A program made the translations under genes and the position numbers. From Mucilaginibacter saanensis (GTDB lineage: Bacteria > Bacteroidota > Bacteroidia > Sphingobacteriales > Sphingobacteriaceae): a stretch of 51,762 nt of DNA. How positions within the stretch are numbered: the stretch's first letter is position 1; the number at the start of each line of letters is the position of its first letter. Location of the stretch: the NCBI RefSeq assembly GCF_014200575.1, contig NZ_JACHBZ010000026.1:1-51762 (forward strand). Reading direction: 5' to 3'. Below the pieces are notes generated by a model that was not told the DNA's origin, ran no database searches, and worked only from the letters and a program-made list of their open reading frames with translations. Of the stretch, positions 1 through 51,762 are shown one piece after another.

Positions 1-136
1 TAAAACCTAAATCCTTCATTTTATGTCCTAATACAGTCTTTTAATAACAACAAAAAACTTTACCGGACAACAGTGAACTTGTTTCGGCACCCCACAAGTC
101 GGGCCTCCCCCGCACTTCTCCCATAAAACAAACAAA

Positions 137-240
137 CTTGTCATCCTGAGCGATAGCGAAGGATCTGTTCTGCAACCTGCTTGTTTCCGGTATGATATGC
201 AAATTAGCAAATAGGTGCTTCACTGCGTTCAGCTTGACAA
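137..240. repeat. Dispersed inverted-repeat element (TCATCCTGAGC family)
   Basis: The left arm reads CTTGTCATCCTGAGCGATAG and the right arm ends in CACTGCGTTCAGCTTGACAA, which is an imperfect reverse complement of the left. Related copies or halves occur in other intergenic regions (about 14011, 14176, 20043, 23740 and 45964), so this is a dispersed non-coding repeat and not part of a gene. I see no gene in positions 1-252. Confidence 0.7.
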
Positions 241-252
241 ACTTAGAAGGGA

Positions 253-777
253 TTATTCGGCCAAAAAATCGTCAATAGCTTTTACGGCACTGTTATACCT
301 TTCCTGGCCGGTGCCCGATATTACAACGTAGCGTGCCTGCAGGGCATTTAGCTCTTTGTACCATACATTCATAAAGTGCTCGCGCATGGTTGGGAAATTG
401 CGCAGCGGGTCATCCTGCCAGGGCAGGTCTATGTTGAGCAGCAGGTAAAGGTCATAAGGGTGCTTGGGTAATTCATCCAGTACCTGCTGCGGCGACTGGC
501 CAAACATCTCCTCGCTCCATATTTTTACAGTGATAAAGGTGGTATCACATATCAAAATGTTGTTGGCTTTTGGCAATAGTTCTTTTTCAAGAGCCAGCTG
601 CCCGTAAAACATATTGATCTCATCCTGCCAGGTGCAGGGTTCGGTAAGTTTTTCACAATAGCCCCTGGCGTATTCGGGTACGGCAATAGTGTTGTAGTGC
701 GCAGCCAGGTAATCAGACATGGTTGATTTTCCGGTTGACTCGGGGCCTACTACAGCTATTTTGGGGATGTGTTTCAT
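253..777 (-). CDS. Nicotinamide riboside kinase-like ATPase (NadR C-terminal domain type)
   Basis: The protein has about 174 residues. It opens with a Walker A loop GPESTGKST right at the N-terminus, followed by a PEYARGY segment, a conserved ICDTTFITV strand and a LPWQDDPLRNFP segment. This is the pattern of the ribosylnicotinamide kinase domain of NadR (AAA_28 type), which phosphorylates nicotinamide riboside in NAD salvage; here it stands alone without the NMN adenylyltransferase domain. An upstream TTG at 789 is possible, but the ATG at 777 puts the start directly before the first beta strand and is preferred. It is the last gene of a minus-strand run after the M61 and M28 peptidases, separated from M28 by a hairpin, so co-transcription is uncertain. 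No pnuC transporter is in the window. The substrate is inferred from family resemblance. Confidence 0.75.
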   Translation of the reverse strand: MKHIPKIAVVGPESTGKSTMSDYLAAHYNTIAVPEYARGYCEKLTEPCTWQDEINMFYGQLALEKELLPKANNILICDTTFITVKIWSEEMFGQSPQQVLDELPKHPYDLYLLLNIDLPWQDDPLRNFPTMREHFMNVWYKELNALQARYVVISGTGQERYNSAVKAIDDFLAE

Positions 778-853
778 GGTAATTTGCAAGTCATCCCTAA
801 CTTATTTCGGGAACGCACATGCTGAGTTAACGTTGATAACCTGTTGCATAGCA

Positions 854-886
854 TGTGGGACGCTGAACTTATTTCAGCATCCCACA
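854..886 (-). terminator. Hairpin downstream of the M28 peptidase gene
   Basis: Arms TGTGGGACGCTGAA (854-867) and TTCAGCATCCCACA (873-886) pair with one mismatch around a 5-nt loop, just past the M28 stop codon at 891. There is no clear T-run on the minus strand. It may equally be another small dispersed hairpin; a related CACCCCACA string lies near position 90. Confidence 0.45.
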
Positions 887-890
887 TTTA

Positions 891-2189
891 TTATTTTTCT
901 AATTTTGGTACCCGGGTAGGGGTATCCTTACCTGATACGATACTGCGCGAACTGAGCGCAATGGCCCTGATGGTTGAGGTAATATTGCTCACATCAAGGG
1001 TGCTAAATTCGTCTTTCACGGTGTGGTAAAGTTTGTCAATATCAATCTGGTCTGTTGATATGGTGTGCGCTGGTACACCTTTTTCGGCTAATGATGCATT
1101 ATCGCTCCGGTAAAACAGATCCTGCTCCGGGTACGGATCGGGATGAAATTTAAAGACAGTTCCCTGTAGGTTTTGTTGTAATATAGTGCCAAAGTTAGAT
1201 CGGTCAAAGCCAGTTATAAAGGCTGAGTTTTTGCCAAACTTTGAGGCTTTGCCTATCATCTCAATATTAAACATGGCCACAACCTTGTCCGGATTAACCT
1301 GGGTTGCAAAATACTGCGAACCAAATTCGCCGATTTCTTCTGCGGTAAAGGCTACAAATATGAGTGTACGGGCATTGTTATCTAATTTTTTATGGTATTT
1401 AGCTAAGGCAATTACCGCTGTGGTGCCCGATGCATCATCATCAGCTCCATTGGCAATGCTATCGCCTTTCATGGCTTTTAATATTCCTAAATGATCATAA
1501 TGGCCCGAAAAGACAACATATTCATCTGGTTTTGACTTACCGGGAATTATGCCGGCAACATTAAACAGGGGCAACTGCTCAGATTTTGATTCGTATTTGA
1601 CCTCAAATGATTTAACACTGTCAACAGTTCCTAATATCAATACAATTTGCTGGGGATTATTGATCTCACTAAAGGCTGTGCTACCGCGATTAATATAATC
1701 ATGAAGTCGTTTGTAGTTGCTTTTAAATTTGGGGCTTATAAACAGTAATGTTTTTTTACCACTGGTCATATACTGCCTGTAAGCACTCTGGAAGCTTTTT
1801 TGTGTATCAATTTTAGCTACAACAACGTCATTGTCATTACTCCAGTTAAATGATTTCCCGGCAGCGATGCAAATATTTTCAGCACTTAAGGGAGTATTGT
1901 TAATGCTTACCAGCGTACTAATAGGTGAAGTGTGTATCATGCTGAAATTTTGCCGGTAGCCTGTGTTGCCAGCCAGGGGCTTTAATCCAATTTCAGTGTA
2001 CTCGTTTTCAATAAAAGTGGCTGCTTTTTCAATGCCGGGCGTAAACGTTGCCCGTCCCTGCATATCATCTGCCGATAGGGTTTTTATGATGCGGGTTACA
2101 TCATCCTGGTTGATGAGTGTATTTACGTCCTGTGCAAAACCGCTTACCGAAACGGCTAATAGTGCAATTGTTATTAAAGATCGTTTCAT
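891..2189 (-). CDS. Exported M28-family zinc aminopeptidase
   Basis: The 432-residue protein has a clear signal peptide (residues 1-19, ending GFAQ). The C-terminal half carries the M28 metal-site motifs in order: SGHYDHLG (His230), NGADDDASG (Asp about 250-251), the TAEEIGEFG pair of glutamates (284-285), and a late TDQIDIDKLYH segment supplying the last ligand. M28 enzymes bind two zinc ions and release N-terminal residues from peptides; the protein is probably periplasmic or secreted. Only 6 bp separate its start from the stop of the upstream M61 peptidase, so the two are very likely one transcript. The N-terminal 200 residues are less conserved and probably form the PA-like region. Exact substrate unknown. 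Confidence 0.88.
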   Translation of the reverse strand: MKRSLITIALLAVSVSGFAQDVNTLINQDDVTRIIKTLSADDMQGRATFTPGIEKAATFIENEYTEIGLKPLAGNTGYRQNFSMIHTSPISTLVSINNTPLSAENICIAAGKSFNWSNDNDVVVAKIDTQKSFQSAYRQYMTSGKKTLLFISPKFKSNYKRLHDYINRGSTAFSEINNPQQIVLILGTVDSVKSFEVKYESKSEQLPLFNVAGIIPGKSKPDEYVVFSGHYDHLGILKAMKGDSIANGADDDASGTTAVIALAKYHKKLDNNARTLIFVAFTAEEIGEFGSQYFATQVNPDKVVAMFNIEMIGKASKFGKNSAFITGFDRSNFGTILQQNLQGTVFKFHPDPYPEQDLFYRSDNASLAEKGVPAHTISTDQIDIDKLYHTVKDEFSTLDVSNITSTIRAIALSSRSIVSGKDTPTRVPKLEK

Positions 2190-2195
2190 TATTGT

Positions 2196-4070
2196 TTATT
2201 TAATTTTTGATTGCAGCCAGTTGGTACGGAAAGCTTCCTGTTCTTTACTTAGTGGTTTGCCTGCTTTTTCAAAAGTTACAACTTCAAAGTACGGGCTTTC
2301 TTCCAGCACAATGGTTGTTTCATGTGCGCCGGTGCGGTTTTTATAATTTACCGTAACCTTATCCCCCGGTTTTTTGCCTGCAATTACATCCGAGAACGAT
2401 TTGGTGTCGGTTATGGTTTGGCCATCGGCTTTCAGAATAATATCGCCTGCATCAAGCCCTGCCTTGTAAACCGGGGTGCCAATGATGGTGCTTGATAGTA
2501 TTGGTAAGCCTTCGGCCCCGGCAGCAAGCTGTTGCCCTGCGCGGCCCCTGCCCGGCTTAGTAGCCAGTGAACCAACCCACGCTATACCCGGCTGCATTTT
2601 GCGTAATACCAGGCCGGCTTTGCCCAGCAGCTCATCGTAATTGTTTTTATCAGTACCGTTAATGTAGCGTTTAAAGAAATCAGCAGCAAATTTTGGGTTG
2701 TTGGTAACCTTGCCAAGATCGTTTTGCAGATCAGAAATGGTATAAGGTTTCATTACCTTGCCACGTGCCAGCCAAACCTGGCGCATATAATCATCAAGCG
2801 TGAGGTTAAACTCGCTGCGCAGGCGCAGGTCAAGCGCCAGCGCTATAGCCCCACCGTAAGTGTAATAGCTGGTAAAATCATTAACGTTGTTGTTTGGATC
2901 AATAGATACGCCTGCATCGGCAAATACAGAGTAACGGCTCATTTGTGTTGCCGGGTATTTTGATGCGCCGGGCGTATTCAGAATCTGGTTAACGAGGCCC
3001 GCGATAGTTTGCGTATAATCATCAAGGGTATTAAAGCCCGAACGTGTAAGCAGCAGTTCGCCATAGTATTGGGTAAAGCCCTCGGCAAACCAAAGCTCGC
3101 TGCTCATGTTGGCGTGCTCAAAATTAAAGGGCTCTAATGATTTTGGACGGATGCGCTTTACATTCCAGCTGTGGAAATACTCGTGCGAAAATATGCCCAG
3201 CAGATCACCTTCATTACCGGCTACCTTATCCAAAGGGTCAACAATACAAGTGGAGTTACGGTGCTCCATACCATCGCCTGAGGTGGTTGGGTAAACATCG
3301 GTTAAAAAGGTATATTCACCATAATCATACGCTGGAAACTCGCCGTAAACGGCTTTCTCTTCCTGCACCAGCTTTTGTACCATCTTACCAAAATTATCCA
3401 CCACATTCTGGCTATCGTCAGAGTGTATGGTTACATTGATCTTTTCTTTTTTGCCATCGGTATTGGTGACGTCCCAGTTGGTTATTTTGTAGTTGGAAAG
3501 CTCGGTTGGGCTATCCATCATATACTGCATGTCAGGTGCGCTGTAAATGTTTGAGCCTTCAGGTTTGAGCTGTGTGGCTACTTTCCAGCCATATTTGTCA
3601 AGGTCATTAAATTCAAACTTAAGTGGTCTTTTTTCCTGACCTATTACCCACATAAAGGTAGCGGGCATATTCAGGTGGGCATGGCTGGGGTCAATACTGG
3701 TGTAAGTTCCATCGGTCCAGTTGCCAAAAAGCGTGTAGCTAACTTTAATATTGGCCGGGTGTGCACCTACTTCATAAAGATCGCCTTCCAGTTGAGTAAA
3801 AGGAAGCGGATTCCCCTCAATATCTGTTACTTTAATATTATAAATATTTTTACCAAACTCATGGGTGGCATACCGGCCGGCAGATGAGCGGCTCATGCGG
3901 AAACGCAAGGTTTCGGGCGCCTGGGGTATGGTCATCACCACTTCGGCCTCATGATGTGCAGCATTGGGGAATGAGATAGAATAGTAAATTAATTTTTGTG
4001 CAATGGGCTGCTGTGCAATAGCGGCCGATGTAAATAATGCGGCAATGGTAATTAAAAATAATCTTTTCAT
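2196..4070 (-). CDS. Exported M61-family aminopeptidase with PDZ domain
   Basis: The protein has 624 residues with a signal peptide ending AAIAQ (residue 20). The gluzincin motif HEYFH lies at residues 296-300, followed about 25-30 residues later by ELWFAEGFTQYY, which carries the third zinc ligand (Glu). A PDZ-like module spans about residues 500-600 (GTPVYKAGLDAGDIILKADG). This arrangement is that of M61 glycyl aminopeptidases, which trim N-terminal residues from peptides in the periplasm. The gene is first in a minus-strand run with the M28 peptidase 6 bp downstream, suggesting a paired peptide-degradation role. The start is the ATG before the signal peptide; the divergent gene begins 150 bp away. 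Family assignment is firm, substrate is not. Confidence 0.9.
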   Translation of the reverse strand: MKRLFLITIAALFTSAAIAQQPIAQKLIYYSISFPNAAHHEAEVVMTIPQAPETLRFRMSRSSAGRYATHEFGKNIYNIKVTDIEGNPLPFTQLEGDLYEVGAHPANIKVSYTLFGNWTDGTYTSIDPSHAHLNMPATFMWVIGQEKRPLKFEFNDLDKYGWKVATQLKPEGSNIYSAPDMQYMMDSPTELSNYKITNWDVTNTDGKKEKINVTIHSDDSQNVVDNFGKMVQKLVQEEKAVYGEFPAYDYGEYTFLTDVYPTTSGDGMEHRNSTCIVDPLDKVAGNEGDLLGIFSHEYFHSWNVKRIRPKSLEPFNFEHANMSSELWFAEGFTQYYGELLLTRSGFNTLDDYTQTIAGLVNQILNTPGASKYPATQMSRYSVFADAGVSIDPNNNVNDFTSYYTYGGAIALALDLRLRSEFNLTLDDYMRQVWLARGKVMKPYTISDLQNDLGKVTNNPKFAADFFKRYINGTDKNNYDELLGKAGLVLRKMQPGIAWVGSLATKPGRGRAGQQLAAGAEGLPILSSTIIGTPVYKAGLDAGDIILKADGQTITDTKSFSDVIAGKKPGDKVTVNYKNRTGAHETTIVLEESPYFEVVTFEKAGKPLSKEQEAFRTNWLQSKIK

Positions 4071-4220
4071 GTAAACCTGATTAATCGCGCTGAAATTACA
4101 ACTAATCGGGCAAAATTATTATATCAAAGTTAATACCTGACGGTTTGCATACATAGGTAAAACGGGGGGGTAAACCAATTCCATGTTAATTATGCGTATC
4201 TTTAAAGAAATTAGTAACCC

Positions 4221-4502
4221 ATGATCCTTTTTTCAAGAAGAAATTTGCTTTATACCGACTACAAATGGAGCGCATATAACCAAAACGATCCGCGTGTAAA
4301 CGGTAAGCCTGATGCTACTCCTTTTACTAAGGACGAAGGTAATGAGGTAGTGTACCTGATTAATAAGCTCATGATACTTTGGGATTACCGTTTTGCAAAT
4401 ACCGGCAATAAGATGGAGAAACTTATACATGATAAACTACCATCTGAAATTATTGTACAGCAAGATGTGCAAGACTGGCTTAAAGCCAATCTGAAATTTT
4501 AA
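4221..4502 (+). CDS. Conserved hypothetical protein (93 aa)
   Basis: I do not recognise this family. The protein is 93 residues, soluble-looking, without signal peptide, membrane segment or cysteines. It starts MILFSRRNLLYTDYKW and contains a DEGNEVVYLINKLM helix; a short helical C-terminus follows. Codon use fits the neighbours, and the reading frame is the only long one between two divergent/convergent gene blocks, so I regard it as real. It is divergent from the M61 gene and converges on the serine hydrolase. No function is proposed. Confidence 0.65.
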   Translation: MILFSRRNLLYTDYKWSAYNQNDPRVNGKPDATPFTKDEGNEVVYLINKLMILWDYRFANTGNKMEKLIHDKLPSEIIVQQDVQDWLKANLKF

Positions 4503-4577
4503 TAGCCTAAACCGAAGACTAAAAGCTTTGATGTTCTCTTTTGAAAGCGCTTAGCCTTTAGTTTTGGGCTTTCCTCG

Positions 4578-6110
4578 CTACTCTTTCTTAAACTCGTAGG
4601 AGTTATACTCCACAAAGTCGGCAACTTTTACTTTTACGCCGGTAACTTTGCCGTTTTGTACAGTGAACGGAAATATGGCCTTGCCCAGCGTTACATCAGA
4701 AAAAGTTACGTAAAAACGATTACCGCCCAATGGCTGCAATTTTGCAAACATGGTAGGGTGGTGTTCAAAGCGCATTTCCAGGTCGTTGTTTTCACCCTGG
4801 GTAACGGTCATGCTGCCATAAAAACTGTTTGCATATTTACCGGTATAGGCCGTAGGGGGTAGGGTTGGGCGCAGGTTTAACACTACCGAATCGCGCAGCT
4901 TTCTTTCGCTTTGCTGTTCAGTTGCGGCGTGTGCCTTGTAGGTTTTAAGGTAAGCTTCGCTGTAATTGCGGTAACCACGGCCAAAATAGACATCCAGAAT
5001 TTCCCAGCGCAGGGCTTCGTATAGCTCATTTTGGTCGGTATTGGTTAAAATAACAATACCCAGGTTGTCCTGTGGCGATAGGGTTACTGATGACAGGTAT
5101 CCGTTTACGCCGCCGTCATGCATCACCAGGCGGTGGTTTGAATAATCCTGAATAAACCAGCCCAGGCCATACAGCTCAAAACTATTCTCACCGTTAAGGT
5201 GGTATACACTGCCAACAATATCCTGCGGCTCGCGCGTGGCCTGTATGGCAGCCTGCGGTATAATTTGCCGGTTACCTACCTTGCCATTGTTGAGTAAAGC
5301 CATTACCCATTTGCTCATATCACTTGCCGATGAGCTGATGGCTCCTGCTGGTGCAAGCCCGTCAACCTGGCAATAGGGTATGGGGGTAAGCCGGCCATCG
5401 GCGGTTAGGGTATGGGGTACGGTACGGTTTAATGATTTAGGCAGATCCTTGCTCAATGCCAGGCTATTGGTCATGCCCAGGGGAGCAAAAATGGCTTCCT
5501 TGATATATGTTTCCCAGGGCTTGCCGGTTACGCGGGGTATAATTTCGCCGGCGGTTAAAAATGCCGCGTTGGTATATCCCCACTTGGTGCGGAAGCCATA
5601 AGGCGCCTTCAGTTGCCCCAGTTTTTCAATGATCTGCGGGCGGGTAAGGTTGGTGTTGTAAAACGTAAAATCGCCCTGAAAGGTCTGGAAACCCAGGCGG
5701 TGGCAAAGCAGGTCGCGGATGGCGGCTTCCTGCCCGGCAAATTTATTTTCGAGTTTAAATTCGGGGATATATTTGGTTACCTTATCATCAAGTGATAGTT
5801 TGTTATTGGCCTGCAGCATAGCCAAAGCGGTAGCCGTAAATGCCTTGGTGTTGCTGCCAATCATAAACAGCGTATTTACATCAACAGCGTTGGGGAGGCC
5901 CAGCTCTTTAATGCCATAACCCTTTATCAGCACAATTTTATTATCCTTAACAATACAAACAGCTATACCGGGTACGCGCCAGTTGGTAAGGGCCCGGCTT
6001 ATATACAGGTCGAGGCTATCCCTGATAAACTTGCTGCGATCGGCATGTTGGGCCTGGGTTACCGTGGTTAATGAAATACAAACAATAAGCAGAAGAAATA
6101 TTTTTTTCAT
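4578..6110 (-). CDS. Exported serine hydrolase, beta-lactamase/class C PBP-like, with DUF3471-type C-terminus
   Basis: From the preferred ATG at 6110 (the frame is open six codons further upstream, but MKKIFLLLIV begins a classic signal peptide ending TQAQ) the protein has 510 residues. The active-site signature SNTK (SxxK, Ser86-Lys89) and the YTN triad (Tyr179) are present, and HDGGVNG further on occupies the place of the KTG motif. The last 100 residues (YTGKYANSFYGSMTV...) look like the DUF3471 beta domain. Such proteins act as esterases, D-aminopeptidases or carboxypeptidases in the periplasm; most do not confer beta-lactam resistance. It is monocistronic, divergent from the DPP-IV-like gene 105 bp away. 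Precise substrate cannot be read from the sequence. Confidence 0.87.
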   Translation of the reverse strand: MKKIFLLLIVCISLTTVTQAQHADRSKFIRDSLDLYISRALTNWRVPGIAVCIVKDNKIVLIKGYGIKELGLPNAVDVNTLFMIGSNTKAFTATALAMLQANNKLSLDDKVTKYIPEFKLENKFAGQEAAIRDLLCHRLGFQTFQGDFTFYNTNLTRPQIIEKLGQLKAPYGFRTKWGYTNAAFLTAGEIIPRVTGKPWETYIKEAIFAPLGMTNSLALSKDLPKSLNRTVPHTLTADGRLTPIPYCQVDGLAPAGAISSSASDMSKWVMALLNNGKVGNRQIIPQAAIQATREPQDIVGSVYHLNGENSFELYGLGWFIQDYSNHRLVMHDGGVNGYLSSVTLSPQDNLGIVILTNTDQNELYEALRWEILDVYFGRGYRNYSEAYLKTYKAHAATEQQSERKLRDSVVLNLRPTLPPTAYTGKYANSFYGSMTVTQGENNDLEMRFEHHPTMFAKLQPLGGNRFYVTFSDVTLGKAIFPFTVQNGKVTGVKVKVADFVEYNSYEFKKE

Positions 6111-6215
6111 TACACAGATTTTACACACTTTAAATGTGCCAATTTAATTTAAAATTTGCAGCTGAACATTTTTAATATACAATAACGCCATATTTTTAAT
6201 TAAAACACATCTTAT

Positions 6216-8402
6216 ATGAAGTTTTTCCGTTCGGGATTATTACTCCTTACAACTGCATTATTCATCCTGGGCGGGCATACGGCCAAGGCCCAAAGAGCAC
6301 CAACGCCCTGGACAAAGGATGGCTATCAGTATTATAAAATTACAGATGGCAGCATCAACATACTGGACACCCGCGATACCAGTAAAAAAACATTGTGGAT
6401 AAGTAAAGCCATGCTTACCCCGCAGGGGCAGCCACCGGTAGATATTAAAAGGTTTTCGGTATCAGCTGATGGGCAAAAGGTATTGGTTAACAGCAATACC
6501 AAAAAAGTTTGGCGGTATGATACCCGAGGCGACTATTGGGTGTATGACACCAATGCCAAAAAATTATGGCAGCTGGGCAAAAACCTGCCTGCATCATCAC
6601 TGATGTTTGCCAAATTCTCGCCCGATGGCAGCAGGGCAGCTTATGTTAGCGGGCATAATATTTATGTAGAAGACCTTGCTGACGGCAACATTAAACAACT
6701 GACAACCGATGGCAGTACCAAGCTGATCAACGGAACGTTTGACTGGGCTTACGAGGAGGAATTTGGCTGCCGCGATGGTTTCCGCTGGTCGCCAGATGGT
6801 AAATCAATAGCATACTGGCAAATAGATGCCAGCAAAATAAAAAGCTACCTGATGCTGAATACTACCGATTCTATTTACCCTTATGTGGTACCGGTAGAGT
6901 ACCCGGTTGCGGGCGAGGATCCAAGTTCATGTAAGGTGGGTGTTGTTGACATCAGTACCGGTAAAACCAACTGGATAAACGCTCCCGGCGATGCGGTACA
7001 GCATTACATACCCAGAATGGAGTGGACGCTTAACTCCAATGAGATTATCCTGGAGCAACTGAACCGCGCACAAACCGAGAGCCGGGTGTATTTAGGGAAT
7101 GTAACAAGCGGTGCTACCCGCCTGGTACGCGAAGAAAAAAGTAATGCCTGGATTGATGGTAAGGAGCGCTGGAACAATGGCGACCCGATAGGATGGGAGT
7201 GGATAAACAAAGGCAAGGATTTTTTATGGGTGAGCGAAAAAGACGGCTGGAAGCACATTTACCGCGTAGGGCTTAGCGGCAAAGAAACACTGCTTACCCA
7301 GGGTAATTATGACGTAATCAGCATTAACCTGATTGACCAGGCTGGCGGATATATTTATTTTATGGCTTCGCCGCAAAATGCTACTCAAAAGTACTTGTAC
7401 CGTATCAAGATCAGCGGTGGTAAAAAGCCTGAACTGGTTTCGCCGGCTGATGAACCGGGAACGCATAGCTATGATATTTCACCAAATGGAAAGGTGGCCC
7501 TGCATAATTTTTCAAACAGTTATACCCCGCGTATAAGCGAGGTGGTAAGTTTACCCCTGCACAAGCATATAGGTGGTAAAGTAATTGTGCTGGATAAGGA
7601 TGCCAAAAATAAAACGGAGTTTTTTAAGGTTAAAACTGTTGATGGTATTGAAATGGATGGCTGGATGAAGAAGCCAACCAATTTTGATCCGAATAAAAAA
7701 TACCCTGTTGTATTTATGGTTTATGGCGAGCCTGCCGGGCAAACCGTTACAGATACCTGGGGAGCGGGTGTTAACAGCCTGTATGTGGGCAGTATGGCCG
7801 ATGACGGTTACATATACATGTCTGTTGAAGGGCGTGGCGCTCCGTCGCCAAAAGGGGCTGCATGGCGCAAGGCTATTTACAAGAATATCGGGATCATCAA
7901 TATCCGGGATCAGGCTATGGCAGCCAAAGAGATCATGAAATGGCCGTTTGTTGATTCAACCCGTATAGCGGTTCATGGCTGGAGCGGCGGTGGTTCGTCA
8001 ACCCTTAACCTAATGTTCCAGTACCCTGAAATTTATAAAACAGGCATAGCTGTTGCAGCCGTAGGGTACCAGTTAACGTATGATAATATTTACCAGGAAC
8101 GCTACATGGGCGTACCGATTGATGACGAAGGCCGGTCGTATTTTATCAAGGGATCGCCGGTTACGTATGCTAAAAACCTGCAGGGTAATTTATTATACAT
8201 CCATGGCACCGGGGATGATAACGTACACTATAAAAATGCCGAAATGCTGATTAATGAGCTGGTGAAATATAACCGCCAGTTTGAGCTGATGTCGTACCCT
8301 AACCGTACACACAGTATTTCTGAAGGCGAGGGTACCGATCTGCATTTAAGAACCCTGTTTACCAAATACCTTAAAGAGCATTGCCCGCCGGGCGGCAGAT
8401 AG
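6216..8402 (+). CDS. Dipeptidyl peptidase IV-like S9 prolyl peptidase
   Basis: This 728-residue protein has a signal peptide (to about residue 25, HTAKAQ), an N-terminal beta-propeller containing the DPP-IV signature DWAYEEEF, and a C-terminal alpha/beta hydrolase domain. The catalytic triad is visible: Ser590 in HGWSGGGSS, Asp667 in GTGDDNVH, His699 in NRTHSI. The double-Glu propeller motif binds the free N-terminus of peptides in DPP-IV, so release of X-Pro dipeptides in the periplasm is expected. It stands alone, divergent from the serine hydrolase, with a strong hairpin terminator after the stop. Together with M28, M61 and the serine hydrolase it forms a cluster of exported hydrolases. 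Confidence 0.92.
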   Translation: MKFFRSGLLLLTTALFILGGHTAKAQRAPTPWTKDGYQYYKITDGSINILDTRDTSKKTLWISKAMLTPQGQPPVDIKRFSVSADGQKVLVNSNTKKVWRYDTRGDYWVYDTNAKKLWQLGKNLPASSLMFAKFSPDGSRAAYVSGHNIYVEDLADGNIKQLTTDGSTKLINGTFDWAYEEEFGCRDGFRWSPDGKSIAYWQIDASKIKSYLMLNTTDSIYPYVVPVEYPVAGEDPSSCKVGVVDISTGKTNWINAPGDAVQHYIPRMEWTLNSNEIILEQLNRAQTESRVYLGNVTSGATRLVREEKSNAWIDGKERWNNGDPIGWEWINKGKDFLWVSEKDGWKHIYRVGLSGKETLLTQGNYDVISINLIDQAGGYIYFMASPQNATQKYLYRIKISGGKKPELVSPADEPGTHSYDISPNGKVALHNFSNSYTPRISEVVSLPLHKHIGGKVIVLDKDAKNKTEFFKVKTVDGIEMDGWMKKPTNFDPNKKYPVVFMVYGEPAGQTVTDTWGAGVNSLYVGSMADDGYIYMSVEGRGAPSPKGAAWRKAIYKNIGIINIRDQAMAAKEIMKWPFVDSTRIAVHGWSGGGSSTLNLMFQYPEIYKTGIAVAAVGYQLTYDNIYQERYMGVPIDDEGRSYFIKGSPVTYAKNLQGNLLYIHGTGDDNVHYKNAEMLINELVKYNRQFELMSYPNRTHSISEGEGTDLHLRTLFTKYLKEHCPPGGR

Positions 8403-8429
8403 GCAAAGCCTGTGTGCACTTTAATGACC

Positions 8430-8476
8430 TCTCCCTGTATTGCCCGCTCATTGGCGGTTAATGCAGGGAGATTTTG
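8430..8476 (+). terminator. Terminator after the S9 peptidase gene
   Basis: CTCCCTGTATT (8431-8441) pairs with AATGCAGGGAG (8460-8470) with one mismatch; an inner CCGC/GCGG pair extends the stem, and ATTTTGTTT follows. It lies 28 bp after the stop codon at 8402. Confidence 0.65.
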
Positions 8477-8545
8477 TTTATAGACTGTTGCACTCTTATG
8501 GATTGCTGCGTAAGGGTTAATACAAAAAATATTAACCTGACTTTC

Positions 8546-9019
8546 ATGAAAAGACTACTTAACCTTACCACTGCTTTTGGCTTTTTTTCCTGCGTTTTGT
8601 TATTGGCCTTTGCTGCGTGCAAAAAAGAATCATCGGCTGGGCTTAACATCAACGGCAAGTGGGCAACCGTAGGCGCGCCAAAATTAACGGTACATTATGA
8701 GTTTAAGGCCGATCAAACCTTTGAGGCCAGTGTAACCGGCATTGATTCTGCAACTCAGAAGCCTGTTGGCATATTATCAAAAACAACGGGCAAATACACG
8801 CTCAAAAATTCCCAGTTGAATTTGTACGATATAGTGAGTTACGCCAACAAGAACTACACATTTGGTGCAGTATCGGAACTGATGGTTACAGATGGCCCTA
8901 AAACGTTAAATTACTCGGTAACACTAAATGATAAAGCAAACATGCTGTCGCTATTATTTATATGCGGTCCGGCTGATGATTGTACCCCATCGCACCTGGT
9001 ATACTACTACAAACAATAA
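8546..9019 (+). CDS. Putative lipoprotein, lipocalin-like small domain
   Basis: The frame is open from 8474, but the ATG at 8546 (MKRLLNLTTAF) starts a typical type II signal peptide with the cleavage site LAFAACKKE, so I place the start there, giving 157 residues. After the lipidated Cys the protein reads LNINGKWATVG, YEFKADQTFEASVTG and GKYTLKNSQLNL, the alternating beta pattern of small Bacteroidota lipocalin-like lipoproteins. Two further cysteines near the end (FICGPADDCTP) could form a disulfide. It is flanked by terminators on both sides, so probably monocistronic. No specific function can be given. Confidence 0.75.
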   Translation: MKRLLNLTTAFGFFSCVLLLAFAACKKESSAGLNINGKWATVGAPKLTVHYEFKADQTFEASVTGIDSATQKPVGILSKTTGKYTLKNSQLNLYDIVSYANKNYTFGAVSELMVTDGPKTLNYSVTLNDKANMLSLLFICGPADDCTPSHLVYYYKQ

Positions 9020-9039
9020 TTACGGGAGCAAAATGTTAA

Positions 9040-9087
9040 AAAAAAGGGCAGTTCCTGATGTATGTGTCAGAAAACTGCCCTTTTTTG
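9040..9087. terminator. Bidirectional terminator between lipoprotein gene and ssb
   Basis: AAAAGGGCAGTTCCTGA pairs with TCAGAAAACTGCCCTTTT with a small mismatch, flanked by A-run and T-run. It sits between two convergent genes and can serve both. Confidence 0.85.
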
Positions 9088-9111
9088 ATGAGGTATAGGT
9101 AGGTTTGTATA

Positions 9112-9534
9112 TCAATAGGCATGGTTATTAGTTTCCGAGGCGCTGTCTAAATAATTCACCTGTTCTTCTGGTTTTACTATTGTCCGGCCTTCATGATCAA
9201 AATCGCTTTTGCGGCCAAGCATGGTAAAGTTTTCGGCCACCACTTCGGTAGTATATTTTTTAACGCCTTCTTTATCTTCAAATGAGCGGGTACGCAACTT
9301 GCCTTCAATATAAACCAGCTTGCCTTTTTGTAAAAATTTGGCAGCCATATCCGCCAATCCGCGCCACATTACAATGTTATGCCATTCGGTTTGCTCCACT
9401 TTACGGCCATCTTTATTATAGGTTTCAGAAGTGGCTAAGGGGAAACTGGTAACCGATACGCCGCCTTCCAAAATGCGCACCTCTGGGTCCTTGCCTAAAT
9501 GCCCTACAAGTATTACTTTATTAATTCCTGACAT
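9112..9534 (-). CDS. ssb: Single-stranded DNA-binding protein
   Basis: The 140-residue protein has the complete SSB OB-fold: INKVILVGHLGKDPEVR at the N-terminus, EQTEWHNIVMW in the middle and LVYIEGKLRTRSFEDKEG before YTTEVVAENFTMLG. SSB coats single-stranded DNA during replication and repair. The C-terminal tail is short and ends SETNNHAY; the acidic DDLPF-type tip that most bacterial SSBs use to recruit partner proteins is not seen, and no frameshifted version is visible downstream. It lies 24 bp after mutY on the same strand, an order common in Bacteroidota (mutY-ssb), but the usual next gene gldE is absent here. It could therefore be one of several SSB paralogues. Confidence 0.93.
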   Translation of the reverse strand: MSGINKVILVGHLGKDPEVRILEGGVSVTSFPLATSETYNKDGRKVEQTEWHNIVMWRGLADMAAKFLQKGKLVYIEGKLRTRSFEDKEGVKKYTTEVVAENFTMLGRKSDFDHEGRTIVKPEEQVNYLDSASETNNHAY

Positions 9535-9558
9535 GGCATAAAATAACGGAAAATTAAT

Positions 9559-10605
9559 TTATAAATTAAAAATATTTTTTATTAATATAAAAATGGCTTT
9601 TGGGAGTGCCAAGTTATGCAGGTTTTCAACTGTGGTGTAAAACCAGTTTACTTCTAATTTAACAGGTTTGGTACTTGTTTGTATCAGCCTAATATATAAG
9701 CGCTGGTGGGTGAGGATGTGTTTATGCACCGCTACGTCACCCGTTATCCGGATGTCATCGCCTAACATATCCTTTACCTGGGGCAGGGCCGGTAGTTCGT
9801 TTAAGGGTAACAGCGATTCGGTTTCAACCAGGGGGAGGTCATACATGTTGGCCCAGATGTCCTTATCGCCTCTTTTATTCATTAATACGGCATCGCCATC
9901 GGTAATTAAAAAGTAGTTTAAAAAGCGCTCGCGCACTTTTACTGTTTTTAATTTAACAGGTAAGGCAGTAGTGGCATTGTGGATAAATGCGTTGCAGCTG
10001 GTATGCACCGGGCAAATGCCACAGGCCGGATTTTTAGGCTTGCACAGCATGGCGCCAAATTCCATCATGGCCTGGTTATGTAATGCCGGGTTTTTCCTGT
10101 TAAGCAAATCATTGGCAAGTGTCTGAAATATCTTTTTACCCGTAGTGGAGTTAATAGGATCATAAACACCAAAATAGCGGGCAAGCACGCGGTATACATT
10201 GCCATCAACAACAGCCTTAGCTTCATTGGCCGAAAACGAAGCGATGGCGGCAGCTGTGTACTCGCCGATGCCTTTCAGTTTAATAAGCTCATCATAACTG
10301 TCAGGGAATTTACCATGATACTGTTCCTGTACCAGTTGCGCTGTTTTAAGCATATTGCGGCCCCGTGAGTAATAACCGAGGCCTTGCCATAATTTAAGTA
10401 CTTCATCCTCATTAGCGGCGGCAAAGCTGCTTACATTTGGGTAGCGTTCAACAAAACGGTAAAAGTATGGCAGGCCCTGCTCTACGCGCGTTTGCTGTAA
10501 AATAATTTCAGACAGCCATATCACATAAGCATCGGTAGTGTTTCGCCAGGGTAAATCGCGTTTGTTTTTAAGGTACCACTGTACCAATTCGTCGGTAAAA
10601 TTCAT
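9559..10605 (-). CDS. mutY: A/G-specific adenine DNA glycosylase MutY
   Basis: MutY removes adenine mispaired with 8-oxoguanine in base-excision repair. The protein (348 aa from the ATG at 10605; the frame is open 25 codons upstream but MNFTDELVQWY matches the family start) shows LPWRNT near the N-terminus, the catalytic-region sequence EIILQQTRVEQGLPYF, the helix-hairpin-helix LKGIGEYTAAAIASF with the following VVDGNVYRVLARYFG, and a 4Fe-4S cluster C-x6-C-x2-C-x5-C (CKPKNPACGICPVHTSC). The C-terminal NUDIX-like 8-oxoG recognition domain follows. It is upstream of ssb on the same strand and divergent from HU, in a DNA-maintenance cluster. Confidence 0.95.
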   Translation of the reverse strand: MNFTDELVQWYLKNKRDLPWRNTTDAYVIWLSEIILQQTRVEQGLPYFYRFVERYPNVSSFAAANEDEVLKLWQGLGYYSRGRNMLKTAQLVQEQYHGKFPDSYDELIKLKGIGEYTAAAIASFSANEAKAVVDGNVYRVLARYFGVYDPINSTTGKKIFQTLANDLLNRKNPALHNQAMMEFGAMLCKPKNPACGICPVHTSCNAFIHNATTALPVKLKTVKVRERFLNYFLITDGDAVLMNKRGDKDIWANMYDLPLVETESLLPLNELPALPQVKDMLGDDIRITGDVAVHKHILTHQRLYIRLIQTSTKPVKLEVNWFYTTVENLHNLALPKAIFILIKNIFNL

Positions 10606-10780
10606 TGGTGTAAATCTAAGTAGGGTTAAAGTAAAAGGCGAAAGGTTTTTAATATCGAATAGTGAATGCCTTTTTTGCAATAAAAAGGGGGGTTAATGCT
10701 GAGTGCTAAATACCTGATACCGGTATGCTGCAACGGGAAATATCGGCGCATTATCGGGTGTTCCTGATTAAATATTATTC

Positions 10781-10815
10781 TTCAACTTTTACCTTTCACC
10801 CTTAGCCTTTTAACT
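10781..10815. repeat. Pyrimidine-rich TTTACCTTTCACCC repeat
   Basis: TTCAACTTTTACCTTTCACC followed by CTTAGCCTTTTAACT has the same TTT-xCCTTT periodic pattern as the arms at 35591-35740 and the string at 37951-37986, so it belongs to a dispersed low-complexity intergenic family. Confidence 0.5.
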
Positions 10816-10896
10816 GTAATATGTAACGATAATGTCCGTTTTAGTTATTGAATAAAAAAAATCGGATAAATATTTCGCTCTTAAATTATAAAGCGA

Positions 10897-10904
10897 TACT
10901 TTTG
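10897..10904 (+). promoter_or_regulatory. Candidate -7 box (TACTTTTG) for the HU operon
   Basis: TACTTTTG matches the Bacteroidota -7 consensus TAnnTTTG exactly and is followed by CAACCCC, typical of strong start regions in this phylum. It lies 52 bp before the HU start codon. A -33 TTTG is not clear (TTTCG about 22 bp upstream). Confidence 0.55.
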
Positions 10905-10955
10905 CAACCCCAAAACAGTTAAGTATTTATATAATTAAATAAAAGTAAATCAGAT

Positions 10956-11249
10956 ATGACTAAGGCAGAAATTATAACTGAAATCTCATCTAAGACAGGT
11001 ATAGAGAAAGTAGACGTGCAGGAAACGGTTGAGGCATTTTTTAAAGTTGTTAAAAGCTCAATGGTTGGCGGCGAGAACGTTTATGTTAGAGGATTTGGAA
11101 GTTTTGTTGTAAAGAAAAGAGCGAAAAAGACAGCACGTAACATTTCAAAAAATACTGCCATCATCATTCCAGAACATTTTGTACCAAGCTTTAAACCAGC
11201 TAAAACTTTTGTTGAAAAAGTTAAAACAGGTAACAAAACCAGTAAATAA
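10956..11249 (+). CDS. HU/IHF-family DNA-binding protein
   Basis: A 97-residue basic protein of the HU/IHF family, which bends DNA as a dimer and compacts the nucleoid. It has the N-terminal helical pair (MTKAEIITEISSKTG, VQETVEAFFKVVK), the GGENVYVRGFGSFVVKKR beta-turn and the AARN-type arm segment TARNISKNTAIIIPEHFVPSFKP, where the Pro that intercalates DNA is present. It is preceded by a strong TAnnTTTG promoter and followed 8 bp later by the TPR gene, so HU, TPR, the bS22-like gene and possibly rng may be transcribed together. The subtype (HU versus IHF-like) cannot be decided from sequence alone. Confidence 0.95.
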   Translation: MTKAEIITEISSKTGIEKVDVQETVEAFFKVVKSSMVGGENVYVRGFGSFVVKKRAKKTARNISKNTAIIIPEHFVPSFKPAKTFVEKVKTGNKTSK

Positions 11250-11257
11250 TTATAAGC

Positions 11258-12106
11258 ATGAATAAGAAACAGATAGCCATTAGTGCAGCCATAGTTGTTA
11301 TTATGGGCTATTTGTACTATTTACCTGTTAAAGGTTTAATAAAATCCAAAGAGGCAAAAACCGATAAAACAAATGTAATGACAGCGAACCGCAAGGCTTC
11401 TGCTGCCGTAACGGTTGATATGGTATCTGCACCTGCTAAAGCCGCAATTGGGGCGGCATTAACAGCTAAGATAAATGATCTTGAAGGGCAATTAAAAAAC
11501 GCATCAGGCGCTGACGAGCTTAAATTGCAGAAGCAATTGGCCACCCAGTGGGATGATGTTAACCAGCCAGCTCCGGCAGCATTTTACTACCAGGCCATGG
11601 CCCGTAAGGAAAATACACTGGAAGATTGGTTAAATGCAGGTAACCGTTTTAATGATGCTTACAAACTTACACAGGACACTTTAACGCAACCCGTATTTGT
11701 AACTAATGCTGCGGAAGCGTTTCAAAATGCCCTTAAATTAAAACCCGAAAGCCTTGAGGGTAAAACAGGATTAGGTGTTGCGTATGTAAATGGCGCCGCC
11801 GGCCCTATGCAAGGTATTGCTTTGCTGCTTGACGTAGTTAAGAAAGACCCGAACAATTGGAATGCAAACCTTAATCTGGGAATGTTTGCCATGAAATCTG
11901 GTCAGTATGAAAAGGCAGTAGGCAGGTTTAAAACATTACTTGCCCAAAAAGCTGAACTGGAGCCTACTTTTTATCTGGCAGAAAGTTACAAGCAACTGGG
12001 CATGAAAAAGGAAGCCATTGAGGCTTACCAAAAATGTAAAGAAATGATGCCCGATCCTGTATTTGGGCAGCGCATTGATGAATACATCAAGGAATTAAAG
12101 AATTAA
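11258..12106 (+). CDS. Membrane-anchored TPR protein
   Basis: The 282-residue protein has one N-terminal membrane helix (about residues 6-26, IAISAAIVVIMGYLYYL), then an Ala/Lys-rich linker and a coiled-coil-like stretch (AKINDLEGQLKNASGADELKLQKQL), then TPR-type helical repeats: NWNANLNLGMFAMKSGQYEKA and EPTFYLAESYKQLGMKKEAI are clear. The repeats would face the periplasm. Homologous tetratricopeptide proteins sit between HU and rng in other Bacteroidota. It starts 8 bp after the HU stop and ends 21 bp before the 29-residue bS22-like gene. TPRs mediate protein contacts; the partner is unknown. Confidence 0.85.
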   Translation: MNKKQIAISAAIVVIMGYLYYLPVKGLIKSKEAKTDKTNVMTANRKASAAVTVDMVSAPAKAAIGAALTAKINDLEGQLKNASGADELKLQKQLATQWDDVNQPAPAAFYYQAMARKENTLEDWLNAGNRFNDAYKLTQDTLTQPVFVTNAAEAFQNALKLKPESLEGKTGLGVAYVNGAAGPMQGIALLLDVVKKDPNNWNANLNLGMFAMKSGQYEKAVGRFKTLLAQKAELEPTFYLAESYKQLGMKKEAIEAYQKCKEMMPDPVFGQRIDEYIKELKN

Positions 12107-12127
12107 TCACATTTAAAAATTATTATT

Positions 12128-12217
12128 ATGCCGAGCGGTAAAAAACGTAAAAGACACAAAATGGCTACCCACAAACGCAAAAAGCGTTTAAGAAAAAACA
12201 GACATAAAAAGAAATAA
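12128..12217 (+). CDS. 29-aa AURKAIP1/COX24-type small ribosomal protein (bS22/mS38-like)
   Basis: A 29-codon frame, ATG at 12128 to TAA at 12217, encodes MPSGKKRKRHKMATHKRK followed by KRLRKNRHKKK: 17 of 29 residues are Lys or Arg. The pattern KKRKRHKMATHKRKKRLRK is that of the COX24/AURKAIP1 family, whose members are mitochondrial mS38 and the actinobacterial bS22 and sit on the small ribosomal subunit. It lies 21 bp after the TPR gene and upstream of rng, a location I know as usual in Bacteroidota. A ribosomal role is inferred from family, the frame itself is read directly. It is small enough to be missed by standard gene calling. Confidence 0.85.
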   Translation: MPSGKKRKRHKMATHKRKKRLRKNRHKKK

Positions 12218-12267
12218 GCTGCTTTTTTAAAGCAGCTTACCTGCTTTTTTACAGGCAGGTAGCTTTA
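12215..12267 (+). terminator. Two abutting hairpins between the bS22-like gene and rng
   Basis: TAAGCTGC (12215-12222) pairs with GCAGCTTA (12232-12239), and TACCTGC (12238-12244) pairs with GCAGGTA (12255-12261); the two stems share only two bases, and both loops start with six Ts. A T-run (GTGTTTTTTT) follows at 12272-12280. They may terminate or attenuate transcription into rng. Confidence 0.55.
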
Positions 12268-12330
12268 ATAGTGTTTTTTTACCCACTTATTAACATTCGG
12301 TTTATACCGTTTTAAGAAATGGAGTAGCAG

Positions 12331-13881
12331 TTGATAAAAGAATTAATTATCGATTCATCCCCAAACGGGGCTACTATTGCATTATTACAGGACAAACAAC
12401 TTGTAGAGCTTCATAAAGAGCAAGTCAGCAACAATTATACTGTTGGTGATATTTACCTTGGGCGCATAAAAAAAATTATGCCCAGTTTAAATGCTGCTTT
12501 TGTTGACGTTGGCTATGAGAAGGATGCCTTTTTGCATTATCTTGATCTTGGGCCGCAGGTGCAAAGCCTGTTAAAATTAACCAAGCAAGTTCGTAGCGGG
12601 GGATACCAATCGAAGCTTTTGGATGGCTTTAAGCTGGAAGGCGATATTAACAAGGGAGGAAAAATCTCTGAGATATTGTCAAAAAATCAGCTTATCCCAG
12701 TACAAATAGCCAAGGAACCTATATCAACCAAAGGACCTCGACTAAGCTCTGATCTTTCAATAGCTGGCCGTTATGTGGTATTAGTACCATTTTCGGAAGC
12801 TATCTCTATTTCAAAAAAAATAAAGAGCAATACAGAGCGAAACAGGTTACGGAAGGTTGTTGAAAGTATTAAGCCAAAGCATTTTGGTGTTATTATCCGT
12901 ACGGTATCTGAGGGTAAAGGGGTTGAAGAGTTACAAAAGGACCTGCTTGATCTGATATCAAAGTGGGAGTTATTTATTACTAAACTGCCGTCTGTGGAGC
13001 CTTCAAAAAAGGTTCTGGGCGAAATTGGGCGTACATCAACTATCCTGAGGGATATTTTGAACCCCGATTTTCAGCATATTTATGTAAATGATAACAGTAT
13101 GTTCGAAGAAATTCGGTCATACATTCATGAGATATCGCCAGATATGGAAAGTATAGTCCGTATGCATAAGCATAAGGAGCCTATATTTGAACATTTTGGT
13201 GTTGATAAACAGATTAAGGGAGCCTTTGGCAAAACAGTGAACCTTGCCGGTGGCGCTTACCTGGTGATTGAACATACTGAGGCATTACACGTTATTGACG
13301 TAAACAGCGGTAACCGTACTGCCAGTAAAGAAAACCAGGAAGAGAACGCCTACCAGGTAAACAAAGAAGCGGCCAAAGAAATTGCCAGGCAGTTACGCCT
13401 GCGCGATATGGGTGGTATTGTGGTTATTGACTTTATTGACATGCACAAACCACAGAACCGCAAGGAACTGTTTGATTATTTACGTACCGAAATGCTGTTG
13501 GATAGGGCCAAGCATACCATTTTACCTCCGAGTAAATTTGGTTTGGTTCAGATAACCCGTCAGCGCGTAAGGCCCGAAATGAATATCGTTACCAGCGAGG
13601 TTTGTCCTACGTGTAACGGTACCGGTACCATAAGGCCAACTATTTTGTTGCTTGATGATATCGAGAACAACTTCAATTATATATTGGATGAGCAAAACGA
13701 AAAGGGAATTACCCTGTGCGTGCACCCTTATATTGAAGCTTATATTAAAAAAGGCATATACAACCGCCAAATGAAGTGGTTTGTAAAATATGGCCAATGG
13801 ATCAAGGTTAAAAGCAACCCCGCTTACCAGATCACCGAGTTTCATTTCTTCTCGTCAAAAGACGAAGAAATAAAACTGTAA
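12331..13881 (+). CDS. rng: Ribonuclease G/E family endoribonuclease
   Basis: The 516-residue protein is RNase G-like: MIKELIIDSSPNGATIALLQ at the N-terminus, an S1 RNA-binding domain (GDIYLGRIKKIMPSLNAAFVDVG from about residue 40), the catalytic DNase I-like domain with the two Mg-binding aspartates in HVIDVNSGN and VVIDFIDM, and the zinc-link CPTCNGTG. It lacks the RNase E scaffold tail. The enzyme cleaves single-stranded 5'-monophosphate RNA in rRNA/5S maturation and mRNA decay. The start is TTG at 12331; no in-frame ATG precedes the S1 domain closely enough to be better. It follows HU, TPR and the bS22-like gene on the same strand, a typical Bacteroidota order. Confidence 0.95.
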   Translation: MIKELIIDSSPNGATIALLQDKQLVELHKEQVSNNYTVGDIYLGRIKKIMPSLNAAFVDVGYEKDAFLHYLDLGPQVQSLLKLTKQVRSGGYQSKLLDGFKLEGDINKGGKISEILSKNQLIPVQIAKEPISTKGPRLSSDLSIAGRYVVLVPFSEAISISKKIKSNTERNRLRKVVESIKPKHFGVIIRTVSEGKGVEELQKDLLDLISKWELFITKLPSVEPSKKVLGEIGRTSTILRDILNPDFQHIYVNDNSMFEEIRSYIHEISPDMESIVRMHKHKEPIFEHFGVDKQIKGAFGKTVNLAGGAYLVIEHTEALHVIDVNSGNRTASKENQEENAYQVNKEAAKEIARQLRLRDMGGIVVIDFIDMHKPQNRKELFDYLRTEMLLDRAKHTILPPSKFGLVQITRQRVRPEMNIVTSEVCPTCNGTGTIRPTILLLDDIENNFNYILDEQNEKGITLCVHPYIEAYIKKGIYNRQMKWFVKYGQWIKVKSNPAYQITEFHFFSSKDEEIKL

Positions 13882-13910
13882 AGGAATTAGATATGCAGCA
13901 ATGCAATCTC

Positions 13911-13947
13911 AAATAAGCAGATGTTTTAATTAACATCTGCTTATTTT
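13911..13947. terminator. Terminator after rng
   Basis: AAATAAGCAGATGTT pairs perfectly with AACATCTGCTTATTT around a short TTAATT loop, flanked by A-rich and T-rich sequence. Confidence 0.85.
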
Positions 13948-14010
13948 GTTTATAGGTTTTTGGAAAAATAATGACATGTCGATGAGGTATGGTGAACTGT
14001 GCAAGCTCAC

Positions 14011-14250
14011 GAAATAGATGTTTCACTCCGTTCAGGATGACAAGTGTTTTTTGTTGCGTTCCACCACAAATAAGTGCCACCAGGCTTTCCCTGTCAGTTG
14101 AAAAAAGCGGTTTGATTACTTTGTCACAACAAAGTAAAGGCCCTCCCGCGGTCAAGAGCGGGTATACGACATACTCACGAACAAATAGATCCTTTTCTAT
14201 CGCTCAAGATTGACAATTGAAGATTGCTTCGTTCCTTAGGATGACAGCCA
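14011..14250. repeat. Degenerate copies of the TCATCCTGAGC repeat family
   Basis: GAAATAGATGTTTCACTCCG then TTCAGGATGACAAG (14011-14044) is a right-arm half-copy. CAAATAGATCCTTTTCTATC then GCTCAAGATTGACA (14181-14214), and GCTTCGTTCCTTAGGATGAC (14225-14244), are further diverged arms. Confidence 0.55.
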
Positions 14251-14275
14251 TGCTATAGTGCTTTATGCCATCTTC

Positions 14276-14878
14276 TCAATGCATGTCCAAATACGCCGCG
14301 GCAGTATCATGTATCTGATGTACCACTACGCCTACGCATTTGTTATTGACATCTATTTCAAAAGAGATACCTTTATTCATATCTGTATAAGCCTGCACCT
14401 TACCATCCTTATTTTTATAATCGCTGGTTGGGCTCAGGTCATAGTACTTTTTAATAGCATCCATGGCACTTCCCACACCCAGGCCCTCGGCAGTTTTAAA
14501 TTCAGGCGAGGTGATCAGGATTTTTTGAATACGGCTGATGATCTCATCCTTGGTGCCCATTTTGCGATGCGCAAACACACTTGTGCGGTAACCGGATGCC
14601 TTATGATGAGCGTACCATACCATTAATGAACTCCCCATGGCAGCATCTGAACTATCGGGCCGACCCAGTAACCCGCTCACATTGGCAACATTTTCATTTA
14701 ATAAAATACGCCCAATGCTCCGGCCGGGAGTGATGAGCCGGTCGGCCGGTGATGTTTTGGTTGCGCCGGTATCCGCAGCCTGCCGGGTGGTATCATTAAC
14801 ATTTTGTTTCTGGGCAGATTGATTACAGGCCAGTAAAGCTGTGCTCAGCAATAATATTAAAAAGCAGTTCTTCATCAT
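14276..14878 (-). CDS. Hypothetical lipoprotein
   Basis: The 200-residue product has a type II signal peptide (MMKNCFLILLLSTALLAC, Cys18 in the lipobox), then a disordered Gln/Asn/Thr-rich linker and a folded region from about residue 45: LITPGRSIGRILLNENVANV, a VSGLLGRPDSS motif and MVWYAHHKASGYRTSVFAHR. The GxIxLN...v...lGxP pattern resembles small bacterial periplasmic/outer-membrane lipoproteins of the BamE/SmpA-like type, but the resemblance is loose and I give no function. It is the only gene on the minus strand here, divergent from the helicase. Confidence 0.7.
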   Translation of the reverse strand: MMKNCFLILLLSTALLACNQSAQKQNVNDTTRQAADTGATKTSPADRLITPGRSIGRILLNENVANVSGLLGRPDSSDAAMGSSLMVWYAHHKASGYRTSVFAHRKMGTKDEIISRIQKILITSPEFKTAEGLGVGSAMDAIKKYYDLSPTSDYKNKDGKVQAYTDMNKGISFEIDVNNKCVGVVVHQIHDTAAAYLDMH

Positions 14879-14968
14879 GTATCAAACATAACAGTATTAT
14901 ATTTATTTTGTTGCCATGGTAATTTACAATGGGCATAACCAAATCAATATTCTTTTGTTAGCTAACTA

Positions 14969-17557
14969 ATGATATCCAAAGGTCAACAGGTTATACAGCA
15001 ATGGTACAAGCAAAAAAACTGGCACCAGTTCCCCTTTCAGCAGGAAATGGAGGCCGCTTATCTTTCGGACTATTCCGGCTTGCTGAACGCGCCTACCGGC
15101 AGCGGAAAAACCTTTGCGCTGTTTTTGCCCTTTTTGGCCGCGTTTATTAACAAGCATCCCGATACGTATACCACTCAAAAAAATAATGGACTGCTCATGC
15201 TGTGGATCACCCCGCTGCGCGCGCTTACCAATGACATCCGCAAAGCCATGCAGGAAACGTGCGATGAAATTGGCCTGCCCTGGCGCATTGCCACCCGCAC
15301 CGGCGACACATCGACAGCAGAGAAACAGGCGCTCAAAAAGAAACTGCCCGAAGTACTGCTCACCACGCCCGAAAGTCTGCACCTGATGCTGGCCCAAAAA
15401 GATTATCCCAAAATGTTCAACAGCCTGCAGGTAGTGGTTATTGACGAATGGCATGAACTGTTAGGCACCAAACGCGGTGTACAGGTGGAGTTGGGGCTAT
15501 CAAGGTTGAAAAACCTCAAAGTGGTTCAGGATATAATAGCTACCATAACAGAAAGCTCCCTCCCCTTCGGGGAGGGTTGGGGAGGGGTTCGTATCTGGGG
15601 CATCAGTGCAACCATCGGCAACCTGGAGCAGGCGGCGGAAGTATTGCTGGGTAATGATTTCCCGCCGGAGCGGATAAAAATGGTGAGGGCCAACCTGGAT
15701 AAAAAGCTCGAAATAAAATCTATCATTCCTGACAATGTGGAGAATTACTCCTGGGCAGGTCATATTGGTTTAAAGCTGCTGCCCCAGGTAATGGAGATAG
15801 TGGCGCGCAGTAAAACCACGCTTATATTTACCAATACCCGTTCGCAATCCGAAATCTGGTACCATGCCATTCTGGATAACTACCCGGAGTATGCAGGTAT
15901 TATGGCCATGCATCATGGCTCGCTGGATAATGAACTGCGCAACTGGGTGGAGCAGGCCCTGCATGCCGAGGCGCTGAAAGTAGTTGTATGCACTTCCAGT
16001 TTGGATCTGGGGGTCGATTTTCGTCCGGTAGATACCGTGGTACAAGTAGGCAGCCCTAAGGGTGTTGCCCGTTTTATGCAGCGTGCCGGTCGGAGCGGGC
16101 ACCATCCCGGTGCCATATCAAGGGCTTACTTTGTCCCTACCCACTCGCTGGAACTACTGGAAGGTGCGGCGCTGAAAGAGGCTATTAAAAAAGGAATATT
16201 TGAAAGCCGCGACCCTATGCTGCTCACTATGGATGTGCTAATTCAATATATGGTTACGCTGGCCGTATCTGACGGTTTCAGAGCCGACGAATTGTTTAAA
16301 GAAGTAAAAAACACCTATGCCTTTGCCGATATTACCCGCAATGAATTTGGCCAGTTGCTTGACTTTATTACCAGCGGGGGCAAAACCCTGGCACAATATG
16401 ATGAGTTTTTGAAAGTGGAGGTTGAAGATGGTTTGTATAAGGTGAACAGCAGGCGCGTAGCCATGCGTCACCGGCTTAGTATAGGCACCATCACCAGCGA
16501 GTTAAGCATCCGTGTTAAATGGTTAAGCGGGGGCAGCCTGGGCACTATTGAAGAATCGTTTGTATCCAAATTAAAACCGGGTAATACTTTTTGGTTCGCG
16601 GGCCGTAGCCTGGAGTTTATCAGGGTAAAGGAAATGACGGCTTACGTCAAAAAATCAAACTCCACCAAAGGGCTTATCCCCAGTTGGAATGGTGGCCGTA
16701 TGCCTTTATCGTCACAATTGTCGGCAGTGTTCAGGGATAAGCTGGATGAGGTTGCTCATGGTATTGAAAAGGACGAGGAAGTTATAGCGCTGAAGCCGTT
16801 GTTCAACTTACAGCAGCAACTTTCGCATCTGCCCCAGAGCCACGAGTTCCTGATAGAGTCATTTAAATCGCGCGAGGGGCACCACCTGTTATTTTATCCG
16901 TTTGAGGGTCGGCTGGTACACGAGGGCATGGCATCGCTGCTGGCATTCCGCATCAGCAAAATTAAAACGGCCAGCTTCTCCATAGCCATGAATGATTATG
17001 GGTTTGAATTACTTACCGACGAGGACGTACCGATTGAACAGGTGCTGGAAGATGCCAGCTTTTTTTCGATAGATAACCTCCTGGACGATATACAGCATAG
17101 CTTAAATGCCAATGAAATGGCCCGCCGCAGGTTCAGGGATATTGCACACATCGGCGGGTTGGTATTTACCGGCTATCCGGGGCAGCAAGTAAAAAACAAG
17201 CACCTGCAGGCATCTACCTCTTTATTATTTGAAGTATTTACCGAGTATGAGCCCGATAATCTGCTGGTAAGGCAGGCCTATAACGAGGCCCTTGCCTTTC
17301 AGCTAGAGGAGTTCAGGCTAAGAGCCGCCCTGCAGCGTATAGCTACACAAACCATCATCCTGAAAGAGATTGAGCGCCCTACCCCCTTTGCCTTCCCCAT
17401 TATGGTTGATAGTTTAGGGCGCGAAAAACTGACTACCGAAACAATGGAAGAGCGTATAGCCAAAATGGCCCGCCGTTACGGCGCAGAAGGCGTTGCCGAG
17501 CCTGACGACAAACGAAAAAGCCGCAAACCCGGCATCACCAGGAAAAAGGGCTTTTAG
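14969..17557 (+). CDS. Ligase-associated DEXH-box DNA helicase (Lhr-like)
   Basis: The 862-residue protein is an SF2 helicase of the Lhr group: Walker A APTGSGKT (residues 41-48), DEWHELLGTKRGVQVELGLS (DEXH), SATIG, a CTSSLDLGVDF motif V, and VGSPKGVARFMQRAGRSGHH (motif VI), followed by a winged-helix/Lhr core region and a basic tail RKSRKPGITRKKGF. The family is usually encoded with a DNA ligase, an exonuclease and a phosphoesterase in a DNA-damage response cluster; none of these is next to it here. Between DEWH and SATIG, residues about 190-208 (including SSLPFGEGWGGV) are encoded by a palindromic GC-rich repeat (15555-15590), an insertion relative to the usual spacing. The frame is intact through it. 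Confidence 0.92.
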   Translation: MISKGQQVIQQWYKQKNWHQFPFQQEMEAAYLSDYSGLLNAPTGSGKTFALFLPFLAAFINKHPDTYTTQKNNGLLMLWITPLRALTNDIRKAMQETCDEIGLPWRIATRTGDTSTAEKQALKKKLPEVLLTTPESLHLMLAQKDYPKMFNSLQVVVIDEWHELLGTKRGVQVELGLSRLKNLKVVQDIIATITESSLPFGEGWGGVRIWGISATIGNLEQAAEVLLGNDFPPERIKMVRANLDKKLEIKSIIPDNVENYSWAGHIGLKLLPQVMEIVARSKTTLIFTNTRSQSEIWYHAILDNYPEYAGIMAMHHGSLDNELRNWVEQALHAEALKVVVCTSSLDLGVDFRPVDTVVQVGSPKGVARFMQRAGRSGHHPGAISRAYFVPTHSLELLEGAALKEAIKKGIFESRDPMLLTMDVLIQYMVTLAVSDGFRADELFKEVKNTYAFADITRNEFGQLLDFITSGGKTLAQYDEFLKVEVEDGLYKVNSRRVAMRHRLSIGTITSELSIRVKWLSGGSLGTIEESFVSKLKPGNTFWFAGRSLEFIRVKEMTAYVKKSNSTKGLIPSWNGGRMPLSSQLSAVFRDKLDEVAHGIEKDEEVIALKPLFNLQQQLSHLPQSHEFLIESFKSREGHHLLFYPFEGRLVHEGMASLLAFRISKIKTASFSIAMNDYGFELLTDEDVPIEQVLEDASFFSIDNLLDDIQHSLNANEMARRRFRDIAHIGGLVFTGYPGQQVKNKHLQASTSLLFEVFTEYEPDNLLVRQAYNEALAFQLEEFRLRAALQRIATQTIILKEIERPTPFAFPIMVDSLGREKLTTETMEERIAKMARRYGAEGVAEPDDKRKSRKPGITRKKGF
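15555..15590. repeat. Palindromic GGGAGGGG-type repeat inside the helicase gene
   Basis: CCCTCCCC (15558-15565) and GGGGAGGG (15569-15576) form an 8-bp perfect hairpin with a 3-nt loop, followed by TTGGGGAGGGG. The composition matches the intergenic repeat at 18073-18190 and not the surrounding codons. It adds about 12-20 residues without breaking the frame. Confidence 0.75.
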
Positions 17558-17644
17558 TTAACAAATTTGTTACCGCAAAAAAATATCCGCAACGGTTAAA
17601 CCATATCGCGTTTTTGGGCTCTTACCTTAAACAATTTTACCTTT

Positions 17645-17971
17645 ATGACAACCTTAAAACTACACCGCCTGGCTATAGCCTGCAGTCTTTTCCTGGCATC
17701 ATGTGGAACCATCGCCCCCGATTACCTGGGCGATAAGTATGACCCAACCACCAAAACCGATGTTTATTATGACGCTAAGGACGTTAAACAAAGCTTTAAG
17801 GTAATAGGCCACTTATCTATGGTATATTACAACGCCTATGATTCTGATTATTACAAAAACAAAATGACAGATAAAGCCAAATCAATAGGTGCCGATGCTG
17901 TTATCATTTTACAGAATGACGGCCATGAAAGTAAAGAAATGGTAAGGGCCGATGCAGTAAAATACAATTAA
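17645..17971 (+). CDS. Small hypothetical lipoprotein (108 aa)
   Basis: MTTLKLHRLAIACSLFLASC is a lipoprotein signal peptide with Cys20 in the LASC lipobox. The mature part is about 88 residues, polar, with a Tyr-rich middle (SMVYYNAYDSDYYKNK) and the segment DKAKSIGADAVIILQND, the helix-turn-strand seen in small YbjQ/RcsF-like alpha/beta domains. I cannot assign a family with confidence. It begins 87 bp after the helicase on the same strand, preceded by a TTTACCTTTATG context, so it is probably transcribed separately. Confidence 0.7.
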   Translation: MTTLKLHRLAIACSLFLASCGTIAPDYLGDKYDPTTKTDVYYDAKDVKQSFKVIGHLSMVYYNAYDSDYYKNKMTDKAKSIGADAVIILQNDGHESKEMVRADAVKYN

Positions 17972-18072
17972 ACGGCCTCCACATTTACAAGGATTTTACC
18001 AATGCAATAACCTACAACTCTCTACAAGAAGTAATAGAAAATTATGTGACAAAAGGTAAACCTGCCTGATGT

Positions 18073-18190
18073 TTTCCCTCCCAACGGGAGGGGTGTGTTG
18101 GGTTGTGAAGTGGCAGGGAGGGGTTTATTCACCTTGTTTATGCATAAACCCCTCCCTGCACCCTCCCGTGGGGAGGGAATCGCACCAACC
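18073..18190. repeat. Large composite inverted repeat (GGGAGGGG family)
   Basis: GCAGGGAGGGGTTTA (18113-18127) pairs perfectly with TAAACCCCTCCCTGC (18145-18159). Outer parts also match: CCCTCCCAACGGGAGGG on the left and CCCTCCCGTGGGGAGGG on the right are each locally palindromic and related to each other. The left side carries an extra TTGGGTTGTGAAGTG relative to the right. Confidence 0.75.
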
Positions 18191-18353
18191 TCCTTTGCTT
18201 CTATAATTTACCTGTCCTTTCACAGACTATTATTATTCAACAGAAAGCGTTATCCCCGGAATATTAATCTTTTTATTCCCTATTGTTATATCTATTCCCA
18301 TCTACACATTTGTTATTTCTGCATATCCACACCTAAAATTACGACAGGCTTTT

Positions 18354-18361
18354 TACCTTTG
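18354..18361 (+). promoter_or_regulatory. Candidate -7 box (TACCTTTG) for csaA
   Basis: An exact TAnnTTTG match ends only 5 bp before the csaA ATG at 18367, so transcription would start at or within a few bases of the start codon. No clear -33 element. Confidence 0.45.
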
Positions 18362-18366
18362 CCCTT

Positions 18367-18702
18367 ATGGAAACTATCACCTGGCATGATTTTGAGCAAG
18401 TGGAGCTCAGAGTTGGTACCATACTTGAAGCAACGGATTTTCCGGAGGCCCGTAAACCTGCCTTTAAGGTTGAGGTTGATTTTGGAGAATTTGGCATTAA
18501 ATGGTCGAGCGCACAGATCACTAAACATTATACTAAGGAGGAATTGCCCGGCCGCCAGATTGTTGGAGTTATTAATTTCCCTAAAAAACAGATCGGAAAA
18601 TTCATGTCGGAGTTTTTAGTTACCGGCTTCGCCGATGAAAACGGCGACATTGTTTTAGCCGCTGTTGATAAACCTGTGCCCAACGGCAGTAAACTTGTTT
18701 AA
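18367..18702 (+). CDS. csaA: tRNA-binding protein CsaA (TRBD/OB-fold)
   Basis: The 111-residue protein is a stand-alone tRNA-binding OB-fold (as in the C-terminus of bacterial MetRS): VELRVGTILEATDFPEARKP, then VEVDFGEFGIKWSSAQI and LPGRQIVGVINFPKKQIGKF, and a C-terminal PVPNGSKLV. CsaA binds tRNA and has been described as an export-related chaperone in Bacillus; the tRNA binding is the safer call. Its TAA stop is immediately followed by the ATG of the TadA gene with no gap, so the two are translationally adjacent and share a promoter. Start is the only ATG before the fold. Confidence 0.88.
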   Translation: METITWHDFEQVELRVGTILEATDFPEARKPAFKVEVDFGEFGIKWSSAQITKHYTKEELPGRQIVGVINFPKKQIGKFMSEFLVTGFADENGDIVLAAVDKPVPNGSKLV

Positions 18703-19173
18703 ATGAGATACATTAGTTTTGAGGACGAGCCGGCTATTTCGCCCGATGAGTTTTTTATGGGTGAGGCTTTAAAAGAGGCACGCTATGCCCTGGAAGAAGA
18801 CGAGATACCTATTGGCGCTATTGTAGTGTATGGCGGTAAAATTATAGGTAGAGGGCATAATTTAACCGAACGATTGAGCGATGTATCGGCCCATGCAGAA
18901 ATGCAGGCGCTAACGGCAGCGGCCAACTCCATGGGTGGCAAATATTTACCGGGCTGTACCTTATACGTAACTATGGAGCCATGTGTCATGTGCGCCGGGG
19001 CATCGTACTGGTTTCAGGTGAGCCGCATTGTGTTTGGAGCTTATGATACCAAACTGGGTTTTGGCAGGCTTAACCAAAAGATAACCCACCCTAAAACAGT
19101 AATTACCGGGGGCATCCGCGAAAACGAATGTTCAGATCTGGTGAAGAACTTTTTTAAGGCAAAACGCAGGTAA
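18703..19173 (+). CDS. tadA: tRNA adenosine(34) deaminase TadA-like nucleoside deaminase
   Basis: The 156-residue cytidine/deoxycytidylate-deaminase-fold protein has the zinc-site motifs HAEMQAL (His64, catalytic Glu66) and PCVMCAGA (Cys94, Cys97), and the TadA-type sequences DEIPIGAIVV and VFGAYDTKLG. TadA converts A34 to inosine in tRNA-Arg. The related guanine deaminases of the same fold cannot be ruled out, but the motifs and length fit TadA better. Its start codon abuts the stop of csaA, another tRNA-binding protein, which supports a tRNA role. Confidence 0.87.
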   Translation: MRYISFEDEPAISPDEFFMGEALKEARYALEEDEIPIGAIVVYGGKIIGRGHNLTERLSDVSAHAEMQALTAAANSMGGKYLPGCTLYVTMEPCVMCAGASYWFQVSRIVFGAYDTKLGFGRLNQKITHPKTVITGGIRENECSDLVKNFFKAKRR

Positions 19174-19203
19174 ATTGTACATAGCCGGCAAGCCGTGTAC
19201 AAT
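19174..19203 (+). terminator. Hairpin after tadA
   Basis: ATTGTACA (19174-19181) and TGTACAAT (19196-19203) pair perfectly around a GC-containing loop that can form a second small stem. No T-run follows directly, so terminator function is tentative. Confidence 0.4.
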
Positions 19204-19259
19204 CCGAACTAATACACAAACCTGACAATTTTTTTAGAACAAAAACAGTATTCATCTCT

Positions 19260-19267
19260 TATATTTG
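19260..19267 (+). promoter_or_regulatory. Candidate -7 box (TATATTTG) for sodA
   Basis: This TAnnTTTG match lies 36 bp before the sodA start codon, a good distance for a short leader. The -33 region is AT-rich without a clear TTTG. Confidence 0.5.
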
Positions 19268-19302
19268 TTTCATCACAATCATTAAACTTTAAAATAATAA
19301 TT

Positions 19303-19914
19303 ATGGCATTTACACTACCGGCGTTATCCTACGCTACCGATGCACTGGAACCGCACATTGATAAACTGACCATGGAAATTCACCATGGCAAGCACCACCA
19401 GGCTTATGTAACCAACTTAAATAAAGCCCTTGAAGGTAAACCTGAAGCTGATAGCAGCATTGATGATATCATTAAAAATATTTCAAAATTTCCGCCTGCT
19501 GTACGTAACAATGGCGGTGGTCACTACAATCACTCTTTATTCTGGACTTTGCTTTCTCCAAACGGAGGCGGTGAGCCTACAGGTGCATTGGATGAAGCCA
19601 TAAAAAGCACTTTTGGTTCATTTGCTGATTTTAAAACCAAAGTATCTGAAGCCGGTGCAACACGTTTTGGATCAGGCTGGGCATGGTTAATTGTAACTGC
19701 CGATAAAAAACTGGCTGTTACATCTACACCAAACCAAGACAATCCTTTAATGGATATTGCCGAAGTAAAAGGTACTCCTATTTTAGGTATTGATGTTTGG
19801 GAACACGCTTACTACCTGAAATATCAAAACCGTCGTCCGGATTACTTAGCGGCTATCTGGAACGTAATCAACTGGAAACACGTTGCTGAACTTTACGCAA
19901 AAGCAACTGCTTAA
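19303..19914 (+). CDS. sodA: Superoxide dismutase (Fe/Mn family)
   Basis: The 203-residue protein matches the Fe/Mn SOD family over its full length: [29 protein letters not shown] (first His ligand), [13 protein letters not shown] (second His), and [19 protein letters not shown] (Asp and His ligands). It has no signal peptide, so it is cytoplasmic, converting superoxide to peroxide and oxygen. The Gln in TPNQDNPLM is at the position favoured by Mn-type enzymes, but metal use cannot be fixed from this. The start follows a TAnnTTTG promoter; a strong terminator follows the stop. Confidence 0.96.
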
Positions 19915-19936
19915 TTTTTGTTAGGCACATAAATTT

Positions 19937-19971
19937 AAAGCGGCAGGATTTGATGATTCTGCCGCTTTTTT
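19937..19971 (+). terminator. Terminator after sodA
   Basis: AAAGCGGCAG (19937-19946) pairs perfectly with CTGCCGCTTT (19959-19968), followed by a T-run, 22 bp after the stop codon. Confidence 0.9.
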
Positions 19972-20042
19972 ATTTAATTTTATTTAGCAACAGTAATTAC
20001 TATTTTACCACATTATTACGAGGTGCGAAGCTATTATTCAAA

Positions 20043-20125
20043 CTTGTCATCCTGAGCGCAGCGAAGGATCTGTTCGGGAGTAAACAAGTTCAAAATAGAT
20101 TCTTCGCTGCGCTCAGAATGACAAA
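20043..20125. repeat. Best-preserved TCATCCTGAGC inverted-repeat element
   Basis: CTTGTCATCCTGAGCGCAGC (left) and GCTGCGCTCAGAATGACAAAG (20105-20125, right) are near-perfect reverse complements, with GAAGGATCT/AGATTCTTC extending the arms to about 30 bp. The central part is about 25 bp. No reading frame. Confidence 0.8.
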
Positions 20126-20149
20126 GAAAATTTAAAACACCATCGCCCC

Positions 20150-21148
20150 ATGAAAGCCATCGTTTTAGAAGCCGCCGACAAACCACTGGTATGCAAAGAA
20201 GTTGAAAAGCCAACCCTTGCCCCTGGCGAGGTTCTGGTACATATTAAGGCCGCGGCATTAAACCGCCGCGATTACTGGATAACGGTGGGCAGGTATGCAG
20301 GTATTAAGTATCCTACCATATTAGGATCAGACGGGGCGGGTACGGTTGCCGAAGTGGGCAGCGAGCAGGACAACCATTGGCTTAACCAGGAGGTGATCAT
20401 CAACCCCAGCAATAATTACGGCAAAAGTGATAATTACCAGGGGGCAGACTTTAAGATATTAGGCTTGCCTGATGACGGCACCTTTGCTGAATACGTGAAA
20501 ACCCGTGTAGAATACCTGCACGCAAAACCAGCCCATTTAACCTGGGAGCAGGCTGCCGCCATACCCTTAGCCGGATTAACTGCTTACCGGGCATTATTTA
20601 CCAAAGGCAATGCAAAAAAAGGCGACAAGATATTGATATCCGGAGTTGGTGCCGGTACGGGTGCCTTTGCGCTGCAATGGGCAGTTGCCGCCGGCTGCCA
20701 GGTGTTTGTAACATCGGGCAGTGGCGGAAAAATTGAACGTGCCAAACAATTGGGTGCAGCAGCCGGTGTAAACTATAAAGCACAGGACTGGGCCGAGCAA
20801 CTGAAATTAATGGCCCATGGTTTTGATATTATTATTGATAGCGCGCTGGGGAATGGTTTCGCCAAGTTCCCCGATCTTTGCAACCCCGGCGGGCGCATCG
20901 TGATATTTGGCGGCACAGCCGGTAATATTCCCCCGCTTGACGGGCGCAAGTTTTTCTGGAAACAGCTACAGCTGCTGGGCACTACCATGGGCACTCATGA
21001 TGATTTTACGGCCATGATAAGCTTTGTAAACAAGCACCAGATAATACCTGTAATTGATGAGGTATTTGCTTTAAAGGATGCACAAAAAGCCATTGATAAA
21101 ATGGAGGCATCCTCACAGTTTGGTAAAATTGTACTGCAAAACCTGTAA
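20150..21148 (+). CDS. MDR-family zinc-independent quinone-oxidoreductase-like protein
   Basis: The 332-residue protein is a medium-chain dehydrogenase/reductase: N-terminal GroES-like domain (LAPGEVLVHIKAAALNRRDY, GSDGAGTVAEVG) and a Rossmann domain with the NADPH loop GVGAGTGAFALQWA. The structural and catalytic zinc cysteines of alcohol dehydrogenases are missing, so a quinone oxidoreductase/enoyl reductase-type reaction is more likely than alcohol oxidation. It is preceded by a dispersed repeat and followed after 73 bp by an amino-acid permease with its own promoter. Substrate unknown. Confidence 0.85.
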   Translation: MKAIVLEAADKPLVCKEVEKPTLAPGEVLVHIKAAALNRRDYWITVGRYAGIKYPTILGSDGAGTVAEVGSEQDNHWLNQEVIINPSNNYGKSDNYQGADFKILGLPDDGTFAEYVKTRVEYLHAKPAHLTWEQAAAIPLAGLTAYRALFTKGNAKKGDKILISGVGAGTGAFALQWAVAAGCQVFVTSGSGGKIERAKQLGAAAGVNYKAQDWAEQLKLMAHGFDIIIDSALGNGFAKFPDLCNPGGRIVIFGGTAGNIPPLDGRKFFWKQLQLLGTTMGTHDDFTAMISFVNKHQIIPVIDEVFALKDAQKAIDKMEASSQFGKIVLQNL

Positions 21149-21197
21149 GCCTGCACATTCAAATTAAGGTTTGTAGCGTGATTGCCCTATAATCTAC

Positions 21198-21205
21198 TAA
21201 TTTTG
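21198..21205 (+). promoter_or_regulatory. Candidate promoter (TAATTTTG) for the permease-reductase pair
   Basis: A TAnnTTTG box lies 16 bp before the permease ATG at 21222; TTTG at 21170-21173 could be the -33 element, with a spacer of 24 bp, slightly longer than usual. Confidence 0.45.
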
Positions 21206-21221
21206 TGGACTTTATTTAGGC

Positions 21222-22676
21222 ATGATCAAAAAACCCATAGACCTGCTGCTGAAAGAGTCGGCAGAAGAAGGAGAACACTCATTAAAACGCTCACTCGGCC
21301 CGGTTAATCTTATCCTGATCGGGATAGGCATCATCATCGGGGCCGGTTTATTTTCATTAACAGGTATAGCAGCCGGGCAGCATTCTGGCCCCGCTGTAAC
21401 TATTTCCTTCCTGATAGCTGCTGTTGGCTGTACTTTTGCAGCTTTGTGCTATGCCGAGTTTTCGGCCATGATACCGGTTGCGGGCAGTGCATACACCTAC
21501 TCATACGCCACCATGGGCGAGCTTTTTGCCTGGATCATTGGCTGGGACCTGGTGTTGGAATATTCTGTAGGTGCTGCTACGGTAGCCATCAGTTGGTCGC
21601 AGTACCTCACCAAGTTTTTGTCGTGGTTTGATCTTTATCTGCCTCCGCAGCTTATCCTATCGCCTTTTGAAACCGCCAAAGCCGCCAATGGCGATGTAGT
21701 ACGCGGTATTATTAACCTGCCCGCCGCCTTAATTGTTATTGTGGTAACCAGCATTATTATCCGGGGTACCAAGGGCTCAGCACTTATCAATGCCATAATA
21801 GTAAGTTTAAAAGTAGGTGTGGTACTGGTATTTATAGCTGTTGGCTGGTCATTCATTAATCCGCAGAACTATCACCCCTATATACCGCAAAATACGGGCG
21901 TGTGGGGCAACTACGGCTGGTCGGGCATACTACGCGGTGCCGGCCTGGTTTTCTTTGTATTTATAGGGTTTGATGCCGTATCAACAGCAGCCCAGGAGGC
22001 TAAAAAACCGCAGCGCAACATGCCTATAGGTATTATTGGCTCGCTGGTGGTTTGTACCATCCTGTTTGTAATATTTGCCCACGTAATGACCGGAATGGCC
22101 AACTATAAAGAGTTTATAGGCTCGGGCGCACCGGTTGCCATCGCTATTGAAAAAACACATTACCAATGGCTCAGCAAGGCCATTGTACTGGCCATACTCA
22201 TTGGTTACACTTCGGTTATCCTGGTTGATTTACTGGGACAGTCAAGGGTATTCTTCTCCATGTCAAAAGATGGTTTATTGCCTCAAGTATTTTCTGATAT
22301 ACACCCCAAATTTCGCACGCCCTGGAAATCAAATATCGTACTCTGCGGTTTCATTGCCCTGTTTGCAGCGTTTGTACCCATCAGGGTAGTTGGCGAAATG
22401 ACCAGTATTGGTACGCTGCTAGCCTTTGTAATGGTTTGTGCCGGAGTACTTATTTTGCGTAAACAGCAACCCAATATCCACCGTCCGTTTAAAACTCCGT
22501 TGGTGCCGCTGGTACCTATATTAGGTATATTGGTTTGCTTTGCCATGATGACATTTTTGCCCGGCGATACCTGGCTCAGATTATTAATTTGGTTGGCAAT
22601 TGGTTTAGTGATATATTTCACCTACGGTAAAAAAAACAGTGTAATACGAAAAAGGCTTGCAGCAAAGCAGGGATAG
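21222..22676 (+). CDS. APC-superfamily amino-acid permease (cationic amino-acid transporter type)
   Basis: The 484-residue protein has about twelve hydrophobic helices starting after a polar N-terminal 25 residues. The first helix contains the substrate-binding break GIGIIIGAGLFSLTG, and FFVFIGFDAVSTAAQEAKKPQRNMP is the conserved APC loop after helix 6. The pattern fits the CAT subgroup (YfnA-like) that takes up amino acids by proton symport across the inner membrane. The 2Fe-2S reductase gene starts 5 bp after its stop codon, so they share an mRNA. The actual substrate cannot be told from sequence. Confidence 0.9.
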   Translation: MIKKPIDLLLKESAEEGEHSLKRSLGPVNLILIGIGIIIGAGLFSLTGIAAGQHSGPAVTISFLIAAVGCTFAALCYAEFSAMIPVAGSAYTYSYATMGELFAWIIGWDLVLEYSVGAATVAISWSQYLTKFLSWFDLYLPPQLILSPFETAKAANGDVVRGIINLPAALIVIVVTSIIIRGTKGSALINAIIVSLKVGVVLVFIAVGWSFINPQNYHPYIPQNTGVWGNYGWSGILRGAGLVFFVFIGFDAVSTAAQEAKKPQRNMPIGIIGSLVVCTILFVIFAHVMTGMANYKEFIGSGAPVAIAIEKTHYQWLSKAIVLAILIGYTSVILVDLLGQSRVFFSMSKDGLLPQVFSDIHPKFRTPWKSNIVLCGFIALFAAFVPIRVVGEMTSIGTLLAFVMVCAGVLILRKQQPNIHRPFKTPLVPLVPILGILVCFAMMTFLPGDTWLRLLIWLAIGLVIYFTYGKKNSVIRKRLAAKQG

Positions 22677-22681
22677 TTTTC

Positions 22682-23710
22682 ATGAACGAGGATATATTAA
22701 AATTAAAAATTGAACGGATAAACTGGGAAACGCCCGATACTGCAACATTTTATTTGAGCAATACAAGCGGCAAGCCTGTACATTACAAACCCGGACAATT
22801 TATTACGCTGATATTTAATCATCGTAATGAGGAGATCCGCCGGTCATATTCCTTAGGCTCGTCGCCGGATGAGGAACTTTTATCCATCACGATAAAACGC
22901 ATTGCCAACGGCGAAATTTCACGCTTTATGCTGGCTAAGGAACATCCCGGCGATATATTAACCGCCCTTGCACCTGCCGGCAGATTCACCGTTACCGGGT
23001 TTGAGCAGGAAAAAGATATCCTGCTGTTTGCCGGTGGTACGGGCATCGCTCCAATATTTTCGCAGATCAAGTACATCTTAAAGCGCCCGGGAAAAAGCAG
23101 GCTTACCCTTGTTTACAGCAGCCAGGATGCCGCCTCTGTTGTATTTAAGAATGAGCTTGATACCCTTGCCTTGCAGCACCCCAATAGGTTTACCATTGTT
23201 TACCTGCTCAGCAGCCAGGCCAACCGGCTTAATACCGACAAGGTTGAAATGCTTACCCGAAAAATTGTACAGCATCACTTAACAAAAGCCGAGTTTTACC
23301 TTTGCGGGCCGTTTCCGTATATGCGCATGATCAGGTTTGCACTGATATATATGGGTATTGATCCCGGACAGATCCGCAGGGAGAACTTTGTGTTGGAAAC
23401 AGTAGCGGTAACCAGCCCGGCAACCAATTTTCCGCCCCGCAACATTAGGATCAGGTTTAAAGACGAACTGCATAATCTTGCCGTTGGCGAAAACCAGTCG
23501 ATACTGCAGGCTGCATTGCAAAACAATGTGCCCCTCCCTTACAGTTGCCGCAATGGTATATGCTCTACCTGTACTGCCAAATGCAACAGCGGCAAAATTG
23601 AAATGGTAAAAAATGATGTGCTCACCGATGCCGATATAGCCAAAGGCTGGATATTAACCTGCACAGGGCATCCGGTTAGCGATGATGTGGTGATATCGTT
23701 TGGAGAGTAA
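22682..23710 (+). CDS. Flavin- and 2Fe-2S-containing NAD(P)H oxidoreductase (PaaE/ferredoxin reductase type)
   Basis: The 342-residue protein has three modules: an FAD domain (YKPGQFITLIF, RRSYSLGSSP), an NAD(P) domain (LLFAGGTGIAPIFSQIKYIL, YLCGPFPYMRMI), and a C-terminal plant-type ferredoxin domain with CRNGICSTC plus a later TCTGHP cysteine, i.e. C-x4-C-x2-C-xn-C for a 2Fe-2S cluster. Such proteins pass electrons from NAD(P)H to an oxygenase, desaturase or similar acceptor. It is co-transcribed with the permease 5 bp upstream, but no partner oxygenase is visible in the window. The acceptor is unknown. Confidence 0.9.
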   Translation: MNEDILKLKIERINWETPDTATFYLSNTSGKPVHYKPGQFITLIFNHRNEEIRRSYSLGSSPDEELLSITIKRIANGEISRFMLAKEHPGDILTALAPAGRFTVTGFEQEKDILLFAGGTGIAPIFSQIKYILKRPGKSRLTLVYSSQDAASVVFKNELDTLALQHPNRFTIVYLLSSQANRLNTDKVEMLTRKIVQHHLTKAEFYLCGPFPYMRMIRFALIYMGIDPGQIRRENFVLETVAVTSPATNFPPRNIRIRFKDELHNLAVGENQSILQAALQNNVPLPYSCRNGICSTCTAKCNSGKIEMVKNDVLTDADIAKGWILTCTGHPVSDDVVISFGE

Positions 23711-23739
23711 ATGGGTATATAACTGACCATTAACAATAA

Positions 23740-23819
23740 CTGTCATCCGGAACTAAGGATCTATTAGCGAACATGCCTCTTGAATAACAGATGCTTCGCT
23801 ATCGTTCAGCATGACAAGT
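23740..23819. repeat. Diverged TCATCCTGAGC-family element
   Basis: CTGTCATCCGGAACTAAGGATCT (23739-23761; the 'AGGATCT' core is retained) and GCTTCGCTATCGTTCAGCAT then GACAAG (right end) are arms of the same family as 137-240 and 20043-20125. Confidence 0.6.
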
Positions 23820-23857
23820 TTTTTTTATAACAATAAAGCCATACCCCCATCGGGTAC

Positions 23858-23912
23858 CGTGTTTATAGCATCATAAATCGGGGATATTAGCTCCATGATT
23901 GCTATAAACACG
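23858..23912. repeat. 13-bp inverted repeat with 29-bp loop
   Basis: CGTGTTTATAGCA (23858-23870) and TGCTATAAACACG (23900-23912) are perfect reverse complements; TCAT/ATGA extends the stem with a one-base bulge. It lies between the convergent reductase and PepSY genes; no T-run, so it may be another repeat type or a regulatory element. Confidence 0.6.
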
Positions 23913-23994
23913 ATGCTCCCACGGAGCGTGATGGAGGATGGCATTATTTCTTCTGTGTTTTTGACGCCCTGTCACGCTGCATGATAAACTGGTG

Positions 23995-25155
23995 TTATGT
24001 CAAATTATGCTGTTTATGCACCCTGCGATGCACTACCTCTTTTACCTTTTTTGATTTGGATTTTTTGCGTTTACCCAACCATATAATAAAACCGGTTACG
24101 GGTAGCGATGCGCAAATAAGGCTGGTTAAAAAGGCGATGATCTTACCGGTAAGGCCCAGGATCTGCCCCACATGAATGTCGTAATTCATCTCATTCATCT
24201 TTAATCCGGCACTCTTTTTGGCCTGCGGCAGGTCGTTGATCAGCTTGCCGGTATATTTATCAAAATCATAAGAGTCGCTGTTGTAGTAACGTAATGATTT
24301 GGCATAGGCGGTAATGCCAATGGTACCGGCTTTGGCTGCATCATCATTAATCAGGAACATGGCGGCAGCCGGCGAGGTGAGCCGCGCCGATGCAAATGCC
24401 TGATCAATAACGTTTTTATTATCAACCTTGCCGTTCAAAAGCGAATCAGATTTGGCAACCAGCTTTTCCGTTGGATGTGCTTTACCCAGATTAGCCGTTG
24501 CATAAATACCATCGCGCACCGATTCAAAAACCATTGACAGGCCTGTTATAGCCAGTATAAGCGCTATGGAGGTGGCATAAAACCCAAGCACATTATGCAG
24601 ATCATAATTTACCCTGCGCCAGCGGCTATTCCACTTGATATTAAAACTGCGCTTACGATCACTTTTGCGCTTTGGCCACCAGAGTATAAGCCCGGTTATC
24701 ATGATCACCATAAATATAATGACCGATATGCCTACTACAAGCCCACCAACCTTGGCAGGCAATAACAGGTAAAGGTGTATGTACTCCACAATAATAAAAA
24801 AGTTGCGGGCAGGGTTTTCGGTATGGGTTATTTTGCCGGTATAAGGATTTAAATAAATATACAACATGCCATCCTTTGGCAAATTCACCAATACCCCGGC
24901 AGGGCGGTCGGCACCATAATAATACATATAGCTGGCCGTAGCACCTGCGCGGCCCTTAAGTGCTTCGGCCTTTAAAACCGAGGGATCAAGATAAGGTTTG
25001 TGCTGCATTTCCACCTTCCGGTAGCTGTGTATGGCATCCTGTATCTCATCCTGAAAGCAAAACAGGCAGCCGGTAATACTTACAATAAACACCACCAGCC
25101 CGGATATAAATCCGAGCCAGCGATGACAAAACAAGATGATCTTTTTAAAAGTCAT
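23995..25155 (-). CDS. PepSY-associated membrane protein (iron-uptake companion)
   Basis: The 386-residue protein begins with a membrane helix (IILFCHRWLGFISGLVVF) and has further helices near residues 140-160 (YLLLPAKVGGLVVGISVIIF), 195-215 and 340-365, with a long PepSY-like periplasmic region between. Its C-terminus is Lys/Arg-rich (GKRKKSKSKKVKE). This layout is that of PepSY-associated TM proteins, in the same group as the iron reductases associated with siderophore receptors. Its ATG (25155) directly abuts the TAA of the receptor gene with no spacer, so the two are co-translated. A role in reducing or releasing iron from an imported siderophore is inferred from this pairing. Confidence 0.85.
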   Translation of the reverse strand: MTFKKIILFCHRWLGFISGLVVFIVSITGCLFCFQDEIQDAIHSYRKVEMQHKPYLDPSVLKAEALKGRAGATASYMYYYGADRPAGVLVNLPKDGMLYIYLNPYTGKITHTENPARNFFIIVEYIHLYLLLPAKVGGLVVGISVIIFMVIMITGLILWWPKRKSDRKRSFNIKWNSRWRRVNYDLHNVLGFYATSIALILAITGLSMVFESVRDGIYATANLGKAHPTEKLVAKSDSLLNGKVDNKNVIDQAFASARLTSPAAAMFLINDDAAKAGTIGITAYAKSLRYYNSDSYDFDKYTGKLINDLPQAKKSAGLKMNEMNYDIHVGQILGLTGKIIAFLTSLICASLPVTGFIIWLGKRKKSKSKKVKEVVHRRVHKQHNLT

Positions 25156-25157
25156 TA

Positions 25158-27578
25158 CTAAAATTTGTAAGCAAACGTAAGTGCATAATTTCTTAACTTT
25201 TGCGGGTTAACGGTAGTATAACCAATCCAGTATTTTTGATTGGTAAGGTTATCCATTTTGAACCCGATCCTGTAGTTGCTGGTATCGTAAAATGTGGATG
25301 CATTTAATACCGTGTATGCCGGTAGTGTGAACACGCCTAAACTTCTGCTATTTATAATTTTGTTATCACTGGCATAGTTACCACCAAAACCAAAGCCCAG
25401 GCCTCTTACTATACCATGTTGTAAACGATAGCTTACCCAAAAATTGGCAGTATAAGGCGACGCTGCAGTTGAAGGACGCAAACCAATAACTGTAGCATCT
25501 GTTGTATTTACCAACTTAGAGCTGTTATAAGAAACGCCGGCTATTACGTTTAAACCAGCCAGCGGATTAGCAATAACTTCGGCTTCAACTCCCTTACTTA
25601 CCTGGGTGCCGTCCTGTACAGATAGCACCGGATTAAGGGTAGACTGACGAACAATATCCTTTACCTTGATGTCATAATAACTCACCGTACTGCTTAATTT
25701 ACCATCAAACAAATCAATCTTAACACCTCCCTCTAGCTGGTTGGCCTGCTCTGGTGTTACCGGTTTATTATCTTCTCTGATACCCGGAGCGTTTTTAAAG
25801 CTGTTCTGGTAATTTGCAAATAAGGATACATGATCTTTTACTGGCTGATAAACCAACCCAAATTTTGGCGAAAATGCGGTTTGCTTGTAAGCGCCGGTAG
25901 TTGTTTTAGTGGTAGGATCATAATTACCCTGGTTATCAAACCTGTCAACACGTAAGGCAGCCGATGCAATTAACTGGTCGGTAATATTAAAAACATCTGA
26001 AACATAAGCGCTGTAAGTATTCCTTTTATAAATTGCCGGATAAGTAAAGTCATACTTTCCTGTGGCGTATAACGCATCCATAGCTGCCTTATTGAAGTTG
26101 GCATAGTTACCGTTACCTTTTGCAGATACCGTATCAAGTGTACTGCCGAAGAAGAACTGGTTAGAATTATCCCTAAAGAAATCCAAACCGCCAACAAACC
26201 TGTTCCGGAACTTACCTATCTTAAAATCACCATTAAAGTTTTGTTGTATCTCGATCATATCATCCGTACTGTTGCGGGTTGACTGGTCATTGCGGGAAAT
26301 TAAATCGCCGGGAAGCAGGTAGAAATAAGGGCCAAAACCATTTGAATAACTGTGGGTGGCACTGATATTGGTACTTGAGGTCCAGGCATCAGATATTTTA
26401 TATTTTACCTGGCCAAAAAAGTTAGCGCTTCTTGAAGTTTGAGTCAGATCGTTACCGGCATAGCTTTGCTTGTAATCAAGATTAAGCTCATCTGCACGGT
26501 CATGCCCTAAAGCAGCAACGGTTTGGTTGTATGGGAAAAAGAATATGGATTTACCTATGTTTTTACTATAAAACAATTCGGCATCAAATGAAATGGTTAA
26601 CCTGTCGGTAGCATTGTATATTAAACTTGGCGCAACAGCCCAGCTGCGGTTAAAACCTGTGGTCTGAAAACTACCATCATTGTTAAAAGCGGTGTTTAAC
26701 CTAAACAACACTTTTTTCTGCGCATCTAACGGTGTGTTGATATCAAGTGCAACACGATGAAAATCATAGTTTCCCTCGCCAAAACTAAGTTCGCCACCAA
26801 ATGAGTCGTAAGGTTTTTTAGTAACCCTGTTAATTAAACCACCATACGAGGTTAAGGTGCTACCAAATAAAGTTGCCGAAGGACCTTTGATTACTTCTAT
26901 GCGGTCTAAATTAGCCGCATCAATAGTGGAGGTTACATTACCTGCTATGCCGTTTCGTAACTGGCTTTGTACAATAAAACCACGTGAATTGTAGTAGCTG
27001 CCGCCATCGCCGCCGCGACCGGTTGCCTCCCACATTTTTTGTATACCAGGCGCATTTCTTAAGGCGTCATCAACAGAAAAAATTTGTTGCTCCTGTAATA
27101 ACTGGTTGGTTATGGTGGTGTAAACCTGCGCATTCTCCAGGTTGCTTAAAGGCATTTTAGCCACATCCTGGCTTCTTTTAGTTTTAAACTTATTTACCTT
27201 ACTGCCATTAACACTTACTTCTTTTAAGCTGTTGTCGGCTGCGCTTACCGTGATGGCTGGCAGGTTAAGGGTTTGCCCTGCTGTTATATCAATTGGCTGT
27301 TCGTGGCTTTTGCTGCCTACCCGCGATATCAGCAAGGTGTATTTGCCTTGTGGTACCCGTATTATGAAATCGCCGTCCTCGTTAGTTACGGTGCCGTATT
27401 TGGTACCTTTAATTGTTATCGAAACGTTTTCGGCCGCTTCATTAGCGGCGGTCACCACATGACCTTTAACAGTACCTTTTGTTTGCTGTGCAATAGCAAA
27501 ACCCGAATGAAAGAGCAGTATGATTGTAAAAATGGAAAGAGAGAATACTTTACGAAATGTAAGTTGGTGTTGAAGCAT
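25158..27578 (-). CDS. TonB-dependent siderophore receptor
   Basis: From the ATG at 27578 the protein has 806 residues (an earlier start at 27620 is less likely: MLQHQLTFRKVFSLSIF begins the signal peptide). After the signal (ending AIAQQ) comes a carboxypeptidase-like beta domain (KGTVKGHVVTAANEAAENV), then a plug domain (NAPGIQKMWEATGRGGDGG, IEVIKGPSATLFG) and a 22-strand-type beta-barrel ending in the aromatic LTFAYKF. The plug motif and length fit the FhuA-like ferric siderophore receptors; which siderophore is unknown. It is followed without gap by the PepSY gene and lies downstream of oxyR on the same strand. Confidence 0.93.
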   Translation of the reverse strand: MLQHQLTFRKVFSLSIFTIILLFHSGFAIAQQTKGTVKGHVVTAANEAAENVSITIKGTKYGTVTNEDGDFIIRVPQGKYTLLISRVGSKSHEQPIDITAGQTLNLPAITVSAADNSLKEVSVNGSKVNKFKTKRSQDVAKMPLSNLENAQVYTTITNQLLQEQQIFSVDDALRNAPGIQKMWEATGRGGDGGSYYNSRGFIVQSQLRNGIAGNVTSTIDAANLDRIEVIKGPSATLFGSTLTSYGGLINRVTKKPYDSFGGELSFGEGNYDFHRVALDINTPLDAQKKVLFRLNTAFNNDGSFQTTGFNRSWAVAPSLIYNATDRLTISFDAELFYSKNIGKSIFFFPYNQTVAALGHDRADELNLDYKQSYAGNDLTQTSRSANFFGQVKYKISDAWTSSTNISATHSYSNGFGPYFYLLPGDLISRNDQSTRNSTDDMIEIQQNFNGDFKIGKFRNRFVGGLDFFRDNSNQFFFGSTLDTVSAKGNGNYANFNKAAMDALYATGKYDFTYPAIYKRNTYSAYVSDVFNITDQLIASAALRVDRFDNQGNYDPTTKTTTGAYKQTAFSPKFGLVYQPVKDHVSLFANYQNSFKNAPGIREDNKPVTPEQANQLEGGVKIDLFDGKLSSTVSYYDIKVKDIVRQSTLNPVLSVQDGTQVSKGVEAEVIANPLAGLNVIAGVSYNSSKLVNTTDATVIGLRPSTAASPYTANFWVSYRLQHGIVRGLGFGFGGNYASDNKIINSRSLGVFTLPAYTVLNASTFYDTSNYRIGFKMDNLTNQKYWIGYTTVNPQKLRNYALTFAYKF

Positions 27579-27671
27579 TTTATTTAGACTAATTACAAAT
27601 AATGGCCAAAAATAAAACACAACACCTTACAATCCAAATTATTTAGAACAATTATAAATAATCAAGAACGT

Positions 27672-27694
27672 AACCGCCCAATGAGCAGGCGGTT
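27672..27694 (-). terminator. Hairpin downstream of oxyR
   Basis: AACCGCC (27672-27678) pairs with GGCGGTT (27688-27694). No T-run on the minus strand, so a weak or non-terminating structure is possible. It separates oxyR from the receptor gene. Confidence 0.35.
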
Positions 27695-27701
27695 TAGTAT
27701 A

Positions 27702-28637
27702 TCAAATATCTATCACTTCCTTTTTCTTTTTACTTTTCATTCGCTTGGGAACAAACTCCAGTATTTCATTTTTCAGAGCCTCAATCATGCGGCGTTTTAA
27801 AAAATTACGCTGTATTACAATACTTACTTCGCGGGCAGGCTCCGGCGATTTAAAATAACGTACCCTGTCCAACTGCTTGTCATTCAAATCGGCCAGAGCC
27901 AGTTCGGGTAATATGGTGGCACCATTATTTTGGTCAACCATGCGCTTCAGGGTTTCTACACTACCCGTATTATATTCAAAGTGCTGAAACCCCTTGGTTG
28001 ATTTGCGGCGCTGGCAAATATTTAAAACCTGCTCACGCATGCAATGCCCTTCGTTAAGTACCCAGATCTCTTCCATATCAATATCCTCCGGGTTAATGTT
28101 TTTCTTTTTGGAGAGTTTACTGTTTTTTGATACGTAGGCCACAAAGTTTTCATAAAAAACCGGGATCTCGGTTAAGGTATTTTCATGCAGCGGGGTCGAC
28201 ATGATGCCGCAGTCAATCATTCCTAACTTTAACTGCTGTACAATTTCCTCAGTTGTCTGTTCCCAAACCACCAATTTAACCTGCGGATATTTTTCAATAA
28301 AACCATGTATAATTTTAGGTAATATATAAGGTGATACGGTAGGTATAATCCCCACCCTCAACTCGCCCGATAATTCCTTTTGCCTGTCGGTAATAATTTC
28401 CTTTATTTTTTCGCTTTCAGACAGCATAATGCGCGCCTGCGTAATTATTTCAATGCCAATTTCGGTAGGCGTTACGGGCTGCTTGCTGCGGTCAAAAATT
28501 TTAACCCCAAGGGTATCTTCTAACTTTTGAACCTGCATACTCAGCGTAGGCTGCGTAACAAAGCATTTTTCGGCTGCTAATACAAAACTCCGGTAGGTAT
28601 CAACAGCTACAATATATTCAAGCTGGGTAATGGTCAT
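27702..28637 (-). CDS. oxyR: Peroxide-sensing LysR-type regulator OxyR
   Basis: The 311-residue LysR-family regulator has an N-terminal winged helix-turn-helix (YRSFVLAAEKCFVTQPTLSMQ) and a C-terminal sensor domain. Cys199 and Cys208 in LNEGHCMREQVLNIC sit at exactly the positions and in the same context as the redox-switch cysteines of E. coli OxyR, so the call is OxyR and not a generic LysR. It is divergent from the catalase gene with a short shared control region that contains an ATAG-type palindrome (28638-28652). The C-terminal tail is very Lys-rich. It probably activates katA and perhaps the iron-uptake genes downstream when hydrogen peroxide rises. Confidence 0.93.
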   Translation of the reverse strand: MTITQLEYIVAVDTYRSFVLAAEKCFVTQPTLSMQVQKLEDTLGVKIFDRSKQPVTPTEIGIEIITQARIMLSESEKIKEIITDRQKELSGELRVGIIPTVSPYILPKIIHGFIEKYPQVKLVVWEQTTEEIVQQLKLGMIDCGIMSTPLHENTLTEIPVFYENFVAYVSKNSKLSKKKNINPEDIDMEEIWVLNEGHCMREQVLNICQRRKSTKGFQHFEYNTGSVETLKRMVDQNNGATILPELALADLNDKQLDRVRYFKSPEPAREVSIVIQRNFLKRRMIEALKNEILEFVPKRMKSKKKKEVIDI

Positions 28638-28692
28638 ATAGATAAATTCTATTCAAATATAACAATTATTGATTTTTTCTATTGAAATATAA
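28638..28692. promoter_or_regulatory. oxyR-katA control region with candidate OxyR operator
   Basis: ATAGATAAATTCTAT (28638-28652) is a palindrome ATAGA-n5-TCTAT and fits the half of the E. coli OxyR consensus ATAG-n7-CTAT. Two copies of CTATTxAAATATAA follow, at 28649-28662 and 28679-28692, differing at one base and 30 bp apart (about three helical turns). This is where an OxyR tetramer would be expected to bind between divergent genes. Confidence 0.5.
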
Positions 28693-28724
28693 TGGTGAAG
28701 TTTGAACTAACAAAACCAAATAAT

Positions 28725-30224
28725 ATGGAAACTAATAAAAAAAAGCTAACTACTGCATCCGGTATCCCCTATGTGGAGCATGAAAACTCCCAAACCGCCG
28801 GACCAAGAGGGCCAATTCTGTTACAAGACTTTATACTACATGAAAAAATGGCTCACTTTAACCGTGAGCGCATACCAGAACGTGTTGTACACGCCAAAGG
28901 TTCAGGTGCTTATGGAAAATTAACCATAACGCATGACATTTCAAAATATACCCGCGCCAAAGTATTTAATACCATAGGTAAAGAAACCAAATTATTTATT
29001 CGTTTTTCAACAGTGGGCGGCGAAAAAGGATCAGCAGATACCGAGCGCGACCCACGCGGTTTTGCTATAAAATTTTACACCGAAGACGGGAATTGGGACC
29101 TGGTTGGGAACAACACTCCTGTATTCTTTATTAAGGACCCTAAAAAATTCAGCGATTTTATACACACACAAAAACGCGACCCTTATACCAATTGTAAAAG
29201 CGCCACTATGATGTGGGATTTTTGGGCATTAAATCCGGAAAGCCTGCATCAGGTAACCATACTGATGAGTGATAGGGGAACCCCTTACGGTTACCGCCAC
29301 ATGGATGGATTTGGAAGCCACACCTTCTCCTTCATAAATGTACAAAACGAAAGATTCTGGGTGAAATTCCACTTTAAAACCCAACAGGGTATTAAAAACT
29401 TTACCGATGCCGAAGCCGGTGAAATGCGCGGGAAGGCACCTGATTTTGCCCAGCATGATCTGCTTACCTCTATTGATAGCGGCGATTTCCCTAAATGGGA
29501 TATGAAAATACAGGTAATGCCCGAAGCTGATGCCAAAACATACCATATCAACCCGTTTGATTTAACTAAGGTATGGCCACATGCTGATTACCCATTGATT
29601 GATGTGGGCGTAATGGAACTTAATGAAAACCCCGACAATTATTTTGCCCATGTGGAACAGGCTGCCTTTGCGCCGGCACACGTAGTGGATGGTGTTGGCT
29701 ACTCGCCCGATAAAATGTTACAGGGCCGTATCCTTTCATACCCTGATGCACACCGCTACCGTTTGGGTGGTAATTACGAGCAGATCCCGGTAAATAAATG
29801 CCCTTACCTGGTAAGCAATTATGAAAGAGATGGCCAGATGCGGGTAGATGGCAATCATGGCTCGGGCCCTAATTATTTCCCAAACAGCTTTGATGATATC
29901 GAGGCCGATCAAAGTTATAAAGAACCGGCCTGGGATTTTGGCAGCTCGGTTGCTGATTGGTATGACCGCAATGCCGAGGGCGAAAATGATCATTACACAC
30001 AACCGGGTAATTTATACCGCTTAATGGATGCGCAGGCCAAGCAGGACCTGATCAATAATATCGTAAACTCTATGAGCGGTATTGGTGGACCTAAAAAAGA
30101 ACAGATAGTTAATCGCCAGCTTTGCCACTGGTTCAGGGCCGATATTAATTTAGGGATGGCAATTGCCAAAGGCCTTGAGCTTGACCTTAGCGAAACCATG
30201 AAACAAATGCCCCAGGGAGTTTAA
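28725..30224 (+). CDS. katA: Monofunctional heme catalase
   Basis: The 499-residue enzyme (start METNKKK at 28725; an ATG 33 bp upstream lies inside the candidate operator and is less likely) has the distal-site [12 protein letters not shown] with the catalytic His, the Asn region [20 protein letters not shown], and the heme-ligand Tyr in [14 protein letters not shown]. It is a small-subunit, clade-3-type cytosolic catalase that splits hydrogen peroxide. Divergent oxyR and the operator-like repeats point to peroxide control. A strong bidirectional terminator follows; the gene converges on glmS. Confidence 0.96.
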
Positions 30225-30269
30225 GTTAGTTGCAGGCAACAGGTTTCCGTGATCTATTAATCACCTATA

Positions 30270-30307
30270 AAAACGCCAGGATACATCATGTATCCTGGCG
30301 TTTTGTT
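30270..30307. terminator. Bidirectional terminator between katA and glmS
   Basis: AAAACGCCAGGATACA (30270-30285) and TGTATCCTGGCGTTTT (30289-30304) are a perfect 16-bp stem with a 3-nt loop, flanked by A-rich and T-rich sequence, so it works for both convergent genes. Confidence 0.95.
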
Positions 30308-30336
30308 TAAGCTTATTTGTAGATAAAGGTAAAACC

Positions 30337-32172
30337 TTACTCCACCGTAACTGATTTAGCCAGGTTACGCGGCTGGTCAACGTTACAGCCGCGCATTACG
30401 GCAATATGGTATGCCAGCAATTGCAATGGAATGGTAGCTACCAAAGGCACAAAGGCCTCATTGGTTTGGGGTATTTCAATCACATAGTCGGCCATACTTT
30501 TTACCTCGGTATCACCTTCGGTAACTATGGCTATTACGTGGCCCTTACGCGCTTTTACCTCCTGTATATTACTAATTACCTTTTCGTATGATGAATGCTG
30601 GGTGGCTATAAATACAACCGGCATATCATCATCAATTAAAGCGATAGGGCCGTGCTTCATTTCGGCAGCAGGATAGCCTTCGGCATGGATATAAGATATC
30701 TCCTTAAGTTTTAAAGCGCCTTCTAAAGCTACCGGGAATGAACTTCCCCTGCCCAGGAACAGGCAATTGGTGGAGTCTTTAAATTTGGCAGCAATTTCCT
30801 TAACATGATCATTTGATTTTAAGGCCTGCTCTATCAGCTGCGGTATTTCGTCAAGCTCGGTCAAATACTCCACCAGCTTGCTTTGTGTTATTTTGCCGCG
30901 CTGCTGGGCTATGTAAAAAGCAATTAAAGTTAATACACTCACCTGTGCAGTAAATGCCTTGGTTGAGGCTACCCCAATTTCGGGACCGGCGTGAGTATAA
31001 ACCCCAGCGTGTGTAGTACGCGGTATAGACGCACCTACCACATTACAAACGCCAAAAATAGTAGCGCCTTTTTCCTTCGCCAGCTCAATAGCGGCCATGG
31101 TATCTGCCGTTTCGCCCGATTGGGAGATGGCTATCACGAGATCTTTTTCGGTAATAATAGGGTTACGGTACCTGAACTCAGATGCGTACTCCACCTCAAC
31201 CGGTACACGGGCATATTCTTCAATCAGATACTCACCAACCAAACCGGCGTGCCATGAGGTACCACAGGCAATAATAATGATGCGATCAACATTTTTTAGT
31301 TTTTCGGCATACTCCTTTATCCCCCCCAACTGCACTTTGCCCTGCTTTGGATAGATGCGTCCGCGTAAACAATCACGAATAGAACGGGGCTGCTCGTATA
31401 TCTCTTTAAGCATAAAGTGATCATAGCCGCCTTTTTCAAGCATCTCCAGTTTTAGGTCAAGTTCCTGTATGTAGGGTGTTTGAACCGAGTTATCAATATT
31501 TTTAATGAGCAGGCTGTCCCGATTAATGTAGGCTATTTCGTTGTCATTTAAATAGATCACATTTTTGGTGTACTCCACAATCGGAGTAGCATCCGAGGCA
31601 ATAAAGTATTCGCCTTTACCTACCCCTATTACCATTGGGCTGCCTTTACGCGCTGCTATTAACTGATCAGGCTCATCGGCGCTCATGATCACAATAGCAT
31701 AAGCACCTATTACCTTATTTAAGGCTACGCGTACGGCATCGCGCAAGTCAAGACCTCCCTGGTGTTGTATATCTTCAATCAGGTGTATTAAAACCTCGGT
31801 ATCGGTATCACTTTTAAAAACGTGCCCTTTAGCCAGCAGGGTTTCTTTAATAATACCGTAGTTTTCAATAATACCGTTATGAATGATGGTCAGCTTACGA
31901 TCGCCTGATGAGTGCGGGTGCGAATTTCTGTCGCTTGGTTCGCCGTGGGTAGCCCAACGGGTATGGCCCATGCCTAATGATCCTTTCAAATCAATGTCCT
32001 TAACAAACTTTTCAAGGTCATCAACCTTACCGGCCTTTTTGTAAACCTTCAGCTCTTTATCCAACAATGCAATACCGGCGCTGTCATAGCCGCGGTATTC
32101 CAAACGATGAAGCCCTTTAATAACTATGGGATAAGCATCCCGATAACCTATATAACCTACAATTCCGCACAT
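30337..32172 (-). CDS. glmS: Glutamine-fructose-6-phosphate aminotransferase
   Basis: The 611-residue protein starts MCGIVGYIG: Cys2 becomes the N-terminal nucleophile of the glutaminase after Met removal, so the ATG at 32172 is required (the frame is open 10 codons upstream). The glutaminase domain contains GHTRWATHGEPSDRNSHPH and the C-terminal half has two SIS sugar-isomerase domains (SQSGETADTMAAIELAKEKG; GRGSSFPVALEGALKLKEISY) and the typical end PRNLAKSVTVE. It makes glucosamine-6-phosphate for peptidoglycan and LPS. It is on the minus strand downstream of the DUF4270 and GT5-like genes, separated from them by a hairpin, so partly uncoupled from them. Confidence 0.97.
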   Translation of the reverse strand: MCGIVGYIGYRDAYPIVIKGLHRLEYRGYDSAGIALLDKELKVYKKAGKVDDLEKFVKDIDLKGSLGMGHTRWATHGEPSDRNSHPHSSGDRKLTIIHNGIIENYGIIKETLLAKGHVFKSDTDTEVLIHLIEDIQHQGGLDLRDAVRVALNKVIGAYAIVIMSADEPDQLIAARKGSPMVIGVGKGEYFIASDATPIVEYTKNVIYLNDNEIAYINRDSLLIKNIDNSVQTPYIQELDLKLEMLEKGGYDHFMLKEIYEQPRSIRDCLRGRIYPKQGKVQLGGIKEYAEKLKNVDRIIIIACGTSWHAGLVGEYLIEEYARVPVEVEYASEFRYRNPIITEKDLVIAISQSGETADTMAAIELAKEKGATIFGVCNVVGASIPRTTHAGVYTHAGPEIGVASTKAFTAQVSVLTLIAFYIAQQRGKITQSKLVEYLTELDEIPQLIEQALKSNDHVKEIAAKFKDSTNCLFLGRGSSFPVALEGALKLKEISYIHAEGYPAAEMKHGPIALIDDDMPVVFIATQHSSYEKVISNIQEVKARKGHVIAIVTEGDTEVKSMADYVIEIPQTNEAFVPLVATIPLQLLAYHIAVMRGCNVDQPRNLAKSVTVE

Positions 32173-32313
32173 AATAAAAATAATAAAATGTAAATGGAGC
32201 AAAAATAGTTAGCTATATAACATCATTCATAGTTAATTATTTTAATTTTTTGAGAAAAGACCGCAGTTCTTACCAACTTAAAAGCAAATTTTAAGAAGTG
32301 CAATTGGCTTATA

Positions 32314-32345
32314 CAAAAAAATCCCCTTAACGGGGATTCTTTGTA
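32314..32345 (-). terminator. Hairpin terminator after the DUF4270 gene
   Basis: AATCCCC (32320-32326) pairs with GGGGATT (32332-32338); on the minus strand the stem is followed by the T-run complementary to AAAAAA at 32314-32320. It lies 20 bp past the DUF4270 stop codon. Confidence 0.75.
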
Positions 32346-32364
32346 TATAAAAAGGAGTTTCTTT

Positions 32365-33759
32365 TTACTTGCGTATCCGGGTGTAAATGATATTTAGCTT
32401 AATATGATTTACCTTGTTAGGTGTTGTATTATCAGTTCCAACCAGTATGCTCCGGCCTGCGGTTGCCACGGTTTGCGCTATATCAACCCCCGCTGTGGTA
32501 TTGATTACAGTAGTATCAACAGGTGCTATATAAGTACCATAATCAATGGTCTTTTTACGTATCAGATCCTGAATGTATGCAGTTACCACAAAATGATATT
32601 CTTTCTGTGTTTTATTATAGAAACCACCAAATACAGCAGCTCCTGCACTACGCGCATCGGCCGTTGAGGCATCCTGGATATAGGTACGTGCATGAGCCAG
32701 ATCTAACTGATACATGGTTAACTTAGGTAAGGGTGCAAACGGAATACCGGAGTTTGCTACCGGTGTAATTACCAGTTCGGCACGGTTCAATACAATAGAA
32801 TCTGAATTAAACTTATCCAGCCCCGGGAAACTTATCTTAGCTCTTAAGCCACCGGCTCCCTGCAGGTAAACAACGTTTTGTGAGGTAGACTGGTTATTTA
32901 ATGCCGCAGTAATAGTTGCAGAACGTGTGTAAGCAATCTCCGCCGCATGCGACGAGAATGGCAACGAAACCGTAGCCGTATCTATAGTGGTACCACTTAC
33001 AGACTTGTAAAATACGTCTATATGTGATGAATCAACCGCAAGCTGCATAATACCACCCACATCTGTTGATTGTGCCTTGTCAAGCCTAACATATAAACCT
33101 TTTATAAAGTTCTGGAAAAGTGTGGTTGATGCAAGCTGTGAGCCGTTTGCGTTAAACAGGTTGTCATAAATAAATTTTTTGCTGAACGGGATACGCACCT
33201 GCGGACCTACCTTTTGTATGGTATCTACCTTAGCATCCCTGATATTAACAATGGTTACACTGTCATGTGTGCGGGGAGTAAAGGTTTTTGTACCCAGTAA
33301 AGTACCGGTATTAACCTGCCAGCGCTTGGTGTTATAATAAACCTGTGAGCCGGCCTTTTCATTTAACTGGTACACATTGGCTATATAACGGGTAGCTACA
33401 GAGTCGCCGTAAAAGCCGTTTGCATAGCGTAACACCATTACAACCGAGTCAATAGTTAAAGTACCTGCTGGCACGGTATAGGCCGCATTGTTTGGTAACG
33501 AAAGGGCAAGTACCACACTTGATTTGGTTGATCCTAATTCAGGGTCATCAAAATTACCAAGGGGTGTTTTTGCAAGGGAGGATGTTACCACAGAATCTTC
33601 GGCAACGGTGTTGATCACAATGTTTGAGTCAACAATTAAGCTTCCGTTAATCTGGTTTGAAGAATCGATACCTAAACCAATTCCATCCTGGCGTTTACAA
33701 CTATTAAAAATAAAAAGACTTATTAACAGTGTCAATAAGTCTAATCTTAAAAATTTCAT
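32365..33759 (-). CDS. DUF4270-family lipoprotein
   Basis: The 464-residue protein has a lipoprotein signal (LLISLFIFNSCKRQ, Cys21) and matches the Bacteroidota family DUF4270: NGSLIVDSNIVINTVAEDSV, the LGNFDDPELGSTKSSVVLAL block, and an ending with TTPNKVNHIKLNIIYTR. The mature part is beta-rich and predicted to face outward from the outer membrane or periplasm. It begins 15 bp after the end of the GT5-like gene on the same strand, so the two are one transcript; this pairing is known to me from other Bacteroidota. The biochemical role is unknown. Confidence 0.85.
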   Translation of the reverse strand: MKFLRLDLLTLLISLFIFNSCKRQDGIGLGIDSSNQINGSLIVDSNIVINTVAEDSVVTSSLAKTPLGNFDDPELGSTKSSVVLALSLPNNAAYTVPAGTLTIDSVVMVLRYANGFYGDSVATRYIANVYQLNEKAGSQVYYNTKRWQVNTGTLLGTKTFTPRTHDSVTIVNIRDAKVDTIQKVGPQVRIPFSKKFIYDNLFNANGSQLASTTLFQNFIKGLYVRLDKAQSTDVGGIMQLAVDSSHIDVFYKSVSGTTIDTATVSLPFSSHAAEIAYTRSATITAALNNQSTSQNVVYLQGAGGLRAKISFPGLDKFNSDSIVLNRAELVITPVANSGIPFAPLPKLTMYQLDLAHARTYIQDASTADARSAGAAVFGGFYNKTQKEYHFVVTAYIQDLIRKKTIDYGTYIAPVDTTVINTTAGVDIAQTVATAGRSILVGTDNTTPNKVNHIKLNIIYTRIRK

Positions 33760-33774
33760 ATATAATATTAAAGA

Positions 33775-34599
33775 TTATGCAACATGCACCAATTCGTCGT
33801 TGGTAATTTCGTCGTAAAAATTGTAATAATTTTCGAAATCTGCGGTAGAATCAAACTCTAAAACCGATTTATTGCTGTTTTTAACATTATTTAACACATC
33901 TGCGTCTATATGCTCGCTGCCCAAAACTATCCCGTCAGAGTACTGAATGGCACCTGCGTACAGGGCAGAGTTAGTACCTTCTTTGTAAGCTTCAACGTGC
34001 TGCTCGGTCATGTTATTCATCACAGCTTTGCGCACAAATTCGCCATTCATTTTCTCTTTAAAATCATTCTCGTAAATAGAGTAGATGATTTTTGAGTTTT
34101 TAAACGTAGGATCGTCTTTGTAAGTAGTTTTCAAATAAGCCGGTACCAATGCACTTAACCAACCATGGCAGTGAATAATATCCGGAGCCCATCCTAATTT
34201 TTTTACTGTTTCCAATGCTCCTTTGCAAAAGAAAATCATTCGCTCATCATTGTCGGCATAAAACTTACCGTCTTTATCACCAAACACATGTTTACGCTGA
34301 AAATATTCTTCATTATCTAAAAAATACACCTGCATACGCGCCGCCGGGATAGATGCTACTTTAATGATCAGCGGGTTATCATTATCATTGATAATAATAT
34401 TCATACCCGATAAACGAATCACTTCATGAAGTCTGTTCCTGCGCTCATTAATATTACCAAAACGCGGCATAAGGATACGAATTTCGTAACCTTTCTCCTG
34501 CATAGCCTGCGGAAGTTGGCGTGTTATTTCAGCAATTTTTGTGAGTTCGAGAAAGGGAGACATTTCATGAGTTATAAACAAAAGCTTAGATTTACCCAT
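33775..34599 (-). CDS. Half-size GT5 glycogen/starch synthase-like protein
   Basis: The 274-residue protein corresponds only to the N-terminal Rossmann half of GT5 glycogen synthases: KLLFITHEMSPFLELTKIAE, the RFGNINERRNRLHEVIR region, and PDIIHCHGWLSALVPAYLK. The KxGGL loop that binds ADP-glucose at the N-terminus is replaced by ELTKIAEIT, and the whole C-terminal GT1 domain with its ExxGLxxxE motif is missing, so glycosyl transfer is doubtful. Start is the ATG at 34599 (a GTG codon precedes it). It is divergent from panC and co-transcribed with the DUF4270 lipoprotein. Annotated in other Bacteroidota as glycogen/starch synthase, but its function is better called unknown. Confidence 0.85.
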   Translation of the reverse strand: MGKSKLLFITHEMSPFLELTKIAEITRQLPQAMQEKGYEIRILMPRFGNINERRNRLHEVIRLSGMNIIINDNDNPLIIKVASIPAARMQVYFLDNEEYFQRKHVFGDKDGKFYADNDERMIFFCKGALETVKKLGWAPDIIHCHGWLSALVPAYLKTTYKDDPTFKNSKIIYSIYENDFKEKMNGEFVRKAVMNNMTEQHVEAYKEGTNSALYAGAIQYSDGIVLGSEHIDADVLNNVKNSNKSVLEFDSTADFENYYNFYDEITNDELVHVA

Positions 34600-34752
34600 C
34601 ACTTAATCAGTATTAAATATGTAAAGAAGTCAAAAAATTTGAGTCTGCAAATATAATCATTATTATATGAACTGTCAACGAATTATGCAAGTAACTTTTG
34701 GTATTTTTTGGGCAAATGCACACCTTTACCAAATTTTGTAAACGTATTTACA

Positions 34753-35583
34753 TTGAAGATATTTACCACCAAAAAAGAAATTGCACAGTATTTTACTCAT
34801 AAAGAGAACAAAATAGTGGGCTTTGTACCAACCATGGGCGCCCTGCACCAGGGCCACCTGTCGCTCATTAAACAGGCACAGCAAAACAGTGCCGAAGTAG
34901 CGTGCAGCATTTTTGTAAACCCTACCCAGTTTAATGATCCCAAAGATCTTGAAAAATACCCCAGGCCAATAGCTGCAGATATAGCTATGCTTGAGCAGGT
35001 TAACTGCGATATTTTATTTAACCCCACAGTTAATGAAATATATGATGATAATGAGAAATGGCATTTAAATATAGGCGATCTGGAACATTTGCTCGAAGGT
35101 GAGTTCAGGCCAGGGCACTACCAGGGAGTTACGCAGGTGGTTTACAAACTATTCAGCATTGTTAAGCCTGATGTTGCTTTTTTTGGCCAGAAAGACTACC
35201 AGCAGTTTATGGTGATCAGTAAAATGGTTGAGCTGCTAAACATGCCGGTTAAGTTAGTGATGTGCCCCATACAACGCGAAAGCGACGGCCTGGCCATGAG
35301 TTCAAGAAACATACACTTAACCCCCGCCGACCGCAGCAATGCCCTCATCCTATCCAAAACCCTAAACTGGGTTAAGTACAATTTTAATGCAGACGATATA
35401 CCTGCGCTAAAGCAACAAGCCGAACTAATGATTAGTAATCAACCCGGAATTGAACTGGAGTACCTTGAAATTGTTGACGGCAAAACCCTGCACCCCGCTA
35501 CAGCCAACACCAAAAGCATAGTAGCCCTTGTAGCAGCCAGGGCAGGCAAAACAAGACTAATAGATAATATGCTGATAGCGTAG
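34753..35583 (+). CDS. panC: Pantoate--beta-alanine ligase
   Basis: PanC joins pantoate and beta-alanine using ATP, the last step of pantothenate synthesis. The protein (276 aa from a TTG at 34753, giving M-KIFTTKKEIAQYF; an ATG 45 bp upstream would add 15 unrelated residues) has the nucleotidyltransferase signature GFVPTMGALHQGHLSL (HxGH at 32-35), FVNPTQFNDPKDLEKYPR, FFGQKDYQQFMVI, and the KMSKS-like MSSRN loop. It is divergent from the GT5-like gene and followed, after a repeat-filled 182-bp gap, by panD on the same strand, which supplies its beta-alanine. Confidence 0.93.
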   Translation: MKIFTTKKEIAQYFTHKENKIVGFVPTMGALHQGHLSLIKQAQQNSAEVACSIFVNPTQFNDPKDLEKYPRPIAADIAMLEQVNCDILFNPTVNEIYDDNEKWHLNIGDLEHLLEGEFRPGHYQGVTQVVYKLFSIVKPDVAFFGQKDYQQFMVISKMVELLNMPVKLVMCPIQRESDGLAMSSRNIHLTPADRSNALILSKTLNWVKYNFNADDIPALKQQAELMISNQPGIELEYLEIVDGKTLHPATANTKSIVALVAARAGKTRLIDNMLIA

Positions 35584-35590
35584 GGAAAAG

Positions 35591-35740
35591 GAGGTGAAAG
35601 GATAAAGGTTAAAGGCGAAAGGTAAAAGGGTAAAGGTAATTTTTACTTAAATGTTAAAACTCGGCAATAACACCTTTTGCCTTTACCCTTTCACCTAACT
35701 ATTTTCACCTTTGACCTTTCGCCTTTATCCTTTCACCTAC
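35591..35740. repeat. Purine/pyrimidine-asymmetric inverted repeat between panC and panD
   Basis: The left arm is a run of AAAGG units (GAGGTGAAAGGATAAAGG, AAAGGCGAAAGGTAAAAGGG; 35591-35639) and the right arm (35672-35740) is its imperfect reverse complement (CCTTTACCCTTTCACC, CGCCTTTATCCTTTCACC). The same unit pattern is at 10781-10815 and 37951-37986. Confidence 0.65.
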
Positions 35741-35753
35741 TATTAATTATTTA

Positions 35754-35761
35754 TAACTTTG
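35754..35761 (+). promoter_or_regulatory. Candidate -7 box (TAACTTTG) for panD
   Basis: An exact TAnnTTTG ends 4 bp before the panD ATG at 35766. If used, the transcript would have almost no leader, as for csaA. Confidence 0.45.
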
Positions 35762-35765
35762 CGCC

Positions 35766-36116
35766 ATGGTTATTGAGATATTAAAGTCCAAAATTCACCG
35801 GGTTAAAATAACACAGGCTGAGTTGAATTATGTGGGCAGTATTACAATTGATGAAGACTTGATTGATGCGGCTAATATTATCCCCAATGAGAAAGTACAA
35901 ATTGTAAATAATAATAATGGCGCACGCTTTGAAACCTACGTTATAAAAGGCGAGCGCGGCAGCGGAACTGTATGCCTTAACGGCGCAACCGCACGGCTGG
36001 CCCAGGTAGGCGATATTGTGATCATCATGTCATACACTTATTTGGAAATGGATGAGGCCCGCAAATATGAGCCGATATTGGTATTTCCTGATGCGGATAA
36101 TAAATTATTAAAGTAA
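35766..36116 (+). CDS. panD: Aspartate 1-decarboxylase precursor
   Basis: The 116-residue proenzyme ([20 protein letters not shown]) cleaves itself between Gly24 and Ser25 in NYVGSITID, leaving a pyruvoyl group that decarboxylates aspartate to beta-alanine. The C-terminal part has the typical [20 protein letters not shown] and [12 protein letters not shown]. It follows panC on the same strand and completes the beta-alanine branch of pantothenate synthesis; panB is not in the window. Length and start match the family. Confidence 0.96.
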
Positions 36117-36149
36117 TTTATGGGCACTAAACCGTCGCTATTTTACTTG

Positions 36150-36188
36150 ATGAAACCTCTTCTTATCCTTTCGCTTCTTTTTGCTTAA
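36150..36188 (+). pseudogene. Signal-peptide fragment of the TonB-like gene, cut by an in-frame TAA
   Basis: ATG at 36150 opens MKPLLILSLLFA, then TAA at 36186-36188, then in the same frame VSCFAQRQNVYF leading without interruption into the downstream TonB-like protein. Reading through the stop gives a normal signal peptide ending FAQ. A single base change (for example TTA to TAA) would explain it. Either a natural nonsense mutation or a sequencing error. Confidence 0.75.
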
Positions 36189-36224
36189 GTAAGCTGTTTT
36201 GCACAACGGCAAAATGTTTACTTT

Positions 36225-37118
36225 TTGAAAAACAATGGTAAACATGTTGATTTACGCGATAGTGCCGATTTTATCCGGATAGTACGCGAGCCCGATTCAG
36301 CGTCGGCATTTTACAATGTATTTGAATTTTATCCTAATGGTACAAATAAACTGATCGGAAAAAGTTCATTTATTGACCCGCTGAGGCTGGAAGAGCAATG
36401 TATAACTTATTACAAAAACGGGCACAAGCAAAAAACATGCACCTACAAAAATGGCCAGCTGATTAATAATGAATATGATTATTACCCCAACGGCAAACTT
36501 TACCAGGCAAAACAATTCCCGGCTGATGGAAAATACTACAATGAGCTCGAAAACAATTTCCTGCTCACAGAATGCCTTGATTCATTGGGCACAAAACTGG
36601 TGACCAACGGCAATGGGCACTATGTTGGTTATGATGATGACTTCAAAAAAACAACCAAAGAAGGCGACATAAAAAATGGCAAACGCGATGGTTTATGGAA
36701 AGGCCGGTTTGATGAGGTGCACACTCGTTTCGAAGAAAATTACGCCAACGGCGTACTTATTTCAGGTACAGCCACGCTTGACGGTGGCAAAATAAACACC
36801 TACACCAAAGCAAGAATGATAGCGCCTGAATTTAAAGGCGGAATTGAGGCTTTTGGCAGATACCTTTCCAGAAAAATTGAATATCCCTATACAGCGCGCC
36901 GGGACAATATAGAAGGTAGGGTTGTTTTATCATTTGTAGTTGAAAAAAACGGACAGGTAACAGAGATCAAAGTACAAACAGCTGTAAATCCCGAACTGGA
37001 TAATGAAGCCATAAGAGTTTTAAAAGAATCGCCAATATGGGTGCCTGGCAAAAGGTTTGGAGTACCGGTAAGGGTAATTTACAGCGTACCCATTAATTTT
37101 GCCTTAAACGGAAACTAA
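36225..37118 (+). CDS. Energy-transducer TonB-like protein with MORN/YwqK-type repeats; export signal disrupted
   Basis: The intact body of 297 residues has an N-terminal half with YPNG-type repeats (FYPNGTNKLIG, YYKNGHKQKTCTYKNGQL, YYPNGKLYQAKQF), as in YwqK/MORN-like antitoxin-annotated proteins, and a C-terminal TonB domain (VVLSFVVEKNGQVTEIKV, NPELDNEAIRVLKESPIWVPG). Such proteins normally carry a signal peptide; here the matching signal lies immediately upstream in the same frame but is separated by a TAA codon (36186-36188). A TTG at 36225 is the first possible start after it, which would make a protein without export signal. It is likely a recent pseudogene or a sequencing error. Its stop overlaps that of the convergent lipoprotein gene. 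Confidence 0.7.
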   Translation: MKNNGKHVDLRDSADFIRIVREPDSASAFYNVFEFYPNGTNKLIGKSSFIDPLRLEEQCITYYKNGHKQKTCTYKNGQLINNEYDYYPNGKLYQAKQFPADGKYYNELENNFLLTECLDSLGTKLVTNGNGHYVGYDDDFKKTTKEGDIKNGKRDGLWKGRFDEVHTRFEENYANGVLISGTATLDGGKINTYTKARMIAPEFKGGIEAFGRYLSRKIEYPYTARRDNIEGRVVLSFVVEKNGQVTEIKVQTAVNPELDNEAIRVLKESPIWVPGKRFGVPVRVIYSVPINFALNGN

Positions 37119-37642
37119 TTACGCGGATAAGCGCCTAAACTAAGCGATACCTTTAAACTTACGTCAACATTATTGCTTTTACGCAGCAGGTAAACCATCC
37201 TGATGCGTACGTTTGGCTGGCGCACCAGATCGTCTAAAAAGTGCGAATTATCAATATCCAGCACAATATCATTACCAACGGTAGGTGTAATATCCTTACG
37301 CACCGCTACCAGTACTTCATCGCTGCCATCGGCCTTGCCCATATAAACCCTTAAAGAAACAATATTGCCAATGTTATAATTAGAAGGATCCTTTGACAGT
37401 AACTTGGCCGATATCACCCTCACCTCGCTTATTTTGCCTGCATTGTTACCATCTTTTGTAAAATCCTGATCAAAACTGGTTGCTGTACTCAAGGCAGTGT
37501 GCGCCTCGCCCACCGTTGCCGATGCCGGGATCACCATATTAGCCGTATACGGAAAGGTTGACTTTACGATGGACTGCATCATGGCACAGCTGCCAAAAAA
37601 TAAAATTGAGGCAAGTAAAACAAATACAGGTTTCTTCATCAT
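37115..37642 (-). CDS. Hypothetical lipoprotein (175 aa)
   Basis: The product has a lipoprotein signal (MMKKPVFVLLASILFFGSC, Cys19 followed by AMMQSIV). The mature part is beta-strand-rich (GKISEVRVISAKLLSKDP, NIVSLRVYMGKADGSDEVLVAVRKD, VRIRMVYLLRKSNNVDVSLKVSLSLG) with a DIDNSHFLDDLVRQPNV helix before the last strands, suggestive of a small beta-sandwich at the outer membrane. I do not recognise the family. It converges on the TonB-like gene, the stop codons overlapping by 3 bp, and it is divergent from carB. Confidence 0.72.
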   Translation of the reverse strand: MMKKPVFVLLASILFFGSCAMMQSIVKSTFPYTANMVIPASATVGEAHTALSTATSFDQDFTKDGNNAGKISEVRVISAKLLSKDPSNYNIGNIVSLRVYMGKADGSDEVLVAVRKDITPTVGNDIVLDIDNSHFLDDLVRQPNVRIRMVYLLRKSNNVDVSLKVSLSLGAYPRN

Positions 37643-37877
37643 AATTCAGTTGTAAGGTAATTGATGAATACTACAATTACAAGTTTAATTAGTTATATAA
37701 ATATATCAAGATTTTATGGAAACAAATAGTTTCAGGGGCAGACAATCACTATATTATACACTATAAAAATTTAAAACATAAACCCGGCTCAAACCTGGTC
37801 AAATAACCCAATTAACAGATGTGTATAAATTATATACATTAATTCTAAAAAAAATATTAAATGTTTTCACAAAACTC

Positions 37878-37885
37878 TATCTTTG
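37878..37885 (+). promoter_or_regulatory. Candidate -7 box (TATCTTTG) for carB
   Basis: TATCTTTGCACCCC is the classic Bacteroidota promoter context. It lies 112 bp before the carB start, leaving a leader that contains a CCGAC/GTCGG hairpin, conceivably a regulatory site for pyrimidine control. Confidence 0.5.
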
Positions 37886-37950
37886 CACCCCGACACTGAG
37901 GTCGGGATTTCTTCGCTCCCAGTGCATAGGAAAAATCGTTATCGTCTTAA

Positions 37951-37986
37951 CAGACTTTTGCCTTTTGACTTAGAACTTTTGACTTA
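37951..37986. repeat. CTTTTGCCTTTTGACTT repeat in front of carB
   Basis: ACAGACTTTTGCCTTTTGAC followed by TTAGAACTTTTGACTTAA shows direct repeats of TTTTGACTT and belongs to the same low-complexity family as 10781-10815 and 35591-35740. Confidence 0.5.
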
Positions 37987-37997
37987 ATAAAAGCCCT

Positions 37998-40814
37998 ATG
38001 CCCAAAGATAACTCCATCAAATCCGTACTAATTATTGGTTCAGGCCCTATTATTATAGGTCAGGCTTGTGAATTTGACTATGCCGGCTCGCAAGCTGCGC
38101 TATCACTCAAAGAAGAAGGGATTTCTGTATCCATTATCAACAGTAACCCTGCAACCATCATGACCGACAAGGTAATTGCCGATCATGTTTACCTGTTGCC
38201 ACTTACCTGCGCAAGTATTGAACAGATACTTACCGAACAAAAAATCGATGCTGTACTGCCTACTATGGGCGGCCAAACCGCGCTTAACCTTTGTATTGAG
38301 GCTGCAGAAAGCGGTATATGGGAAAAATACGGCGTAAAAATTGTTGGTGTTGATATTGCCGCAATTGAAAAAACAGAAAACCGCGAGGCTTTTCGCCAGT
38401 TAATGGTCGATATAGGAGTGGGGGTAGCTACATCAAAAATTGCCAACTCTTTTCTGGAAGGAAAAGAAGCTGCACAGGAAATTGGCTTCCCGCTGGTTAT
38501 CCGCCCAAGCTATACGCTGGGTGGTAAAGGAGCAGGTTTTGTACATAAAAAAGAAGAATTTGATGCTGCTTTAAGCCGCGGTTTGCAGGCATCACCATCG
38601 CACGAGGTTTTAGTGGAGCAGGCTGTAATAGGCTGGAAAGAATATGAGCTGGAGCTGTTGCGTGATAATAACGACAACGTGATCATCATCTGCTCTATCG
38701 AAAACTTTGACCCGATGGGTATCCACACCGGCGACTCGATCACCGTGGCCCCGGCCATGACCCTGAGCGACCGCTGCTACCAGGATATGCGTAACCAGGC
38801 CATCCGCATGATGCGTGCCATTGGCAACTTTGCAGGCGGCTGTAACGTACAGTTTTCTGTAAACCCGGCCGATGAAAGCATCATCGCTATTGAAATTAAC
38901 CCGCGCGTATCGCGCTCATCGGCACTGGCATCAAAAGCAACAGGTTATCCAATTGCTAAAATTGCTGCCAAGCTGGCCATAGGTTATAACCTTGATGAAA
39001 TTGAGAACCAGATCACCAAAACCACTTCGGCTTATTTTGAGCCAACATTGGATTATGTGATTGTTAAAATACCACGCTGGAACTTTGATAAATTTAAAGG
39101 TGCCAACCGCGAGCTGGGCCTGCAAATGAAATCAGTAGGCGAAGTGATGGGTATTGGCCGCAGCTTTATTGAAGCACTGCAAAAAGCCTGTCAGAGTTTA
39201 GAGATTGGCCGCGCCGGCTTAGGAGCCGACGGCCGTCAGAGCCGCAACCTGGACGAAATTATGCACAGCCTGGAGCACCCAAGCTGGGACAGGCTTTTCC
39301 ATGTGTATGATGCTTTAAGCTTAGGCGTTCCTATTGAGTCGGTACGTAAAGTAACCAAGATTGACCGCTGGTTCCTGAACCAGATCATGGATGTGGTGAA
39401 CCTGGAAAACGAATTACGCCGCTACTCGCTGACCAACATCCCTGAAGAGTTTTTCTACACCCTGAAACAAAAAGGTTTCTCTGACACCCAGATAGCCTAC
39501 ATTTTAGGTAACGTAACCGAAGAGGATGTTTACCAGCGCCGCAAAGCCCTGGGCATTAACCGCGTTTATAAAATGGTTGATACCTGCGCCGCGGAGTTCC
39601 CGGCAAAAACACCTTACTACTACTCTACTTATGATGGCGAGAACGAATCTATCTCATCTGATAAAAAGAAAATAATCGTATTAGGATCGGGCCCTAACCG
39701 CATTGGTCAGGGTATTGAGTTTGATTACAGCTGCGTACATGGTTTATTGGCCGCTAAAGAAGCAGGCTTTGAGGCCATCATGGTAAACTGTAACCCTGAA
39801 ACCGTATCAACCGACTTTAACATGGCCGACAAGCTGTACTTTGAGCCGGTATACTGGGAGCATGTTCGCGAGATTATTGAACTGGAAAAACCTTATGGTG
39901 TAATTGTTCAGTTAGGTGGTCAAACGGCTCTAAAAATGGCCGAAAAAATGCACGAGCATGGCATCAAAATCATCGGTACATCATTCAATGATATGGATAT
40001 CGCCGAGGATCGCGGTCGCTTTTCAGACTTGCTGAAAGAACTTGACATCCCTTACCCTAAATACGGTGTTGCCGAAAGTGCCGAAGAAGCGCTTGAAGTA
40101 GCTCACCAGGTAGGTTACCCGGTGCTGGTACGCCCAAGCTATGTATTAGGCGGCCAGGGCATGAGCATTGTAATTAATGACGAGGACCTGGAAAAAGCGG
40201 TAGTAAGCCTACTGAAAAACCTTCCGGGCAATCGTGTACTGATTGACCACTTCCTTGATCGTGCCTCTGAGGCCGAGTCTGATTCCATCAGCGATGGTGA
40301 CGATGTGCATATTGTGGGCTTAATGGAGCATATTGAACCTGCCGGTATCCACTCAGGCGATTCATTTGCGGTATTGCCACCGTTTGATCTGTCAGAAAAC
40401 GTGATCAGCCAGATGGAAGAATACACGGTTAAAATAGCCAAGGCATTAAATGTGCGCGGTTTGCTTAACATCCAGTTTGCCATTAAAAATGATAAGGTAT
40501 ATGTAATTGAGGCCAACCCGCGTGCATCACGTACGGTACCTTTTATTGCCAAAGCTTATGATGTACCTTACATTAACATCGCGGCCAAAATTATGCTTGG
40601 CGCCAATAAACTCAAAGACTTCACCATTGAGCGTAAGCTTAAAGGGTATGCTATAAAAGAGCCTGTATTTTCCTTTGATAAGTTCCCTGAAGTAAACAAA
40701 GAGCTTGGCCCTGAAATGAAGTCGACCGGCGAAGCTATCCGCTTTATCCCTAACCTGGAAGACCCATATTTCAGACACTTGTACAAAGAGAAATCAATGT
40801 ACCTGAGCAAATAA
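37998..40814 (+). CDS. carB: Carbamoyl-phosphate synthase large subunit
   Basis: The 938-residue protein carries both ATP-grasp synthetase halves: the first starts SVLIIGSGPIIIGQACEFDYAGSQA, with RPSYTLGGKGAGFV, and the second starts IIVLGSGPNRIGQGIEFDYSC, with RPSYVLGGQGMSIV; IEANPRASRTVPFIAKA is the second-half Mg site. The protein ends at MYLSK shortly after the second GEAIRF segment, about 130 residues before the end of the E. coli enzyme, so the C-terminal MGS domain that binds UMP and ornithine is absent. It makes carbamoyl phosphate for pyrimidine and arginine synthesis. carA is not in the window. It has its own promoter and a hairpin after the stop. Confidence 0.96.
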   Translation: MPKDNSIKSVLIIGSGPIIIGQACEFDYAGSQAALSLKEEGISVSIINSNPATIMTDKVIADHVYLLPLTCASIEQILTEQKIDAVLPTMGGQTALNLCIEAAESGIWEKYGVKIVGVDIAAIEKTENREAFRQLMVDIGVGVATSKIANSFLEGKEAAQEIGFPLVIRPSYTLGGKGAGFVHKKEEFDAALSRGLQASPSHEVLVEQAVIGWKEYELELLRDNNDNVIIICSIENFDPMGIHTGDSITVAPAMTLSDRCYQDMRNQAIRMMRAIGNFAGGCNVQFSVNPADESIIAIEINPRVSRSSALASKATGYPIAKIAAKLAIGYNLDEIENQITKTTSAYFEPTLDYVIVKIPRWNFDKFKGANRELGLQMKSVGEVMGIGRSFIEALQKACQSLEIGRAGLGADGRQSRNLDEIMHSLEHPSWDRLFHVYDALSLGVPIESVRKVTKIDRWFLNQIMDVVNLENELRRYSLTNIPEEFFYTLKQKGFSDTQIAYILGNVTEEDVYQRRKALGINRVYKMVDTCAAEFPAKTPYYYSTYDGENESISSDKKKIIVLGSGPNRIGQGIEFDYSCVHGLLAAKEAGFEAIMVNCNPETVSTDFNMADKLYFEPVYWEHVREIIELEKPYGVIVQLGGQTALKMAEKMHEHGIKIIGTSFNDMDIAEDRGRFSDLLKELDIPYPKYGVAESAEEALEVAHQVGYPVLVRPSYVLGGQGMSIVINDEDLEKAVVSLLKNLPGNRVLIDHFLDRASEAESDSISDGDDVHIVGLMEHIEPAGIHSGDSFAVLPPFDLSENVISQMEEYTVKIAKALNVRGLLNIQFAIKNDKVYVIEANPRASRTVPFIAKAYDVPYINIAAKIMLGANKLKDFTIERKLKGYAIKEPVFSFDKFPEVNKELGPEMKSTGEAIRFIPNLEDPYFRHLYKEKSMYLSK

Positions 40815-40856
40815 TTAAAACATTAAATTACAGCTGTAGTTTAATTACTGATAAAC

Positions 40857-40888
40857 ATTTACCTGTAGCCCCGCGGTTACAGGTAAAT
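40857..40888 (+). terminator. Hairpin after carB
   Basis: ATTTACCTGTAGCC (40857-40870) pairs with GGTTACAGGTAAAT (40875-40888) with one G-T pair and a 4-nt loop, then TATTGTTGT. Confidence 0.65.
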
Positions 40889-40913
40889 TATTGTTGTACT
40901 TAGTTAGTTTAGA

Positions 40914-41603
40914 TTGAGAGTTAATTCTGATAATACACAGGCCATCAACCTGAATACTGTTGATCCTGAAGATATAGGTGACGTTCTTGTAAAAATTGAA
41001 AAATCCTTTAATATCTGTTTAGACGATACATCCTTTAAGGATGTTAAAACCTTCGGTAAGCTTTGTGACATCGTTGTTGAAAAAGTAAAGCAAACCAATA
41101 GCGACAGCTGTACCACACAGCAGGCATTTTATAAAATACGCAACGCCGTTAACTCCACCATTTCCCCGCCTAAAGATTTAATAAAGCCCCAAACCAAATT
41201 AGCTGATATTTTCCCGAGGGATACCCGTTTACAGGTAATAGCTGAGATTGAAAAAGAAATGGGGTTTAAGATTAACCTTTTACAGCCTAAACAAGGCATT
41301 GTAGGTGCCTTTCTGTTTGTATTGCTGGCCTCACTGGCTGGTTTCTTTTTTCAGCCTGTAATGGCCTTTATAGGCCTTGTAGTTGCTGCCGCCGGTTTAA
41401 TGCTTGCCGGCAAATTTGGTAAAGAGCTAAAAGTAAAAACCCTGGGTGATTTGGCCGAGAAAGTTGCCAAAGAACATCATATCAAATGCAGGCGCGATGC
41501 GGCCACCATAAACAGGGCCGAGATTGCGCAAAAAATAAAAGAACTTTTCACTGCCGACCTTTACCTGGAGCCATCCGTATTAACCCGCGATGCTAAATTT
41601 TAA
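40914..41603 (+). CDS. Acyl-carrier-protein-like membrane protein without the phosphopantetheine serine
   Basis: The 229-residue protein begins at a TTG (40914; a stop lies two codons upstream, so no alternative). Residues 16-58 (EDIGDVLVKIEKSFNICLDD, VKTFGKLCDIV) resemble helices II-IV of an acyl carrier protein, but a DP replaces the DSL motif and the Ser that takes phosphopantetheine is absent. A second ACP-like stretch starts at residue 104 (RLQVIAEIEKEMGFKI), is interrupted by two adjacent membrane helices (about 128-145 and 149-167), and resumes at 172 (LKVKTLGDLAEKVAKEH). The basic tail contains ADLYLEPSVLTRDAKF. I know no named family. A membrane-tethered carrier-fold binding role is only inferred. 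It follows carB and its hairpin. Confidence 0.75.
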   Translation: MRVNSDNTQAINLNTVDPEDIGDVLVKIEKSFNICLDDTSFKDVKTFGKLCDIVVEKVKQTNSDSCTTQQAFYKIRNAVNSTISPPKDLIKPQTKLADIFPRDTRLQVIAEIEKEMGFKINLLQPKQGIVGAFLFVLLASLAGFFFQPVMAFIGLVVAAAGLMLAGKFGKELKVKTLGDLAEKVAKEHHIKCRRDAATINRAEIAQKIKELFTADLYLEPSVLTRDAKF

Positions 41604-41622
41604 ATAAAAAAACCACCATAAT

Positions 41623-41672
41623 TGTTAAACAAGACAGGTCATCCATAACAGGATGACCTGTCTTGTTTAACA
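41623..41672 (+). terminator. 22-bp perfect hairpin
   Basis: Arms of 22 bp (41623-41644 and 41651-41672; TGTTAAACAAGACAGGTCAT begins the first) pair without mismatch around a 6-nt loop ATAACA. It lies 19 bp after the ACP-like gene stop. No T-run follows, and the GTCATCC/GGATGAC core recalls the dispersed repeat family, so it may be a repeat used as terminator. Confidence 0.6.
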
Positions 41673-41738
41673 TCAGCGTTATCGCTCAATTGCAATTCAC
41701 TTCCAATCCTGATACGGATTTGTTAAATTGCAAGCCTT

Positions 41739-42215
41739 ATGGATATCCTGCACAATATCTTTAAAACAGTTATAGTTAGCTGCGCCTTTATTTTTAGTAC
41801 CCACTTTGTAAACGCCCAGGCAAAAAATGCGATAGGCGTTGGCCTGGGGCTTAATGTTTCCAAGGAAAACAGCCAGGGCTTCGGCGGTGTTTTTCAGGGC
41901 GAAATAAAGCTGTCAAAATCAGTAAGCCTGTTACCCTCTCTCGGGGTCGAAATACCTTACGTTATATACCTCGGGCTTGGCAGCAGGTATTATTTTACAC
42001 CAAAAGTATATGGCTCCATCGGCGGCTTTGCCCATTACGATGGTGACAATGGTGGCTTGGGCGGCTCGGCCGGCGTAGGTTTTATATTGCTATCAGCCCG
42101 CAAACAGGTTTTAGATCTTAACCTTCATGGCGATTATATGGAGAAAGACCATCGCAACACACCTGTTGCAGGTTTTCGGTTAATCTACAGTTTTTCGTTC
42201 AGCAAGCTGGATTAG
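41739..42215 (+). CDS. Small outer-membrane beta-barrel-like protein (158 aa)
   Basis: The product has a signal peptide ending VNAQ (about residue 27) and a Gly- and aromatic-rich mature part of alternating strands: AIGVGLGLNVSKENSQGFGG, VIYLGLGSRYYFTPKVYGSI, GGLGGSAGVGFILL, GFRLIYSFSF. This is the pattern of eight-strand outer-membrane barrels. No further motif is recognised. It has short intergenic sequence on both sides and converges on the DUF4920 gene 14 bp away. Confidence 0.7.
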   Translation: MDILHNIFKTVIVSCAFIFSTHFVNAQAKNAIGVGLGLNVSKENSQGFGGVFQGEIKLSKSVSLLPSLGVEIPYVIYLGLGSRYYFTPKVYGSIGGFAHYDGDNGGLGGSAGVGFILLSARKQVLDLNLHGDYMEKDHRNTPVAGFRLIYSFSFSKLD

Positions 42216-42229
42216 CTAAATACATCATC

Positions 42230-42694
42230 CTATTGATCAACAAAAAGCCCCTTTACTTCAAAGGTTAACCGTCTTTTATCATTTGTTTTAACCTGGTGTT
42301 GTTTTTTCCCGGTAACGGTATCACCAGCCAGGTGTTGCAGGTCGTCGGCTATAAACTGCTTTTGGGCCACGCCTTCCATAATTACCCAGCGCCCCACAAG
42401 GTCAGCAGGAATGGTAACATCATAATTTTTAAAATGTGCCGCTATGGTTTTGCCGCTCCCGGCATCCAACTCAAACCAGCCTCCCTTTTGGTGCAGCACC
42501 TTGGTCACCTTTCCCCGTATGGTAGTGCTTATGCGCGTTTTTTTACCCATAAACGCCTCCAGGGTATCGGCTTTCATGAGCGCAGTTATATTAGGTTTTT
42601 GTCCGTAAACCATGCCGTGGGGCAAAGGAGTATGCTTTTGTGCCAGCACTATAGCGGGTATAATCAGGAAAAATAATGATGCAAATAGTTTCAT
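42230..42694 (-). CDS. Exported DUF4920-like protein
   Basis: The 154-residue protein has a signal peptide (MKLFASLFFLIIPAIVLAQ) and one OB-fold-like domain: a TTIRGKVTKVLHQKGGWFEL segment, IAAHFKNYDVTIPADLVGRW, and VIMEGVAQKQF. This matches the DUF4920 pattern (G-x-V-x-x-V-C-x-K-G-C-W-x-x-L), but the cysteine before the Trp is Gly here (KGGWFEL). The family is widespread in Bacteroidota and without known function. It converges on the small outer-membrane protein. Confidence 0.7.
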   Translation of the reverse strand: MKLFASLFFLIIPAIVLAQKHTPLPHGMVYGQKPNITALMKADTLEAFMGKKTRISTTIRGKVTKVLHQKGGWFELDAGSGKTIAAHFKNYDVTIPADLVGRWVIMEGVAQKQFIADDLQHLAGDTVTGKKQHQVKTNDKRRLTFEVKGLFVDQ

Positions 42695-42832
42695 AACATT
42701 GCTTATTGTTGTATAACAATTACCACAGCAAAATGTTGCTTGTGCCTGCTATGCTATTTATTAGTTTCGTAATGACATTTTTACTTAAAAAATAATTTCT
42801 TTAAGTATCATTTAGCGTATAATGCGCGTATA

Positions 42833-42872
42833 TGTTAATGTATGTTAAATCGTGTTAATGAATGTTAAATAC
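42833..42872. repeat. Two 20-bp tandem direct repeats
   Basis: TGTTAATGTATGTTAAATCG (42833-42852) is followed directly by TGTTAATGAATGTTAAATAC (42853-42872), 17 of 20 bases identical. They lie 80 bp upstream of the NHL-repeat gene and could be a regulator-binding site. Confidence 0.65.
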
Positions 42873-42951
42873 AGCACATACGTGTAACATACAGCATTGC
42901 GTTGAGTTAATTTTGATGGCAATGACATACTTACTTCTTAATTTATAACAC

Positions 42952-44331
42952 ATGAACAAAACCTTGACTAAAGCAGTTTCATTTTCGGCTTTCCTATTGG
43001 CTATTATTTTAACTTTTTCCGGATGTAATAAAGGCGGATCAGATGTTACCGGCACTATCCCGGTTTTAGTAACCACCGATGTAGCCATTGGCGCAGCGGG
43101 CACCACAGCTTATAGCGGCGGTTTTATTACCGCAACACTTACCAACGGCTTATCGGCCATTGGTGTATGCTGGAGCGCAACCAATCAAACCCCAACCATT
43201 ACCGACTCCAAAACATCAGATACGCTTAGTACCCTTGGCTTTTCGAGCAAAATTACCGGGCTAACTCCTAAAACTACTTATTACCTAAGGTCTTATGCTA
43301 CCAATGCATTAGGTACAGGTTATGGTGGTGTGATACAGTTTACCACCCCTGCAGATTTATCTGCTATAGGCGGTACGGTAAGCACATTGGCTGGTAACTC
43401 TGCCAGCGCATTTAACGATGGTACCGGCAGCGGTGCTTCATTTAACAGCCCGCAGGGCTTAACTATGGATGCCAGCGGTAATATTTACGTAGCCGACTCC
43501 TTTAACAGCGCTATCAGAAAAGTTACACCGGCTGGCGTAGTAACTACCCTTACGGGTAACGGCACCATAGGCTATACGGATGGTTTGCTTGCCGATGCCC
43601 GTTTTTACGCTCCGCAAAGCCTCATAGTTGATGCCTCCGGCAATATATACGTTGCCGACCTGGGTAATAACATGATTCGCAAAATAACACCGGCTGGTGT
43701 GGTAAGTACCCTTGCCGGAAGTGGCGAAGCTGGTTATGCCGATGGTACAGGTGCCAACGCTACCTTTAACACCCCACGTGGCCTGGCATTTGATAGTCAG
43801 GGAAACATAATTGTTGCCGACCGCGGTAATAACCTTATCCGTAAGGTTACCACAGCAGGTGTAGTAACTACTATTGCCGGTAACAGAACAGCAGGCTATC
43901 TTGATAACTCAACAGCTTTAAGTGCCCAGTTTAACCAGCCCAATGGCATTGCCATTGATGCGCAGGGTAATATTTACGTTGCCGACCTGTTAAACTATGC
44001 TATACGCAAAATAAGCACGGCAGGTCTGGTTACCACTTATATTGGCGGCCCTAAAAAAACTACCATCATAGGCAATCCGGGAGCTATTTTATTTGATGCT
44101 AAAGGCAATTTATTTATAACCGATCAAAATGGCCGCGTACTGGAGATCAACACCAACAAAGTGTTAATTTCATTAGCCGGAAACCTGGCCACACCTGGCT
44201 TTGCCGACGGACAAGGTGTAAGTGCCTTGTTTAATGCACCACAAGGTATAGTTGCTGATGTCAGCGGAAACATCTGGATAGCGGATAGTAACAACAACCG
44301 CATCCGTAAAGTAGTATTACCTGCAGAATAA
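42952..44331 (+). CDS. NHL-repeat lipoprotein with N-terminal beta domain
   Basis: The 459-residue protein has a lipoprotein-type signal (IILTFSGCNKGG), then a fibronectin-III-like or similar beta domain (VGVCW-type SAIGVCWSATNQTPT, TPKTTYYLRSYATNALGTGYG), then six NHL-type repeats of about 54 residues: each begins VxTLAG, contains GYxDG and ends with NIYVADxxNxxIRKxTxAG (the fifth is degenerate, with FDAKGNLFITD). Six blades suggest a complete beta-propeller, usually a ligand- or protein-binding surface on the cell. It is monocistronic, preceded by two 20-bp tandem repeats. Role not known. Confidence 0.82.
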   Translation: MNKTLTKAVSFSAFLLAIILTFSGCNKGGSDVTGTIPVLVTTDVAIGAAGTTAYSGGFITATLTNGLSAIGVCWSATNQTPTITDSKTSDTLSTLGFSSKITGLTPKTTYYLRSYATNALGTGYGGVIQFTTPADLSAIGGTVSTLAGNSASAFNDGTGSGASFNSPQGLTMDASGNIYVADSFNSAIRKVTPAGVVTTLTGNGTIGYTDGLLADARFYAPQSLIVDASGNIYVADLGNNMIRKITPAGVVSTLAGSGEAGYADGTGANATFNTPRGLAFDSQGNIIVADRGNNLIRKVTTAGVVTTIAGNRTAGYLDNSTALSAQFNQPNGIAIDAQGNIYVADLLNYAIRKISTAGLVTTYIGGPKKTTIIGNPGAILFDAKGNLFITDQNGRVLEINTNKVLISLAGNLATPGFADGQGVSALFNAPQGIVADVSGNIWIADSNNNRIRKVVLPAE

Positions 44332-44350
44332 TTACCGTTAACGATAAACG

Positions 44351-44400
44351 TAAAAGGCCCCTGTCCGCATGAATATCATGCAGGCAGGGGCCTTTTTATT
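44351..44400 (+). terminator. Terminator after the NHL gene (shared with radA)
   Basis: AAAAGGCCCCTG (44352-44363) pairs with CAGGGGCCTTTTT, with a small internal ATGAATATCAT stem; flanked by A-run and T-run, between convergent genes. Confidence 0.85.
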
Positions 44401-44411
44401 ATCAGACATTT

Positions 44412-45836
44412 TTAGCCGAACAGCTGGCCAAAAACCTCTTCAATACTGCTCACAATTTTTATTTCGATATCATAACGCGAAAGATCCATCCGTTTTTTAT
44501 CCTGTCCGCCTGATGGCAGGTTATATTTTGATATAAATATCTGGTTAAAGCCCAATTTCTGAGCTTCGGCAATACGCTGCTCTACCCGGTTTACCGCCCT
44601 GATCTCGCCCGATAGTCCTATTTCACCGGCAAAGCAGGTTTTAAAAGGTATAGGCATATCCTCATGCGACGAGATAATGGCAGCCGCCAAACCCAGGTCA
44701 ATAGCCGGGTCCTCTACCCTGATGCCTCCGGTTATATTTAAAAATACATCCTTTGCACCCAGCCTGAATCCGCAGCGTTTCTCTAAAACGGCCAGCAGCA
44801 TACTCATTCGTTTGGTATCAAAGCCGGTGGCGGTACGTTGCGGCGTGCCATAGGCCGATGTACTTACCAGGGCCTGTGTTTCTATCAGCATCGGGCGCAT
44901 GCCCTCCAGCGTTGCCGAAATGGTGATGCCGCTTAATGGTTCATCCCGCTGTGACAACAGTATCTCTGACGGGTTGGACACTTCACGCAAGCCCTCGCCC
45001 AGCATTTCATAAATGCCCAGTTCTGACGCCGAACCAAACCTATTTTTCACGGTACGTAATATGCGGTATACATGGTGCCTGTCGCCCTCAAACTGTAAAA
45101 CGGTATCAACCATGTGCTCCAGTATTTTGGGGCCGGCAATCATACCGTCTTTAGTGATATGCCCTATCAGGAACACCGGTGTAGAAGTTTCCTTGGCAAA
45201 GCGCAGCATTTCTGCGGTACACTCTCGTACCTGCGATACACTGCCGGGAGTTGATTCAATATGGGAAGAATGCAGAGTCTGTATCGAGTCTATTACTACC
45301 AAGTCAGGCTCCAGTGCCTCTATCTGTTTAAATATATTCTGGGTAGATGTTTCCGTTAGGATAAAACAGCCCTTGCTGGCTTCTGATTTGGGATTTACCG
45401 CATCAGGAACTAACCTTTCCGCACGCATTTTTATCTGCCTTTCGCTTTCTTCGCCCGATACGTACAGCACTTTCAGGTTTGGCATATTGAGCGCCAGCTG
45501 CAGCATCAGCGTTGATTTACCGATTCCGGGTTCGCCGCCTATCAATACCAATGAACCGGCTACAATACCCCCGCCTAAAACCCGGTTAAACTCTTTGTCG
45601 GGAGTTAACATGCGGAGTTCTTCGCTAAAGGTAATATCTGCCACCTCTACCGGTTTGTTAGCACGCTGCTGGGTGTTGGAGGTAACTTTCCAGGTGGGTA
45701 CGGCGACGGTGTTGCCTTTATCAATAATTTCTTCAACAAAGGTATTCCACTGTTGGCATGACGGGCATTTGCCCAGCCACTTGGCCGACTCAAAGCCACA
45801 GCTTTGACAGAAGTATGCAATTTTGGTTTTAGCCAT
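44412..45836 (-). CDS. radA: DNA repair protein RadA
   Basis: The 474-residue protein has the RadA architecture: N-terminal C4 zinc motif (Cys10, Cys13, Cys24, Cys27 in CQSCGF...KCPSCQQW), a RecA-like ATPase core with Walker A GGEPGIGKST and the RadA signature KNRFGSASELG, and a Lon-like C-terminal domain (LAAAIISSHEDMPIPF, GEIGLSGEIRAVNRVEQRIAEA). RadA drives branch migration in recombination. It is monocistronic, bounded by terminators. A 264-codon frame on the other strand is its shadow. Confidence 0.97.
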   Translation of the reverse strand: MAKTKIAYFCQSCGFESAKWLGKCPSCQQWNTFVEEIIDKGNTVAVPTWKVTSNTQQRANKPVEVADITFSEELRMLTPDKEFNRVLGGGIVAGSLVLIGGEPGIGKSTLMLQLALNMPNLKVLYVSGEESERQIKMRAERLVPDAVNPKSEASKGCFILTETSTQNIFKQIEALEPDLVVIDSIQTLHSSHIESTPGSVSQVRECTAEMLRFAKETSTPVFLIGHITKDGMIAGPKILEHMVDTVLQFEGDRHHVYRILRTVKNRFGSASELGIYEMLGEGLREVSNPSEILLSQRDEPLSGITISATLEGMRPMLIETQALVSTSAYGTPQRTATGFDTKRMSMLLAVLEKRCGFRLGAKDVFLNITGGIRVEDPAIDLGLAAAIISSHEDMPIPFKTCFAGEIGLSGEIRAVNRVEQRIAEAQKLGFNQIFISKYNLPSGGQDKKRMDLSRYDIEIKIVSSIEEVFGQLFG

Positions 45837-45963
45837 GCTTTAAATGTGCAGATTTTTTAGATGCGCAAATATGCAGATTTAATTGGAAATCAACAGATAA
45901 AATACTAATTTAATTAGTAAGTCCCGGGTGCCTATTGCGGTGAAAGGCAGTCATCAAAACAAA

Positions 45964-45998
45964 CTTGTCATCCTTGAGCGACAGCGAAAGGTTTTGTG
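45964..45998. repeat. Half-copy of the TCATCCTGAGC repeat family
   Basis: CTTGTCATCCTTGAGCGACA then GCGAAAGGTTTTG is a left-arm half-copy with one base inserted; the right arm is missing. Confidence 0.5.
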
Positions 45999-46011
45999 TA
46001 AAGGCCTGTAA

Positions 46012-46055
46012 AACAAAAACGTCCCGCTGGATTACCCGGCGGAACGTTTTTGTAA
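46012..46055 (-). terminator. Terminator for the M16 gene
   Basis: CAAAAACGTCCCGC pairs with GCGGAACGTTTTTG with two mismatches around GGATTACCC, flanked by A/T runs, about 25 bp past the stop codon of the M16 gene on the minus strand. Confidence 0.7.
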
Positions 46056-46078
46056 AGTGATATCCAGCGCCCGAAAAT

Positions 46079-48940
46079 TTATTTTTTCTCGGGCAACAAT
46101 ATCAGCTTGATCAGATTTTTGCCATTCAGATATTTGTTGGCAGCATCTTTGGTGCTTTGTACGGTTACCTGATCCAGGCTGCTCACGTGGCTCAGGATCT
46201 GGTCGGGGTTTTCCTTGTTTTGTGATGAAGAAGCCAGGTATCCGGCCCAAAAGATATTCTCTTTCAGTTGTTCCTGTGTTGAACGTGCTTCTTTAGCCAC
46301 AAATTTTTGAATGTCGGTAGGCTGAGCTCCGTTTTGTTTGATCTTGCCTATTTCTTCTATCGTGGCATTTATCATTTTATCCACATTTTCAGGGGCGCAT
46401 CCAAAATAAATAGAAATGGAGTATCTGCCACCCGGAATTTTGTGATACCCGGCTCTTACACCAGGGGCGTAAACACCGCTTTCCTGCTCACGCAAACGCT
46501 CAATCAGTTTAATATTAAGTACCTCTTCCAAGGCGTCCATTTGTAAATTATTGGCATCGTTGTAATCATAATCACCACTAAAAACCAACTGAACACTGCT
46601 TTTTTCGGCAACGCCCTTATTCACGGTTACATTAAGCTGTCCTGCTGGGGGATGGATGTCCATGTTTTTAAAGGTTTCGCTACCATTGGTAGATGGCAGT
46701 GCGCCCAGGTAATGCTCCAGGTAAGGCTTAACAGTTTGCACACTAAAATTACCCACCAGGGTAAAGGTAAAGCCGCTGGCGTCGGCAAACCTGCTTTTAT
46801 AAAAAGCATAGGCCTTATCAAGCGATGCCGCATTTAACCGCGCAGGGGTGGTAACCATTGAACGGAAGTTATGGCTGCTTAACACTGCCGATACCGTATC
46901 CTGAAATACACTTACGGGATCAAGGCCGCGGTTAGCCAGTAGTGATCTTGTTTGATCAATCTGTGATTGCCATATATCTTTATCCTTACGTGGCTGCGTA
47001 AAATACAGGTAAACCAGCTGTAAAGCCGTTTCAAAATCAGCCGGCGATGCGCTGCCCGATATGCCTTGTGCAAATTCACTGATGTAAGGCGAAATATTAA
47101 CGTTTTTGCCACTCAGCTTTTTATCCAACTGTCCCTGGTTAAATTGAGCGATACCGCTGCTGCTGATGATTGATGCCGCCAGGTTTGCGGAGGTAAAATC
47201 ATCGTCACTTGCTAATGATGTACCACCAAAGGCATAGCCATTTATCAGTATCTGATCATTGCGGAATTCGGTTGGCTTTAAAATCACCTTTACTCCGTTA
47301 CCCAGTGTAAGGGTAGTTGTGCCAATGGCATCATCGTTAACTTCGTTTGTAACCTTGCTACCTTCAGGCAATTTGCTCAACAATGGGTCTGATGATACAT
47401 TATCAACATAAGGGGTTACATTTTGGCCTGCGGTACTTATCCATTGCAGCAATGTTTTTTCGGTAGGTAGTTTGTCCTTTTCCTTATCAGGAGCCTCTAC
47501 AACTACAACCCTGTTTTGATCGCTGATGAATTTACCGGCAAGGGCGTTCATCTCGGCAAGGGTTATTTTGCCAATGTTGCTCACGTAAAAATTATACTCA
47601 AACTCAATACCGGGGATAGCTTCGCCGCTTAAAAAGTTTTGCTGGTATTCCTGTACAAAATTTACCGACCGGGTTTTATCTTTTTCACGGTAGGCATTTC
47701 CCATTTGTACCAGCGCATCCTGTTTGGCTCTTTCCAGTTCGGTAAGTGTAAAGCCAAATTTGCGGGCACGTTCTGTTTCGGCAACTACAGCTTTAATAGC
47801 CCCTTCCAGTTCACCGGGACGGGCCACAGCTAAAGAAGTAAAGGCATCCTGTTCACCTAAAAAGCCGGCATAGCTGGACCGACCATACAAAAATGGCGGG
47901 GTTGCCTTTTGCATCAGCTCGCCTAAACGTGCGTTAAGCATCTGGTTAAACAGTTGCTCCCTGATCTGCTGCATGTAATCAGTAGTCGTTTTGGTCGCAG
48001 TGCCGGGGTGCTTTACAACAATTTCGGCAAGGGTGTACGGGAACTCTTTATCCGTAGCAATTTTAACTACAGTGCCTGGTGTAGGCGGCACGGTATATTT
48101 TACACGCGGTTTTTCGCCCGGCGGGTTTTGCAGTTGCGAAAAGTTTTGTTTGATCAGTTGTTCTACCCGTTTAGGGTCAAAATCACCAACGGCAATCACC
48201 GCCTGCAGATCCGGACGGTACCAGTCATGATAAAAACTTTTAATGGTTTCGGGCTTAAAGTTTTTCAGAATGTCCTCTTTACCTATAGGCAGGCGCAAGG
48301 CATAGCGTGAGTTATTAAGCAATGCAGGCAGTATTTGTTGTTGTAAACGTTCCTGGGCATTTTTGCCGCGCAAGCGCTCTTCTTCTAAAACAACACCGCG
48401 CTCCTTATCAATTTCCGAAGGGTCAAAGCTTACATAGCCGGCCCAGTTAGCTAATATTTTAAAGCCGTTTTCAAAAATCTTAACCGTGTCAGATGGTATA
48501 GGCAGCTGAAATACAGTTTCGTTAAATGAAGTATAGGCATTCAGATCGGCACCAAACTTTACACCCGATTTCTGAAGGTAATCAACCATTTCATTTTTGG
48601 GGAAATCACGTGTGCCATTAAAGGCCATGTGTTCCGTAAAGTGGGCAAGGCCCTGTTGATCGTCGGTTTCCAGAACAGATCCCGCCTTAGATACCAGGTA
48701 TAGTTCGGCCTTATTTTTAGGTTCAACGTTTTGCCTGATGTAATAAGTTAACCCGTTAGGTAGTTTACCGATGATCACCTGGTCATCAACCGGCAACGGT
48801 GTGCTCTTTGATGCCGGTTGTGCAACGGCAGGTTTGTTTTTTGTTGATGAAGCCGGTCGTTTTTTAACCTGAGCCAGGGCACTTCCAGAAGTGATGATCA
48901 AAGCTAAGGCAGCTAAAGAAAGCTGGCGGTTTAATTTCAT
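46079..48940 (-). CDS. Exported M16-family zinc metallopeptidase (PqqL-like)
   Basis: The 953-residue protein has a signal peptide (MKLNRQLSLAALALIITSGS, ending ALAQ) and a two-lobed M16 structure. The inverted zinc motif HxxEH is HFTEH (His100, Glu103, His104), and the third ligand Glu lies in the KERGVVLEEERLRGKN segment about 75-80 residues later. The second half (YLEHYLGALPS, EVLNIKLIERLREQESGVYAPGVRAG) has the RR-binding but inactive fold. Such enzymes form a clamshell that degrades peptides in the periplasm. It is monocistronic and has a terminator. Confidence 0.95.
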   Translation of the reverse strand: MKLNRQLSLAALALIITSGSALAQVKKRPASSTKNKPAVAQPASKSTPLPVDDQVIIGKLPNGLTYYIRQNVEPKNKAELYLVSKAGSVLETDDQQGLAHFTEHMAFNGTRDFPKNEMVDYLQKSGVKFGADLNAYTSFNETVFQLPIPSDTVKIFENGFKILANWAGYVSFDPSEIDKERGVVLEEERLRGKNAQERLQQQILPALLNNSRYALRLPIGKEDILKNFKPETIKSFYHDWYRPDLQAVIAVGDFDPKRVEQLIKQNFSQLQNPPGEKPRVKYTVPPTPGTVVKIATDKEFPYTLAEIVVKHPGTATKTTTDYMQQIREQLFNQMLNARLGELMQKATPPFLYGRSSYAGFLGEQDAFTSLAVARPGELEGAIKAVVAETERARKFGFTLTELERAKQDALVQMGNAYREKDKTRSVNFVQEYQQNFLSGEAIPGIEFEYNFYVSNIGKITLAEMNALAGKFISDQNRVVVVEAPDKEKDKLPTEKTLLQWISTAGQNVTPYVDNVSSDPLLSKLPEGSKVTNEVNDDAIGTTTLTLGNGVKVILKPTEFRNDQILINGYAFGGTSLASDDDFTSANLAASIISSSGIAQFNQGQLDKKLSGKNVNISPYISEFAQGISGSASPADFETALQLVYLYFTQPRKDKDIWQSQIDQTRSLLANRGLDPVSVFQDTVSAVLSSHNFRSMVTTPARLNAASLDKAYAFYKSRFADASGFTFTLVGNFSVQTVKPYLEHYLGALPSTNGSETFKNMDIHPPAGQLNVTVNKGVAEKSSVQLVFSGDYDYNDANNLQMDALEEVLNIKLIERLREQESGVYAPGVRAGYHKIPGGRYSISIYFGCAPENVDKMINATIEEIGKIKQNGAQPTDIQKFVAKEARSTQEQLKENIFWAGYLASSSQNKENPDQILSHVSSLDQVTVQSTKDAANKYLNGKNLIKLILLPEKK

Positions 48941-49011
48941 ATAATTAATTGGGATATTTTATGCTAAGATGCAAAACGAAACTATTAGTTACAAGTTATC
49001 TGCAATGTTGA

Positions 49012-49518
49012 TTAGTTGACTTTTTCTTTTACTGCTGGCGGGGCGTCATTTTGAAAGGCGTCTTTCATCATTTGTTCCAGCTCGGGGCGATGATCAGCAA
49101 CGGCCTGCTGACCAATAAGCATTCCTTTTTCTGTAAGTGCAGGAAGTTTTGAACTCACTTTTTTCCCCAACGGTGTGTTGTAAAAAGCAGATAGCCTGAT
49201 CAGCTCATCCTCCGTAAATTCAGTGGCATATAGTTTGGCAATACGGTCTTTAAGCGTGTCCCAGGTAAAATATTTAGCTATAAAAGTATTCATCACCTTT
49301 ATATAGGAAGCCCGGTGTTCTTCAGGCATCTGGTTACTTGAGGTAACAATCATTTTGTCCATCATGCCACCAAACAGGTTATTTACGCCCGTGGCAATCA
49401 GGAGTTGCTCCGCGGCCTTTAAATGTGATGCACTTGGCTCCGGTACAGCGGTTTGGGCCTTGAGGCCGCCAATAGATAACAACAGTAATGTGATAAGAGT
49501 GATAAGGTTTAATTTCAT
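49012..49518 (-). CDS. Exported DUF2059-family protein
   Basis: The 168-residue product from the ATG at 49518 has a signal peptide (MKLNLITLITLLLLSIGG, ending LKAQ). The frame runs 18 codons further upstream into the neighbour, but this start leaves a 2-bp gap after the NagX-like stop codon. The domain YATEFTEDELIRLSAFYNTP followed by LGKKVSSKLPAL is the DUF2059 helical signature; function unknown. Co-transcribed with the NagX-like gene upstream. Confidence 0.8.
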   Translation of the reverse strand: MKLNLITLITLLLLSIGGLKAQTAVPEPSASHLKAAEQLLIATGVNNLFGGMMDKMIVTSSNQMPEEHRASYIKVMNTFIAKYFTWDTLKDRIAKLYATEFTEDELIRLSAFYNTPLGKKVSSKLPALTEKGMLIGQQAVADHRPELEQMMKDAFQNDAPPAVKEKVN

Positions 49519-49520
49519 TG

Positions 49521-50636
49521 TTAAATTTTGATGATGATTTTTTTGATATATAGTAACCACATCACCAGCCATAATACGGCTACCGTAAATACGGCGCTGG
49601 CTAATGATGCGTTTACGGGTGAAAAGTAAGGTGCAAAAAGTGTTTGATAAATTGACGAGCCGCCAATTTTTATCAGGTTCATATAATGCGGTATATAACC
49701 CGACAGTACGTAGGCCGTAATGGCATTGGCGCCAAAAATTATAAAAAGATAAGTGAACCTTTTACGGCCCTGCACATCAATAAGCCAGTAACTTAAGGCC
49801 AGTGCAATGGTGGCCAAACCACCGGTAAACAACACAAAGGAGCTGGTCCATAATGCCTTGTTGATAGGGAAAAACAGGTCCCAGATTAAGCCGGCTATTA
49901 CTGCTAACACGCCATAGGTAAACATCCAGCTCACCTTAACATTGTCGTCGCGGTCCTTACGTTTTAACCAGCTGCCTACCCTTATACCAAACAAACCGGT
50001 AGCCACTGCGGGCAAGGTCCCCAGTAAACCTTCCGGATCCCAGATATGGGATTCGCGCCAGAGGTGATTGGGAGTAAATACCAGCCTGTCTATCCAGGCG
50101 CCCATGTTTGTTGCAGGTTCCAGATTAGCATAGCCTACCCCCGGTACCGGGATAAAGGTCATGATGATAAAATAACCAATTAATGCCGATGCAAATATCC
50201 AGTCGCGGGTTTTTTGTGAGGTTTTGAGGAATAATACGGTACAAATAAAATAAACCAGCGCAATACGTGGCAATACTCCCGGTAAACGTAAATGAGCCAA
50301 TCCACCATCGGGGTGCAGAATAAGTTGCGTGATCCATGGAATGGCGATCAATATAGCGGTACGGCGCAAGGCGTTCAATATCAATTTACCATGCGGCATG
50401 GTTGCCTTTTTACTCTCCATGGCATAAATCACGGATACGCCAACCATAAACAGGAAAAACGGAAACACCAGGTCGGTAGGCGTGCAGCCGTTCCATTTGG
50501 AATGTTCCAGCGGCGGATAAATATGCCCCCAATCGCCGGGATCATTAACCAGGATCATAGCAGCGATAGTAACACCACGCATTACATCGAGGGAAACAAG
50601 ACGTTTTGGTTTTTCGGCTGTAATTGTATTACTCAT
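49521..50636 (-). CDS. NagX/HGSNAT-like membrane acyltransferase (DUF5009)
   Basis: The 371-residue integral membrane protein begins KRLVSLDVMRGVTIAAMILV, followed by NDPGDWGHIYPPLEHSKWNG and FPFFLFMVGVSVIYAM, which are the signatures of the NagX/DUF5009 group related to heparan-alpha-glucosaminide N-acetyltransferase; about ten membrane helices follow. These proteins are often linked to N-acetylglucosamine use. The gene lies between the start of nagB (at the window edge) and the DUF2059 gene on the same strand. Transport versus acetyl transfer cannot be decided. Confidence 0.86.
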   Translation of the reverse strand: MSNTITAEKPKRLVSLDVMRGVTIAAMILVNDPGDWGHIYPPLEHSKWNGCTPTDLVFPFFLFMVGVSVIYAMESKKATMPHGKLILNALRRTAILIAIPWITQLILHPDGGLAHLRLPGVLPRIALVYFICTVLFLKTSQKTRDWIFASALIGYFIIMTFIPVPGVGYANLEPATNMGAWIDRLVFTPNHLWRESHIWDPEGLLGTLPAVATGLFGIRVGSWLKRKDRDDNVKVSWMFTYGVLAVIAGLIWDLFFPINKALWTSSFVLFTGGLATIALALSYWLIDVQGRKRFTYLFIIFGANAITAYVLSGYIPHYMNLIKIGGSSIYQTLFAPYFSPVNASLASAVFTVAVLWLVMWLLYIKKIIIKI

Positions 50637-50722
50637 ATTTTAACGCGCTTGTTTGGTTATCATTGCCTGTGTCGTGTATAGTAGCTTTCTTATTCCGATT
50701 GATAGTTATTTGAGCTTCTAAT

Positions 50723-51130
50723 TTATTTATCTCCTTGATAAATAGAGATCTCGATGCCAATACCCAAATCTGAACTAAGTTTTAATAACTCGGTTGGCAA
50801 ATATTGAGTTTGTGTAAACTTGTTTGGATCATACTCTACACCAAAATCTAATATCGCATATTGAATTTCGGGGGTGGTGTTTATATGCTGTAATTCTTGT
50901 TGATAGTTATTTAAATAATCAATCGCATCCTGTATTTGCTGTTTAAAATTATCAAAATCGGCACTGCTTACTTCCTGGCTGCAACCAGAGGATTCTATCT
51001 TTTTTCCTTCAGGTTTAGATTTGATTTTTGGCGAACCTTTGTAATATATATTGTATGCCGATATTTTACTTTGGAAGATAAAATCGTCCACGTCAAAATT
51101 CTCACCCCATATTCTAAGCATGCAAGACAT
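50723..51130 (-). CDS. Hypothetical protein (135 aa), small soluble
   Basis: The product starts MSCMLRIWGENFDVDDFIF (the ATG for MLRIW, 9 bp later, is an equal choice). It contains a coiled-coil-like helix (FDNFKQQIQDAIDYLNNYQQEL) and a beta strand IQYAILDFGVEYD, then LGIGIEISIYQG. The N-terminal LRIWGENFDVDDF pattern loosely recalls DUF4279-like proteins, some of which are immunity proteins, but the match is too weak for a call. It stands alone, flanked by repeats. Confidence 0.6.
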   Translation of the reverse strand: MSCMLRIWGENFDVDDFIFQSKISAYNIYYKGSPKIKSKPEGKKIESSGCSQEVSSADFDNFKQQIQDAIDYLNNYQQELQHINTTPEIQYAILDFGVEYDPNKFTQTQYLPTELLKLSSDLGIGIEISIYQGDK

Positions 51131-51159
51131 AATTCTCCCGGTTAAAAAATATTCCAGTT

Positions 51160-51336
51160 GCCTGTGTCCTCACAGGCAGCTTCTGCCGTTCCAACAGATA
51201 AGCGAATCGTCTGTGAAGGCACAGACGATGGAACATATACATATAACGTCATTGCGAGGAGGAACGACGAAGCAATCGCGAACAGTGCAAGTCCTCCCTG
51301 TAAAGTACGCGATTGCATCGCTACGCTCGCAATAAC
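51160..51336. repeat. Cluster of small hairpins and a GTCATTGCGAGG-type inverted repeat
   Basis: GCCTGTG/CACAGGC (51160-51177) and CGTCTGTG/CACAGACG (51208-51227) are two short hairpins. CGTCATTGCGAGG followed by ACGAAGCAATCGCG, and GCGATTGCATCGCTACGCTC then GCAATAA, form an inverted repeat of a second dispersed type at 51247-51336. No gene between them. Confidence 0.6.
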
Positions 51337-51345
51337 TTGTGTTTT

Positions 51346-51762
51346 TTAAAAAATATACCGCTTAAACGCCTCCATAGCTTCATACTCAGCCAGACCAAGC
51401 CGGTCATACCGCTGGGCAGTATCACGGGTGCGGTCCTCGGCACGTACCCAGAACTCGCGGGCATCATCGCCCGGGAACACCGGCCTGTCCTTTTGGGACT
51501 GGTGCTTAAAGATAGCGTTACGCTTGCGGATCACCTCCTGGGGTGATAAAGGCACGGCCATTTCAATTTCATAGGTTTCAAACTCATGCCATGCACCGCG
51601 GTACATCCACAGCCAGCAATCATCCACCCAGGCCTCCTTGCCCTTCAAGCGGGCCAGGGCAGCAATGATAATGTTGAAACACACCAGGTGGGTACCGTTC
51701 GGGTCAGCAAAGTCACCGGCAGCAAATATCTGCTGGGGTTTAACTTGCTGCAATAGCTCAAT
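51346..51762 (-). CDS. nagB: Glucosamine-6-phosphate deaminase, C-terminal part (gene runs off the window)
   Basis: The frame is open from the right edge of the window to a stop at 51346 and gives 138 residues, so this is the 3' end of a longer gene. The sequence (QQIFAAGDFADPNGTHLVC, WVDDCWLWMYRGAWHEFETY, RKRNAIFKHQSQKDRPVFPG, LAEYEAMEAFKRYIF) matches the C-terminal extension of the long Bacteroidota NagB (about 640 residues), which couples deamination of glucosamine-6-phosphate to a PIG-L-like region. The N-terminal isomerase domain is outside the window. NagX-like and glmS in the same window point to amino-sugar metabolism. Confidence 0.88.
   Translation of the reverse strand: MELLQQVKPQQIFAAGDFADPNGTHLVCFNIIIAALARLKGKEAWVDDCWLWMYRGAWHEFETYEIEMAVPLSPQEVIRKRNAIFKHQSQKDRPVFPGDDAREFWVRAEDRTRDTAQRYDRLGLAEYEAMEAFKRYIF

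Follow-up and report, generated by a model that had tools for sequence, protein, structure and literature searches.

The window analysed here, the whole 51,762-nucleotide stretch at positions 1 to 51,762 of Mucilaginibacter saanensis contig NZ_JACHBZ010000026.1 (genome 6.24 Mb), contains an Lhr-like helicase gene with a palindrome in its reading frame (Table 1). The palindrome lies in a loop bordered by the sequences DEWHE and GISATIG, which we take to be helicase motifs II and III. It is a hairpin, CCCTCCCC-TTC-GGGGAGGG, at 15558-15576, with arms of 8 nt each (15558-15565 and 15569-15576) that are 100% complementary around a 3-nt loop, and a second copy of GGGGAGGG follows at 15579-15586 within the tail GGGGAGGGG (15579-15587). 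The helicase ORF is uninterrupted across hairpin and tail, which are translated as SSLPFGEGWGGV. A search for CTCCCCTTCGGGGAGGG with up to three mismatches finds two matches in the window, both at this place and one on each strand, versus a mean of 0.05 in 100 dinucleotide shuffles, none of which has two. The palindrome that a preliminary description placed between DEWH and SATIG is thus real, in frame and beyond chance.

Table 1. Features of the helicase gene and the downstream intergenic region.
Feature	Coordinates	Strand	Basis
Lhr-like / ligase-associated DEXH helicase, 862 aa	14969..17557	+	ORF; Pfam WH_Lhr 4.4e-62, DEAD_assoc 4.3e-55, DEAD, Helicase_C
DEWHE, upstream loop border	15443..15457	+	sequence
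KVVQDIIATITES, probable DUF559 nuclease C-terminus remnant	15518..15556	+	anchored comparison with the tails of nine full cassettes
SLPFGEGWGGV, apparent cassette 3′ terminal arm	15557..15589	+	hairpin followed by GGGGAGGGG; match to full-cassette 3′ arms
GISATIG, downstream loop border	15599..15619	+	sequence
Intergenic palindrome of related composition, 106 bp	18074..18179		two inverted pairs (I1, I2) and pattern match

The nearest named helicases to that of the window are from Mucilaginibacter. Loop length was measured at 80 named helicase loci as the number of residues from DEWHE to six beyond SATI; it is 64 in the window and 50-244 across the Mucilaginibacter loci. The 26 most distant loci (L060-L085) are 54-58% identical to the window helicase and none is named as Sphingobacteriaceae; the same stretch has 44-45 residues in 20 of them and 51-62 in five, and went unmeasured in L071 because this reads SATV and was missed by the motif search. 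The loop is therefore short in most distant homologues, as had been proposed. Among those of the 80 loci in which both motifs were found, none from an unrelated genus was seen to encode these residues with non-repeat DNA.

A nuclease cassette in the helicase loop of Mucilaginibacter

In Mucilaginibacter sp. OK268 (L038) and M. straminoryzae (L054) a whole DUF559 frame lies within the helicase loop, bounded by LALSKGEG or LALSKGQG on one side and by PLPLGEGWGGV or SLPFGEGRGGV on the other. In the full cassette, arms read as LTPALSKGEG (5′) and SLPLGEGWGGV (3′) enclose a Vsr-like DUF559 endonuclease of ~125 aa. The DNA of the 5′ arm, ACCYCACCCC-RR-CCCTCTCC-AAA-GGAGAGGG, repeats the 3′ arm in inverted orientation in 10 of 11 helicase loops (scores 16-23, letter shuffles at most 14), the eleventh being L172, where the pattern took the wrong arm. 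The cassette thus has terminal inverted repeats, as do transposons and MITEs, in 10 of 11 helicase loops. One palindromic helicase loop, that of L042 (~3526-3612), contains an in-frame stop and may reflect a broken gene or an assembly error.

The helicase was searched for in 149 genomes of the genus and matched in 143, and 113 loops, one per genome, were compared and assigned by eye to full, remnant, empty and other classes. Ten have full cassettes (L089, L090, L092, L148, L152, L155, L157, L162, L166, L172) and seven are remnants. An arm clearly of the GEGWGG or GEGRGG type marks four remnants (the window, L118, with L119, L137 and L190); L217 and L222 have a LALSEGEG or PALPEGEGRGG arm, and L218 has only GESRGGV. 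A single loop, L220, is near-empty. The window falls within a 25-row group of the helicase tree that holds five full cassettes and one other remnant; cassette patchiness on this tree is not significant (5 changes versus 5.7 when shuffled).

The other 95 loops have different translated content (e.g. QLAVGS..ENCQL, SLKSEVLS..LKTSDFRL, GAGSELRGSG, HHSPLTTHHS), and in 71 of these the match of the first half to the reverse complement of the second half beats all 40 shuffles. Translated inverted repeats of other kinds are therefore common in the helicase loop. Near-identical helicases (L120 and L123 versus L156) can have different loop palindromes, and further examples of other content are L169, L185 and L173. 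The repeated swapping of unrelated palindromes is not accounted for by the cassette model.

On the established view, homing nucleases that lie within a gene usually depend on an intron or intein to be harmless. Removal of the insert as an intron or intein before the protein is made is the least probable of the explanations considered: homing nucleases are often housed in such elements according to the accessible portion of PMC3943268, yet Pfam reports no intein domain, and Rfam reports no intron family in window positions 14900-18400 or L038 positions 3300-4300. All 113 loops are also stop-free in one frame with both motifs; the remaining 30 matching genomes include a few helicase matches with a stop. 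Three sub-threshold Rfam matches (mir-5470 at the intergenic palindrome, sR7 and whalefall-1) were dismissed as chance. By Pfam and Rfam the cassette thus lacks the self-splicing RNA or protein-splicing domain of a mobile intron or intein, and the most straightforward reading is that the insert is translated, so that the arms and nuclease would be included in the host polypeptide. In 10 of 11 helicase loops, no more than one of the six frames of the arms, taken with a few host bases, contains a stop. A full-length model of an occupied helicase is weak (mean pLDDT 64.5) and so was used only for the arms (residues 184-227 and 326-336), which are predicted to be disordered, and for the nuclease fold, which is placed between a helix at 168-183 and a strand at 339-344.

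The window loop as a probable cassette scar

Across 30 nt, the hairpin and tail of the window are identical at 26-28 positions to the 3′ arm in nine of the ten full helicase cassettes; L166 was left out since the pattern did not align it. Within the 42 nt 5′ of the hairpin, 24 positions are identical to L148 and 11-19 to the eight other cassettes. The 13 residues encoded here, KVVQDIIATITES, align without gaps to the nuclease C-terminus, the best match being OK268 KIVQKIIHNLQES, with 7 of 13 identical by eye. When KVVQDIIATITES is anchored at the hairpin and compared with nine cassettes, the mean score is reached by 18 of 20000 shuffles and the best score by 1 of 20000, the anchor and length having been picked after the alignment was seen; with a free offset the mean score is equalled by 34 of 5000 shuffles and by 6 of 805 helicase 13-mers. 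At 13 residues the tail is short, and its best match leans mainly on a single cassette, L148.

One of the seven remnant loops is that of a near relative (G042, 93% identical), which has both arms and no nuclease at the helicase site, and at its IcmF site (L327) keeps an N-terminal nuclease piece, RGYETADPALWGA. The M. saanensis genome itself has an intact cassette in IcmF (L086). That the window holds a cassette scar, a nuclease-tail-like segment of 13 residues followed by the 3′ arm, is well supported by these sequence comparisons. The earlier reading of an inserted palindrome accordingly stands as to its position, in frame and inside the helicase, and not as to all of the extra residues, part of which (KVVQDIIATITES) resembles a nuclease remnant. 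A both-arm remnant, SPKSSPKERTLEKNVENSLSFGEGRGEA, is present in the LeuRS gene of the same genome (L275, C10:33412), and a second arm pair lies within IcmF (L282:2821; C25:16968).

The 28-mer of the helicase hairpin occurs at a single place in the M. saanensis genome, searched with up to three mismatches, and a looser pattern of the hairpin plus GGGAGGGG matches only here and at 18149-18175. It is therefore not a high-copy 36-bp repeat, and that idea was dropped. A simpler hairpin family, CCCTCYCC-N2..5-GGRGAGGG, is found at 20 places in the genome and at none in a reversed control, and 12 of 17 inspected places lie outside any frame of at least 150 aa.

This scattered family, together with loops that contain only a short palindrome (e.g. 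L137, KTRSPLGEGWGGLRIW, and L218), would fit the independent insertion of a lone REP- or RPE-like palindrome that was never linked to a nuclease, the upstream residues being ordinary loop. We consider this quite unlikely, as the site and 3′ arm are those of full cassettes, the near relative has both arms, and the 13 preceding residues fit the nuclease tail at the adjoining offset.

The intergenic palindrome contains CCCTCCC-loop-GGGAGGG with GGGAGGGGTTT tails pointing inwards, opposite to the cassette arrangement; its arm orientation resembles a junction of two elements. Judged by sequence, it and the helicase cassette probably belong to one superfamily, and there is no sign that it was the source of the helicase insert. 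The helicase repeat does not look like a dropped-in copy of the intergenic repeat; it shares a building block with it, and its match is to the arm at the 3′ end of the larger in-frame cassette.

Other in-frame sites, the nuclease and its inheritance

Among Bacteroidia the cassette is also in frame in IcmF, at two sites in LeuRS, and in TruB, RecG, MetH and an IleRS-like class I tRNA synthetase (taken as IleRS), mostly with hairpin arms. The cassette type occurs at nine or more kinds of in-frame site in Bacteroidia, and insertion without destruction of the gene is not the unusual event that it first appeared to be. In RecG (L307) the cassette separates DEAD from Helicase_C and, as in Lhr, is flanked by motifs II and III. 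A protein search gives 813 proteins matching the cassette (E <=1e-8, from 1046 candidates), with Lhr, LeuRS and MetH domains among the 120 matches listed. Four short proteins (P0132, P0141, P0166, P0174) join DUF559 to PF02542, PF00625 or PF00535, presumably IspF, guanylate kinase and glycosyltransferase, respectively.

DUF559 is present in 54 of 61 Mucilaginibacter genomes and in 165 of 346 Bacteroidia genomes. The genus set comprises 72 loci, the strongest matches plus those of the M. saanensis genome, with one duplicate and one short domain dropped; its 71 domains are 30 free-standing, 15 before HisF, one before HisH, 14 in IcmF, five in LeuRS, three in TruB and three in Lhr. Thirty further Bacteroidia loci, a sample biased because it is top-scoring, add the second LeuRS site, the presumed IleRS, two MetH sites, RecG, a type I restriction subunit and a GATase_5 protein. 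Hairpins (stem at least 7, loop 3-5, within 180 nt of the domain end) were surveyed in Mucilaginibacter and other Bacteroidia, and at internal or C-terminal DUF559 insertions they occur at 38 of 50 5′ ends, 32 of 50 3′ ends and on either side in 45 of 50, versus 20 of 583 single windows of equal size that were taken from these loci as controls. Free-standing DUF559 genes have one in 7 of 36 cases. By the same stem and loop thresholds there are none in 16 N-terminal DUF559 fusions to HisF or HisH, nor in the one HsdR-type insertion. In several loci (L096-L098, L102, L107, L109, L110 and others) DUF559 and HisF share a single open frame, and SPFRGRGG occupies the expected HisF start, such that HisF may start at a non-ATG codon.

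The nuclease appears to belong to a known homing family. An alignment of 65 DUF559 sequences has nine invariant columns, including T27, E30, E69, D71, G72, H75 and D84. The model of the domain (mean pLDDT 85.3) matches 3HRL, the homing endonuclease I-Bth0305I and E. coli Vsr, and the DUF559 profile finds I-Bth0305I by sequence, the match being named 'mobile intron protein'. The cassette nuclease is under purifying selection: of 13 pairs compared, four have dS <1.6, with dN/dS values of 0.09, 0.14, 0.04 and 0.05, and the others are saturated.

As in homing elements, occupied, partial and empty alleles exist at fixed sites in conserved genes (Lhr and IcmF; the IcmF comparison covered 30 loci, five of which gave no output). 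In the genus nuclease tree, to which seven Lhr cassettes from other genomes were added, lineage is tied to site, with 9 changes versus 43.1 in shuffles: one each for IcmF, LeuRS and TruB, two for Lhr and five for HisF. The class-wide tree has one change each for Lhr, IcmF and TruB, the 39 Lhr cassettes forming one group (94/89), and the LeuRS, MetH and IleRS labels are scattered. Host labels on this tree are crude, 49 of 185 rows being 'other' and many of these LeuRS by Pfam, so conclusions rest only on Lhr, IcmF and TruB.

Identity of the cassette is correlated with that of the helicase (r 0.85) and lies below it in 45 of 45 pairs, and this suggests mostly vertical inheritance with losses at the helicase site. 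One pair (L155/L157) differs unusually little across the cassette and the flank downstream of it (2/49 versus 79/360 fourfold sites, p 0.0018, uncorrected for 10 pairs); this weak hint of co-conversion is absent in the other nine of the ten pairs, and in L113/L228 the cassette is the more diverged (p 0.047). The helicase site thus looks, from its sequences, like an old insertion followed by mostly vertical descent with frequent loss.

The same correlation, the single clade per site for IcmF, TruB and (in the class-wide tree) Lhr, and the purifying selection on the nuclease would all suit an ancient domain insertion without mobility, in which DUF559 was fused once per gene, has served a host function (e.g. 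a nuclease that the helicase directs to its target) and is at present disappearing. This explanation we regard as somewhat unlikely, since the same arms and nuclease occur in LeuRS, IcmF, TruB, MetH and RecG, for which a shared host function is hard to see, and since it leaves aside the terminal inverted arms, the patchy presence, and the scattered LeuRS, MetH and IleRS labels. Spread of the arms as REP elements by a RAYT (Y1_Tnp) transposase is very improbable. There are two Y1_Tnp genes in the M. saanensis genome, but a loose hairpin pattern gives one match at one of them (L002) and none at the other, and the arms flank DUF559 in most internal cassettes. Since no consistent hairpins were found at the two Y1_Tnp genes, a RAYT origin was set aside.

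Interpretation and comparison with known systems

Our preferred reading, to which we assign a probability of roughly 0.7, is a selfish cassette with homing-like behaviour, in frame and unspliced, of which the window repeat preserves the 3′ end. The nuclease would cut an empty allele and the cassette would be copied in by repair; stop-poor arms and a tolerant loop would take the place of an intron or intein as the means of being harmless; and where selection is lacking, the nuclease would be deleted, leaving a hairpin scar. Homing would be the best mechanism for the filling of the sites, which we infer rather than observe because inheritance at the helicase site looks mostly vertical with many losses. 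Whether such elements form a general class is an evenly balanced question: these would be exon-resident homing elements without splicing, Vsr-like nuclease cassettes with palindromic arms, present across Bacteroidia as translated domains of conserved enzymes (aminoacyl-tRNA synthetases, helicases, B12 enzymes); they would spread by cutting empty alleles and leave hairpin scars such as that of the window. No description of such a cassette was found in the open-licence literature.

Tolerance of the element seems to come from its translation in a flexible loop, stop codons being rare in its arms. Its presence would account for the translated palindromes that form a family in proteins of Bacteroidota, and it provides a natural series that runs from the full cassette down to the scar. 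The window copy allows no dating of the family's spread, which the preliminary description took it to give. The element also offers a testable role for DUF559, which is still named by Pfam as a domain of unknown function. In Caulobacter, the DNA-damage response of scmA mutants needs a DUF559 protein, VsrA, according to the accessible excerpt of PMC12907096. VsrA has the same Vsr-like Pfam domain as the cassette, but is a separate gene with a proposed mismatch-repair role, and that excerpt mentions neither arms nor insertion (PMC12907096).

Several other systems share parts of this organization. The split ribonucleotide reductase that Friedrich reportedly described in 2007 involves insertion of a homing-type nuclease into the host frame. 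In Campsomeris cox2, as far as the available part of PMC5374615 describes it, a nuclease-associated insertion splits the host gene. Both resemble the cassette in having a nuclease-associated insertion in a conserved gene and, as far as these accounts go, differ in that the host gene is split, whereas cassette genes keep a one-piece host frame. MITE and REP elements have similarly short terminal inverted hairpins, but the cassette is in frame inside genes and has a nuclease instead of a transposase.

Rickettsia palindromic elements (RPE) are palindromic repeats that occur in frame in many unrelated protein genes (PMC10969869, in the portion available), and the cassette palindromes are likewise in frame in protein genes. 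RPE belong to another lineage and that portion mentions no nuclease, the comparison being one of descriptions; in contrast, the short copies here correspond to the termini of a cassette with a nuclease and are found repeatedly at fixed sites. The closest likeness in the nuclease itself is to I-Bth0305I (EDxHD / Vsr-like), with the same fold, detectable sequence homology, and presence or absence at fixed positions within conserved genes. The accessible part of PMC3943268 deals with I-Bth0305I among the homing endonucleases of group I introns, whereas the cassette nuclease is a domain within the host frame, with no splicing element found.
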